From contig NZ_AOHZ01000068.1 in the NCBI RefSeq assembly GCF_000337215.1, forward strand, positions 85,340 to 131,358: a stretch of 46,019 nucleotides of DNA, in the 5' to 3' direction. This DNA is from Natronolimnohabitans innermongolicus JCM 12255 (lineage in GTDB: Archaea; Halobacteriota; Halobacteria; Halobacteriales; Natrialbaceae). Shown here in pieces: positions 1-46,019 of this stretch (positions are counted from its first letter, which is position 1; each line of letters begins with the position of its first letter). Position numbers and translations under genes: made by a program. The notes beneath the pieces were generated by a model that was not told the origin of the DNA, made no database searches, and saw only the letters and a program-made list of their open reading frames with translations.

Positions 1-104
1 GCCGGTCTCGCTCCGCTCGACCGGTGAATCGCGCTCACTACCGGGTCCTTCGGACCGCTCGTTCGCGCGAACGCTCCTGTTCAACTCGCGTGGAGCGTGA
101 CCGC
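1..104. other. hairpin-rich intergenic stretch at left edge
   Basis: No gene is seen. The stretch lies downstream of the first minus-strand gene and holds a perfect 14-bp palindrome CGTTCGCGCGAACG at 60-73 and a small hairpin at 44-56 (GGTCC, 3-nt loop, GGACC). No T-run follows, so terminator function is unproven. Confidence 0.4.
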
Positions 105-458
105 TCAATACCCGTCTCGGACCTTGTCGATCTGACACTGGACGCAACGATCGTCGGCGAAACAGGAGACGCTGTCGTAGGGGCAGTCGTACTCCTCGAC
201 GGCGACGGACTGGCGGCGTTTCTCGCGCTCCCAGACGCGCTCCCAGCGGTCGATGTCCATCTCGGCGGAGGTGAACAAAATCGTGTCGTCGCGGTCGACG
301 ATCTTCGCGACCGTCACCGAGTCTCGGTGGGCCTTGACGGCCTCGATCGCCGCTTCGAACGACCCACAACTGCGCTCCTCGACGCCCGTCTCGTCGTCCA
401 GAAGGCGCACCGTGATCGACCCGTCGTACTCCTCCGTCGGCTCGAGGCCGCGGTCCAT
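105..458 (-). CDS. small conserved haloarchaeal protein with C-terminal cysteines
   Basis: A 117-residue acidic soluble protein of unknown function. The N-terminal half reads as a compact alpha/beta fold (SITVRLLDDETGVEERSCG, then an Ala-rich helix). The C-terminus has four cysteines in a short span (CPYDSVSCFADDRCVQCQ), which could bind a metal or form disulfides. The start at 458 is the only good ATG in frame and the composition is normal for the chromosome. No signal peptide or membrane segment is present. I do not recognise the family. Confidence 0.75.
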   Translation of the reverse strand: MDRGLEPTEEYDGSITVRLLDDETGVEERSCGSFEAAIEAVKAHRDSVTVAKIVDRDDTILFTSAEMDIDRWERVWEREKRRQSVAVEEYDCPYDSVSCFADDRCVQCQIDKVRDGY

Positions 459-775
459 GGTCGATAGTCGCCGAACGCCGTGAAAAAAGGTCGGGAACGG
501 CGGTCGTAGTGTCCGGAGTAGACCGAGACCAGGGTGCCGCGGCGACTCGAGAGCGCCAGATCGGTCTCGGGGTCCTCGGGCGGGCGGCAGGGAATCGACG
601 CTTCCTGCCCGAACAGTCGGCGCCCCGCCTGTCCGGCCTCGGCACGGATCTCGCGGATGTGGCGCGTGACCTCGCGGCGCGTTTCGGGGTCGACGGCTGC
701 GTGCGTAGTCGGTAACTCGAGACCACCGTACTCGACGGCGACGGGGAGGGCGTGGGCGTCACCGGATTCTTCCAT
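314..775 (-). CDS. uncharacterised protein, 3' end probably wrong or degraded
   Basis: The first 75-90 residues look coding: acidic, with a helix such as REVTRHIREIRAEAGQAG and a segment LPVAVEYGGLELPTTHAAV. After about residue 95 the composition turns Arg/Ser-rich, as expected when a frame runs over the neighbouring gene. The frame overlaps the next gene (start 458) by 145 bp and passes through a T6 run near 482-487 (minus strand) that looks intergenic. The natural stop may have been lost by a small indel, or the true gene ends near 490. Function is unknown. Confidence 0.4.
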   Translation of the reverse strand: MEESGDAHALPVAVEYGGLELPTTHAAVDPETRREVTRHIREIRAEAGQAGRRLFGQEASIPCRPPEDPETDLALSSRRGTLVSVYSGHYDRRSRPFFTAFGDYRPWTAASSRRRSTTGRSRCAFWTTRRASRSAVVGRSKRRSRPSRPTETR

Positions 776-888
776 ACCGCGTGGTGCGCTCGGAAAGCCC
801 TACGCGTTGGAAGCGAGCCTCAGAACCGCATCGGCCTGCACCTGCAACTGTTAGCACTATTACCGATATCGACGTTCGTGACAACCGC

Positions 889-1731
889 ATGACCCGAAAT
901 GACGTAAGCCGACGACGAATGCTACAGATCGGCGGCGGCCTCGTGGTGGTCAGCGGCGTTGGGAGTACCACGGTCGCCGCGAGCGACCACGAAACGAACG
1001 ACCGGCCGACCGATACCGGCGTCCGGACTCGGAGTGCACACTTCTCACCCGACGCGCCCGACGTCGACATCTACGTCGACGGTGAGCTGGTCCGCGAGGG
1101 CGTCTCGTACCGGACGGTCTCCGACTACCGCGACCTCGGGCCTGGCACGTACACGATTCAGGTCGTTCCCGCCGGCGAAGACCCGGCCGAAGCAGTACTC
1201 GAGGAGACCGTCGAGGTCGACGAGGGGGACTACACCCTCGCGGCGATCGGCGAAGTGGCCGCCGAAAATCAGCCCCTCGAGGCGCTGATACTCGAGGACG
1301 ACAACAGCCCGGTGGATCCGGGTACCGCTCGCGTTCGCGTCCTCCACGCCTCACCCGACGCGCCTGCGGTGGACGTCGTCGCCGGTGAAAACGGGGACGC
1401 GCTGTTCGAGAACGTCGCGTTCGGCGAATCCGGCTACACCGAAGTTCCGGAAGGCGAGTATACGCTCGCCATCTATCCCGCGGGTGACCGAGAGGCCAGC
1501 GTCTTCGAAATCGACGTTTCCCTCGCCGGAGGAACCGTCTACTCCGCGTTCGCGGTTGGCTACCTCGAGCCGGAGGGAGCGCCCGCCGCTGAGCCGTTCG
1601 AGATCCTCCTCACGGAGGATTCCCTCCCGGACGAAGCGGACGGCGAACCGAACGAAGCGAAGCCGAACGACGACGAACCCGAGAAAGCGCCTGAAAAGGA
1701 GGCGGAGTACGAGGACAAGAACGCGGCGTGA
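889..1731 (+). CDS. Tat-exported DUF4397 protein (two DUF4397 units)
   Basis: A 280-residue exported protein. The start at 889 puts a twin-arginine signal at the N-terminus (SRRRMLQIGG plus a hydrophobic stretch ending near VAAS). Two homologous units follow: one from about residue 44 (SAHFSPDAPDVDIYVDG) and one from about residue 145 (VRVLHASPDAPAVDVVAG), each running into a beta-rich segment of the type GxYTLxIxPAGxxxA. This ASPDAPxVDV signature is diagnostic of DUF4397. The last 30 residues are a very acidic Glu/Lys/Asn tail. DUF4397 proteins are surface or secreted beta proteins of unknown biochemical role. The frame stays open upstream to 781, but that part lacks the signal and is rejected. 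Confidence 0.88.
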   Translation: MTRNDVSRRRMLQIGGGLVVVSGVGSTTVAASDHETNDRPTDTGVRTRSAHFSPDAPDVDIYVDGELVREGVSYRTVSDYRDLGPGTYTIQVVPAGEDPAEAVLEETVEVDEGDYTLAAIGEVAAENQPLEALILEDDNSPVDPGTARVRVLHASPDAPAVDVVAGENGDALFENVAFGESGYTEVPEGEYTLAIYPAGDREASVFEIDVSLAGGTVYSAFAVGYLEPEGAPAAEPFEILLTEDSLPDEADGEPNEAKPNDDEPEKAPEKEAEYEDKNAA

Positions 1732-1773
1732 GACTGCCGGCGTCCCGGCGTGGAACGTCTTCGCTGCCGCGGG

Positions 1774-1859
1774 ATATCGTAGCGACTGAAACGATGGACA
1801 CGCTGATCGGGACACCGTCTGGCGATCAGCCGTCCAGTGGCGTTCAGTCGCTACGATAG
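1774..1859. repeat. palindromic element, copy 1
   Basis: An almost full-length inverted repeat of about 84 bp. The left end TATCGTAGCGACTGAA and right end TTCAGTCGCTACGATA are exact reverse complements, and inner CTGATCG/CGATCAG blocks pair as well. A second copy lies at 18967-19054. Both keep the asymmetric ACTGAAACGAT (left) and GTTCAGT (right). Copy 1 starts 43 bp after the DUF4397 stop. The rest of the 314-bp gap (1732-2045) holds no gene I can support. Confidence 0.8.
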
Positions 1860-2045
1860 TGACCGAACGACCTCGTTCTGCTTTCGAGATGCGTTGAATA
1901 ACGCAACCGTTCGACTGTCGGCCGTTTCGTTTGGTGTTCGGTACCACGGAGAAACCCGTGCTGAACGGGTTCTCGGCGGTCTGGAACGACCAGCAAACAC
2001 TTCACCGCGAGTGACGTACTGTCTAACCGGTAACTCGAGGACACC

Positions 2046-3188
2046 ATGGGACGAAATCGCCGTCGGAGGTCGGGATCGGGCTCGCGCACGACGAGGCGCT
2101 GGTTTCTCGCCGGCGGGGCCCTGGTCGTCGGCGGCGTCGGACTCCGCAGCGGCTCGCAGGCCGTCTCTCAGGTGAGCGCCGGTCGGTTCGCCTCGTTCGG
2201 GACGGGTGACGACGCGGCACTGCTCGGCGTCGAGCCCGTGGCGTCCGTTCGACCGGGCGTCGACGCCCAGCGCTTGCTCGCGGTGACGAACAACGCCGGA
2301 GCGCACCTCTCCGTCTCGCTATCGCTAGCGAACCCCGAGCAGGGTGAGCTCTCCGACACCGAACTCTCGCTGGCCGCCGGCGCGACCGCGACGGTCGACG
2401 TTTCGGTCGCGGCCGACAGCCCGACCGGTCAAGACGCGCTGGAAGTCCAACTCGAGGCCTGGAACGACGAGGTAACAATCTCGCTGTCACGGACAGTCGC
2501 GATCGATGCAGGCCCGACGTTCAGTCAGCAGATCGTCGATCAGACCCAGAACAACAACGCCGCGTTTACGATCTCGTATCAGGTGAGCGATCTTCCCGGC
2601 TTCGAGCGCGTCGAAATCGACGTCGAGAACGTCGACGCCGGCCACATCGATGCCGTGACGTACGAGGAGAAGGCGTCGGAGGGGACGATCTCGTACCCGC
2701 CGGGTGGCGGTGCCGACGGCGGCGCCGAAGGCGACACCTACGAGTTCCGATTCCGCGTCTACGATCGGTCGGGCGAAGTCGAGACCCTGTCTACGGAGCA
2801 GTCCGTGACCGCAGACGGCGACGACCCGCCGGGCGACGATCTCGGAAGCGACGACGATCCGAAACTGGTCGAGTTCAGCGTCACCAACGACATCCGGAAC
2901 ACGAACAACCGGTTCACCGTCGACTACGAGGTCGATCAACTCGAGGCGTTCGAGACCGTCGTCGTCGACTTCGACAACGTCGACAACGACTGGGCCGACG
3001 AGACGTTCTCGAGCGACGACGCGCCGGCGGGATCGGTGGTCTACCCGAGCAACGGCAACTATCAGGGCGGCATCAACGGCGACGCGTACGAAATTACCGT
3101 CGAGGTCTACAACGAGAACGGCATCCCCGTCGACAGCGGGACCGTCCAGATCGTCGCGGGCTCCGACGAAACCGTCGAGTGGCCCTGA
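2046..3188 (+). CDS. Tat-exported surface protein with a duplicated beta domain
   Basis: A 380-residue secreted acidic protein. The N-terminus is basic, then TRRWFLAGGALVVGG gives a twin-arginine signal (RRWFL). Residues ~45-155 form a beta-rich domain (LLAVTNNAGAHLSVSLSLAN). Two related repeats follow, about residues 158-260 and 275-375. Both carry an N-rich segment (QNNNAAFTISYQV; NTNNRFTVDYEV), then FERVEIDVENVD or FETVVVDFDNVD, then a YP-Gly-rich turn and a G(D)xYEFxxxVY strand. They are joined by an Asp-rich linker. This suggests an internal duplication of an Ig-like module. Function is unknown; a cell-surface role is inferred from the signal. Confidence 0.8.
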   Translation: MGRNRRRRSGSGSRTTRRWFLAGGALVVGGVGLRSGSQAVSQVSAGRFASFGTGDDAALLGVEPVASVRPGVDAQRLLAVTNNAGAHLSVSLSLANPEQGELSDTELSLAAGATATVDVSVAADSPTGQDALEVQLEAWNDEVTISLSRTVAIDAGPTFSQQIVDQTQNNNAAFTISYQVSDLPGFERVEIDVENVDAGHIDAVTYEEKASEGTISYPPGGGADGGAEGDTYEFRFRVYDRSGEVETLSTEQSVTADGDDPPGDDLGSDDDPKLVEFSVTNDIRNTNNRFTVDYEVDQLEAFETVVVDFDNVDNDWADETFSSDDAPAGSVVYPSNGNYQGGINGDAYEITVEVYNENGIPVDSGTVQIVAGSDETVEWP

Positions 3189-3261
3189 GACGTACTCGAG
3201 TTCCCTCGTAACACGGTCGAATGACCTGAGCGCCCTCGAGAGTGCTACGGTGGCCCGTCGC

Positions 3262-4665
3262 TCAGTACTTCGGATCGGCGCCGGTCGTCTCGTAGACTTC
3301 CTCCATCAGTTCGTCGCGTCGGTCCTGCCAGCTCTCGAGGCCCGCGGGGCTGGTCGGATAGTTCTCGTAGTGGCTCAGGATCTCGTCGGCGCGCTGTTTC
3401 GTCTTGTACAGCGTCCAGAGCGTATCCCAGTGGCCGCGGCTCTTGAGCAGCGTCTCGAGTTTGAGCTTCCAGCCGACGCTCGTGCTCCCGGAGTACAGCG
3501 CTTCCGAGAGCTTGTCGCCGGGCATCGCCGCGATCAGCCCGATGAGATCGTCGAGGTCGGAGCCGATCGTCAGGATGTTGTAGACGTCCAGGGCGGCGTA
3601 CCTGGCCCCGTAGTGGTCCATCACGCGCTCGTTGTACCGCCAGAGCCGATCCTCGCTGACGTCGTCGTGTTCGATCGCCTCGACGATCTGCTCGCCGGCG
3701 TACTTGCCGGCGTAGGCCGCGCCCGCGATACCGCCGCCGGTGGTCGGGTTGACGTGGCCCGCGGCGTCGCCGACGGCGACGAAACCAGGGTGGACCGCCG
3801 AGTCGTGGGGCCGTTTGGTCGGGAGCGCGGCGCCGAGTTTGTCCGCGACTTCCGCGCCGTCGAACTCCGCACGGTTTCGCAGGTCGCGTTTGAGGTCCTC
3901 GACGAGTTGCATCGGCTCCTCGGTCATCTGAAAGCCCAGTCCGACGTTGATCTCCGTCTCGGTCCGCGGGAAGTACCAGAGGTAGCCCGCCGAGCGCTGG
4001 GTCGGCTTGATCACCAGGGCGTCGCTCCACTCGACCGGCTCCTCGACGTGGACGACCTCGCGGTAGGCCGAGGCGAACTGCGAGTAGTCGACGTTGCTGT
4101 CGAACGTCGATCCGGAGACGTCGACCATATCCTGCAGCACCGACAGCGAGCCCGCGCCGTCGACGACGACCTCGGCGTCGTACGACCGCGCCTCCCCCTT
4201 TCGAATCGCCTCGACACCGGTTACCCGGCCGTCGTCGTCCTGGTTCACTTCGGTCACGACGGTATCGTACTGAATCTCCGCGCCCGCCTCGAGCGCGCCC
4301 TCGATGACCAGTCGGCCGTACTCGTGGCGGTCGATGACGGCGAGTTCGCCCGGAATCGGAATCTCGAGGACGGTATCCTCCTGTGGAATCTCGAACCGGC
4401 CGTGGTCGACGTCGGTGTTCGTAAACGCCGGCTCGAGGTTCGATTTCGGGATGACGTCGGGGAAGTTGCCGGCGCCTTTCAGCGCGTCGCCGCAGGCGAT
4501 GTGGCCCGCTTCGTCCTCGTCCTTTCGCTCGAGGACGACGACGTCGTAACCCGCGGTCGCGATCGTCGCAGCGGCGTAACACCCGGCGGTCCCCGCGCCC
4601 ACGACGACGACGTCTCGCGTCTCGGTCGCCGTCGCGGCGTCGGTGGACTGCTCCGTAGTACCCAT
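3262..4665 (-). CDS. geranylgeranyl reductase family FAD-dependent oxidoreductase
   Basis: A 467-residue flavoprotein. It has an N-terminal Rossmann dinucleotide motif (VVVGAGTAGC, residues 21-29), a family-type CGDALKGAG segment, the SAGYLWYFPR motif of the geranylgeranyl reductase family and the second FAD motif GFVAVGDAAGHVNPTTGGG. Family members reduce geranylgeranyl chains, including those of archaeal membrane ether lipids and isoprenoid quinones. Which substrate applies here cannot be read from sequence; haloarchaea carry several paralogues. The protein is soluble or peripheral, with no transmembrane segment. The start at 4665 leaves an 18-residue acidic leader before the first beta strand, common in haloarchaea. 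Confidence 0.9.
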   Translation of the reverse strand: MGTTEQSTDAATATETRDVVVVGAGTAGCYAAATIATAGYDVVVLERKDEDEAGHIACGDALKGAGNFPDVIPKSNLEPAFTNTDVDHGRFEIPQEDTVLEIPIPGELAVIDRHEYGRLVIEGALEAGAEIQYDTVVTEVNQDDDGRVTGVEAIRKGEARSYDAEVVVDGAGSLSVLQDMVDVSGSTFDSNVDYSQFASAYREVVHVEEPVEWSDALVIKPTQRSAGYLWYFPRTETEINVGLGFQMTEEPMQLVEDLKRDLRNRAEFDGAEVADKLGAALPTKRPHDSAVHPGFVAVGDAAGHVNPTTGGGIAGAAYAGKYAGEQIVEAIEHDDVSEDRLWRYNERVMDHYGARYAALDVYNILTIGSDLDDLIGLIAAMPGDKLSEALYSGSTSVGWKLKLETLLKSRGHWDTLWTLYKTKQRADEILSHYENYPTSPAGLESWQDRRDELMEEVYETTGADPKY

Positions 4666-4792
4666 ACGCTGCCTCGTTCGTGACTCAAGAAAACGGTTTT
4701 GTAACCGGACGGTTTCCCGAGGCGGGACGCGGGTGGCCGCCCCTCGAGTTCGACTCGGCTCCCCCGACGACCGCTCGAGCCGACGAGCCGAT

Positions 4793-6043
4793 TCAGACCG
4801 ACTCCCGCAGCGACCAGACGTCCTCGAGGGGCTCGAGTCGGCTCGGCTCCGCGCCGCGCTCGGTCAGGATACCGGCGTGAAACAGCATCGCCTTCAGCTG
4901 GAAGACCGTCGGCGAGTGGTAGACGGTCCCGTCAGCGAGCGTCTCGCGGCGCAGTTCGCCGTCGTCGGTCAGCACGCGGCTTCGGACGGCGTCGTCGCCG
5001 CGGACGAACAGCTCCACGGCGAACGTCGGGTGGGTCTCGTGGAGGTGGACGACCAGATCGACCAGCGACGGCTCGGGCTGCCAGTCGTCGCACATCGCCT
5101 GGAGTTCGGTCACGAGCAGCTCCGTCGCCGGATACTCGAAGACGACGCGACGGGCCAGTTGGCCCCACTGCGGCGCGCGGTCGACGAACCGTTTCGACGA
5201 TCGGTACCAGTCTTCGAACTCCTCGAGTGCGGCCTCGACGGAGCCGCGTCGCGCCAGCGCAAAGCGGACGACTTCCTCGCCGAGCGACGTGAGTTCGACG
5301 CCGCGCGGGCCGTCCTCGATCAGTCCCAGAAACGCCGCACCCTGCCTGGCGCTGTCGACGGCGCCGACCACCTTGTACTCCGACAGTAACGTCGCCGTGT
5401 CGCCGTCCGCGTAGTGGGCCAGCGGGTAGCCGAGGTAGTTCTTCGGGTGGTTGAGTCCGAACGAGGCGTCCGTGACTCCCTGCGCGCCGGCCTGAAACCG
5501 CAGCGCCGTCGCCTCGCTCGAGGTGCGGTTGCCGACGACGCGTGGCACCTCGAGGGCCTCGACCGCCCCTCCAGAATCGACGCCGAGGACGCCGACGTTC
5601 AGCTCCCGCGCGAGCGTGCGGTCGGTTTCGGAGACCGCATCCGCGGGAGCCGCGAGATACGCCGCGTTCGCCTCGCCGAGTCGGTCGTACGCCTGGACGA
5701 TCCCGCGGTGAGTGTCGACGCCGCCGCTCGCGTACCCCTTCGCTTCGACGGCGATCAGCGGCGGCTCCTCGCCCAGTCGGTCGACGGCGAGCAGGTCCGA
5801 CTCGAGGGCGCGGACGCCGACGAGATCGGGGTAGCCGCCGCCGATCCGGACGTGGTTGAACGGGGCCAGGCGCTCGCGGACGTCGGCCGCGATTCGCCGC
5901 CCGGGGAGCCACTCCTCCCGTGCGAACTGCGTGTCCGCGACGGCGTACGACGGCGTCTCGTCGCCGCCGCGTTCCGGGAACAGCTCTCGTTTGGCGTGGG
6001 CGAGCACCTGCGGTTCCGAGAGCGACCGCGCCGCGCTACTCAT
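4793..6043 (-). CDS. uncharacterised protein with PD-(D/E)XK-like N-terminal domain
   Basis: A 416-residue soluble protein. The frame is open to 6175, but the basic 44-residue extension looks non-coding, so ATG at 6043 is chosen. In the N-terminal third, YPDLVGVRALES (D73) is followed by LIAVEAKGY (E100, K102), the spacing and strand pattern of the PD-(D/E)XK nuclease fold. The middle and C-terminal parts look helical and winged-helix-like (TLLSEYKVVGAVDSARQGA; VFQLKAMLFHAGILTERG). Nuclease activity is not established; some members of this fold only bind DNA or serve as structural domains. It lies convergent-free between the flavoprotein gene and the divergent FAD-oxidase operon, with normal base composition. 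Confidence 0.7.
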   Translation of the reverse strand: MSSAARSLSEPQVLAHAKRELFPERGGDETPSYAVADTQFAREEWLPGRRIAADVRERLAPFNHVRIGGGYPDLVGVRALESDLLAVDRLGEEPPLIAVEAKGYASGGVDTHRGIVQAYDRLGEANAAYLAAPADAVSETDRTLARELNVGVLGVDSGGAVEALEVPRVVGNRTSSEATALRFQAGAQGVTDASFGLNHPKNYLGYPLAHYADGDTATLLSEYKVVGAVDSARQGAAFLGLIEDGPRGVELTSLGEEVVRFALARRGSVEAALEEFEDWYRSSKRFVDRAPQWGQLARRVVFEYPATELLVTELQAMCDDWQPEPSLVDLVVHLHETHPTFAVELFVRGDDAVRSRVLTDDGELRRETLADGTVYHSPTVFQLKAMLFHAGILTERGAEPSRLEPLEDVWSLRESV

Positions 6044-6279
6044 GGCCACGTCATTCGCGACGGCGACCAATAACGTTCCGGCGGACGGCTCTAATCCCGC
6101 CGCGGACTTCGCGACCTCGCGGCTTCGACCCCGCCGCCAGCTCTTCCCGCTGGGTGGCCTCGAGCGCCACAGCACTTATTTCCAGCAATGTAGTCACTTC
6201 GAGCGAATCGGTCAATGATGCGCACTCACATACCACACGAGCCACGGGGACGATCGGTCCCGGCGAGCGAGGGGTACCG

Positions 6280-7926
6280 ATGAGCACGAGTTCGACGCCG
6301 CGTCGCCGCTGGGGCTGGGGCCACGCCGACGACTCGATCGACGACGCCGACCTTCGGGAGCGCAAGGCGTTCCTCGAGGACGCCCTCGGCTTTCCGGAGC
6401 GGCCCGTCCTCGAGCCGACGCCGCTCGAGGAGGCGACGATTCCCGAACCGGCGATCGAACCGCCCGCGCGGCTCGCGTCGTTCTGTTCGAGTGATCGGGC
6501 AACCAGAGCGAGGCGAACGTACGGAATGGCGCCGCCGGAGAACGTTCGAGCGTTCCACGGCGACTTCGAGCCGGCGCCGGACGTCGTCGCTCAGCCGCGA
6601 ACCGAGTCGGACGTCGCGGACGTCCTCGAGTGGGCCACCGAGAACCGTGTCGCGGTCACGCCGGTCACCGGCGGGACGGGCGTCGCGGGCGGAACGAGCC
6701 CGCCGACGGGCGATCGCCGGGACGCCTACGCGGGAACGGTCGCACTCGATCTCCGAAACCTGAACGAGGTGCTCGAGGTCGACGAGGAGTCCCGAACGGC
6801 GCTGATCGAGGGCGGAACGATGGGGCCGTCGATCAACGATCAGCTCGAGGAGTACGGCCTCCACCTTCGCCACTACCCGCAATCCTACGAGCTCTCGGGG
6901 CTGGGCGGCTGGATCGCAACGCGCTCGGGCGGCCACTACGCGACCAGGTACACCCACATCGACGAGTTCGTCGAGAGCGTCCGGATGCTGTGTCCGGCGG
7001 GCACCTTCGAGACGCAGCGCGTTCCGGCCCACGGCGCCGGTCCCGATGCGAACCGCCTCGTCTGCGGTTCCGAGGGCACGTTCGGCGTCGTCACGCGGGC
7101 CTGGATGCGCGTCGAACCCCGGCCGACGTACCGCTCGGAAGCCGCGGTGTACTTCGATAGCGTCCTCGAGGCCGCCGAGGCGATCCGGCGGATCGTCCAG
7201 GCGAAGCTCGCTCCGGCGAACTGTCGGCTCCACGATCGGGTGGAGACGAGCATGTACGGGCTCGACGACATCGACCGGGAGATGGTCGTGCTGGGCTTCG
7301 AGTCGACGGACCGGCCGACGGACCCGGCGATCGACCGCGCCCTCGAGATCTGTGCGGACGCCGGCGGCGACTGTCCCGACGGTCCGGACCACCACGGATC
7401 GGGCTACGATCAACACCGCTCTCCCGACAGCGACGTGGTTCGCTGGGGGCAGGCCTTCCAGCTGGGCGGTGCCGGCAACGCTGCGATCCCGCTCTGTGTC
7501 GTCCGCGGGACCGTCGAAACCGCGGTGACGTGGGACCGGTTTCCCGCGTTCCACGAGGCGATGCTCGAGACGGTGAGGGACGCCCTCGAGGACGAGTGCG
7601 GCATGGGTCACGTCTCGACGCGGTTCTCGCACGTCTATCCGGACGGTCCGGCGGTCTACTACACGTTTCAGGCGCCCGGCGACCGGGACCCCGACCGGCG
7701 GATCGAACAGTGGCAGCGGATCAAACGCGCCGCGCTCGACACCGTCATGGACCACGCGCTGACGCCGACCCACCACCACGCAGTCGGGCGAAACCACAAA
7801 GCGTGGTACGCCCGGCAGATTCCCGAGAACTACGGCGAGTCGCTGCGGGCGATAAAGGGGGTTCTGGACCCGGCCGGCGTGATGAATCCGGGCGTCTTGC
7901 TCGACTCGGCGACGGACGGCGACTGA
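6280..7926 (+). CDS. FAD-binding oxidase, alkylglycerone-phosphate-synthase-like
   Basis: A 548-residue enzyme. The N-terminus RRRWGWGHADDS resembles the Trp-Gly segment of AGPS-type enzymes. The PCMH-type FAD domain follows: VAQPRTESDVADVLEWA, then VTGGTGVAGGTSPP and GLGGWIATRSGGHYATRYTH, then LVCGSEGTFGVVT. The C-terminal domain has LTPTHHHAVGRNHKAWY, matching the triple-His motif of alkyldihydroxyacetonephosphate synthase, and ends DPAGVMNPGVLL. The order and motifs point to the AGPS branch of the GlcD/D-lactate dehydrogenase superfamily. True alkyl-ether synthesis would be surprising in an archaeon, so an oxidase acting on a 2-hydroxy acid or glycerol derivative is equally possible. It lies 69 bp before an aminotransferase on the same strand, likely one operon. 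Confidence 0.85.
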   Translation: MSTSSTPRRRWGWGHADDSIDDADLRERKAFLEDALGFPERPVLEPTPLEEATIPEPAIEPPARLASFCSSDRATRARRTYGMAPPENVRAFHGDFEPAPDVVAQPRTESDVADVLEWATENRVAVTPVTGGTGVAGGTSPPTGDRRDAYAGTVALDLRNLNEVLEVDEESRTALIEGGTMGPSINDQLEEYGLHLRHYPQSYELSGLGGWIATRSGGHYATRYTHIDEFVESVRMLCPAGTFETQRVPAHGAGPDANRLVCGSEGTFGVVTRAWMRVEPRPTYRSEAAVYFDSVLEAAEAIRRIVQAKLAPANCRLHDRVETSMYGLDDIDREMVVLGFESTDRPTDPAIDRALEICADAGGDCPDGPDHHGSGYDQHRSPDSDVVRWGQAFQLGGAGNAAIPLCVVRGTVETAVTWDRFPAFHEAMLETVRDALEDECGMGHVSTRFSHVYPDGPAVYYTFQAPGDRDPDRRIEQWQRIKRAALDTVMDHALTPTHHHAVGRNHKAWYARQIPENYGESLRAIKGVLDPAGVMNPGVLLDSATDGD

Positions 7927-7995
7927 TCCGACCGAAACCGACAGTCCGTGGTGGATACCCGAGACGCTAAGGCACAGAATACGTGTACCAGTACC

Positions 7996-9315
7996 ATGGA
8001 CAATGGTAACTCGGACAACGGGCGCGTCATCCAGCACTGGTACGACGCCGACCACGACCCGCTCACGATCGTCGAGGGCGAGGACGCGACGGTCTACGAC
8101 GACGACGGGACCGCGTACCTCGATTTCCTCTCGCAGCTGTACTGCTGTAACGCCGGCCACAGCAACGAGCGGATCACGTCGGCCATCGCGGAACAGGCCG
8201 AACGCATCCCCTACGTCTCGGCGTCGAAACACAACGACGCCCGCACGCGCCTCGCGGACGACCTCGCGGAGATCGCGCCGGGTTCGCTCTCGGACGTCTT
8301 CTTCGCCATCTCCGGGAGCGAGGCCAACGAGACCGCGATCCAGATCGCGCGGACGATCCAGGACGCGCCGACGGTCCTCACCCGCTGGCAGTCCTACCAC
8401 GGCGGCACCTACGGCGCGGGCGGTCTCACTGGCGATCCCGGGACGCGAAAGACACTCGAGCGCTACGCCGCGACCTCGGGAGTCGAAAAGTTCCTGCCGC
8501 CGCTGCCGTCGGCGTTCGACGCGGAGACGCCCGACGAGCTCGCGCACCAGGCCGCAGACCACGTCGAGTTCGTTATCCGGAACGAGGGTCCGGAGTCCGT
8601 CGCCGCCATCCTCACCGAGCCGATCGGCGGCACCAGCGGCGCGTACCCGGCGCCGCCGGGCTACTTCGAGCGACTCCGCGAGATCTGCGACGAGTACGAC
8701 GTCCTGTTGATCTCCGACGAGGTGATCTCCGGTTTCGGCCGCTGCGGCGAGTGGTTCGGGATCCAGACGGAAGACGTCGAGCCCGACCTGTTGACGTTCG
8801 CGAAGGGCGTGACGGGCGCGTACGCCCCGCTGGCCGGGGTCGTCGTCGACGACTGGATCGGCGAGGAGATCCGCTCGGGGAGCTACGACCTCGGTCAGAC
8901 GTTCGCCGGCCACCCGATCTCCTGTGCCGCCGGCGAGGCCGCCCTCGAGGTCTACCGCGACGGACTCCTCGAGCGGGGTCGGGAGCGCTCACCCCACCTC
9001 GAGTCGCGGCTGCGAGACCTCGAGGATCGGTTCGAGCCCGTCGAGACGATCCGCGGGCGCGGGTTGCTGTGGAGCGTCGTCTTCGCGGACCCCGAGACGG
9101 GCGAGCCGTTCGTCCACCCGTGGGTCGATCCGGACGCGGACAACCCCGTCGCCGCGGTCCGCAGCGAGGCCCAGAAGCGGGGCGTGCTCGTCGGCGGCGG
9201 CCGGCCCGACGTGCAGCTCATCGTTGCGCCGCCGCTGTGTGTCACTCGCGAGGAGATCGACGAGGCAGTCGACGCGCTGGCCGCGTCGATCGACGCCGTG
9301 TTCGGCGACGAGTAG
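7996..9315 (+). CDS. class III aminotransferase
   Basis: A 439-residue PLP enzyme. Seen are the substrate loop near LSQLYCCNAGHSNERI, the phosphate-binding segment ISGSEANETAI, the cofactor-binding Asp in LLISDEVISGFGRCGEW, and the Schiff-base lysine in LLTFAKGVTGAYAPLAGV (K270). The QTFAGHPISCAAGEAAL segment is also typical. The family includes 4-aminobutyrate, beta-alanine-pyruvate and other omega-amino-acid transaminases; the substrate is not identifiable. ATG at 7996 is preferred because the upstream 16 residues (from 7948) are not conserved-looking. It probably shares a transcript with the upstream FAD oxidase, hinting at a catabolic pathway in which an amine or amino acid is deaminated and a hydroxy acid oxidised. 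Confidence 0.9.
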   Translation: MDNGNSDNGRVIQHWYDADHDPLTIVEGEDATVYDDDGTAYLDFLSQLYCCNAGHSNERITSAIAEQAERIPYVSASKHNDARTRLADDLAEIAPGSLSDVFFAISGSEANETAIQIARTIQDAPTVLTRWQSYHGGTYGAGGLTGDPGTRKTLERYAATSGVEKFLPPLPSAFDAETPDELAHQAADHVEFVIRNEGPESVAAILTEPIGGTSGAYPAPPGYFERLREICDEYDVLLISDEVISGFGRCGEWFGIQTEDVEPDLLTFAKGVTGAYAPLAGVVVDDWIGEEIRSGSYDLGQTFAGHPISCAAGEAALEVYRDGLLERGRERSPHLESRLRDLEDRFEPVETIRGRGLLWSVVFADPETGEPFVHPWVDPDADNPVAAVRSEAQKRGVLVGGGRPDVQLIVAPPLCVTREEIDEAVDALAASIDAVFGDE

Positions 9316-9327
9316 GTCGAAGGTTCG

Positions 9328-9600
9328 TCACTCGCGGCCGACGAGCGCCTCGGTTTCGAGTTCGCTGCCGATTCCGGCGAGAACGGCGCCGAGGCCCAGG
9401 AGGGCCAGACCGGCGCCGAGCACCCAGACCGTCGACCCTCGGGCGGCGAACTCGAGGAGCCAGAGCGCGCCGACGAGGACGATTCCGCCCGTGACGATCG
9501 CTCCCACGAACCGCTCCATAGGCGTTCGTTCGATCGCCCGGCCCAAGAATCCGTTCGTCCGCGGTCTCACTTCCATTTCGACCGCCGTCCCGTCGTCCAC
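9328..9600 (-). CDS. small membrane protein, two TM helices
   Basis: A 90-residue protein with two hydrophobic helices, about residues 31-53 (FVGAIVTGGIVLVGALWLLEFA) and 58-78 (TVWVLGAGLALLGLGAVLAGI), joined by a short loop. An internal Met at 9576 (MEVRPRTNG) is an alternative start. The protein is convergent with the aminotransferase (12 bp apart) and divergent from the DCC1 gene. No family recognised. Confidence 0.65.
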   Translation of the reverse strand: MDDGTAVEMEVRPRTNGFLGRAIERTPMERFVGAIVTGGIVLVGALWLLEFAARGSTVWVLGAGLALLGLGAVLAGIGSELETEALVGRE

Positions 9601-9674
9601 CGGCGCCGATACGGTACTATCACCGCGAGCGAATCCGGGTCAGGGGTTTGTGTCTCGAGCCCGTACCACCCGGT

Positions 9675-10091
9675 ATGCCCGAGCCGACCCTCGTCTACGA
9701 CGACGACTGCGGCTTCTGTACGTGGTGGGCCGATTACTTCGACGAAAACACCGACATCCGGATCGTCGGCTTCAGCGACTTGCCGGAGTATCCCGACCTC
9801 GAGATGCGTCTGCCCCGATACTACGAGGAGTGTTCGCACTTCGTCACGGAGGACCGCATCTACTCCTGTGGCGCCTCGATCGAGGAGGCGCTGCGGCGGT
9901 ACGACAGGGACGGCCCAGTCGGCAGCGCCGTCACCTTCCTCCGGAACTTCGAGGACTACGAACGGATCCGCGAGTGGGGGTATCGCCACGTCGCGGACAA
10001 CCGCGACAGGTGGGGACAGGTGATGTCGAAGACGCCGCCGGCGCGCCGAGAGTCGGAAGCCGACGACGCCGAATCGGATACCGACGACTGA
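9675..10091 (+). CDS. DCC1-like (DUF393) thiol-disulfide oxidoreductase family protein
   Basis: A 138-residue protein. The N-terminus PEPTLVYDDDCGFCTWW holds the DCC family signature: a beta strand, DxxCxxC (C12, C15), then a helix. The fold is thioredoxin-like and family members are predicted thiol-disulfide oxidoreductases. The last 25 residues are an acidic disordered tail. The neighbour, pointing towards it across 115 bp, is a lipase-maturation-factor-like membrane protein; DCC1 proteins are frequently found beside LMF/HTTM membrane proteins, so a joint role in envelope protein maturation or redox chemistry is plausible. Start chosen at ATG 9675, directly before the conserved strand. Confidence 0.85.
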   Translation: MPEPTLVYDDDCGFCTWWADYFDENTDIRIVGFSDLPEYPDLEMRLPRYYEECSHFVTEDRIYSCGASIEEALRRYDRDGPVGSAVTFLRNFEDYERIREWGYRHVADNRDRWGQVMSKTPPARRESEADDAESDTDD

Positions 10092-10113
10092 CGCTCACTC
10101 CGATCCCGTATCC

Positions 10114-10215
10114 GACGCCGGCCGCTACAGCCCCACCCTCGACGCCGGCCGCTACAGCCCCACCCTCGACGCCCGCCGCTACAGCCCCAACCTCGACGCC
10201 CGCCGCTACAGCCCC
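10114..10215. repeat. 27-bp tandem repeat across the LMF-like stop codon
   Basis: Units at 10114-10140, 10141-10167, 10168-10194 and a 21-bp partial at 10195-10215. The unit starts GACGCCGGCCGCTACAGCCC; copies 1 and 2 are identical, copies 3 and 4 differ by G-to-C and C-to-A changes. The stop codon of the minus-strand LMF-like gene (10206-10208) lies in the last unit, and every unit repeats the Gly-Leu-stop triplets in the same frame because 27 is a multiple of three. Confidence 0.9.
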
Positions 10216-11696
10216 GGACTCCGCCGGCGCAGTTCCTCGAGCGACGACGCCTCGAGGTAGATTCCGACGCGCTCGCGTTCCCACCACCGCCCAGTCTCGG
10301 CTCGCTCCTCGGGCGTCGCGTACCGGTAGCGATACCGAACCGCGCGAATCCGGGTCGGCGACGCCTCCCGCCCGGCGAAGGGATCCTCGGCCAGCAGCGA
10401 CCGCGTCTTCTCGTCTTCCTCGAGAAGCTTCGCCAGCAGCCGATAGAACCAGGGGTGGCGCCGCGGCGAGGGAGCCATCGCGGCGAACCACAGCTGCCAG
10501 TCCAATCGCAGGTGGTACGGCGCCACCTGGGGCGGTCGGCGCTCGAGCGCGGTCGGCTTCCCCGGGAATCGGTAGGGTCGCCACGTCGCGTCCTCGCCGC
10601 TCGTCTCGTCGCTGGTCGCCTCGATCACCACCTCGTAGCGGTCTCGCGTCACCGATCCGAACGCGCCGTAGGTGTTCACGAGGTGGAGCGGGTCGTACCC
10701 CGTGTTCATGGTCTGGCTCTCCGAGAGCATGTTCTCGACCGGACGGATGCTCATCGCGAGGACGACCACCGCGACCAGCACCGCGGCGCCCTCGAGAAGC
10801 GTCGGCGTCGCCACGGTCTCGGGTCGCGCGAGCGGCATTGCGGCCTCGAGCGCCGAAATCGGAAGGACGGCCTCGAGGACGCCGTCGCTGAACGTCGCGA
10901 TCGCGAGCACGATCGTCAAGGCGTTGAGCCACGCGAAGTTCCCGGTGAGCATGAGCCAGCCCATAAAGCCGATCGTGAGCGCGCCGGCGACCGACGACGC
11001 CGGTTGCGGGGCGAAGTACAGAAACGGAATCAGCAGTTCGACGACGTGATTGCCGAACGTCTCGAACCGATGGAACCGCTTCGAACGGTGGTGAGCGTAC
11101 CAGCTCAGCGGGTTCGGGATCGGCTGGGTCTCGTAGTGGTAGTCCATACACGACAGATCACGCCAGCAGTCGTCCCCGCGGAGTTTGATCAGCCCCGCGC
11201 CGAACATGTTGCGAAAGAGCACCCACTGGAGCAAGACGAGGATCACGACCGGCGGCTCGACCGCGCCCGCGCCAAGGAAGATGGCGAGAAAGCCCGTCTC
11301 GAGCAGCATCGACTCCCAGCCGTAGCCGTAGAAGGTCTGGCCGGCGTTGACGAACGAGAGGTAGAGCAGCCAGATCGAGGCCCACAGCGCCATCGAGACG
11401 GGCGTCGGATACGGCTCCGGCAGCCAGTAGGGGAGGCCGAGCAGCGCCAGCGCGGAGAGCGCCACGCCGGTCCACGCGGCGATGCCGATGACGCGGTCGC
11501 TCGGATAGAAATAGAACAGGCTGGGGCGCTCGGCGAAGTCACCGCCCTCGGCGTACCACTCGATGGGCAACAGCCCGTCTTCGCCCGCCAGCGGCCGGAA
11601 CTGGTTCGCGGCGACGAGAAAGGCCAGTAAGAAGAGTAGCGCCAGTCCTCGCTGGAAAAGAAAGCGAACCAGCCAGAACTCCTCGCCGTGGAACAC
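10206..11696 (-). CDS. lipase maturation factor (LMF1)-like membrane protein
   Basis: A 496-residue polytopic protein with about seven to eight membrane segments in residues 8-340, and a soluble C-terminal domain. Family features seen: GWESMLLETGFLAIFLG, FRNMFGAGLIKLRGDDCW, CMDYHYETQPIPNPLSWY (the Cys and the YHYETQPxPNPxSWY signature are diagnostic), and LVNTYGAFGSVTRDRYEV with LDWQLWFAAMAPSP in the C-terminal domain. Eukaryotic LMF1 acts in lipase folding in the ER; the role of archaeal members is unknown. It faces a DCC1 thiol oxidoreductase gene. The 3' end has been duplicated as a 27-bp tandem array that includes the stop codon. Confidence 0.88.
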   Translation of the reverse strand: MFHGEEFWLVRFLFQRGLALLFLLAFLVAANQFRPLAGEDGLLPIEWYAEGGDFAERPSLFYFYPSDRVIGIAAWTGVALSALALLGLPYWLPEPYPTPVSMALWASIWLLYLSFVNAGQTFYGYGWESMLLETGFLAIFLGAGAVEPPVVILVLLQWVLFRNMFGAGLIKLRGDDCWRDLSCMDYHYETQPIPNPLSWYAHHRSKRFHRFETFGNHVVELLIPFLYFAPQPASSVAGALTIGFMGWLMLTGNFAWLNALTIVLAIATFSDGVLEAVLPISALEAAMPLARPETVATPTLLEGAAVLVAVVVLAMSIRPVENMLSESQTMNTGYDPLHLVNTYGAFGSVTRDRYEVVIEATSDETSGEDATWRPYRFPGKPTALERRPPQVAPYHLRLDWQLWFAAMAPSPRRHPWFYRLLAKLLEEDEKTRSLLAEDPFAGREASPTRIRAVRYRYRYATPEERAETGRWWERERVGIYLEASSLEELRRRSPGL

Positions 11697-11779
11697 ATCC
11701 CAGTGTAACGCCGTGAAGCCCTATAGACGTGATGCGTTGGGGGTCGAGGCGCTTCCGAGTCCGTCTCGAGCGCGATACT

Positions 11780-11822
11780 GCTTTGGCTCGCTTTTGGCTC
11801 GCTTTTGGCTCGCTTTCCGCTC
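11780..11822. repeat. 11-bp tandem repeat abutting the aldolase stop codon
   Basis: Four units: GCTTTGGCTC (10 bp, 11780-11789), GCTTTTGGCTC (11790-11800), the same (11801-11811), GCTTTCCGCTC (11812-11822). The last two bases belong to the stop codon of the minus-strand aldolase gene (11821-11823), so the array extends downstream from that stop. Confidence 0.85.
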
Positions 11823-12606
11823 AGCCCTCGTACTCGGCGAACCACAACTGTACCACGCCCTGCAGCGCCCCGGTCGTACTCCCCAGGTTCAGGATCTGGT
11901 AGCCCGACTCGGCCTTCTCGTTGACGTCGTCCATTCCGAATCCGAGCCCGCCCAGGGGGACGTCGGCCTCGAGCGCCGCCTCCCGAATCTCCTCGACGCG
12001 CTCTTCGACCTCGTCGTGGGTCGGCTCTCCCGGATAACCCAGCGAGACCGCCAGATCCAGCGGGCCGGCGAAGACGAAGCCGAGATCGGGGACCGAGAGG
12101 ATCTCCTCGAGATTCTCGACGGCGGTCGGGTTCTCGATCGTCACGCCGACGACGATCTCCTCGTCCTCGGTGCCGGCGTAGTCGTCGGTCGTCCCCCACC
12201 GACTCGCTCGCGGGCTCGCGAAGCCGCGTTTTCCGGGCTCGCCGTCGTACTCGAACCGCGACGCCTCCACGGCCCGTCGGACCTGGTCGGCGGTCTCGAT
12301 CCGCGAGACGAACAGCGATCGGACGCCGGCGTCGAGCGTCTTCCGGACCATCCCCGGATCCGGCTCCGGCAAGCGGACGAGTAGTTCCGTCCCCGTCACG
12401 GCCGCCGCTCGAGCCAGGTCCTCGAGTCGGTCGCCGTCGAACGGGCTCGGCCCCGCGTGCTCGAGGTCGATCCAGACGAAGTCGAGTCCCAGTTCGCCGT
12501 AGAACTCAACCAGCGTGGGGTTGTACGTGTTCTCGAGGATTCCCAGTGCGACGCCGTCGTCCTCGAGAGTGTGTCGAAGATGGTTCGTTCGCGGCGGCTG
12601 TGACAT
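11821..12606 (-). CDS. HpcH/HpaI family aldolase
   Basis: A 261-residue class II (metal-dependent) aldolase of the HpcH/HpaI family, TIM-barrel fold. Matching blocks in order: LGILENTYNPTLVEFYGELG, FVWIDLEHAGPSP (catalytic Glu-His region), LLVRLPEPDPGMVRKTLDAG, VSRIETADQVRRAV, GKRGFASPRASRWG, GVTIENPTAVENLEEIL (metal-binding Glu) and FVFAGPLDLAVSLGYPG (metal-binding Asp). Family members cleave 2-keto-3-deoxy sugar acids or 4-hydroxy-2-oxo acids to pyruvate and an aldehyde. The substrate is not predictable. The gene stands alone between LMF-like and MFS genes, all on the minus strand with separate intergenic gaps. Confidence 0.88.
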   Translation of the reverse strand: MSQPPRTNHLRHTLEDDGVALGILENTYNPTLVEFYGELGLDFVWIDLEHAGPSPFDGDRLEDLARAAAVTGTELLVRLPEPDPGMVRKTLDAGVRSLFVSRIETADQVRRAVEASRFEYDGEPGKRGFASPRASRWGTTDDYAGTEDEEIVVGVTIENPTAVENLEEILSVPDLGFVFAGPLDLAVSLGYPGEPTHDEVEERVEEIREAALEADVPLGGLGFGMDDVNEKAESGYQILNLGSTTGALQGVVQLWFAEYEG

Positions 12607-12703
12607 GGGCGACGGACTACGAAGCGGTCAATAAATCTTCGCGGGGCAATCGCAGCTTCGTGGGGTAATCGAAGAATCGCGGGGCGGCATCGACTCTCTT
12701 GAT

Positions 12704-12783
12704 CGGCCAGCCGTTGCAACCCCATCCGTCAGTCGGCCAGCCGTTGCAACCCCATCCGTCAGTCGGCCAGCCGTTGCAACCCC
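12704..12783. repeat. 30-bp tandem repeat across the MFS stop codon
   Basis: Units at 12704-12733, 12734-12763 and a partial at 12764-12783. The unit begins CGGCCAGCCGTTGCAACCCC and continues with ATCCGTCAGT. The MFS stop codon (12759-12761, minus strand) lies in the array. Since 30 is a multiple of three, each downstream unit repeats the GLQRLAD-stop reading in frame. Confidence 0.9.
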
Positions 12784-13979
12784 CACCCGGCGAGAACGAC
12801 CACGAGCGCGCCGACCGCGAGCAGCGCCAGTCCGGGGGCGAACGAGCCCGTCGCGTCGTGACTCACGCCGATCAACATCGGTCCGAAGAAGCCCCCGATC
12901 TCGCCGACGGCGAAGATGAAGCCGACCGCCGTCCCGGTCAGCCGCGCCCCGATCCCCTCGAGATCCGGTGGAATCGCCCGGACGAGCGGCGAGACGCCGC
13001 CGACGCCGAAGCCGGTGACGACGATTCCGGCGACGACCAGCGCGCCGGTGCCGCCGGCGATGATCCCGCCGATACCGAGGAACGCGACCGCGCCACAGCC
13101 CATCAGCACGGGTCGGCGAACCTCGTACCGATCGGCCACTTCGGGAACGGTGAGCACGCCGACGACGTAGGCCCCGATCAGCAGGCTCGTCGCCTGGCCG
13201 GCCAGCCCGGCCGAGAGCCCGCGATCCTCGAGCAGCGTCGGGAGCCATCCTTGCAGGCCGTGATTGAGCAGGAGGTACATCGTCCCGATCACCACCACCA
13301 GCTGCAGTTCGCGGTGGGAAAGCACCAGCCGCAGGTCGTCGACGATCGACTCGAGCGAGAAGCCGTCGTCGCCGTCGAGCCGGTCGTCGATCCGCTCGCG
13401 GTGTGCGACGGCGAGCCAGACGAGGCCGTAGGCGACCGAGACGACGCCGCTCCAGAAGAAGAGTTCGCGCCAGCCGCCGAGCCACGGACCGATAACGGGC
13501 CGACCGACGGCGAAGACGAGCGCCGATCCCGCCGAGGAGCCGATGAGGTAGATCGCGGACGGTCGCCCCGTTTTCGTCGGCGGGAACAGGACGCCGACCA
13601 GCTTCGGGAGTCCGAACGTGATTGCGGTCGCACCGACCCCGAGCAGGAGCGTCGTCGCCAGCAGCGACGGGAATCCAGGCGCCGCACTGCGGGCGATCTG
13701 TGCCACGCCGTAGATCAGGACGCCCGCGGCGAGGCTTCGTCCCGGACCGATTCGATCGACCGCGATCCCCGAGAACAGCGCTAGCGGGATGTACGTCAGC
13801 GGCACCGCACCCGCGAGGATCCCCGCCTCCGTACTCGAGAGCCCGACGTCGTCGATGATCACCGGCAGGTACGCCGGCAAGGAGAACCAGACGAACAACA
13901 GGCAGGTGTAACTCAACGCGCCGACGACGACGAGGCCATACTCTCGACGATACCCCGCATCGCCAGTCCTGCCCCCCAT
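12759..13979 (-). CDS. major facilitator superfamily transporter
   Basis: A 406-residue membrane protein with about twelve hydrophobic helices in two halves. Between TM2 and TM3 is FSGIAVDRIGPGR, the MFS loop motif (GxxxDRxGxR type); the second half has the matching PEVADRYEVRRPV loop. Small-residue-rich TM5 (GVSPLVRAIPPDL region in the second half) fits MFS transporters of the CynX/NarK-like groups. The substrate is unknown. The frame extends upstream to 14108, but the extra 43 residues are hydrophilic and lie in the probable promoter region, so ATG at 13979 is preferred. Its 3' end carries an in-frame 30-bp tandem duplication. Confidence 0.88.
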   Translation of the reverse strand: MGGRTGDAGYRREYGLVVVGALSYTCLLFVWFSLPAYLPVIIDDVGLSSTEAGILAGAVPLTYIPLALFSGIAVDRIGPGRSLAAGVLIYGVAQIARSAAPGFPSLLATTLLLGVGATAITFGLPKLVGVLFPPTKTGRPSAIYLIGSSAGSALVFAVGRPVIGPWLGGWRELFFWSGVVSVAYGLVWLAVAHRERIDDRLDGDDGFSLESIVDDLRLVLSHRELQLVVVIGTMYLLLNHGLQGWLPTLLEDRGLSAGLAGQATSLLIGAYVVGVLTVPEVADRYEVRRPVLMGCGAVAFLGIGGIIAGGTGALVVAGIVVTGFGVGGVSPLVRAIPPDLEGIGARLTGTAVGFIFAVGEIGGFFGPMLIGVSHDATGSFAPGLALLAVGALVVVLAGWGLQRLAD

Positions 13980-14271
13980 CTCTTCGACTCTACTCGAGGC
14001 AACTGTCGGCACGGCCGAGTAAGTTGTCGTCCCGGTCGATACGGCCGGGTTTACTCGAGCGAACGGTTCCGCGTCGGGTTCGCATGCGGCGAACCGCTCT
14101 CTGCTCACGGGAGCATCGTCCCGTACGCACGGCTCGCGGGTGCAGCGCTTGTCCTTCGACCGCAGCCGTACCGTCTCCGCCTGAACTGTGCTCTCCGTCC
14201 GCCGGTGGACCGGAGACGAACGCCGACGGAGACCCGAAAGAGGTAGGAAGCAACCAACAGTTCCACAGCGT

Positions 14272-14925
14272 ATGGACGAGTCGGAGCAGGAATCGGACTC
14301 GAGGACGGGATCGGAATCCGAATCGGCGTCAGAAACGATGGACGGACTCTGCGTGACGGCGTGTACGCGCTGTCCGAAACTCGTGGACTCACGGAGTCAG
14401 ATCGTCAACGGGACCGGACCCGAGGACGCCGACCTGTTGTTCGTCGGCGAGGGACCCGGCGCCAACGAGGACGAGCAGGGCGAGCCGTTCGTCGGCCGCA
14501 GCGGCACCGTACTGGACGACGGGCTCCGCGACGTCGGACTCGCTCGCTCGGACGTCCGCATCACCAACTGCGTGCGCTGTCGACCGCCCGAGAACCGCGA
14601 TCCGACCGGCGAGGAACTCGAGAACTGCCGAGGCTACCTCGAGACCGAAATCGAGCGTCTGGACCCCGACGTGATCGTCACGCTGGGAAAGGTGCCCAGC
14701 GAGCACCTGCTCGATCGCTCCGTCGCGGTGACGAAGGAAGCCGGGTCGCTCGAGGAAGTGCGGATCGCCGGGACGCCACGGCGGGTCTTGCTGTGTGTCC
14801 ACCCCGCGGCGACGCTCTACGATCGCAGCCAGGAGGAGACGTTCGCAGACGCGCTGGCAGAGGCGGCGGAGCTAGCCGGTGCCGGCGACGGCGAGAGCGG
14901 ACAGACGCGACTCGACGGATTCTGA
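14272..14925 (+). CDS. uracil-DNA glycosylase, family 4 (iron-sulfur)
   Basis: A 217-residue repair enzyme removing uracil from DNA. Family 4 features: GEGPGANEDEQGEPFVGRSG (uracil-binding and water-activating motif A), a C-terminal HPAAT motif, and four cysteines spaced as 4Fe-4S ligands (C31, C34, C103, C119; CTRC, then NCVRCRPP with 16 residues to ENCR). The extreme C-terminus QTRLDGF fits a PCNA-interacting box (QxxLxxF), which suggests tethering to the replication clamp. The first 25 residues are Ser/Glu-rich, so ATG at 14338 is an alternative start. It lies 300 bp before hisH, and a 31-bp repeat array starts at the base after its stop. Confidence 0.9.
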   Translation: MDESEQESDSRTGSESESASETMDGLCVTACTRCPKLVDSRSQIVNGTGPEDADLLFVGEGPGANEDEQGEPFVGRSGTVLDDGLRDVGLARSDVRITNCVRCRPPENRDPTGEELENCRGYLETEIERLDPDVIVTLGKVPSEHLLDRSVAVTKEAGSLEEVRIAGTPRRVLLCVHPAATLYDRSQEETFADALAEAAELAGAGDGESGQTRLDGF

Positions 14926-15016
14926 CGTTCTGGGGAACCTTCTCGCCCAGTGCTCGCGTTCTGGTGAGCACTCTCGTTCAGCGCTCGGTTCGGCGAACGC
15001 TCTCGTTCAGTGCTCG
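14926..15016. repeat. degenerate 31-bp tandem repeat after the UDG stop
   Basis: Units at 14926-14956, 14957-14987 and a shortened 29-bp unit at 14988-15016. Shared elements are CGTTCTGG at the unit start and TTCAGTGCTCG or TTCAGCGCTCG at the end. Unit 1 begins immediately after the TGA at 14923-14925. The copies differ more than in the other arrays, suggesting an older duplication. The remaining 15017-15224 holds no gene; a TATA-like GGTAATACAC lies about 30 bp before hisH. Confidence 0.75.
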
Positions 15017-15224
15017 AGGTGGCCGACTCGAGGGCGGGCGCGTCCGTCGAGAGAGAGTGTGTCCGTCGACGCCGGGTGGGAACGAACGTCGACGTCGGGA
15101 GAGAGTGTACGCCGAGAGCGAGAGCCTGGTGAGGACGAGAACGTGCGGCGTCCGTCGCGATCCGCTCGAGGAGGGCGATTGCGCGAATGGTAATACACTT
15201 CTGCCCGCCGCACCGACTACCGGT

Positions 15225-15893
15225 ATGAGCACCGTTTCGGCTTCCGATTCCAGCGAGCAGGCCCTCGCGTCCGTCGTCGTCGTCGACTACGGACTGGGGA
15301 ACCTCCGCAGCGTCACCCGCGGCTTAGAGCGTGCGGGCGCAGACGTCGAGATCACCGACGATCCCGAGGCCTTCGCCGACGCGGATGGCGTCGTCCTCCC
15401 CGGCGTTGGCGCGTTCCGCGAGGGCGTCGAGAACGCGGATCCGCTTCGCGAGGACCTCCTCGAGATCGCCGACTCCGGGACACCCCTGTTCGGCATCTGT
15501 CTCGGAATGCAGATGCTGCTGACGACCAGCGAAGAGGGCGACAACGACGGCGAGTCGGCCGTGCAGGGACTCGACCTGGTGCCGGGAACCAACGTCCGGT
15601 TCGCGGACGGGCAGAAGGTCCCCCACATGGGCTGGAACGAACTCGACGTACGCCGTGACCACCCCCTCGTGGAGGGCGTCGACGGCCGATACGCCTACTT
15701 CGTTCACTCCTACTACGCGGTCCCCGACGATGCGGACGCGACGGTCGCGACGACCGACTACGAACGCGAGTTCCCCTCGATCGTCGCCAACGAGGCGGGG
15801 AACGTCTTCGGGACGCAGTTCCACCCCGAGAAGAGCGGCGAGACGGGACTGCAGATTCTGCGGAACTTCGTCGAGATCTGCAGCCAGGAGTAG
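15225..15893 (+). CDS. hisH: imidazole glycerol phosphate synthase subunit HisH
   Basis: A 222-residue class I glutamine amidotransferase that supplies ammonia to HisF for histidine biosynthesis. Seen: VVDYGLGNLRSV at the start, oxyanion strand VVLPGVGAF, nucleophile Cys in FGICLGMQMLL (C92), HMGWNEL, YFVHSYY, and the catalytic His-Glu pair in TQFHPEKSGETG (H200, E202). Complete triad and normal length. The N-terminus has a 15-residue acidic leader; ATG at 15225 follows a TATA-like element at ~15190. No other his genes are near, consistent with scattered his genes in haloarchaea. Its terminal codons and stop are repeated downstream. Confidence 0.95.
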   Translation: MSTVSASDSSEQALASVVVVDYGLGNLRSVTRGLERAGADVEITDDPEAFADADGVVLPGVGAFREGVENADPLREDLLEIADSGTPLFGICLGMQMLLTTSEEGDNDGESAVQGLDLVPGTNVRFADGQKVPHMGWNELDVRRDHPLVEGVDGRYAYFVHSYYAVPDDADATVATTDYEREFPSIVANEAGNVFGTQFHPEKSGETGLQILRNFVEICSQE

Positions 15894-15919
15894 CAGCCAG
15901 GACTGGTAGCCAGGAGTAG
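15881..15919. repeat. short tandem repeat across the hisH stop codon
   Basis: CAGCCAGGAGTAG (15881-15893, the last codons and TAG stop of hisH), then CAGCCAGGACTGGTAG (15894-15909), then CCAGGAGTAG (15910-15919). The last codons and the stop triplet are thus copied downstream, with a 3-bp insertion in the middle copy. Confidence 0.85.
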
Positions 15920-16095
15920 CCGACGCTGCGACTGAGCGTTCGACTGACCTGACTGGTAACTGATCTAGTATTTTGAACGCTCCACAGTCCGAGTGATCTG
16001 CGTTGCGTCGAGTCCTCGAGCGAGCGAGACGTGTTGAGGACGCCGAAGACGACTGGCGTTTCTGCGGCCACCGAAGGAGGCTGGTCTCGCGGAGA

Positions 16096-16119
16096 CACAC
16101 CCCTCGGTGCCGCTGTATA
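16096..16119 (-). repeat. origin recognition box a (reversed)
   Basis: On the minus strand it reads TATACAGCGGCACCGAGGGG followed by TGTG, identical to box c through the core. It is the only box in this orientation and lies on the hisH side of the AT-rich segment. Confidence 0.85.
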
Positions 16120-16149
16120 GAATCGGGAGAGCGGCGTTGTTTGGTGAGA

Positions 16150-16303
16150 TGGGAGAACCTCCGCAGAGAGAACAACAACTGCTCAGTGGTTCTAGATTGT
16201 TGATTGTTCTAACACCGGGAGCATTAAATACTAGTTCTGTTTTATAGTCCAGTAAGTATATTGGACGAGTTTTCGTCCAATTGGTATTGGACGAGGATCG
16301 TCC
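16150..16303. other. AT-rich putative unwinding element with TTGGACGA palindromes
   Basis: The most AT-rich stretch of the region (TAGATTGTTGATTGTTC, ATTAAATACTAG, TTTTATAG). At its right end lies a cluster of alternating repeats: GTCCA/TGGAC arms at 16247-16266; a perfect 9-bp inverted repeat ATTGGACGA-GTTT-TCGTCCAAT at 16260-16281; and GGACGA-GGA-TCGTCC at 16289-16303. It sits between the reversed and forward ORB boxes, as expected for a duplex-unwinding element. The palindromes could alternatively be an operator. Confidence 0.65.
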
Positions 16304-16696
16304 GCTCGAGTCGAACACACGCCTCGGACTCGAGGCCAAACGCGCGTCTCGGGGAACACATCTCCCGGCAGTTTCCCTCCTCCAGGGAGTCTGCTCTTCC
16401 GACAGTAACCCTCTTTCTGAAGGTTTCTGAAGAGGTGCTCTCGAGGTTCGCTATGGAAGTAAAACTCATCTTGTCCTCATTCTCCACGAGCTCTTCTCCA
16501 TTCTTTGCGAACTTTCCTCCATCCTCCGTACTTATCGAAGGTGCGAGCAGGGAGATTTGTGGTGAGAGCGGCGATCTCGAGCCTCGAGTAGACGAAACCG
16601 GTCGGACGAATTCGTTTGAGAGAGTGCCCAGACTTCGCATTGTACGGACGATCGGATACTGCGTCTCGTAGTGATGGGAATCTGCGCTGTTGCCCG

Positions 16697-16777
16697 ATCA
16701 ATCCTCGCTTCAACTTCTGACCCATCAACCCTCTCCTCCACTTCCGACCCATCAACCCCCGCTTCAACTCCATACCT
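16697..16777. repeat. 27-bp imperfect tandem repeat (3 units)
   Basis: Units at 16697-16723, 16724-16750 and 16751-16777, each starting ATCAAYCC and pyrimidine-rich, with the first two ending GACCC. It lies directly before ORB boxes b and c and is not obviously coding. Confidence 0.8.
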
Positions 16778-16790
16778 CCCCCCATCCCCT

Positions 16791-16844
16791 TACAGCGGCA
16801 CCGCGGGGTGTGTGTGTCCGTATACAGCGGCACCGAGGGGTGCG
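16791..16844 (+). repeat. origin recognition boxes b and c
   Basis: Box b TACAGCGGCACCGCGGGGTG (from 16791) and box c TATACAGCGGCACCGAGGGG (from 16821), same orientation. The TACAGCGG starts are 32 bp apart, about three helical turns. Confidence 0.85.
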
Positions 16845-16883
16845 AAGCCGTCGGTTCGGAACCGATAGAAAGTCTTTTTATCT

Positions 16884-16901
16884 GATACAGCGGAACTACG
16901 G
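16884..16901 (+). repeat. partial origin recognition box d
   Basis: GATACAGCGGAACTACGG matches the 5' half of the box but lacks the G-run. It follows a short T/A-rich tract (CTTTTTATCTG). Confidence 0.5.
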
Positions 16902-17147
16902 TACTCGGCTACTCGCCGCGTCGACCGCTGCCTGCTATCGGTGACCGACTGCTGACTGTCGCCGACGACCGACCACTGTCCACTCTCGTCGGTCTCCACT
17001 CGCGTCGATCACCACTCGCGTTGATCAGTTGCCCGCCGCGGCGGACAGTACTCGTCCGCCAGACGTGGCGTCTACCTTTCGGCGCACCGCTGAAACCATC
17101 CGCCGTTGGCTCCGACGATCGGTCGGTACGCCTGCGCGGCCAACGAC

Positions 17148-17170
17148 CATACAGCGGCACTCCGGGGTCC
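17148..17170 (+). repeat. origin recognition box e (variant)
   Basis: CATACAGCGGCACTCCGGGG then TCC: same 5' half as the others, variant CTCCGGGGTCC 3' half shared with box g. Confidence 0.75.
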
Positions 17171-17246
17171 CCCCCGGGAGGTGACGTCGGTAGCATCGAT
17201 ACGAAACGCCGTACTCGATGGCAGTCCCAACAGCTGGCCCCGAACG

Positions 17247-17302
17247 CATACAGCGGAACCGAGGGGTGAGGCCCCGCTCATACAGCGGCACTCCGGGGTC
17301 CG
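17247..17302 (+). repeat. origin recognition boxes f and g
   Basis: Box f CATACAGCGGAACCGAGGGG (from 17247) and box g CATACAGCGGCACTCCGGGG (from 17279), 32 bp apart in the same orientation; f is of the GAGGGGTG type and g of the CCGGGGTCC type. Confidence 0.85.
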
Positions 17303-17399
17303 CCGCCGACCGCTTGAGGACTGTAACCCACTCGAGAACCGCGTCCCATTCGAGGGCCGTAGCCCGTCGGCGGTCGCCACTCGCTCGAGACACGACGAC

Positions 17400-17455
17400 T
17401 ATACAGCGGAACCGAGGGGTGTCTACCACCCTATACAGCGGCAACAAGGGGTGTG
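17400..17455 (+). repeat. origin recognition boxes h and i
   Basis: Box h TATACAGCGGAACCGAGGGG (from 17400) and box i TATACAGCGGCAACAAGGGG (from 17432), 32 bp apart in the same orientation. Confidence 0.85.
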
Positions 17456-17494
17456 CTACACACGGTATGCGTCCTCAGAAGCCGAATTTTCATA

Positions 17495-17515
17495 TATACA
17501 GCGGCACTCTGGTTC
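17495..17515 (+). repeat. origin recognition box j, next to the orc1 promoter
   Basis: TATACAGCGGCACTCTGGTT keeps the 5' half with a degenerate 3' half. It ends 7 bp before the TATA-like element of orc1, so bound initiator could affect orc1 transcription. Confidence 0.65.
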
Positions 17516-17520
17516 CGAAC

Positions 17521-17527
17521 GTTTAAG
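17521..17527 (+). promoter_or_regulatory. TATA-like element of orc1
   Basis: GTTTAAG lies about 31-36 bp upstream of ATG 17558, the spacing expected for box A of a leaderless or near-leaderless haloarchaeal transcript. Confidence 0.55.
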
Positions 17528-17557
17528 TCGGATCCGTACGAGGTCCGCAGTACCCGA

Positions 17558-18757
17558 ATGTCGGACTCGACGGACTACTTCGGCAGCGAAAACGAAATCT
17601 TCCGGAACAAGGAACTCCTGCAGGTTTCTCACCTCCCCGACGGCGATCGGATCATCGGTCGCGAGGACGAACTGACGAACCTCGCGAACGCGATCAAGCC
17701 CGCGACGCGTGGCAACACGCCGAACAACGTGCTCGTCTACGGGAAGACCGGGACCGGGAAGTCGCTGTGCTCGAAGTTCATCACGAACCAGGCGATCGAT
17801 CGCGCGGAAGGCAACGACGTCTCGATCGGCGTCGCCTACGTCGACTGTCTGCAGGAGTCGACGGAGACCCAGGCCGTCCAGTCGACGGGCCACCAGCTCA
17901 ACGACTCCCTCGAGACGGATATCTCGATCCCGCACTCGGGGCTGAGCACCGCCGAGTACTACCGTCGCCTCTGGCGGATCATCGACACCCGCTACGACGT
18001 CGCCCTGATCATCTTGGACGAGGTCGACAAGATCGAGGACGACGACATCCTGATGCAACTGTCGCGAGCCGTCGAGTCCGGGAAACTCACCTCGAGTACG
18101 GTCGGCGTCATCGGCATCTCGAACAAGGTGCGGTACAAGGATTCGCTCGACGAGCGCATCAAGTCGAGTCTCTGCGAACGCGAGTACGTCTTCTCGCCCT
18201 ACGACGCGACTCAGATCCGCCAGATTCTGCGCTCCCGTTCCGACGCCTTCCACGAGGGCGTCCTCGAGGACGGCGTCGTCCCCCGCGTCGCGGCGCTCGC
18301 GGCCCGCGAGCACGGCGACGCGCGCAAGGCGATCGACATCCTCCGCTTTGCGGGCGAGATCGCGGAGGAAAACGACCTCGAGACCGTCACCGAGGACTGC
18401 GTCGACCAGGCCCACGAGCGCGAGGAGACCAGCCGGCTGGCCGAACTGATCTCGAAGAGTCCGAGCCACGCGAAACTGGTCCTCGAGGCGATGGCGCTGT
18501 TGACCCAGCAGAAGACGGGCGAGGACGCGCCGGTAACGACCAACGAGGCCTACGACCTCTACAAGCGACTCTGTGAGCGCGACCAGTCCGACCACCTGAA
18601 GCTCCGCCGGGTCCGGGACATCCTCTCGGAACTCGAGTTCCTCTCGATCATCGACCAGGAGCGCAAGTGGGCCGGGAAGGGGAAGGGCAACTACATGGAA
18701 AATCGGCTGATCGACGATCCGGAAGTCATCATCGCCGCGTGTAACGAGTCCGAGTAG
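17558..18757 (+). CDS. orc1: Orc1/Cdc6 family replication initiator
   Basis: A 399-residue AAA+ origin-binding ATPase that recognises origin boxes and loads MCM. Seen: the N-terminal segment IFRNKELLQVSHLPDGDRII with GREDEL, Walker A YGKTGTGKS (residues 61-69), Walker B LIILDEVDK (about 150), sensor 1 GVIGISNK, arginine-containing ERIKSSL, and a DARKAIDILRFAGEIA lid helix. The C-terminal winged-helix DNA-binding domain spans about residues 300-390, with a basic KWAGKGKGNYMENR wing. ATG at 17558 gives the standard N-terminus; upstream in-frame sequence is part of the origin. It directly follows nine forward ORB-like boxes. Haloarchaea have many orc1 paralogues, so its subfamily is not assigned here. 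Confidence 0.95.
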   Translation: MSDSTDYFGSENEIFRNKELLQVSHLPDGDRIIGREDELTNLANAIKPATRGNTPNNVLVYGKTGTGKSLCSKFITNQAIDRAEGNDVSIGVAYVDCLQESTETQAVQSTGHQLNDSLETDISIPHSGLSTAEYYRRLWRIIDTRYDVALIILDEVDKIEDDDILMQLSRAVESGKLTSSTVGVIGISNKVRYKDSLDERIKSSLCEREYVFSPYDATQIRQILRSRSDAFHEGVLEDGVVPRVAALAAREHGDARKAIDILRFAGEIAEENDLETVTEDCVDQAHEREETSRLAELISKSPSHAKLVLEAMALLTQQKTGEDAPVTTNEAYDLYKRLCERDQSDHLKLRRVRDILSELEFLSIIDQERKWAGKGKGNYMENRLIDDPEVIIAACNESE

Positions 18758-18966
18758 TGTCCGCTGTCTTCTGTGGTCTGTCTTCGAGTGTTGCTATCTC
18801 GAAGACGGAGACGCGACGCACGCCGCTTACCTGGCAACAGGGATTTCCACGCCCTCCCCAGCCGATTGCAGTCCTCGCTCCCTCCGGTCGCTCCGGTCCG
18901 CATCCCTCGCGCGAGGTCGTCGACCGACCTCGCTTCCCTCAGGCGGCCGACAGCGCGCGCCACCGC

Positions 18967-19054
18967 ACTATAGTAGCTACTGAAACGATTTACACACTGA
19001 TCGCAACGCTGTACTGCGATCAGGTGTGCAGTGACGTTCAGTGGCTACTATAGT
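18967..19054. repeat. palindromic element, copy 2
   Basis: An 88-bp element with perfect outer ends ACTATAGTAGC and GCTACTATAGT and a perfect inner hairpin TGATCGCA, 9-nt loop, TGCGATCA. It shares the asymmetric blocks ACTGAAACGAT and GTTCAGT with copy 1 at 1774-1859, and outer-stem changes are mostly paired or G-T compatible. It lies 209 bp after the orc1 stop. The remaining gap to 19111 shows no supported gene. Confidence 0.85.
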
Positions 19055-19111
19055 CTGGACGGTTGACTCGGACGCCAGCCTTTATCAGTGACTCCAACGG
19101 ATCGTACAGCA

Positions 19112-19942
19112 ATGTACGGCATCCTCACCGACGACCTCGAACTCGCGCGCACCGGTCCGGGCGAGTTCACGCACTTCTTCGCCGAGTACGTCGACGGAAC
19201 CCGCCAGGATCCCCTCGAGGACGCGATCAACTCCGTGGCCTGCTGGGGCGACACGGCGACGGTCCGCGAGGACCCCGCTCGAGCCGCCCTCGGTGCCGAC
19301 GGGACGCGGGCGACCCCCGACGCCGAGGGCCACGATTGGGGAACGGTCTGTCCGACTGACTCCGATTATCGCGCCGCTCTCCTCGAGCGGATCGAACGCG
19401 TCGGCGCCGCGGGCGACGTCCGACTGACGACGCTCGGCTTCCCCGGCGAGACGTTTTGTCGCTGCAAGCGCTGCGATCGACGCTTCGAGGCGAGCGAGTA
19501 CGACGACCGCGATGCGTGGCGGACGGCCGTCATTACCGCGTTCGTCGCCGACGCGGCGGAGCGCGTCGCGAGCGACCTCCTGGCGACGCTGTATCCCGAC
19601 CCCTACCCCGGCAACCTGCGCGAGCGGGCCGGCCTCGATCCCGCCGCCCTCGAGTCCCACGTCGACGGCTTCGTCGTCCCTCTCTGTGGCGTCGGCTACG
19701 GGACGACCTACTGGGTCGAATCGCTGGCCCGCGGATTCGCGCGCGAACTCGGCGACCTCGAGGCGACGCTGACGATTCAGCTGTCGGCGGCCGGCGTCGA
19801 CGCCGAGCGACTCGCCGGCCTGACGCGGCGACTCGAGCCCCACGCGGACGCGTTCGTCTACGGCACGTATCCGGGTGACGCGGAGACCGTTCGAGCGACG
19901 ATCGATCTGCTGTCCGCGGACGAGCCGCGTCTCTCCGTCTGA
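19112..19942 (+). CDS. conserved haloarchaeal hypothetical protein with CxCxxC motif
   Basis: A 276-residue soluble protein. About residue 112 is TFCRCKRCDRRFEASEYDD, a CxCxxC-x3-F segment also seen in some glycoside-hydrolase-like TIM-barrel proteins and in metal-binding loops. The surrounding pattern (DVRLTTLGFPGE, then AVITAFVADAAERVASDLL, VDGFVVPLCGVGYGTTYW and ADAFVYGTYPGD) alternates strands and helices, compatible with a barrel. I cannot name a function. ATG at 19112 (MYGILTDDLELA) is chosen over 19088 because the upstream residues are not hydrophobic-core-like. Confidence 0.7.
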   Translation: MYGILTDDLELARTGPGEFTHFFAEYVDGTRQDPLEDAINSVACWGDTATVREDPARAALGADGTRATPDAEGHDWGTVCPTDSDYRAALLERIERVGAAGDVRLTTLGFPGETFCRCKRCDRRFEASEYDDRDAWRTAVITAFVADAAERVASDLLATLYPDPYPGNLRERAGLDPAALESHVDGFVVPLCGVGYGTTYWVESLARGFARELGDLEATLTIQLSAAGVDAERLAGLTRRLEPHADAFVYGTYPGDAETVRATIDLLSADEPRLSV

Positions 19943-20041
19943 GCGGCGTCCCGCGAGTCCGACGAGACGCGTTCCGACGATACTCTCGAGGACGCCTTTC
20001 CGAGACACCACACTTATGGCACTTTCCTGCCGTGTCCGAGT

Positions 20042-20464
20042 ATGCCGCAGTTCGAACGCCGCGTCAGTCTCGCCGTCGGGCTCCTGTTTCTCGGCGCCTT
20101 CGGCTGGTCGCTCTGGAACAGCCTCGAGGTCATCCTCGACGGGATGGATTCGACGACGACGATCGTCACCCTCGCCGGGGGTGTGCTGATGCTTCTCGGC
20201 GGGATCGCATTCCTCGTCGCCGGGGTCGTCGACGGCGTCTCGGTCGCCGGCCGGCCGCTCGAGTGGTGGCAACTCCAGAGCGTCGGCTACGTCGCGATCG
20301 GACTGTACATGGCCCTCACCGGCGTTGTTCAGTCGCCGCTGTCGGTCGTCGGCGCGCTGTCGCTTTTGGGCGGCGCCGGAATCGTCGTCTTCGGAGTCGT
20401 TCGCGCGCGGACCGGGCCGCCGACGGAGGAGAATGACGCGGGTGACGATCCGACGCCGACGTAG
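20042..20464 (+). CDS. small membrane protein, four TM helices
   Basis: A 140-residue protein with four hydrophobic helices (about residues 9-31, 40-63, 78-97 and 101-121), short loops, and an acidic Pro/Asp tail. The first helix is preceded by basic residues (FERRVSLAVG). It is convergent with the SWIM protein gene, only 3 bp apart. No family recognised. Confidence 0.7.
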   Translation: MPQFERRVSLAVGLLFLGAFGWSLWNSLEVILDGMDSTTTIVTLAGGVLMLLGGIAFLVAGVVDGVSVAGRPLEWWQLQSVGYVAIGLYMALTGVVQSPLSVVGALSLLGGAGIVVFGVVRARTGPPTEENDAGDDPTPT

Positions 20465-20467
20465 CGA

Positions 20468-20830
20468 CTACAGCAGTTCGCGAACGTCCGAGTACCACAT
20501 GTCGTGGTAGTCGACGTGGCCGACTCGGCGGGCGATGGCGACGGCCAGGGCGTGCCAGCACTGCTCGGTCGGATCGTCGTCGTCTAAGTTGTACTCGCTA
20601 TCTTTGCAGGTACAGCCGCCGTCCTCGACGATGTACTCGTCGTCGTAGCCGACGACGATCGTGAAATCGCGGTAGGCCTTGACCCGCCCCTCGCCGACGG
20701 CCTCGATCGCGCGAACCCCGCGGTCGCCGTGGATCCGGGAGATCCGCCCGACGAGATCCGGCGTCAGCTCGCCGGTCTCCTCGAGTTCGGCCTGCCATCG
20801 CTCGACTGGGTCTGGGTTGGCCTCCGACAC
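20468..20830 (-). CDS. SWIM zinc finger protein
   Basis: A 120-residue protein with a SWIM-type zinc finger: C73 and C75 in GGCTCKDSEY, then C91 and H93 in QCWHALAVAIARR (CxCxnCxH). Residues 40-70 form the preceding beta hairpin (RVKAYRDFTIVVGYDDEYIVED) typical of stand-alone haloarchaeal SWIM proteins. SWIM domains bind DNA or proteins, and such small proteins are common in haloarchaea; the partner here is unknown. The start at 20830 leaves a helical N-terminus (PVERWQAELEETG). Confidence 0.85.
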   Translation of the reverse strand: MSEANPDPVERWQAELEETGELTPDLVGRISRIHGDRGVRAIEAVGEGRVKAYRDFTIVVGYDDEYIVEDGGCTCKDSEYNLDDDDPTEQCWHALAVAIARRVGHVDYHDMWYSDVRELL

Positions 20831-20890
20831 GACCGCAACTGTGTCCCGAACTGTAAAATCGGTTTGGTTGTCGAGCCAGTGGCCGACGGC

Positions 20891-21703
20891 TCACCGACGA
20901 CGCTGACTCGAGCCTGCCGCCGATCCAGTTCCCGTCCCGCGTTCCGCCGCCGCGTCGGTCTCGACTCGAGCGTCGCTCGCGGCGGTCCGGACCTCGCGGA
21001 CGTACTCGAGATAGTTGTCGAACAGCTGCTTCGCCTCGCAGGCGGCCGCGTAGTTTTCGGCGGTGATCCCCTCGAGAATCGATCGCCGTCGCTCGTCCGC
21101 GAGGTCGTCTTTCCCGCGCGTGACTCGCTCGGCCGTCGACATGTCGTACTCAGGGTGGAACTGGACGCCGAAGGCGCGGTCCTTCCGGAAGCCGTGGATC
21201 CCGTAGTCGTTTTCGGCGAAGACGGTGGCGCCGGGCGGCGCTTTGGCGACGCGATCCGCGTGCGTCGTGAAGACGGTGAACTCCTCGTCGACGCCGGTCA
21301 GCAGCCGGCTTCGGCCGTCGTGTTCGACGGGTCGGTAGCCGATCTCGGAGTCGTCCATCGCCTCGACGCGGCCGCCGAGGACGTCCGCGAGTAGCTGGTG
21401 GCCGTAACAGACGCCCAGGAACGGCAGTCCGGCGTCGATGGCCTCGCCGACCCACTCCTTCAGGGCGTCGATCCACGGCCGATCCCAGTAGACCGACGAC
21501 CACGAGCCGGTGATCACGCAGCCGTCGAACGCGAACGTCTCGGGACGCTCGCCGTCCGGGCAGTAGTACTCGACGAGGTCGGCCTCGAGTTCGCGCTCGA
21601 AGTTTCGCCTGTTCGACGCCCGGTTTCGGGCTGCGTTGAGGAGCGCGATACGCAGTTCGGACGACCCGTTCGAACCGCTCGTTGCGGTCGGCGGCTCAGT
21701 CAC
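20891..21703 (-). CDS. class I glutamine amidotransferase domain protein
   Basis: A 270-residue protein from a GTG start at 21703; the ATG at 21820 gives 309 residues, but its extra N-terminus is non-homologous-looking and runs through likely promoter sequence. The GATase fold is seen: LRIALLNAARN, VITGSWSSVYWDRPWI, nucleophile elbow PFLGVCYGHQLLADVLGG (Cys), and catalytic His-Glu in FGVQFHPEYDM. The triad is complete. It resembles the stand-alone GMP-synthase-like amidotransferases of haloarchaea rather than GuaA itself, since no synthetase domain is present. The C-terminus is a disordered Ala/Thr/Gly tail. Substrate unknown. Confidence 0.85.
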   Translation of the reverse strand: MTEPPTATSGSNGSSELRIALLNAARNRASNRRNFERELEADLVEYYCPDGERPETFAFDGCVITGSWSSVYWDRPWIDALKEWVGEAIDAGLPFLGVCYGHQLLADVLGGRVEAMDDSEIGYRPVEHDGRSRLLTGVDEEFTVFTTHADRVAKAPPGATVFAENDYGIHGFRKDRAFGVQFHPEYDMSTAERVTRGKDDLADERRRSILEGITAENYAAACEAKQLFDNYLEYVREVRTAASDARVETDAAAERGTGTGSAAGSSQRRR

Positions 21704-22107
21704 GGGTCGATCCCCCTCCGCAACCTCGAGGTCGGACCGACCGGGAACGTGACGCCCGAAAGCTGTCCGCGAGCGGAAATCGTGACATCGGTACCCGAAC
21801 GGGGCGTCCTCGAGATACAAAGTCCTTTTCGCGGGATCGAGCCAGTAGGTTCGCCTTTCAGCTTCGGACTCGAGTGCACGCAGCGTCTATCGAGAAATTA
21901 TCGCCCGACGCTGCCGACGAAAACCGACGCTACGAATCGAGTGCTGCTGCCGGACGCGACGACCGCGGCTCCCGTAAGCGACGGCTACTCGATCTCGTCG
22001 ACACCGTCACGCCGGGCCGATCGGAGGGCCGCCGGTGCCGGTCGGACGGCTCTCGCCGCCGACGCCGAGACCGCACCGTTTTTCGCCCGCTGTCGACGAG
22101 GGACCGT
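21704..22107. other. intergenic region between divergent amidotransferase and trm1 genes
   Basis: About 400 bp with promoters expected in both directions. A short AT-richer patch (ATCGAGAAATTATCGCC, about 21890-21906) and CCGTTTTTCGCCC (22076-22088) before trm1 are the only notable sites. Open frames crossing it are basic and not gene-like. Confidence 0.4.
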
Positions 22108-23229
22108 ATGCGCGTCACCGAGGGCGGGATCGAACTCGAGGTCCCCGGCGAACAGACTGAGGGCGTCGAGGAGTCGGTGTTCTACAATCCGCGACAGGAG
22201 CTGAACCGGGATCTGACGATCGCGACGCTGCGGACCTTCAGCGAGCGCGAGGAACGCGCCGAGACGTATCTCGACGCGATGACGGCGAGCGGCGTTCGTG
22301 GCATCCGAGCCGCGGCTGACGGCTGGGACGTCACTTGCTGTGACCTCGAGTCCGACGCGGTCGACCTGGCTCGCGAGAACCTCGAGCGAAACGGTCTCGC
22401 CGCCGCGACGCGGGTCGAACACCGAAACGTCAACGCGCTCATGCACGACGAGGCGTTCGACGTGATCGACCTCGACCCCTACGGATCGCCGATGCCCTTC
22501 GCCGACGCGGCCTTCGCCCGCTGTCGCGACCTGGTCTGCGTGACGGCGACCGACACCGCGCCCCTCTGTGGCGCTCACTTCAACAGCGGCATTCGCTCCT
22601 ACAGCGCGGTTCCGCAGAACACCGACTACCACGCCGAGATGGGCGTCCGGACGCTGCTCTCGGCGCTCGCCCGCAGCGCCGCCCGCTTCGACGTCGGCGT
22701 CGACCCGATCTTCACCCACGCGACGAGCCACTACGTTCGGACCTACCTCGAACTCGATCGGAAGGCCAGCGCCGCCGACGCCGCCCTCGAGCGTCTCGGC
22801 TACCTCTCTCACTGCGAGGATTGTCTCTACCGCGAGACAGACCGCGGGCTGATCGTCGATCCCCTCGAGTCCTGCCCCCACTGCGGCGGCGAGCGTATCC
22901 TCGTTGCCGGGCCGCTCTGGCTCGACGCCTACTGCGACCGCGAGTTCGTGGCGAGCGTCCGCGAAACGATGCCAGACGAGTTCGCCACCGCCGAGTCGGC
23001 CCGCGAACTCTGTGCGACTCTCGAGGGCGAACTCGACGAACCGAGCCACTACGACCAGCACAAACTCTGCAAGAACTGGGGGCTGCCCGCGAACGCGATG
23101 GACGACTTCCTCGCGGACCTCAGGGCGGCCGGCTACGAGGCCTCGCCGGCCCACTACGGCGGTACGACGTTCAAGACGGACGCGAGCGTCGGTGAGATCC
23201 GCGCGGCGACCGAAGACGCGCTCGTCTGA
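22108..23229 (+). CDS. trm1: tRNA (guanine-N2)-dimethyltransferase Trm1
   Basis: A 373-residue SAM-dependent enzyme making m2,2G at tRNA position 26. Seen: EESVFYNPRQELNRDL at the N-terminus, SAM-binding YLDAMTASGVRGIRAA, VTCCDLESDAVDLARENL, the catalytic-loop motif VIDLDPYGSPMPF and VTATDTAPLCGAH. The C-terminal domain has two CxxC pairs (HCEDCLY and CPHCGG) forming the zinc-like knuckle, and LCKNWGLPANAMDDF. The length matches archaeal Trm1. ATG at 22108 starts exactly at the conserved MRVTEGGIELEVP segment. Confidence 0.96.
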   Translation: MRVTEGGIELEVPGEQTEGVEESVFYNPRQELNRDLTIATLRTFSEREERAETYLDAMTASGVRGIRAAADGWDVTCCDLESDAVDLARENLERNGLAAATRVEHRNVNALMHDEAFDVIDLDPYGSPMPFADAAFARCRDLVCVTATDTAPLCGAHFNSGIRSYSAVPQNTDYHAEMGVRTLLSALARSAARFDVGVDPIFTHATSHYVRTYLELDRKASAADAALERLGYLSHCEDCLYRETDRGLIVDPLESCPHCGGERILVAGPLWLDAYCDREFVASVRETMPDEFATAESARELCATLEGELDEPSHYDQHKLCKNWGLPANAMDDFLADLRAAGYEASPAHYGGTTFKTDASVGEIRAATEDALV

Positions 23230-23602
23230 AACGGACTCTCGTACCGATTTGCCGGCACAACGCAGTCCGGGTCGGGGTTGTGCCGGTACTGGCGTACAGT
23301 GGTCCAGTAGTCCGTGTGAGCGTCGCTCCCCGCTCGAGGCCGTGGCGACGAGTCACCTCCGCGGTGGCGGCGACCCGTCTATCACGGATCGGAAGAAACG
23401 ACGACCTACAGCGTCTCCGACGACGTTTCGACGACCACTAACAGTTCACTACTGATGTGTGTGGCTGCAGTTGTTCGGGTATGGATTCGAGCGCCAGGCG
23501 ACACCTGTTCTCCAACCGACGGCGGGTCGTCGGTCAGCGTACCGACGCATTGCAAGCTAGTGCTACACGATCACATATCACAGTGGGCGGCGAGTTCGAG
23601 AC
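23230..23602. other. gene-free stretch with a 10-bp hairpin
   Basis: A 373-bp gap after trm1. At 23252-23286 CCGGCACAAC and GTTGTGCCGG form perfect 10-bp arms with a 15-nt loop; no T-run follows, so it is not a clear terminator. The rest, up to the GTG start of the BrkB-type gene, shows no supported gene. Confidence 0.55.
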
Positions 23603-24928
23603 GTGATCGACCGCAGGCAGGGTCGCGAGTTCGCGACCGACGTCGTTCGCCTCGCGCGCACCGAGCAGCTGACGCTGTTGGCGGCCGGCGTCGCCTTCTA
23701 CGGCTTCATCTCGCTCGTCCCGCTCATGCTGCTCGCGGTCGGGATCGCCGCCTCGATCGGCGGAGAGGCACTGGCCGAACAGCTCGCGACCGCTGCGAGC
23801 GACGTCCTCACGCAGTCGGCACAGGAATTGCTCGCCGAGACGGTCCTCGACGAGACCGGACGCCAGAGCGCGACCGTCGTCGGCGCGTTCGGGCTCCTGT
23901 GGGGCTCGAGTCGGGTCCTTCGCGGTCTCGATCGCGCGTTCTCGAAAGTCTACGGCACCGCGGCCTCGAAGTCGTTCATCGACACCGCCTGGGACGCGAT
24001 GATCGTCTTTCTCGTCATTACGTTCGGGCTCGCGCTCGTCGGCGTCCTCGAGTTCGTGATCCGGTTCGTTCCGTTTCTCGGAGTGACCGTGGTCGGTCCG
24101 ATTCTCGTCGTTCTGGGGCTGATTGTGACGTTCCTTCCGCTGTACGTCGTCTTTCCGGACGCGAACGTCGGTCTTCGAGAGGCCCTTCCCGGGACGATTA
24201 TCGCCGCCGTCGGTTGGTTCGCCCTGAGTCGGACGTTCTCTCTCTACGCCCAGATCGCGACCGAACAGGCCGTCTACGGCGCACTCGGGGCCGTCTTTCT
24301 CGTGCTCATCTGGCTGTACGTCGGGGCGATTATCCTCGTCTTCGGGGCCGTCATAAACGCCGTCCTCGCCGACCGTGAAGCGGATCGGCAGCTACAAAGT
24401 CCCGGCGCGAGACAGGTTCCAACAGAAGCGATGACCGACGACGACACGGGTGCCGACGAGGGGGCGACGGACGACCGCGTAGACGCGGAACCGAGCGCAG
24501 GCACGGAGCCGGCTGGCGCCGCTAGCGCACGCCGTAGCGCCCGCACGCGGGACCGATCTGACGATCCCGAAGCGCTTCGTGAAGAGGTCGAACGACTGCG
24601 CGACAGAGTCGACTCCTTCGAGGACAACGTCGAGCGCCGAACTGTCAGAAAGGAATCGCTCGAGAGCGACCTCAAGCGCTACGTTCGGCGCCGTGTTCGG
24701 CGCGGTCACGCCACCGGCTGGGGGCCGTACCTCGTCTTGCTGTACGGCACTGCGATGTCGATCGCGGCGTTTTACTTCCTCTCGGGCGGCTGGGCGATCC
24801 TGGCGATGTTCGTCGTCTGGACGTCGACGCTCGGCGTCTACGCCCTGATGGTGCTGTTCGGGTTCGGGCTCTCGATCCTCGGGCTTCCCGGTCGCCTTCG
24901 AAACGCGATCGGCGACCGACGCTCCTGA
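23603..24928 (+). CDS. YihY/BrkB family membrane protein with C-terminal coiled coil
   Basis: A 441-residue protein starting with GTG at 23603. Residues ~15-265 match the YihY/BrkB (formerly 'ribonuclease BN') fold: AGVAFYGFISLVPLMLLAVG, then LWGSSRVLRGLDRAFSKVYG, LPLYVVFPDANVGLREALPG, and IWLYVGAIILVFGAVINAVL, with about six TM helices. An acidic Asp/Thr/Ala linker (about 275-320) leads to a coiled-coil-like segment (EALREEVERLRDRVDSFED) and a final pair of TM helices. The C-terminal extension is a haloarchaeal addition to the basic family. Family function is uncertain; a transport or envelope role is usually assumed. Confidence 0.85.
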   Translation: MIDRRQGREFATDVVRLARTEQLTLLAAGVAFYGFISLVPLMLLAVGIAASIGGEALAEQLATAASDVLTQSAQELLAETVLDETGRQSATVVGAFGLLWGSSRVLRGLDRAFSKVYGTAASKSFIDTAWDAMIVFLVITFGLALVGVLEFVIRFVPFLGVTVVGPILVVLGLIVTFLPLYVVFPDANVGLREALPGTIIAAVGWFALSRTFSLYAQIATEQAVYGALGAVFLVLIWLYVGAIILVFGAVINAVLADREADRQLQSPGARQVPTEAMTDDDTGADEGATDDRVDAEPSAGTEPAGAASARRSARTRDRSDDPEALREEVERLRDRVDSFEDNVERRTVRKESLESDLKRYVRRRVRRGHATGWGPYLVLLYGTAMSIAAFYFLSGGWAILAMFVVWTSTLGVYALMVLFGFGLSILGLPGRLRNAIGDRRS

Positions 24929-25093
24929 TTCGGGTCCGTCGACGTCAAATCGCCACCCCTCGCATCCGTCGTTTCACGCCGACTCGGCGTTCGATTTCCC
25001 GTTCTCCGTCCGTGCTCTCCGTCGTGCTCGTCCGTTCGGTTGTTCTGTACACCGCTTTCGCCCGTCACGCGCTCTCGAGCCGTCGTTTTGTCG

Positions 25094-25891
25094 CTACTGC
25101 ACCGGTACGACGCGCTGGCGGAGGAAGTGACGGACGCGGGTCGTGTACGTCTGGGGGCGGTGGAGGTTACAGATGTGGCCGACGTCCGCGAGCACCTCGA
25201 CGCGGCCGTCGGCGGCCGCCGCGGCGTGTTCTCGCTCTCCGCGTCGCATGATCTTGTCGTGCTCGCCGTTGAGGATCAACGTGGGGCCGGGATACGTCGA
25301 GAGCTTCGCCCGAAAATCCTCGTCTCTGATATCGGGGTCGGCGCGGCCGAACTCGCGCGGGTAGATCCCGGCGTCGATGATCGCCGATTCGATCTCGTCC
25401 GGCAGATCCCTGTTTCGGACCCAGCGATAGCCGAGCCGTTCGACGGCTCGACGGCCGCGTTCCGGTTTCGTCGCGAGGCGCCAGAGGCCGCCGACCGCAC
25501 GCGTCACCGTCGCCATGCCGCCGGTCGGGTTCGCGCTACAGCCCGTCAGAACGAGGCCGTCGACGTCTTCGGGGTGGCGATAGGCGTACTCCGTCGCGAC
25601 GTAACCACCCAGCGAGAGACCGACGAGCACGGCGCTTCCGTCGGTGTAGTCGTCGATCGCGCCCTCGAGCAGGTCGATGGCGGTGTCCATTCGGAACGGC
25701 TCGTAGCTCCGGACGCCGTGGCCGGGGAGGTCGGGTGCGACCACGCGATACTCGTCCTGTAATTCGACGAACTGCGGAAGCCACATCGATCGCGTGAACA
25801 TCGCGCCGTGGACGAACACGATCGCCTGCTCGCCTTCGGGGCCGGCGACGTCGATACCGGGACGTCCACTGTCGTCGTCGTGTCGTGCCAT
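25094..25891 (-). CDS. alpha/beta hydrolase
   Basis: A 265-residue alpha/beta-hydrolase-fold enzyme. Seen: IVFVHGAMFTRSMW (oxyanion HG), VVAPDLPGHGVRSYE, nucleophile elbow VLVGLSLGGYVA (S93), acid in LILNGEHDKIM, and the catalytic His in VLADVGHICNLHRP. The triad is complete. The cap domain (residues ~130-195) contains WRLATKPERGRRAVERLGY. The family covers esterases, peptidases and haloperoxidase-like enzymes; the substrate cannot be named. The gene stands alone and is convergent with the BrkB-type gene. Confidence 0.88.
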   Translation of the reverse strand: MARHDDDSGRPGIDVAGPEGEQAIVFVHGAMFTRSMWLPQFVELQDEYRVVAPDLPGHGVRSYEPFRMDTAIDLLEGAIDDYTDGSAVLVGLSLGGYVATEYAYRHPEDVDGLVLTGCSANPTGGMATVTRAVGGLWRLATKPERGRRAVERLGYRWVRNRDLPDEIESAIIDAGIYPREFGRADPDIRDEDFRAKLSTYPGPTLILNGEHDKIMRRGEREHAAAAADGRVEVLADVGHICNLHRPQTYTTRVRHFLRQRVVPVQ

Positions 25892-26072
25892 AGCCGTCGT
25901 ATGACGAGTCGGGACTTAGTTATCGGGCCGGAACGCACAGCCGTCCCGGACGTAGTCCACTCGAAACTGCCGTCCCGAAGCGTCCGTCCACACGATCGGA
26001 TCGCCGGCTCCGAGTTCTGCGGCTCGAGCCGACCGTCGCTAGAGACCGGACTCGCGAAAACGAGTCTTCGCG

Positions 26073-26801
26073 TTATCGTCCGTCGTCGCCGTCAGCGTCG
26101 TCGCTCTCGTTCTTGCGCTCGCTCTCGCGATTCGCGGTCTCTCCCCGCTCGGCCGTCGATCCCCCGTCCGGCGGCCGCGGATCGCTGATCGCATCCGGAT
26201 CGATTTCGGGATCGACCGCGGCGTCGGTTCGTCCCGGGCCGTCGGTCGGCTCGACCGTCGCATCGGTCGGCTCCCGATCCGCGTCCGGGTCGACGCGTGC
26301 GTCCGTCTGCCGGCGCTTCTCGTCGCTCTCGAGGGTGGCATCGGTCGGCGATCTATCCTCGGTGCGGTCGACCGAGATGCCCGAGGGGGTACCCGGCGTG
26401 TCGGTTCCACCGACCAGCTCGGTCGGATCCGCCTCGAGGCCGCGATCCTGACGGTCGGCGGTCTCGTCGCCGCGCGTCGTCAACTCCGCTTCGGACGGCT
26501 TTGACGGCTCGGACGTCTCAGTCACCTCGGGCGCCTCGCTCGCCCCCTCGGCTTCCGTCGGGAGTTCGCCCTCGAGTCGGACGGCGTCGGCGGTCACCTC
26601 GCGAACCGAATCGGCCTCGAGCGGACGGGTCTCGTCGGTGACGCCTTCCCAGCCGATCGAGGACGTGACGGAGTCGATCGCGTCGGCGTTCGGTCTGACG
26701 TGAGCGACGTTACCCTCGATCGCCGCGACGACGCCGACGTCCTCGCCGGCGGCGTTTCGAACGGGTTTGCCGACGTCGTCGTCGGTAAACGGACGGTGCA
26801 T
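26073..26801 (-). CDS. barrel-like N-terminal domain with long disordered acidic tail (paralogue 1)
   Basis: A 242-residue protein. Residues 1-70 (FTDDDVGKPVRNAAGEDVGV, ending in a DSVREVTADAVRLEG strand) look like a PRC-barrel-type small beta barrel. The remaining ~170 residues are low-complexity Asp/Glu/Thr/Pro sequence with recurring blocks such as PTDATVEP and QTDARVDP. The neighbour at 26994-27632 has the same N-terminal domain (FTDDDIGKPVERADGKVIG) but a membrane tail, so the pair arose by duplication. Function unknown; PRC barrels often serve as assembly or regulatory modules. Soluble by sequence. Confidence 0.75.
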   Translation of the reverse strand: MHRPFTDDDVGKPVRNAAGEDVGVVAAIEGNVAHVRPNADAIDSVTSSIGWEGVTDETRPLEADSVREVTADAVRLEGELPTEAEGASEAPEVTETSEPSKPSEAELTTRGDETADRQDRGLEADPTELVGGTDTPGTPSGISVDRTEDRSPTDATLESDEKRRQTDARVDPDADREPTDATVEPTDGPGRTDAAVDPEIDPDAISDPRPPDGGSTAERGETANRESERKNESDDADGDDGR

Positions 26802-26993
26802 GTCTGCCGATATCAGTCGTCGAGAAAAGCAAGTGGTGCCTGCGATCGTCGGGACGACGGAGACGGGAGCCCGTCGTTCGTTTCCGCGCCCTCGCCGAGC
26901 GAATCTGTCGGTCCGACGCTCGCGCAGATTCGCGGATTCGTCGGTAGCGTCGGTTCGATTCGGACCGTGTCGGGCGGTTCGGCCGCTTTCAGT

Positions 26994-27632
26994 TCAGTGA
27001 TCGAGCCCCGGTTCCATGTACGCCGCGGCGACGACGGCGGCGGCCGCGAGGAACGCGAACATCATGAATCCGGCCGCCCCCGAGACGAGGCCGAGTTCGG
27101 GACCGACCGTGAGCAGGTCCATCTCCTGGTAGCCGTACCAGGCAAAGAGCAACGCGATAATTCCGGAGAGGACCGCGACGCCCGCGGAAACCATCTGGAA
27201 CCGGTTGTCGAACGAACGGAGGCTGCCGGCGCTCGAACTCGTTTCTGGCACCGTCGTCGTGCCGCCGTCGGAGCGGTTCGACTCCGTCGTCTCATCCGCT
27301 CCCTCGACATTGTCTTCTGCGGACTCCGATTCCGTCTCCCCGTTGTCGGCGGCCGCTGCTGTGCCAGCCGTGGCCGCCGTCGCGTCCGCTCGAGAGAAGC
27401 TGTCGTCGAGGTAGATTCGCGTGTCGGCAACCAGACTGACGTCCTCGGCCTCGAGGATGAACGGACGGTCGGGCTCCGCCCGGTCGAACCTCACCAGCAG
27501 TCTGTCGATGGCGTCCGGGGCGGGATCGACGCGAACGCCGTCGTCTTCGAGCGCCCCAACGGTTCCGATCACCTTCCCGTCAGCGCGCTCGACGGGCTTC
27601 CCGATATCGTCGTCGGTGAACGTCGCACACAT
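26994..27632 (-). CDS. barrel-like domain with C-terminal TM helices (paralogue 2)
   Basis: A 212-residue protein. The N-terminal 75 residues match the upstream domain of the 26073-26801 protein (FTDDDIGKPVERADG; DAIDRLLVRFDR; EAEDVSLVADTRIYLDD). A Glu/Ser/Thr/Ala linker (80-135) follows, then two TM helices (about 148-168, IALLFAWYG region, and 180-205, AAGFMMFAFLAAAAVVAAAY). It would hold the barrel domain in the cytoplasm at the membrane. It has its own start with a 192-bp gap to paralogue 1. Function unknown. Confidence 0.78.
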   Translation of the reverse strand: MCATFTDDDIGKPVERADGKVIGTVGALEDDGVRVDPAPDAIDRLLVRFDRAEPDRPFILEAEDVSLVADTRIYLDDSFSRADATAATAGTAAAADNGETESESAEDNVEGADETTESNRSDGGTTTVPETSSSAGSLRSFDNRFQMVSAGVAVLSGIIALLFAWYGYQEMDLLTVGPELGLVSGAAGFMMFAFLAAAAVVAAAYMEPGLDH

Positions 27633-27767
27633 TGTTAATTAGCTGGGTTCTCCGGGCAAGCCCCTAAACCCTCTGATTCGTCGTGGATCGGAGTTCACGC
27701 CGCGCCTCACCGGATTACCCGGGTCTCTCCCGCGACGCGAGGTCGGTTCGGCGACGAGTGTCATCGC

Positions 27768-28847
27768 TCAGTCGATCGGAAACCGCAACAGCGCGCCGAC
27801 GCCGTCGAACGCCTCGGCGAACCGACTGCCGTCGGGGAAGTCGTCGGGGACGACGACGGTCTCGCCGCCTTGCTGTTCGGTTCGGTCGCCAAGCTCCTGC
27901 AGGTCGTCGGCCTCGAGTTCCGTCGAGAGCAACAGCGTCTCGACGGCGTCGAACTCGAGGGCGTCGTCGATTTCTTCGCGGCCGTAGGCGACCGGCTCCT
28001 CGCCGTCGCCGACGCGATCGAAGAACGCCGACAGCGTTTCTGTTACGTCCTCTCGGTCGCGCTCCTCGAGTGCCTCTTGGCCCTTCTCTGCGAGTTGCTC
28101 GAGGCCCTGCTGGGTGGCGTATTCGACGGCGAACTCGCCGGTGAGGCGATCCTCGAGTCGGTGGTCGAGATCGGCCTCCTCCCGAAACGTCTCGATGGTT
28201 CCGGTCGTGCCGCCGAGCAGGACGCTGTCGACAGGGTCGTCGTCGACGAACGCTCGCCGCGCGCGTTCGGCGACCTCGTCGAAGAACTCCCGTTTCTGCC
28301 GTTCGCGGTCGCGCTCGAAGCGCTCGGCCGATTGGCCGCCGGCGCTCGACTTTCCGGGGACGTTGCTGTCGAACGTGTCGACGACGTCGACGCCCTGACC
28401 GTCGAGACGTCCCAGCGCGGCGCCGCCCCGTTCGACGACCAGCAGTCCGTGGGTCGACTCGGGCTCGGTGACGTCCTGGAGCGGGCCGAGGTCGAACTCG
28501 TTGGCGTGGCGGTAGGTCGATTCCTTGATCGGGACAGGGAGGTCGTCGAAGACGACCGTGAGGAGGTCGCCGTCGGGCGCGCCGGCGTAGATCGCCAGCC
28601 CGTGTTCCGGGATCTCGTCGTACTCGTTGAGCGTGCTCCTGACCGTCTCGAGGGCGTCGGTCAGCGGCTTTGGAAACGACTGTTCGTCGAGCTGGCTGCC
28701 CTCGGCGTAGTCGGTCTCGACGGGTTGCCGGGCCTCACCGATCGTCTCGTCGGGCGGGACGGCGAGGGTGACGAGGACATCTCGGTCGGCCGAAGCGGAC
28801 GAGAGTCGATCGAGTCGTTCGTGGAGTTCGTAGGACGAAGATGACAT
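27768..28847 (-). CDS. Vms1/eRF1-like (baeRF) GGQ-containing release factor homologue
   Basis: A 359-residue soluble protein. The key motif is KSSAGGQSAERFERDRERQ (GGQ at 170-172), closely matching the eRF1/Vms1 central domain where GGQ promotes peptidyl-tRNA hydrolysis. Flanking order also fits: an N-terminal domain ending in LLVVERGGAALGRL, the GGQ helix FFDEVAERARRAFVDD, VDSVLLGGTTGTIETF, and an eL30/eRF1-C-like end (AVETLLLSTELEADDLQELG then TVVVPDDFPDGSRF). It lacks the stop-codon-recognition NIKS-type N-domain of aRF1, so it is more like the Vms1/VLRF1 or baeRF groups linked to rescue of stalled ribosomes. The specific substrate is inferred. Confidence 0.82.
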   Translation of the reverse strand: MSSSSYELHERLDRLSSASADRDVLVTLAVPPDETIGEARQPVETDYAEGSQLDEQSFPKPLTDALETVRSTLNEYDEIPEHGLAIYAGAPDGDLLTVVFDDLPVPIKESTYRHANEFDLGPLQDVTEPESTHGLLVVERGGAALGRLDGQGVDVVDTFDSNVPGKSSAGGQSAERFERDRERQKREFFDEVAERARRAFVDDDPVDSVLLGGTTGTIETFREEADLDHRLEDRLTGEFAVEYATQQGLEQLAEKGQEALEERDREDVTETLSAFFDRVGDGEEPVAYGREEIDDALEFDAVETLLLSTELEADDLQELGDRTEQQGGETVVVPDDFPDGSRFAEAFDGVGALLRFPID

Positions 28848-29048
28848 GATCTGCGCTGTATACGTATCCGGACCGCCTCGAACATCGACGAGACGTCGTC
28901 GCTCGAGACGACGACCGGCGGTTACTGTAATCGCACTAGGACGGAGCGACGGTTGAGCGACCTGCTGGCGTGCTCAAGTCGAGACGCTTCCCTCGGGGGA
29001 CGCGTCCGTCGGCGCTCGTTCACGCGCCGGTCGCTCCTCGAGCGTTCC

Positions 29049-30038
29049 TCAGTCGCCTCGGTAGCCTCGAGGGTCGTCGCCGACCGTCGACGCCTCCCCG
29101 CGAGCGGGCGTCTCGATCAGCCAGTCGGGCAGCCGCGTTCGGAGGTCGACCGACTCGCTGCCGAGCACGGCGAAGCCGGCGAAGATCGTCAGGAAGCCGA
29201 CGACGGCGAGCGGGGCGATCGATTCGCCGAGCAACACCGCGCCGCCGAGCGTCGAGACGACCGGGACGACGTAGAAGACCAGGTTCGCCTGGATCGCGCC
29301 GGTCGACTCGAGCAGGCCGAAGTAGGCGATGTACGCGAGGACGCCGGCGACGACGCTGACGTAGGCGAGTGCGAGCACCGCTTCCGTCGTCCACACGATC
29401 TCGCCGACCGATTCGCCGGCCGACCAGGCCAGGCCGTGGCTGAGCGCCGCGGCGATGGGGAGTCCCCACGCGACCCGGACCGTACTCGAGAGCGTGGCGT
29501 GCGTGCTGGCCCGGCGGATGAGGACGGCTCCGAGCGCGGCGCTGACGGCGCCGGCAAAGAGGACGGCGCGGCCGAGAGCGTCGCCGCCGACGATCATCGC
29601 GGGATCGGGGCTGACGACGAGTGCGACGCCGACGAGACCGAGGACCATCCCGACGGCGCCGCGCGTCGAGAGGCGCTCGTTCGAGAGAAGCACAGCGGCG
29701 AACACCGGCGTCAGGATCGGATTGAGGCTGAAGACGATCGCGCCGACGGCGCTGGTCGCGTACTGCTGGCCGACGAAGATGAGCGCGTTCGCCAGCCCGA
29801 TCACGAGTCCGCCAGTTGCGAGGATCCCGACGACGTCGGCCCGCGTTCTGGGACGGAGTTCCTCGCGCGAGGCGGTGATCGCGATGTAGCCGAGCATAAC
29901 CAGCGCCGCGACGTCGAACCGAATCGCGACGAACGTCAGCGGCGGAAAGTACTCGAGGCCGGCCTTCGCGGCGACGAACGTCCCGCCGAAGAACAGACTC
30001 GAGAGGGCAAAGAAGATCGCCGAGCGGCGGTCGATCAT
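29049..30038 (-). CDS. EamA/DMT family transporter
   Basis: A 329-residue inner-membrane exporter-type protein with ten TM helices in two EamA repeats. Repeat 1 is residues ~5-135 (AIFFALSSLFFGGTFVAAK, QYATSAVGAIVFSLNPILT, and GMVLGLVGVALVV); repeat 2 is ~150-285 (WGLPIAAALSHGLAW, SVVAGVLAYIAYFGLLESTG, and FLTIFAGFAVLGS). The N-terminal start is ATG 30038 (MIDRRSAIFF); upstream in-frame sequence is not membrane-like. It is divergent from an HTH regulator and the shared 263-bp intergenic region holds two operator-like sites, suggesting control by that regulator. Substrate unknown. Confidence 0.88.
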   Translation of the reverse strand: MIDRRSAIFFALSSLFFGGTFVAAKAGLEYFPPLTFVAIRFDVAALVMLGYIAITASREELRPRTRADVVGILATGGLVIGLANALIFVGQQYATSAVGAIVFSLNPILTPVFAAVLLSNERLSTRGAVGMVLGLVGVALVVSPDPAMIVGGDALGRAVLFAGAVSAALGAVLIRRASTHATLSSTVRVAWGLPIAAALSHGLAWSAGESVGEIVWTTEAVLALAYVSVVAGVLAYIAYFGLLESTGAIQANLVFYVVPVVSTLGGAVLLGESIAPLAVVGFLTIFAGFAVLGSESVDLRTRLPDWLIETPARGEASTVGDDPRGYRGD

Positions 30039-30153
30039 CCGACCACCCTCGGCGAGCGACCGAGCAGCGACCGAGCCGATCGGCGATCGGCCGGCGCAGA
30101 GAGCGAAGAGGGCATCATACTCCAAGAGACGGGCGCCAACCCCATAGTTCAGT

Positions 30154-30170
30154 TCAGAAAATATTTCACG
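30154..30170. promoter_or_regulatory. operator-like site O2
   Basis: TCAGAAAATATTTCACG matches 13 of 17 positions of site O1 (CGTGAAAGTATTTCACG at 30246-30262) and keeps a full TATTTCACG half. It lies on the transporter side of the divergent region and includes the AT-rich AAAATATTT. Confidence 0.5.
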
Positions 30171-30245
30171 AGAAGAAATCGTGGTAGGGCGCGTGTCGGT
30201 CGTCACGCAACGAAAGCTGCGACTCGTCGGCCGGCGATATCACCG

Positions 30246-30262
30246 CGTGAAAGTATTTCACG
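30246..30262. promoter_or_regulatory. operator-like palindrome O1
   Basis: CGTGAAA-GTA-TTTCACG is a perfect inverted repeat with 7-bp arms and a 3-bp spacer, flanked by CACCG and GTG that extend the symmetry. It lies 40 bp before the ATG of the HTH regulator, on its likely promoter, which suggests autoregulation. Confidence 0.6.
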
Positions 30263-30301
30263 GTGCGAAAGCACTATGACGTGGATGGGAGAATACCCGA
30301 T

Positions 30302-31108
30302 ATGGACGGGACGGAATCGGCGCTCCAGGAGATCGAATTTCTCGCGCTCTCGCCGAACCGCGTCGCGGTGCTCGAGGCGCTGGCGGAGACGCCACACACG
30401 CGCACGGAACTCGCGTCGGAGACGGGCGCCTCGCAGGCGACGCTCGGACGGATTCTGGGTGACTTTCAGGACCGCTCGTGGATTCGCCGCGACGGAAGCG
30501 AGTACGCCGCGACCGCGACGGGCGCGCTCGTCGCGTCGGGGATGACCGACCTTCAGGAGATCATCGAGACCGAACGGCGCCTTCGGTCGGTCGTCGACTA
30601 TCTCCCCGCTGACGAGTTGACGTTCGATCTTCGCCGGCTGGCCGACGCTCGGATCACCACCCCCAGCCAGACGCGTCCGAACGCGCCGCTGTCGCGGCTG
30701 CTCGAGTTACTGCGGGATGCAGCGGACGTCCGGACAGTCTCGCACGCGTTCAACGAACAGACGCTGACGGTCGTCGACGAGCGGACGGCCGCCGGCGAGC
30801 AGACGTTCCGCGGCGTCTTCTCGCGATCCGCGATCGACGCGCTGGCCGACGATTCCGAACTCAGGGCCCGGCTCGCGTCGCTGCGGTCGACCGACGAGGC
30901 GTCGATCCGAGTCCGCGACGACGCGGTCCCCCTCGCGGTGATGATCCTCGACGACACCGTCTACCTGCTCGTCCGCGACGAACAGGGCGTGCTTCGGGCG
31001 TCGATCGATACCGACGACCCCGCCGTTCGAACGTGGGCGACGGAGACGGTCGCCGAGTACTGGTCGAGCGCCCGAACGCTCTCGGAAGCCGGCTTCTCGC
31101 TCGAGTGA
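30302..31108 (+). CDS. winged-helix transcriptional regulator (FilR1-domain type)
   Basis: A 268-residue regulator. An N-terminal winged helix (EIEFLALSPNRVAVLEALAE, TRTELASETGASQATLGRIL, RSWIRRDGSEYAATATG) is followed by a C-terminal sensor-like domain (residues ~100-265) ending with VPLAVMILDDTVYLLVRDE and a helix, as in the haloarchaeal HTH family with a methanogen FilR1-like effector domain. ATG at 30302 is preferred over a GTG at 30263, which overlaps operator O1. It is divergent from an EamA transporter, and two matching palindromic sites in the gap suggest it controls both. The ligand is unknown, possibly the exported compound. Confidence 0.85.
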   Translation: MDGTESALQEIEFLALSPNRVAVLEALAETPHTRTELASETGASQATLGRILGDFQDRSWIRRDGSEYAATATGALVASGMTDLQEIIETERRLRSVVDYLPADELTFDLRRLADARITTPSQTRPNAPLSRLLELLRDAADVRTVSHAFNEQTLTVVDERTAAGEQTFRGVFSRSAIDALADDSELRARLASLRSTDEASIRVRDDAVPLAVMILDDTVYLLVRDEQGVLRASIDTDDPAVRTWATETVAEYWSSARTLSEAGFSLE

Positions 31109-31372
31109 CTACGGTCGTCTTCGTGTCCAGTGGGACCAACTATCATTCGGTTTATCTATTCATTCACGAGTGCCGATGAGACACGTCGGCTGATCGAATA
31201 TTTAACTGTAAATTCGTCGCAGCGATCGTCAAATGGCGGTCCCGAGTGGCGCTGCGTCTATATTCTCCGTTGAATTACCATTTGGCAATAACAATTATCT
31301 ACTCGCTGTGGACATGATCTGATAGGTTATGAGTATACACACAGTGGTGGGAATCGATCTCGGGAGGCAGCG
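31109..31372. promoter_or_regulatory. AT-rich upstream region of the transducer-opsin operon
   Basis: A 264-bp AT-rich gap with several TATA-like stretches (GAATATTTAAC near 31196, TAACAATTATC near 31288, GTTATGAGTATAC near 31327). CAAATGG (about 31230) and CCATTTG (about 31278) form separated inverted arms. A strong Shine-Dalgarno-like GGAGG (31363-31367) lies 5 bp before ATG 31373 and fixes that start; such sites are not universal in haloarchaea. Confidence 0.55.
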
Positions 31373-33022
31373 ATGAGAGCCGAGGTGTTCGTCCCGGCTC
31401 GAATCCGACGCCAGTACAGCGCGAAAATCGCGACGGCACTCGGCTGTATCGTCGCCGTGACGTTCGCATTTGCCCTTCTGTTCGGCTACTACGTGACGAC
31501 GGTGCCGGCCGACCAGACGGAAGCGGCCGCGACGTCGGCGATCACCGGGCTCATGGTCGTCTTCTTCATGAGCCTCGGCCTGTTTGGCATCGTCATCGGC
31601 GGCAACACCGCCCTGGCGCTCACCCAACTCGGCGGCAAAGCCGAACGGATCGGCGACGGCGAGTTCGACGTCGACCTCGAGACGGAGCGGACCGACGAGA
31701 TCGGCCAGCTTTCTGCGACGCTCGCCGAGATGCGCGACTCGCTCGAGTCGTCGCTCGAGGAGGTCGAAGCCGAACAGCAGCGAGCACAGGAGGCGAAAGA
31801 ACGCGCCGAACAGCGCGCCGAAGAGGTCGAAGCCGAACGACAGCGCGTCCAGGAGACGCGAGAGGAGATCGAACGACAGAACGACGAACTGGTCGCGGAA
31901 GCCCAGCGCTTCTCCGAAGTGATGGACGCCTGTGCCGACGGGGATCTCAGCCGGCGCCTCGAGCCCCAGGTCGACAACCAGGCGACCGAAGCGATCGCGG
32001 CGTCGTTCAACGAGATGCTCGACGAGATCGGCGAGGCCATCGCCGAGGTCCAGACCTCGGCCGAGACGGTCGAGACGGTCGCGGCCGATCTGCAGGGCTC
32101 GAGCGAGCAGATTCGAGGCGCGAGTCAGGAAGTTGCTGAATCCATCCAGGAGATCGCCGACGGCGCGAGCAGACAGACCGCACAGCTAGACGACGCCGCG
32201 GGCGAGGTCAACGGCCTCTCGGCAGCGACCGAAGAGGTCGCCTCGACGACCGCCGAAATCGCCGCCCAGTCCGACGAAGTCGCTACGCTGGCCGACGAGG
32301 GTCGTCAGGCGGCAACTGAGGCGGCCGACGACATCGACTCGCTCGTCGACAACACCGAATCGGTCGTCGACTCCGTCGACGAACTGACCCGCGAGACCGA
32401 ACAGATCGGCGAGATCATCTCGCTGATCGATAACATCGCCGACCAGACCAACCTCCTCGCGTTGAACGCCGCGATCGAGGCGACGACGGCCGGCGAGGAC
32501 GGCGACCGCTTCGGCGTGGTCGCGACCGAGATCAAGTCCCTCGCGGAGGAGACGATGGACGCCGTCGAAGAGATCGAGGGCACCCTCGAGTCGATCCGCG
32601 CGCGAACGGAGGCGACGGCGGAAGAGATCTCGACGGTGGACGACGGAATCAGGGAGACGGCGACGGACATCGACGAACTGGCGGATAAACAGCGGACGAT
32701 CGCCGACGAGATCGATCAGGTCGACGAGAGCATCCAGGGGATCGCGACGACCACCGACGACCAGGCCGACGCGGCCCAGCAACTCGCGACGATCATCGAC
32801 GACGTCGCCGACGTCTCGACGGACACCAGCACGACCGCCCAGCAGGTCGCGGCGGCCTCCGAGGAAACGACCGCGACGATCGACGACGTGTCGACGACGG
32901 CGAACTCGCTCGACGAGGACGCGAAAGCGCTTCGCTCGCTGGTCGGTTCGTTCACGCTGGATCGCTCGCTGTCGAATCCGGCGGGTCCGACGGCGGGTGT
33001 AACGCCTGCGGGGGGTGACTGA
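31373..33022 (+). CDS. halobacterial transducer (methyl-accepting type), opsin-coupled
   Basis: A 549-residue signal transducer. Two TM helices (about residues 19-41 and 56-79) are separated by only ~14 residues, so there is no periplasmic ligand domain. A HAMP domain (about 80-130) follows, then a long coiled coil (EEVEAEQQRAQEAKERAEQR region, 128-180), a second HAMP (about 183-235) and an MA domain (about 240-530). Its tip (IADQTNLLALNAAIEA, near residue 360) is the CheW/CheA contact region, and Glu/Gln-rich segments could be methylation sites. This is the architecture of Htr proteins that take their input from a sensory rhodopsin in the membrane. The next gene, 2 bp away, is an opsin homologue. 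Confidence 0.92.
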   Translation: MRAEVFVPARIRRQYSAKIATALGCIVAVTFAFALLFGYYVTTVPADQTEAAATSAITGLMVVFFMSLGLFGIVIGGNTALALTQLGGKAERIGDGEFDVDLETERTDEIGQLSATLAEMRDSLESSLEEVEAEQQRAQEAKERAEQRAEEVEAERQRVQETREEIERQNDELVAEAQRFSEVMDACADGDLSRRLEPQVDNQATEAIAASFNEMLDEIGEAIAEVQTSAETVETVAADLQGSSEQIRGASQEVAESIQEIADGASRQTAQLDDAAGEVNGLSAATEEVASTTAEIAAQSDEVATLADEGRQAATEAADDIDSLVDNTESVVDSVDELTRETEQIGEIISLIDNIADQTNLLALNAAIEATTAGEDGDRFGVVATEIKSLAEETMDAVEEIEGTLESIRARTEATAEEISTVDDGIRETATDIDELADKQRTIADEIDQVDESIQGIATTTDDQADAAQQLATIIDDVADVSTDTSTTAQQVAAASEETTATIDDVSTTANSLDEDAKALRSLVGSFTLDRSLSNPAGPTAGVTPAGGD

Positions 33023-33024
33023 AC

Positions 33025-33759
33025 GTGATTCAGATGGAGAGCGTCCTCCTCGCGTCCGGTGTCACCTTCTCGCTGGTGACGATTCTAGCGCTCGTCGGAA
33101 CGCTCCAGCTCTCGGCGCGGACGCGCCTCTACGGCTACGCCGCGGTCGCCGCCTGCGGGTCGATGGCGATCGCGTACGTGGCGATGGTGCCCGCTGAGAT
33201 GGCCGGTATCGAGACGGATTATCTGCGCTTCGTGGGGTACGGCGCCATGTGGGCGGGAATCTGTCTTCTCGTCGGCGCCGTCTCCGGTGCCGGCCGAACG
33301 CTGACGCTGGTGCTTCTCGGAATCGTTCAGGCGCGCGTCTGGGTGACGCTGCTCAGCTGGCACGTCGAGGGCGTCCTCGGAACGCTGCTCGCCGCGTTTC
33401 CGTTCGTTATGTTGATCGCCGGCGTCTACGTCCTGTTCGGCCCGTTCGCACGGGCCGCCGCGACCGTCAGCAGCACGCGACGGCTCCTCTATGCGAAACT
33501 CAGGAACCTGATCGTCCTCGTGTGGCTGGGTCTCGTCGCGCTCGGCCTGTTGAGCGGCGCCGAGTTCGCGCTCACCGACGACTTCCTCGAGCAACTCTCG
33601 ATCATTTACGTCGAAGCCATCCTGCTGGTCGGCTTCGCCGGCATCGTCCTCCGCAGCACGGACGCGCTCGAGGACACCGCTGCGAGCCGATCGACAGCCC
33701 TCGATGCCGAGTCCGACTCCAGCGGCGACGTCGACGCGGCCGTCAACGCCGCCGACTGA
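33025..33759 (+). CDS. bacteriorhodopsin-family protein lacking the retinal-binding lysine
   Basis: A 244-residue seven-TM protein from GTG 33025 (ATG 33034 is an alternative). Family traits: helix B YGYAAVAACGSMAIAYVAM, helix C with R68 (like BR Arg82), helix F YAKLRNLIVLVW (LRN and Trp like BR Trp182), helix G LLVGFAGIVLRS matching BR VGFGLILLRS. Aligned on VGF, BR Lys216 is Leu201 and Asp212 is Glu197; BR Asp85 is Gly71 and Asp96 is lost; BR Tyr185, Pro186 and Trp189 are also replaced. The only lysine in the protein is K158 at the cytoplasmic end of helix F, so a retinal Schiff base in the normal place is impossible. It is coupled to the transducer gene before it, hence a sensory role with another input is inferred. 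Confidence 0.82.
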   Translation: MIQMESVLLASGVTFSLVTILALVGTLQLSARTRLYGYAAVAACGSMAIAYVAMVPAEMAGIETDYLRFVGYGAMWAGICLLVGAVSGAGRTLTLVLLGIVQARVWVTLLSWHVEGVLGTLLAAFPFVMLIAGVYVLFGPFARAAATVSSTRRLLYAKLRNLIVLVWLGLVALGLLSGAEFALTDDFLEQLSIIYVEAILLVGFAGIVLRSTDALEDTAASRSTALDAESDSSGDVDAAVNAAD

Positions 33760-33782
33760 CGGACCGGTTCGATCAGGTACGC

Positions 33783-33788
33783 TTTTTT
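33783..33788 (+). terminator. T-run terminator of the transducer-opsin operon
   Basis: A T6 run (GCTTTTTTCG) 24 bp after the opsin stop, in GC-rich surroundings: consistent with archaeal T-tract termination. Confidence 0.5.
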
Positions 33789-33832
33789 CGAGTCCGCAGT
33801 CAGCGTGATCGGCCGCTACTCATCTGTGGCTA

Positions 33833-35410
33833 CTACAATTCGACCACAGTCGGCTCTCGGTCCCCACAGCCGTGTCGGTAGAGCTCCGACGGCTCCCACG
33901 TCCGCTCGCTCGGTGAGTCGATCGTCTCCCAGGTCACGTCCGCTTCGACCACGTACATCGTAATGTAGATGAGTTCGCCGTCGACGGCCTCGTCCTCGTT
34001 CCACTCGGCACAGATGTGATCGGCAAACAGCGCCTGCGTATCGGCGGGCTCCCCGGCCCTGACGCTGTTCATGTAGAATCGCTCTCGGTACGTCCCGTAC
34101 TGCGTCTGTAGTTCCGCATCCGGTTTGTCGACCGTCAGCGGACGATCGTTGTAAACGTCGATGCGCTCGCCGCCTTCCGTCTGGGCCGCGAAGACGTGGT
34201 ACCGATCGGTCGTCCGCGGATTCGGCGCGAAGATGCTCCACTCCGTCTGGTGATCGACGAATCCCACGGCACCGCGCTGGGCCGTCTCCGCCGGATCGAC
34301 GTCGTCGGCGAGCAATCCGCCGGCAGAGAGCACCGCGAGGAGCGCGAACGCGCCGAAGAGAACGGCGCCCGCCGCCACCGCCGTTCGTCGCGGATTTCGG
34401 CTGAGTCGAACGACGACGCCCTCGAGCGGTCGCCACCGCGGGAACGCGGCCGCGACGGTCTCGAGCCTCGAGGCTCGTTCGTTCATCCGGCTGATCGGCA
34501 CGCCAGCCCGCACCAGCAGCGCTCGAAGGTCGTCCCAGAACGGCGTCTGGAAGAACAGGAGCAGTCCGGCGAGGGCGACGAACGCGAACGCGCCGATGCG
34601 GACGGTTACGGCGAACGAGAGGTGCGCCAAGACGAACGGCGCGACCAGCACCGTTCGCAGATGGCCTCGAACCAGCAAGAGCACCCACGCGAACAACAGC
34701 ATGTAGTACCACGCCAGCCCGCCGTACTGCAGCAGCGTCGGCACCTGCTGGACGAGATCCGCCAGCAGAAACGTCATGTCGTCGAGTCCGAGCACGAGCG
34801 CGGCCGCCTCGCCGCTCGTCCACAGCTCCGACTCGGTCTTGTGGTAGCCGTTGACGACGTACATCGTGACCAGCTGGGCGAGGATCAACGCCGTGGCCGG
34901 CGTGGCGACGCTCGCTCGAGGCGCGCGGTCGGCGTGGACGGCGTCGACCGACCAGCGCTCGCCCAGCGGGAGGAAGATCGCCCAGAACAGCAACCAGACG
35001 AACAGCGTGTCGGCGTAGCTCAACACGAGTGGGTTCCGCAGGTCCAGCGAGAGGACGAACACGAGCGAGAGCGCGGTCGCGATTCTGGTCCGGTAGCCGA
35101 CCAGCAACTGCACGGCGAACAGGGCGTGAATCGCGAACAGCGCCGCCGTTCCCGTCTGGCTCCCGGTGAGAAAGTACACGGACGCGTCGACGGGCAGCGC
35201 GTCCATCGCCAGCGAGCGGGGCACCACGCCCTGGTCGGTGTAGAAGTACGTGAAGTTCCGGGCCCGTAGCGCGAGGTCAGCGAGGATCAATAGCGCGGCG
35301 ACGATCCGGAACATCGCCAGCGCTCGAGTGTCGATCCGTACGCACTCGCGGAGGTATGATCCGGCGGTGCGGATCCAGGGTCGCAAGCGGTGACTCGAGA
35401 CGGGCCTCAT
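33833..35410 (-). CDS. HTTM domain membrane protein
   Basis: A 525-residue polytopic protein. The N-terminal half is the HTTM domain (residues ~22-300): RIDTRALAMFRIVAALLILADL, NFTYFYTDQGVVPR, LVGYRTRIATALSLVF, LDLRNPLVLSYADTLFVWLL, and VNGYHKTESELWTSGEAAAL, with a family-typical His-Lys in the last. A further TM near 340-360 leads to a soluble C-terminal domain (residues ~375-525; EWSIFAPNPRTTDRYHVFAA; FYMNSVRAGEPADTQALFA). HTTM domains are related to vitamin-K gamma-carboxylase membrane domains and to LMF-type proteins; the activity of haloarchaeal members is unknown. A TATA-like CAAATATGAC lies about 30 bp upstream on the minus strand (35438-35447). Confidence 0.88.
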   Translation of the reverse strand: MRPVSSHRLRPWIRTAGSYLRECVRIDTRALAMFRIVAALLILADLALRARNFTYFYTDQGVVPRSLAMDALPVDASVYFLTGSQTGTAALFAIHALFAVQLLVGYRTRIATALSLVFVLSLDLRNPLVLSYADTLFVWLLFWAIFLPLGERWSVDAVHADRAPRASVATPATALILAQLVTMYVVNGYHKTESELWTSGEAAALVLGLDDMTFLLADLVQQVPTLLQYGGLAWYYMLLFAWVLLLVRGHLRTVLVAPFVLAHLSFAVTVRIGAFAFVALAGLLLFFQTPFWDDLRALLVRAGVPISRMNERASRLETVAAAFPRWRPLEGVVVRLSRNPRRTAVAAGAVLFGAFALLAVLSAGGLLADDVDPAETAQRGAVGFVDHQTEWSIFAPNPRTTDRYHVFAAQTEGGERIDVYNDRPLTVDKPDAELQTQYGTYRERFYMNSVRAGEPADTQALFADHICAEWNEDEAVDGELIYITMYVVEADVTWETIDSPSERTWEPSELYRHGCGDREPTVVEL

Positions 35411-35626
35411 CGAGTACCATCGCTCACAGGAGAGTCATATTTGTTCTCATCCCGGATCTGGCGGTCGATCGCCAGCACGGGTCCACGTGATGGCGCCCGC
35501 TTCGAGTTAGCGCCATCGACTGTCACGAACGGGTATCGTGTACGATGTGTCGATTACGGAGAACGCCGTCGTCGCGAGCGACGACGGACGAAGCGACGCG
35601 TTCCGTTTCCGACCACCAACGTCTCA

Positions 35627-37228
35627 TCAGAGCGCGGCCTCGAGCAGACGTCTCCCCTCGCGGATCCCGTCGAGGAGAAGCTCGCCGACGCCATCGAGTC
35701 CGCCGACGTCGGCAGCGAGGAACGGCAGAATCGCGACGACGAAGACGACGCTCGCGATGAAACTAGCGAGGTTCGCGACCGTCATGATCGCCAGCAATCG
35801 GAAGAGTCCGACGTTGGCGTGAAGTCCGCGGAGTCGCTCGAGGAGCCCTCGATCTCGCATCGCGAGCGTTTCCTTGATCCGGAAGATGTCGGCCAGTTTC
35901 ACCCGCGTATACTGCAGTTCGACGTACGCGATGAACAGCCCCGGCGTGATGAAGGGATTGACGCTGGTAAGCCAGGCGGCCGCGCCGCCGGCACCCGCAC
36001 TGGTCCAGTGAGCACCCGCGAGCCAGGCAACGCCGGCCGCCGCGACGAAGTTGACGAGAAACCACGCGGCGAACAGTTGCAGGACGAACCAGTCCTGTGC
36101 GCCGCCAAGCGCCAGCAGGACGAACACCGAGAGGAATCCGAGCGTGAATGCATAGCCGACGACCCGGTAGAGGATCGATCGAAGTCGCGTCGAACTCGAG
36201 GCGTCGTCGACCCTCGTCGAGGGAACCGACGCTGGCGTCTCGACGAACCGTTCGATTTGCGGTCGGCGACCCGCGCTGACGACCGCGAGGACGTCGTACC
36301 CCGCCTCGCGAAGCGCGAGCAACCGTCGGGCCGTGACTGCATCACGGCGCTCGGTGAGCGTTCGGGCGTCCGCAGCCGACTCGCTGCGCTCTGCGATCAC
36401 GGTCGCGATCTCGTCTCCGTCGGCTGCTGGATCTTCCGCGCGTTCGAACCCGGCGGTTGCCCGCGAGAGCAGTACCGAAAGCAACGCGCCGATTACGAGT
36501 CCGATCAGGACGATCAAGACGACCGCATCGAGGACCGAAAGCAGCGGTTCTAGGAGACCGAACCCGTCTCCGGAACCACCGCTCGAGAGCGCCTCGACGG
36601 GAACAAGCAGCGGTCCCTGTACGAGCCGAACAGTTGCGCCGAGTAACAACCCCCAGAACAATCCGATTCCGAGACCGGCTTTCAGCGGCCCGCCGAACTC
36701 CGCGACGAGTGCACCTCCGGCTGACAGCTTCGCCCGCCGCGAGAGTCGTCTCCAGAGATCGGAGACGGTGTTCTCGAGTGGTCGATCGACGAGCGCGACG
36801 GGCACGTTCTGGGTGTCAGCGGCCGACACCGCGGCCGCCGCCGAACTGGCGGGAGCAGTATCGGTTCCGTCGCGGTGTCGATCTCGGGTCGCCGAGAGCA
36901 GCCAGTGGCCGAGCAGTTGCGCCGACGTTTTCCCGCCGACGACCTCGTCTCGATCGACATCGGTTTCCGCTTCTTCGACCAGTTCGCTGTAGCGGAGATC
37001 TCCGAGTTCGACCGCGACGACGTCGGGGGCGTTTCGTTCGATCGTCTCGCGTATCTCGGTAGCGTCTGTGTTCGAATCCGGCGTCGATTCAACGTAGGTT
37101 ACCGTTCCTGGTTCCGATTCTGTTCTCGCCCCTGACTCGTCGGCCCTCGACGTTTTGCGGAGAAACTCGTCGGGACCGACCGCGTCGTCGATCCTTTGTG
37201 TATCGTCATCACCCATCATGATTGACAT
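35627..37228 (-). CDS. TraB family membrane protein, divergent
   Basis: A 533-residue protein; ATG at 37228 (MSIMMGDDD) is chosen because upstream frame is Arg/Ser-rich. After a disordered acidic leader, residues ~45-150 form the TraB domain with DVVAVELGDLRYSEL, the family's DVVAVELxxxRY signature. The usual N-terminal GTAHVS motif is replaced by GTVTYVES, so the conserved His is missing. A VPVALVDRPLENTVSDLWRR segment follows, then about eight TM helices, ending with GLHANVGLFRLLAIMTVANLASF. TraB/PrgY proteins are linked to shut-down of peptide pheromones in bacteria; the archaeal role is unknown, and the missing motif suggests altered or lost catalysis. Confidence 0.82.
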   Translation of the reverse strand: MSIMMGDDDTQRIDDAVGPDEFLRKTSRADESGARTESEPGTVTYVESTPDSNTDATEIRETIERNAPDVVAVELGDLRYSELVEEAETDVDRDEVVGGKTSAQLLGHWLLSATRDRHRDGTDTAPASSAAAAVSAADTQNVPVALVDRPLENTVSDLWRRLSRRAKLSAGGALVAEFGGPLKAGLGIGLFWGLLLGATVRLVQGPLLVPVEALSSGGSGDGFGLLEPLLSVLDAVVLIVLIGLVIGALLSVLLSRATAGFERAEDPAADGDEIATVIAERSESAADARTLTERRDAVTARRLLALREAGYDVLAVVSAGRRPQIERFVETPASVPSTRVDDASSSTRLRSILYRVVGYAFTLGFLSVFVLLALGGAQDWFVLQLFAAWFLVNFVAAAGVAWLAGAHWTSAGAGGAAAWLTSVNPFITPGLFIAYVELQYTRVKLADIFRIKETLAMRDRGLLERLRGLHANVGLFRLLAIMTVANLASFIASVVFVVAILPFLAADVGGLDGVGELLLDGIREGRRLLEAAL

Positions 37229-37499
37229 TCGCTCGAACGGATGAAAACGTACCGACGGCCGGGCCCAACGCTCGTCCGTCACCGCGTGACGCGTACCGTC
37301 CGTGCAGACGTCGCCAAAGATGCGTTCCTTCGAACCCGTCGGCTCGCAACGGCGGCGTTTCGTCTGCACCGTTCGAATCGACGGCTCCTCCAGTTCGTCG
37401 TTCGCGACCGATGTGTGTCCGTGTGAGCCGCTTCGGGGACTGCTATCGTCCCCACTGCGCGAATCGGTTCCCCACCGTTCCAACCGACTCGGTTTCCGA

Positions 37500-38027
37500 T
37501 CAGTCGCCGACGCTCTCGTATCGGATGTCCGTCCAGATCTCGTCCCCGTCCCTGTGTTCGAAGTAAATCCGAACTCGCTCGAGTAGCGACTCGCGAACGC
37601 GCCGTTCCCACTCTTCGCAGGCGTCCTCGTAGTACGTCGTGACGACCGCGTGGTCGACGTCGTCGCCGTGTTCGTCGCGGGCGACCGTCCGAGCCTGCTC
37701 GCGGGTCGGATGGCGAAGATGCGTCTCGTCGGGGTGGACGCCGGTTTCGTTGCGAACGAACGTGGCCGGCTCGAGGTGGATCGGTTCGGGCTCCCTCTCG
37801 GGCGAATTCCGACGGGGCCCCTCCTGGACGTGTGGCTCCGCACGGACCTCCTCCTCGAACGGCGGGACGAGCCGCAAGACGTGTGTGCGTAACGGCGTCG
37901 ACGACTCGTGGGTTCGCTCGAGGGCGTCGACGACGTCGTCCGGATCGACGACGACGGTCTCGATCTCCGCCGCCGGATGATCGGCCAGTTGCTCGTCGGT
38001 CGTGGGATCGTCCCGCATATCCCTCAT
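37500..38027 (-). CDS. conserved haloarchaeal hypothetical protein
   Basis: A 175-residue acidic soluble protein. The N-terminal half reads AEIETVVVDPDDVVDALERT then THVLRLVPPFEEEVRAEPHV; the C-terminal half is a helix-strand pattern with DHAVVTTYYEDACEEWERRV and RIYFEHRDGDEIWTDIRYES. No signal, TM or known motif. A second Met at residue 4 is an alternative start. The 271-bp gap to the TraB gene shows no gene. Function unknown. Confidence 0.72.
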   Translation of the reverse strand: MRDMRDDPTTDEQLADHPAAEIETVVVDPDDVVDALERTHESSTPLRTHVLRLVPPFEEEVRAEPHVQEGPRRNSPEREPEPIHLEPATFVRNETGVHPDETHLRHPTREQARTVARDEHGDDVDHAVVTTYYEDACEEWERRVRESLLERVRIYFEHRDGDEIWTDIRYESVGD

Positions 38028-38278
38028 GTTTCGACTACTCGAGCGCTGGTTTGTTAACAGTTACCGATGTCCCGCTTCGGCGTGCGCCACGGAGAACGCT
38101 TTTACCTGCGTAACAGACGGACTCACAACCGACCCGTCCCAGGCTCGTACCGTGCGCCCCTCCGCTCGAATTCGCAGCCGAGGAATCGAAACCGGGCAGC
38201 GAACCGCCGTCCGTTCGAAGCGGGCGGGTAGTGTCGCTTCGCTCGAGACCGACGACCACGTTACGAGTACACCGATCT

Positions 38279-38527
38279 ATGGCTGACCCCGCTGATCGTT
38301 CGGACGTCGATGCCGATCGGGTGGTCGAGCGCGACGAAACCTACGAGCACGAACAGTACGGGACGGTCGAGGTGACGGGCATCTGGAAGGGCGTCAGCGA
38401 GCTCGATGCGACCTACGACGCCGACGAACAGGACGTGTATATCGTTCGATACACCGCCGACGAGGACGGGAACCGGGTCGACGAACTTACCGATACGCTC
38501 TCGGTATTTCTCGTGTCGCTGGTGTAG
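38279..38527 (+). CDS. small acidic conserved protein
   Basis: An 82-residue protein, very acidic, with a beta-rich core (HEQYGTVEVTGIWKGVSEL; QDVYIVRYTADEDG) and a C-terminal TDTLSVFLVSLV strand. ATG at 38279 is preferred to 38231 because the intervening residues are basic. It is divergent from the 37500-38027 gene. Not recognised; typical of small haloarchaeal proteins of unknown function. Confidence 0.65.
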   Translation: MADPADRSDVDADRVVERDETYEHEQYGTVEVTGIWKGVSELDATYDADEQDVYIVRYTADEDGNRVDELTDTLSVFLVSLV

Positions 38528-38617
38528 TCTCCGATCCGACGCGTCGCACTCTCTGCCCCCGCTCGAGGCGGCTGGCCGGCGGTAGGGTTTTTGCGGCTCC
38601 GCGGCGTGGAAGACGGT

Positions 38618-39073
38618 ATGGTCGAGTTTCGCGGCGCCTGGACGGAAGACGAGGTTGCCGAATTCTTCCGGGACGCGACGATCCCGATTCGACTCGCCGT
38701 TCGCCGGCCGGACGGCACGCCCTGGGTGGTTCCCCTGTGGTACCGATACCGCGACGGACGCCTCGAGTGTGCCACCTCGGCCGACGCAACGCTGGTGTCG
38801 TTCCTCCGGGCCGACTCCGAGGTCGCCTTCGACGTCTCGACGAACGAAATCCCCTACCGCGGCGTCCGGGGGTACGGCTCCGCGTCGCTGTCGCCCGACG
38901 AGGACAAGGCGGTCCTCCGATCCCTCCTCGAGCGCTACCTCGAGGGAACTGACTCACCTCTCGCCGAGCGGTTGCTCGACGACGAGCGCGACGAGGTTCA
39001 CATCCGCATCGAGCCCCACACCGTCTTTAGCTGGGACTACTCCAATCGGATGCGAACGGAGACCGATCGGTGA
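38618..39073 (+). CDS. pyridoxamine 5'-phosphate oxidase (PPOX)-fold protein
   Basis: A 151-residue protein with the split-barrel flavin-binding fold: DEVAEFFRDATIPIRLAVRR, then GTPWVVPLWYRYRDGRLEC (the PxxWYRYxDG strand-turn typical of PPOX-like proteins), DATLVSFLRADSEVAFDVST and RGVRGYGSASLSPDED. It probably binds FMN or F420 and reduces or senses a small molecule; no specific reaction can be named. ATG at 38618 precedes the first helix. A second PPOX-type protein is at 41901-42290. Confidence 0.82.
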   Translation: MVEFRGAWTEDEVAEFFRDATIPIRLAVRRPDGTPWVVPLWYRYRDGRLECATSADATLVSFLRADSEVAFDVSTNEIPYRGVRGYGSASLSPDEDKAVLRSLLERYLEGTDSPLAERLLDDERDEVHIRIEPHTVFSWDYSNRMRTETDR

Positions 39074-39200
39074 ACCGCTCGCGGCCGCTGGCGACGTCGG
39101 TGACGAACTTGTCGAGGCCGTCCCGTTCGAGCGTCTCGACGTCTCCGCTTGCTCGAGTTGTTGCCTGCGACGCCGCGTCGCTTCACAACCACATCCTGAC

Positions 39201-40265
39201 TTAGTACTGTTGTTCGAAGCGAAGCTCGCTATAGCAATATGTATACGATTTTCCGCCTGTTTCTTCCCAACGCGACGCGAGATCGGCTGGGGGATGATAC
39301 GTTTGGTCACCCCATTCCTTCTCGAAGTGTTTGCAAAACGCAACTGTAATTTCTCGGTCTGCGTCGCTCTCCTCTGCAACCTCGAGCACCACCGCTAAAT
39401 CCGGGTCATCGTAATCGGGTTTGATGACGTAGTCGCCTGGGGTGAAGGGATTCTCGGGGTACTCGAGATTCGTGTGTTTGTAGGTGTAGAGCTTGATATT
39501 CTGATCATCACAATAGGAAGCTAGCTTCGCCGGATGGATTTCTCGCCAGTTGCCGGGGCCGTCGTCGAGCATATTCGGAAAGGCCACGTTCACCGCCTCA
39601 CCGTCCATCTCTTGACCGTATGCCGTGGTGTTTTTCTCCGGAGGCAACACTTCAATGACTACCGCAACCGAGGCATCATCATCTCCCTTCTTTACCACGC
39701 GATCGCCCGGTGAAAACGGATTCTCCGGTTTCTGGTTGAGGTGAGCTGTGTTCGGTCCTAAATCGTGCAACTCATTCATCGGACGGGCGGCCAGGTGTGC
39801 GAGTTTCGCGGGTTCTTCGCCGGAGTACGCTTCCTGGGTTTTAACCTTCGATTTGAGCGTTTCAGTCCGCTCCCAACCGAGCAGGATGAGTGCGTCTTCG
39901 TTGTCTCGATGCCAGACCATTGCGATGATATCGTCATCCGGATCGTTTTCCAAGAGGTTTGCAGGACGGAAAGCAGAGACGTCCCTCGAGGTTTTCACGT
40001 CGATCTCGTAGCCGAAGACTTCGAAGTCGTGACCGGCGAAACTCTCGGGATTGCACCGACGGATAGCCTCCTCGTTTTGCCACTCCCACATTTCCACGGG
40101 AAGATACTCGCGACAGAACTGTTCGAACGCGAGTTCACCGAGATTCCCGATACGTTTGATGTCCAGATTATCCGTCCCTTGAATAACAGCCTGATGATGC
40201 GCTCGCTCTCGATCGATTTCGTCCGGTGTATAGAGGTACATTACACTCCAATTATCTGTTAGCAT
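39201..40265 (-). CDS. PD-(D/E)XK-like domain fused to two copies of an unknown domain
   Basis: A 354-residue protein, or 346 from Met9 at 40241 (MYLYTPDEID). Residues ~35-150 look like a restriction-endonuclease-type core: GNLGELAFEQFC (E44), then GHDFEVFGYEIDVKTSRD (D80, D89, K91), then a strand IIAMVWHRDNEDALILLGW. The C-terminal part is two repeats, about 181-268 and 270-354, each starting NPFxPGD(R/Y)V and continuing AVVxEV...VAF...HPAxLA or HPPADLA...YTY. The repeats look like small beta barrels. Base composition is much lower in GC than the neighbours, with A/T-rich codons, which suggests horizontal transfer. A defence or modified-DNA role is a guess from the nuclease-like core; no methylase partner is nearby. 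Confidence 0.75.
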   Translation of the reverse strand: MLTDNWSVMYLYTPDEIDRERAHHQAVIQGTDNLDIKRIGNLGELAFEQFCREYLPVEMWEWQNEEAIRRCNPESFAGHDFEVFGYEIDVKTSRDVSAFRPANLLENDPDDDIIAMVWHRDNEDALILLGWERTETLKSKVKTQEAYSGEEPAKLAHLAARPMNELHDLGPNTAHLNQKPENPFSPGDRVVKKGDDDASVAVVIEVLPPEKNTTAYGQEMDGEAVNVAFPNMLDDGPGNWREIHPAKLASYCDDQNIKLYTYKHTNLEYPENPFTPGDYVIKPDYDDPDLAVVLEVAEESDADREITVAFCKHFEKEWGDQTYHPPADLASRWEETGGKSYTYCYSELRFEQQY

Positions 40266-40477
40266 GATATAGATTATGTTTCGGCGACACTACAGTCAGC
40301 TATCACGCTTAGTCGGATTCTTCGGATAAAGAGGACCCTATCTAAATCGATGGCCTCGGCACTCATAGGGCTCGTCACCACCGGGTGCCGAGTCCGGTTC
40401 GGAGCGAGTGGGTCGTCATCGGCCACTCGAGTCTACCGGCGCGATACAAAAGTCGGTTCGGATTCAGCTGACCGGCG

Positions 40478-40672
40478 TTAGTCGCCGCTGGCGGCGAAGG
40501 CGGCGTTGAACTCGTCGATCAGGTTCTGTAACTGGGCGGTGTTTCGGCTCGAGAACGTTTGCGGGGAGCCGGCGACGGCCGCTCGAGCGCTGATCGGTTC
40601 GGTCGTGGGTCGTGTTCGGGTGGTCGGGTGCGGTTCGGCGTCGGGTCGGGTTCGGAACTGTTGGGTGCTCAT
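40478..40672 (-). CDS. possible small protein of 64 residues
   Basis: Starts MSTQQFRTRPDAEPHP, Thr/Arg/Pro-rich, then an amphipathic helix-like end (TAQLQNLIDEFNAAFAASGD). ATG-started, with reasonable amino-acid composition for a haloarchaeon, but no family is recognised and the length makes it uncertain. Confidence 0.4.
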   Translation of the reverse strand: MSTQQFRTRPDAEPHPTTRTRPTTEPISARAAVAGSPQTFSSRNTAQLQNLIDEFNAAFAASGD

Positions 40673-40998
40673 GTCGGTCGGGGGGTGGGGGTGGATGGTG
40701 TGGGTGGTATCGTCGTCGAACGGTACGGAGACTCGTCGGAAGCGGCGAATTTAGGCTACTACGTGTACGACCGACATCTGTACACCCCTCTACAGGCTCC
40801 TTGGTTATAAAAGTTCATGATAGATAATCCTGCCACTCCCAGGTGTGTGAAAACAAACCTCTTGGGTCGGTGTGACACGATCGGCCGACGCGCTGGAGCC
40901 GCGGCCTCGAGGCTGACGCGTACGTTCGACCGGGACGCCTCGAGCGCGCACCCGAGCGCCGGAGGCTTAAGCCGGCCGGCCGTGACCGACAGGCTAGG
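40673..40998. other. intergenic region with G-rich tract and TATA-like site
   Basis: A 326-bp gap. At 40677-40710 the plus strand is very G-rich (GTCGGGGGGTGGGGGTGG and on), a potential G-quadruplex. TTATAAAAG at 40804-40812 is a strong TATA-like site, but no plus-strand start lies about 30 bp downstream; the glycosyltransferase frame begins at 40999. No gene is supported. Confidence 0.4.
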
Positions 40999-41760
40999 AT
41001 GGTTACGAGACGGGACGAACGCACCGGCGACGACTCGAGGCCGTCGAATGCGGCGTCCGCGAGTACCGACGCGGGCGAGTTCTGTTCGCCGGACGTGAGT
41101 TTCGTGATCCCGGCGCACAACGAGGGCGGGTACCTCCACGGGACGCTCGCGAGCATCGCCCGACTCGACACCGACTACGCCCGCGAGACGATCGTCGTCG
41201 ACGGTGACTCGAGCGACGCGACGCGGACGATCGCCCGCGAGCACGGCGCGACCGTCCTCTAGGGCTCGGGAACGAGCATCGCGCGGGCGCGAAATCAGGG
41301 AGTGGCCGCCGCCGACGGCGAGTGGCTCGCGTTCGTCGATGCCGACACGACGCTGCGCCCGACCTACCTGACGGCGCTTCTCGGCTACCTCGAGGCCAAC
41401 GGGCTGGCCGCCGGCAGCTCCGGCTGTCGGATCACCGGTCCGCGCCGGGCGAAGCTGATGGAGGCCACGATCAACCGCGTCTTCCCGCGCCTCGAGCGAC
41501 CGATCCTCCCGGGGTTCAACACCGTCGTTCGGCGAACGGTGTTCGACGATGTCGGCGGCTTTCCGGACGTTCCGAACGAGGACACGGCGTTCAGCCGACG
41601 GCTCGCGCGGCGGTATCCGACGGGGTACTGTCCGGACGTGCTGGTCGAGAGCTCCGGACGTCGGGTCGCCGCCGACGGCTTGACCGGGACGCTCTGGCAC
41701 TACGCGACGCTGGACGCCGAACGGATGCGAACCGCGAGTACGGGCGATTCCGCGCCGTAG
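40999..41760 (+). pseudogene. family 2 glycosyltransferase interrupted by an in-frame TAG
   Basis: Two frames in the same register, 40999-41262 and 41263-41760, are separated only by TAG at 41260-41262. Part 1 gives a GT-A nucleotide-binding start (DVSFVIPAHNEGGYLHGTL, ETIVVDGDSSDATRTIAREH). Part 2 resumes at once with GSGTSIARARNQGVAAADGE and WLAFVDADTTL (the catalytic DxD), then FNTVVRRTVFDDVGGFPDV and NEDTAFSRRL. Read through, it is a normal ~253-residue GT2. Only this codon breaks it, by a single base change from a sense codon such as CAG, GAG or AAG. It may be a recent pseudogene or a sequencing error. Nothing indicates programmed readthrough, and haloarchaea are not known for pyrrolysine use. 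Confidence 0.85.
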
Positions 41761-41900
41761 CGCGACCGTACGGCGGCGGGCGTTCGAACGAAGGTGGTCG
41801 CGGGACACCCGCTCCATCGTCCGTCGGTCCGGTCGACGAACGCGCTTCGCTGGCACCGTCATGGCGTCCGCTTTTGCACGCCGACGCCGGGTGTTCGCCC

Positions 41901-42290
41901 GTGACGGTACCAGCGGAAGCCGGACGGCTGCTCGAGAGCGAACCGCTGATGGCCCACCTGGCGACCTGCGTCGACGAGCGCCCGCACGTGGCGCCGGTCT
42001 GGTATCGGTACGAGGCCGATACGGAGACCGTCGAGATCGTGACGACGGGCCAGAAACTGGCGAATATTCGAGCCAATCCGCGCGTCTCGCTTTCGATTCA
42101 GGCCGACGACGACGGGCGGACGCGGTGGACGGTCACGCTCCGCGGCACGGCGACCGTGATCGAAGACGAGGCGGAAACCGCGGCTGCGCGGCGGCGGATC
42201 AACGCGAAGTACGGCGCCGATCGCGGCGCCTACGATGAGAACACGCTCGTCCGGATCGACGTCGGATCGGCGTCGTATCAGACGTACTGA
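41901..42290 (+). CDS. PPOX/F420-type flavin-binding fold protein
   Basis: A 129-residue protein from GTG 41901 (VTVPAEAGRLL); ATG 41949 is a shorter alternative. Motifs: MAHLATCVDERPHVAPVWYR (the PHxxPVWYRYExD pattern), IVTTGQKLANIRANPRVSLS, and TLRGTATVIEDEAETAAARR. These match the pyridoxamine-phosphate-oxidase-like split barrel of F420 or FMN-dependent enzymes. No specific substrate. It follows the broken glycosyltransferase after a 140-bp gap and is convergent with the Nif3-like gene. Confidence 0.82.
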   Translation: MTVPAEAGRLLESEPLMAHLATCVDERPHVAPVWYRYEADTETVEIVTTGQKLANIRANPRVSLSIQADDDGRTRWTVTLRGTATVIEDEAETAAARRRINAKYGADRGAYDENTLVRIDVGSASYQTY

Positions 42291-42303
42291 ATCGGTCGCT
42301 CGC

Positions 42304-43071
42304 TCACAGACCCGTCGGTTCCTCGAGGTACGTCGTCTCGAGTCCCCACTCCTCGACGAGGCCCTGAAGCGCTCGCACGCCGAAGGTCTCGGTCGCGTAG
42401 TGACCCGCCAGCACGACGTGGACGCCGGCCTCGCGGGCCTCGTGGTAGGCCTTCTGTTTCCCCTCGCCGGTGATCAGCGCGTCGGCGCCCGCGTCGACCG
42501 CCTCGTCGAGCCAGTCCGTTCCACTCCCGGTGACGATCGCGATCTCTTCGATCTCGTCGGGGCCGAACGCGAGCGTCTGAACCGGTTGCCCGCCGGTCTC
42601 GAGTGCCGTCTGCAAGCGTTCGCGCAGGTCGTCGATGGAGTAGGCGTCGGCGGCGGTCCCCCGTTGGCCGATGTACTCGGGGCCGAGTTCGCCGAACGGC
42701 GACCGGTCCTCGAGTCCGAGGACGTCGGCGACGCCGGCGGCGTTGCCGAGTTCCTGGTGGCCGTCCAGCGGCAGGTGGGAGACGTACAGGGCGAGGTCGT
42801 TTGCGACGAGGGGCTCGAGTCGGTCGTAGGTGCGGCCGGTGACGCGGTCGAAGCCGCCCCACGAGATGCCGTGGTGGGTGACGAGGACGTCCGCGTCGGC
42901 GTCGATCGCCCGCTCGAACGTCGCCTCCACGCCGTCGACGGCGACGGCGACGTGATCGACCGTCCCGTCGTCGGGGCCGACCTGCAGGCCGTTCGCGCTC
43001 GCGTCCAGTTCGGCGTAGTCGTCGATGCGCAGTTCCGCGTCGAGTCGGTCGACGAACTCCGAGAGCTCCAT
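42304..43071 (-). CDS. Nif3-like dinuclear metal center protein (NIF3/YbgI family)
   Basis: A 255-residue protein with the complete Nif3 pattern: ELSEFVDRLDAELRIDDYAE, DASANGLQVGP, a metal-binding DVLVTHHGISWGG (double His), ALYVSHLPLDGHQELGNA, VTGSGTDWLDEAVDAGADAL with the following GEGKQK, and VVLAGHYATETFGVRAL (second metal His/Glu). Members form toroidal hexamers with a dinuclear metal site; activity is unsettled, often described as GTP cyclohydrolase 1 type 2 by name only. The frame stays open for over 1000 codons upstream, but ATG at 43071 begins at the family's N-terminus. Confidence 0.93.
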   Translation of the reverse strand: MELSEFVDRLDAELRIDDYAELDASANGLQVGPDDGTVDHVAVAVDGVEATFERAIDADADVLVTHHGISWGGFDRVTGRTYDRLEPLVANDLALYVSHLPLDGHQELGNAAGVADVLGLEDRSPFGELGPEYIGQRGTAADAYSIDDLRERLQTALETGGQPVQTLAFGPDEIEEIAIVTGSGTDWLDEAVDAGADALITGEGKQKAYHEAREAGVHVVLAGHYATETFGVRALQGLVEEWGLETTYLEEPTGL

Positions 43072-43212
43072 GTCTCGAGCGTGGCCGGCGAGGACCTTGT
43101 ATTCGGTTGGTTCTACGCGGCCGACCGACTCGGCTTCGCCCGCCCGGCAACTGATTTCTATCAAACACATGCGGGAATTCAAGTAGATTCGGGACGCATT
43201 GAACGCCAGTAG

Positions 43213-44907
43213 ATGCGCGTCTCGTACCAGCACGCGAACGTTCGCGACGGCAACGAGTCGTCGCTTCTCCGATTCACGGCCGCCGACGGAACGCGTGCGT
43301 GCGTTCTCGTCGACTCGGGTGCCGGCGTCGACCTCGACGCGCTGCTCGCCCCTGACGAGTACCTGAACGCGATCTTGCTCACGCACGCCCACATCGACCA
43401 CTACCGGACGCTCGCGAGAAGCGTTCGCCACAGCGCCCCAATATACACGTCGCCGGCGACGGCGGCCGTCCTCGAGCACGCGCTCCCGGAAGCACGAAAG
43501 GACAACGACCTGGGCGATCTCTCGCCAGTCTTCGACCACCTCGAGGCGATCGACGACTGGACGTCGATCCTCGCCGACCTCGAGGTGCGTCCCGTTCCCG
43601 CGGGACACACGCCCGGCGCGGCGGGCTTCGTGGTCCGGTTTCGAGACGAGAACGGAGCCAACGGCCCCTTCTCCGACGAGCACCACCTCCTGGTGACCGG
43701 CGATTTCACGCGCCGCCCCTGTGCGGGCTTTCCGGGGCTCGCGACCGCATACCCGTTCGATATCGACACGCTGTTCCTGACCGTCTCGAGCGACGACACC
43801 TATCCGGACGCCCTCGAGACCGCGTTGCGGACGATCCTCGAGCGGGCCTACGCCGGCTCTCGAGTCGTCGTCGCGACGAGTTCGCTGACCGGCGTCCACG
43901 TCGCGACGCTGCTCGATCGGCTCGCGGCGACGCTCGATCGACACCTGCCGATCACGCTCGTCGGCCAGACCGCCACGGTGTACGCCGCACTCGAAGCGAC
44001 AGACAGCGGCGCAGTGGACGAGACTGATTCCGCCGTCGAGACGGTCTCGGTGTTCGACCGCCCGGATGCGGTTCTCGAGCACGGCGGCGTGACGGTCGCC
44101 GGTCCGGCCGATCCGACGCGGGGAAGCGCCTCGCGCCTCTTCGGGGCCGTCGCGGACGATCCGGCTGCCGTTTTCGTCCGACTCGGAACGGGCAACGGCG
44201 AATCGCTCCCCAGCGTACGGTGTACGACCCACTGTATCGACCTCCGGAACCACCCCTCTTTGGAGACGATCGACGACCTCGTCCACGAACTGGCGCCGAC
44301 ACACGTCGTCGTCAAACACGCCACCGGAGGCGCGCTCAACTGGTTTCAGCGGCGCTTCGATCACTGTTTCACCTGGGGGACGAACGACGAGGACGTCCAC
44401 CGACTCTACGACGAAGGCGAGTGGCTCTCGCCGGGATGGATCGCCGAGCAGACGGCGACCCAGATTCGGACCCAGCGGTGGGAACTCGCCCAGAGTCGAT
44501 CGACCGACGTGACCGCTTCGTTGCCGTCGGTCCGACGGGGTTCGGTCGACCTCGAGGCCGAAGGCGTCGACCTCGAGTCGTTCGAGCGCGATTTCGCCGT
44601 CGGCTCGGACGCCCCGGCGCCGAGTGCGGCGAGCGAGGGAACCCCGGCGTCGGCGACGAGACGCAGTGACGGATCGGACGAGCGAGTCAGACCCGGACCG
44701 ACTGAGTCGAGTCACGGTTCGACGGCGAATCCGGAGACGGCGGCGGGGATAGGGACGGAACTGAAGTCGGAGCGTGAGACGATTCCAGCCCGCGTCCTGA
44801 CCGACGGCGACAGCGAGCAGATCCTCCGGCTCCTCGAGCGTGCCGACGTCGACGCCGGAGATGTCGTCGAGATCACGATCGACGCGTCGACCGCCGAACC
44901 GGAGTGA
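43213..44907 (+). CDS. metallo-beta-lactamase fold hydrolase
   Basis: A 564-residue protein. The N-terminus is an MBL domain: LVDSGAGVDLDALLAPDEYL, AILLTHAHIDHYRTLARS (H58, H60, D62, H63), VRPVPAGHTPGAAGFVV, and LLVTGDFTRRPCAGFPG. Residues ~190-360 fit the inserted beta-CASP-like part of MBL nucleases (ATSSLTGVHVATLLDRL; HVVVKHATGGALNWFQRRF), and the segment ~370-410 continues it. A disordered Ser/Thr/Glu stretch (about 440-520) leads to a small C-terminal domain (RVLTDGDSEQILRLLERADV). It could be an RNA or DNA exonuclease or another hydrolase; haloarchaea have several. Divergent from Nif3-like gene (141 bp). Confidence 0.82.
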   Translation: MRVSYQHANVRDGNESSLLRFTAADGTRACVLVDSGAGVDLDALLAPDEYLNAILLTHAHIDHYRTLARSVRHSAPIYTSPATAAVLEHALPEARKDNDLGDLSPVFDHLEAIDDWTSILADLEVRPVPAGHTPGAAGFVVRFRDENGANGPFSDEHHLLVTGDFTRRPCAGFPGLATAYPFDIDTLFLTVSSDDTYPDALETALRTILERAYAGSRVVVATSSLTGVHVATLLDRLAATLDRHLPITLVGQTATVYAALEATDSGAVDETDSAVETVSVFDRPDAVLEHGGVTVAGPADPTRGSASRLFGAVADDPAAVFVRLGTGNGESLPSVRCTTHCIDLRNHPSLETIDDLVHELAPTHVVVKHATGGALNWFQRRFDHCFTWGTNDEDVHRLYDEGEWLSPGWIAEQTATQIRTQRWELAQSRSTDVTASLPSVRRGSVDLEAEGVDLESFERDFAVGSDAPAPSAASEGTPASATRRSDGSDERVRPGPTESSHGSTANPETAAGIGTELKSERETIPARVLTDGDSEQILRLLERADVDAGDVVEITIDASTAEPE

Positions 44908-44951
44908 GGGTGTCGGGGCGGAACGAATCCCGTCCAGCGGGTGACCGACCG

Positions 44952-46019
44952 CTACAGCAGGTAAAACAGCGGGAAGAGGAACACCCAGACGATGTCGACG
45001 AAGTGCCAGTAGAGCCCGAAGAACTCCACCGGTCGGTGGTCCTCGAGGTAGGCGTCGACGCTCGCGATCCGGTAGATCATGAAGACGGCGATGAGCAGGC
45101 CGAAGATGACGTGCAGGGCGTGTAGACCCGTCGTGACGTAGTAGATGGAGTACTCGAGGCCGTACCACCAGTACTCGCCGTCGGCGAACTTGACGCTGTA
45201 CTCGTAGGCCTTGACGCTCATGAACGTCAGGCCGAGCAACAGCGTCGCGCTCATCGCGCCGAGGAGCCCGCGTTTGTTCCGGCGTTCGGCAAAGACGAGC
45301 GCGAGGACGACCGTGAAGCTCGAGGTCAACAGGACGTAGGTGTTGAGCAGGCCGGGCCAGGAGGCAAACGGGACCATCGTCCACTCGTTCCAGCCCATGT
45401 GGAGGCGCATGAAGACGTACGCGCCGATCACCGCGCCGAAGACGACGACGTCGGAGGCCAGGAACACCCAGACGCCGAACTTCGTGTTGCCGATGCCCTC
45501 GAACGGCCAGCGTTCGGCGATCGCTAGTTCGGGGGCGTGGAATTCTTCGCGGCCGTACTCGAAGAGCGTGTATCCGAGGATCACGACGCCGAGGACCGTC
45601 AACAGCGGATAGAGGACGTTTGCGTCGGCGGCCGTGCCGGTGAGCGTGTCCGGAGCCGTTCCGGTTCCATCCGCGAAGGAAACCATGTAGGGCGTGAGTC
45701 CGGAGAGTCCGAGGAAGAACACGAAGAGACCGATGCTGATCCCGAACGGCCAGATGCTGGCGTGATCCGCGTGTTCCGCTTCCTGTGCCGTCCCGGTTCC
45801 GGTGGCGACGCCGCCGTCGGTCGCCGCCCCGCCGTCGGCTGCGGTCGTCGAGTCGTCGACGAACTCGAGGCGGCCGCTGGCGTAGGACGGGCGGCCGTCC
45901 CAGTTCTCGAGCGGTGGTGGCGAGGGGATCGCCCACTCGGCGGTTCGGGAGAACTCCCAGGGGTTGTCGGGGGCGACGGGACCCTTGACCCAGCTGTGGA
46001 TGAACGTCGCGAACATGAT
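44952..46019 (-). CDS. cytochrome oxidase subunit III, 5' end beyond the window
   Basis: The frame runs from 44952 to the window edge. The first residues (GPVAPDNPWEFSRTAEWAIP) resemble the C-terminal tail of heme-copper oxidase subunit I (NPWxxxxxEWxxPSPPP), so the gene is probably a subunit I+III fusion, common in haloarchaea, and the Met at 46016 is not a real start. An Ala/Thr/Gly/Asp linker (55-85) precedes the subunit III domain with seven TM helices: WPFGISIGLFVFFLGLSG, NTKFGVWVFLASDVVVFGAV, HMGWNEW, SVKAYEYSVKFADGEY, TGLHALHVIFGLLIAVFMI, and VEFFGLYWHFVDIVWVFLFP (proton-uptake-related His/Glu region). It is part of a respiratory oxidase in the cytoplasmic membrane. Confidence 0.93.
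   Translation of the reverse strand: MMFATFIHSWVKGPVAPDNPWEFSRTAEWAIPSPPPLENWDGRPSYASGRLEFVDDSTTAADGGAATDGGVATGTGTAQEAEHADHASIWPFGISIGLFVFFLGLSGLTPYMVSFADGTGTAPDTLTGTAADANVLYPLLTVLGVVILGYTLFEYGREEFHAPELAIAERWPFEGIGNTKFGVWVFLASDVVVFGAVIGAYVFMRLHMGWNEWTMVPFASWPGLLNTYVLLTSSFTVVLALVFAERRNKRGLLGAMSATLLLGLTFMSVKAYEYSVKFADGEYWWYGLEYSIYYVTTGLHALHVIFGLLIAVFMIYRIASVDAYLEDHRPVEFFGLYWHFVDIVWVFLFPLFYLL

Follow-up and report, generated by a model that had tools for sequence, protein, structure and literature searches.

What does an opsin homologue sense once it has lost the retinal lysine, and why does it stand next to a transducer that has no extracellular sensor domain? We addressed this question for a gene pair of Natronolimnohabitans innermongolicus JCM 12255, located in a stretch of 46,019 nucleotides of contig NZ_AOHZ01000068.1 (the whole stretch that was analysed, which we refer to as the window). 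The preliminary description of this DNA had placed a transducer gene directly ahead of an opsin-like gene on the plus strand, and both the coordinates and the order are right (Table 1). It had read the pair as a receptor for a non-retinal ligand or another membrane stimulus. A non-retinal receptor is indeed the best reading, because this is a sensory rhodopsin-transducer-like pair without the retinal lysine and belongs to a class that has been reported; a ligand is one possible stimulus.

Table 1. Features of the locus in window coordinates (ORP, opsin-related protein)
Feature	Position	Strand	Basis
HVO_A0261/FilR1-type winged-helix regulator, adjoins operon	30263..31108	+	Domain match; neighbourhood comparison
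2.7-kb module (promoter region, transducer and ORP), absent en bloc from congener G098	31110..33848	.	Locus comparison
Promoter-region element GGCAATAACAATTATC	31284..31299	+	Conservation upstream of orthologues; sole perfect genome copy
HtrII-type transducer, 549 aa	31373..33022	+	Pfam HAMP and MCPsignal; NpHtrII match
Transducer TM1-short loop-TM2 (about aa 18-77), homologue of the SRII-binding HtrII hairpin	31424..31603	+	Alignments
ORP, 244 aa, GTG start, 7 TM, without retinal lysine	33025..33759	+	Homology, fold, tree, alignment
Arg104 codon (SRII position 108)	33334..33336	+	Alignment; invariant in sub-clade, absent elsewhere
Glu197 codon (BR Asp212, SRII Asp201)	33613..33615	+	Alignment
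Leu201 codon (BR Lys216, SRII Lys205)	33625..33627	+	Alignment

Sequence alone ties the ORP only weakly to type 1 opsins. Its match to the bacteriorhodopsin family of Pfam (PF01036, Bac_rhodopsin) is borderline at 18.9 bits (E 0.0011), below the curated cut-off of 24.6 bits; a search of NCBIfam returned no family for it, and phmmer against the PDB gave cruxrhodopsin-3 at E 2e-4 and SRII at E of about 5e-4 to 6e-4. The predicted fold is unambiguous. An AF2 model built on 40 aligned sequences (pLDDT 93.9) has seven TM helices, SRII structures rank first for it in Foldseek (E 3e-7, TM 0.78-0.88), and VIA-align gives Z scores of about 26 to BR, AR2 and SRII over more than 200 residues. Given the opsin fold, the sub-threshold PF01036 score is a limit of sensitivity, and it is the modelled fold that settles the opsin homology; the preliminary description had named an unlike fold as counting against its reading, and none was predicted. 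Between N. pharaonis SRII and the window ORP, 21% of residues are identical on the common 7TM fold.

Alignment with SRII bears out the substitutions that had been claimed for the retinal site, namely L201 for K205, G71 for D75 and E197 for D201 (BR Lys216, Asp85 and Asp212, respectively), and also the claim of a single lysine, K158, which stands at the position of SRII R162; helix G has no lysine in this alignment. The aromatic retinal pocket has gone as well: Y174, W178 and F127 of SRII correspond to L170, G174 and A123, and only W171 is kept, as W167 (all four positions are aromatic in the Lys-opsins compared). Judged by these residues, the window ORP should be incapable of binding retinal in the usual manner.

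Opsin homologues lacking the retinal lysine had been said to form a reported class, and this class corresponds to the haloarchaeal ORPs of Becker et al. 2016 (PMC4915679). Becker et al. divide ORPs by the occupant of the lysine position, which is Arg in group A and Leu or a different hydrophobic residue in group B. Many ORPs adjoin HAMP/MCP transducers, and sensing of stimuli other than light was proposed for them; two purified ORPs bound no retinal and had no retinal-dependent absorption, and ORP proteins were undetectable in their native hosts (PMC4915679). The window ORP is a group B ORP, a class known since 2016. It shares with group B the Leu at the lysine position (L201), the retained Y51, R72 (R68) and Y199 (Y195), the changes of Y174 to L (L170) and of W178 to G (G174), the Asp at 189 (D185) and the adjacent transducer; group A was rejected, because the lysine position holds Leu and not Arg. 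Most ORPs, not all, have a polar T or S at position 127 (PMC4915679), which is a majority trait rather than a strictly defining one: the window ORP has Ala123 there, and Ala is found in 3 of the 21 members of the sub-clade described below. A literature search for work that identifies the stimulus of an ORP returned none.

Relatives of the window ORP, sought at E <= 1e-5 in 125 genomes of the same family, were found in 53 of them (the nearest ones found are from the family of the host), and the orthologous frames are open and conserved. Named hosts include Natronorubrum halalkaliphilum, Halopiger, Salinadaptatus, Natrialba and Halostagnicola. We compared residues across 144 opsins (71 with the lysine and 73 without), which fall into four sets. 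Arg108 together with Glu201 marks a sub-clade of ORPs (21 of 21 members, the window ORP included) and occurs in none of the other 123 opsins, all of which have Asp at 201; in the other group B ORPs compared, this Asp201 goes with a variable position 108. Gly75, Tyr76, Trp80, Trp171, Leu174 and Gly178 are likewise invariant in the sub-clade (n = 21). At 41-54% identity across the 21 sequences there are 35 invariant columns, among them R68, G71, Y72, W76, R104, W106, K158, W167, G174, Y195 and E197 in window numbering. The sub-clade is a single branch (SH-aLRT 100) nested among Asp201 ORPs of the Leu/Phe/Ile type; the tree is a quick one, with two long-branch warnings, both outside the sub-clade.

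From established knowledge of BR and SRII, we take position 201 to be near the Schiff base. Position 108 belongs to the pocket lining around the beta-ionone ring of retinal (PMC4915679). With Arg at 108 and Glu at 201, the old pocket therefore carries a positive side chain at its ring end and an acidic one towards the Schiff base; because the two positions are at opposite ends, Arg104 and Glu197 need not touch. The earlier remark that Glu197 offers ligand chemistry in the former pocket has thus become stronger than it was, in that this residue marks a sub-clade of 21 members and is always accompanied by the invariant Arg104. The 48 sequences of Becker et al. may well include sub-clade members from Natrialba, so that the novelty is in the signature, not in the existence of the proteins; the signature and the regulatory element (below) are apparently new, and the available part of PMC4915679 reports neither this element nor transducer losses for group B.

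Arg-type ORPs, which comprise Becker group A and a set of 15 with Arg205 and Tyr174, are like the window ORP in lacking the retinal lysine, in having an adjacent transducer and in keeping Tyr199; they differ in the Arg at 205 (Leu, Val or Ile in the window type), in their separate tree branches and in having no promoter element. The 15-member set (L030, L031, L055-L064, L067, L068 and L071) also has Trp108, mostly retains Asp75, has longer transducer frames (roughly 760-880 codons) and occupies its own branch; it fits neither group A (W76 to D, Y174 to L) nor group B of Becker et al. One further ORP (L028/L209, genome G113) has His at the lysine position and a long branch.

The partner gene encodes an HtrII-type transducer. 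HtrII (5jjj_B) is matched by its first 130 residues at E 4e-24, and behind the hairpin Pfam finds two HAMP stretches and an MCP signalling domain. The claim that it has no sensor domain stands: two TM helices form a hairpin homologous to the SRII-binding one, with a short loop (that of HtrII is a few residues longer). In the SRII-HtrII crystal structure, Tyr199 hydrogen-bonds HtrII Asn74, and Thr189 bonds Glu43 and Ser62 (PMC3274258). Position 199 is Tyr in 73 of 73 ORPs compared. On the transducer side, Glu43, Ser62 and Asn74 of NpHtrII are Tyr, Ser and Ser in the window; among the 12 paired transducers of the sub-clade, 11 retain Asn74, and the exception is the window transducer, whose Ser (31568-31576) counts against an SRII-HtrII-like complex. 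ORP transducers have His or Tyr for Glu43, and paired ORPs mostly have Asp at 189, a possible re-matched contact in place of Thr189/Glu43, suggested by the alignments; small gaps near position 189 make the exact transducer-facing Asp uncertain. ORP and transducer distances are correlated (Mantel r 0.87 over 24 pairs, 0.67 within the sub-clade), a correlation that still includes shared species history. Overall, the window pair resembles N. pharaonis SRII-HtrII in its transducer-then-opsin order, its homologous hairpin and its Tyr199, and differs from it in lacking Lys205, Asp75 and the retinal pocket, in having Asp/Tyr for the Thr189/Glu43 contact and in having Ser for transducer Asn74.

With moderate confidence, we read the pair as an SRII-HtrII-like membrane receptor complex that is not driven by light and whose input is most likely received by a small-ligand pocket. 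The SRII-HtrII-like shape of the receptor is well supported; the complex itself, its coupling to taxis, the ligand and the ligand site are what we infer. The ORP would be the 7TM sensory subunit, with its helices F and G holding the two-helix transducer through Tyr195 (SRII Tyr199), Asp185 (SRII 189) and Lys158 at the cytoplasmic end of helix F. The emptied pocket, with its invariant Arg104, Glu197, Trp76, Arg68 and Tyr72, would accommodate a small ligand, polar or charged, which would shift helices F and G as photo-isomerisation does in SRII, and the HAMP and MCP domains of the transducer would report the ORP's state to CheA/CheW and thereby to the archaellum. Two CheA-type kinases are encoded in the genome that carries the operon. 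More tentatively, the Arg108/Glu201 ORPs could form a separate class of archaeal chemoreceptors, with a pocket rebuilt to recognise an ion or a small charged molecule and with a transducer that could be swapped for one encoded at another locus, which would amount to a GPCR-like use of type 1 opsins; we consider this possible rather than probable.

A membrane or ionic stimulus is, in our judgement, the main rival to the pocket ligand that we favour as the input. The ORP might sense the physical state of the membrane (osmotic stress, temperature, voltage, salt or pH) with no dissociable ligand, and Arg104 and Glu197 would then be a structural or titratable network. The absolute conservation of these two residues is what structural charges would show; the hosts are extreme halophiles, several of them alkaliphilic by name, and there is no extracellular domain to catch a solute. 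We nevertheless regard this account as unlikely, given that side chains that fill the retinal site are now smaller (G for W178, and A, T or S for F127) and that the cavity open to the extracellular side in modelled ORPs (PMC4915679) suits a ligand better.

A second alternative accepts the receptor and doubts its role in taxis: the ORP may act in gene regulation or stress response, or through a transducer elsewhere, and the adjacent pairing would be a remnant that is being lost. The neighbourhood bears on this. The order EamA transporter, winged-helix regulator, transducer and ORP recurs in several genera, with the regulator adjoining the ORP locus in L138, L139 and L128 and rearranged in L140 (a role of the regulator in the operon is unproven, and it is a candidate only). 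N. halalkaliphilum has the same neighbourhood with the transducer deleted and the ORP intact (L127:2666-3000); the element is left upstream of the deletion and a transducer-tail-like remnant (...PTDVAPAGGE) downstream. The Natrialba lineage and locus L032 also have an ORP with no adjacent transducer. The distribution of pairing over the tree requires three independent changes, with the transducer lost and the ORP kept. The transducer and opsin therefore do not form an obligate pair, as had been supposed: pairing holds in many members, and it is not universal. Since the pocket signature is intact in the 9 of 21 members that are unpaired, the ORP may also function with no transducer of its own. 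These losses, and the 15 of 32 group B ORPs that are unlinked to a transducer (PMC4915679), are what a role outside taxis would lead one to expect. Against it, 11 of the 20 sub-clade ORPs in the tree are still paired, with intact transducer hairpins, and the reverse case exists as well: in G037 (L070:2225-4186), an intact frame for an ORP-type transducer lies beside the broken remnant of a Glu201-type ORP. Moreover, genomes with unpaired ORPs encode ORP-type transducers elsewhere, so that pairing in trans is possible. We therefore find a role outside taxis distinctly unlikely. In congener G098, the genes for EamA, the regulator and HTTM run collinear with those of the window (79-81% identical in DNA), and the 2.7-kb block is absent; loss in G098 is the simpler reading, because other genera have the pair in this neighbourhood.

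The receptor reading is accompanied by a shared regulatory element, GGC(A/G)ATAACA(A/G)TTATC, which lies 73 nt upstream of the transducer start and stays with the ORP after transducer loss. It is present upstream with at most three mismatches at 19 of 22 sub-clade loci (14 of them perfect), and at the remaining three it lies inside over-extended open frames. At the same threshold it precedes 13 of 36 Asp201-type ORPs, none of 17 Arg-type ORPs and none of 71 Lys-opsins, and a reversed-pattern control never came within three mismatches at any locus compared. The window genome has one perfect copy, at the ORP operon. Many orthologous copies contain the palindrome GATAAC-A-GTTATC, of the kind that a dimeric regulator would bind; the element could be an operator or, sitting where the archaeal BRE/TATA is expected, a core promoter. 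As a sign of a motility regulon it found no support (there is one two-mismatch site outside the operon, and the reversed control gives two), and the H. volcanii CsmR motif, TATCA(N4)TGATA, bears no resemblance to it.

ORPs are independent of retinal synthesis. As regards retinal INDEPENDENCE, Brp/Blh (PF15461), the enzyme that forms retinal from beta-carotene, was found in 63 of the 72 family genomes with a Lys-opsin and in none of the 53 without one; where an ORP is present and a Lys-opsin is not, it was found in 0 of 26 genomes (rows were assigned from match tables, and an opsin counted as canonical when its match to PF01036 was far stronger than those of ORPs). The last count enlarges that of eight species given by Becker et al. 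(PMC4915679). It also bears on the proposal that the ORP is a photoreceptor with a non-covalently bound retinoid, carotenoid or other chromophore, an alternative that Becker et al. left possible: ORPs persist in these 26 genomes that have neither a Lys-opsin nor Brp/Blh, the aromatic residues of the retinal pocket are lost, and the two purified ORPs had no retinal-dependent absorption, which leaves a hidden chromophore very improbable. A separate observation is that the window genome encodes a halorhodopsin-like Lys-opsin (L001, G000:C14:54998-55669) and has no detected Brp/Blh, as is the case for eight other family genomes with a Lys-opsin.

That the ORP is a decaying, functionless sensory rhodopsin, as the lost lysine and the module-less congener might suggest, is scarcely credible in view of the open frames, the 35 invariant columns retained at 41-54% identity over 21 sequences, the conserved promoter element and the different look of true decay (L070). 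Readings of the ORP as a pseudogene or frameshift were likewise rejected, the frames being open in 21 relatives. For the non-retinal receptor that we favour, handles on the stimulus are provided by the two charged pocket residues, the shared element, the natural transducer deletions and the module-less congener; should a ligand be identified, type 1 opsins would count as a sensory scaffold of general use and not as a light-driven one alone.

Two further observations concern the surroundings. The contig of the ORP operon also carries, about 80 kb away, an archaellum operon with archaellins (L145, at about 28-37 kb of G000:C68). Within the window, the neighbouring minus-strand genes at 26073-26801 and 26994-27632 resemble each other in their N-terminal stretches (FTDDD[VI]GKPV...) and are an apparent tandem duplication; one has a long acidic tail, the other membrane helices.
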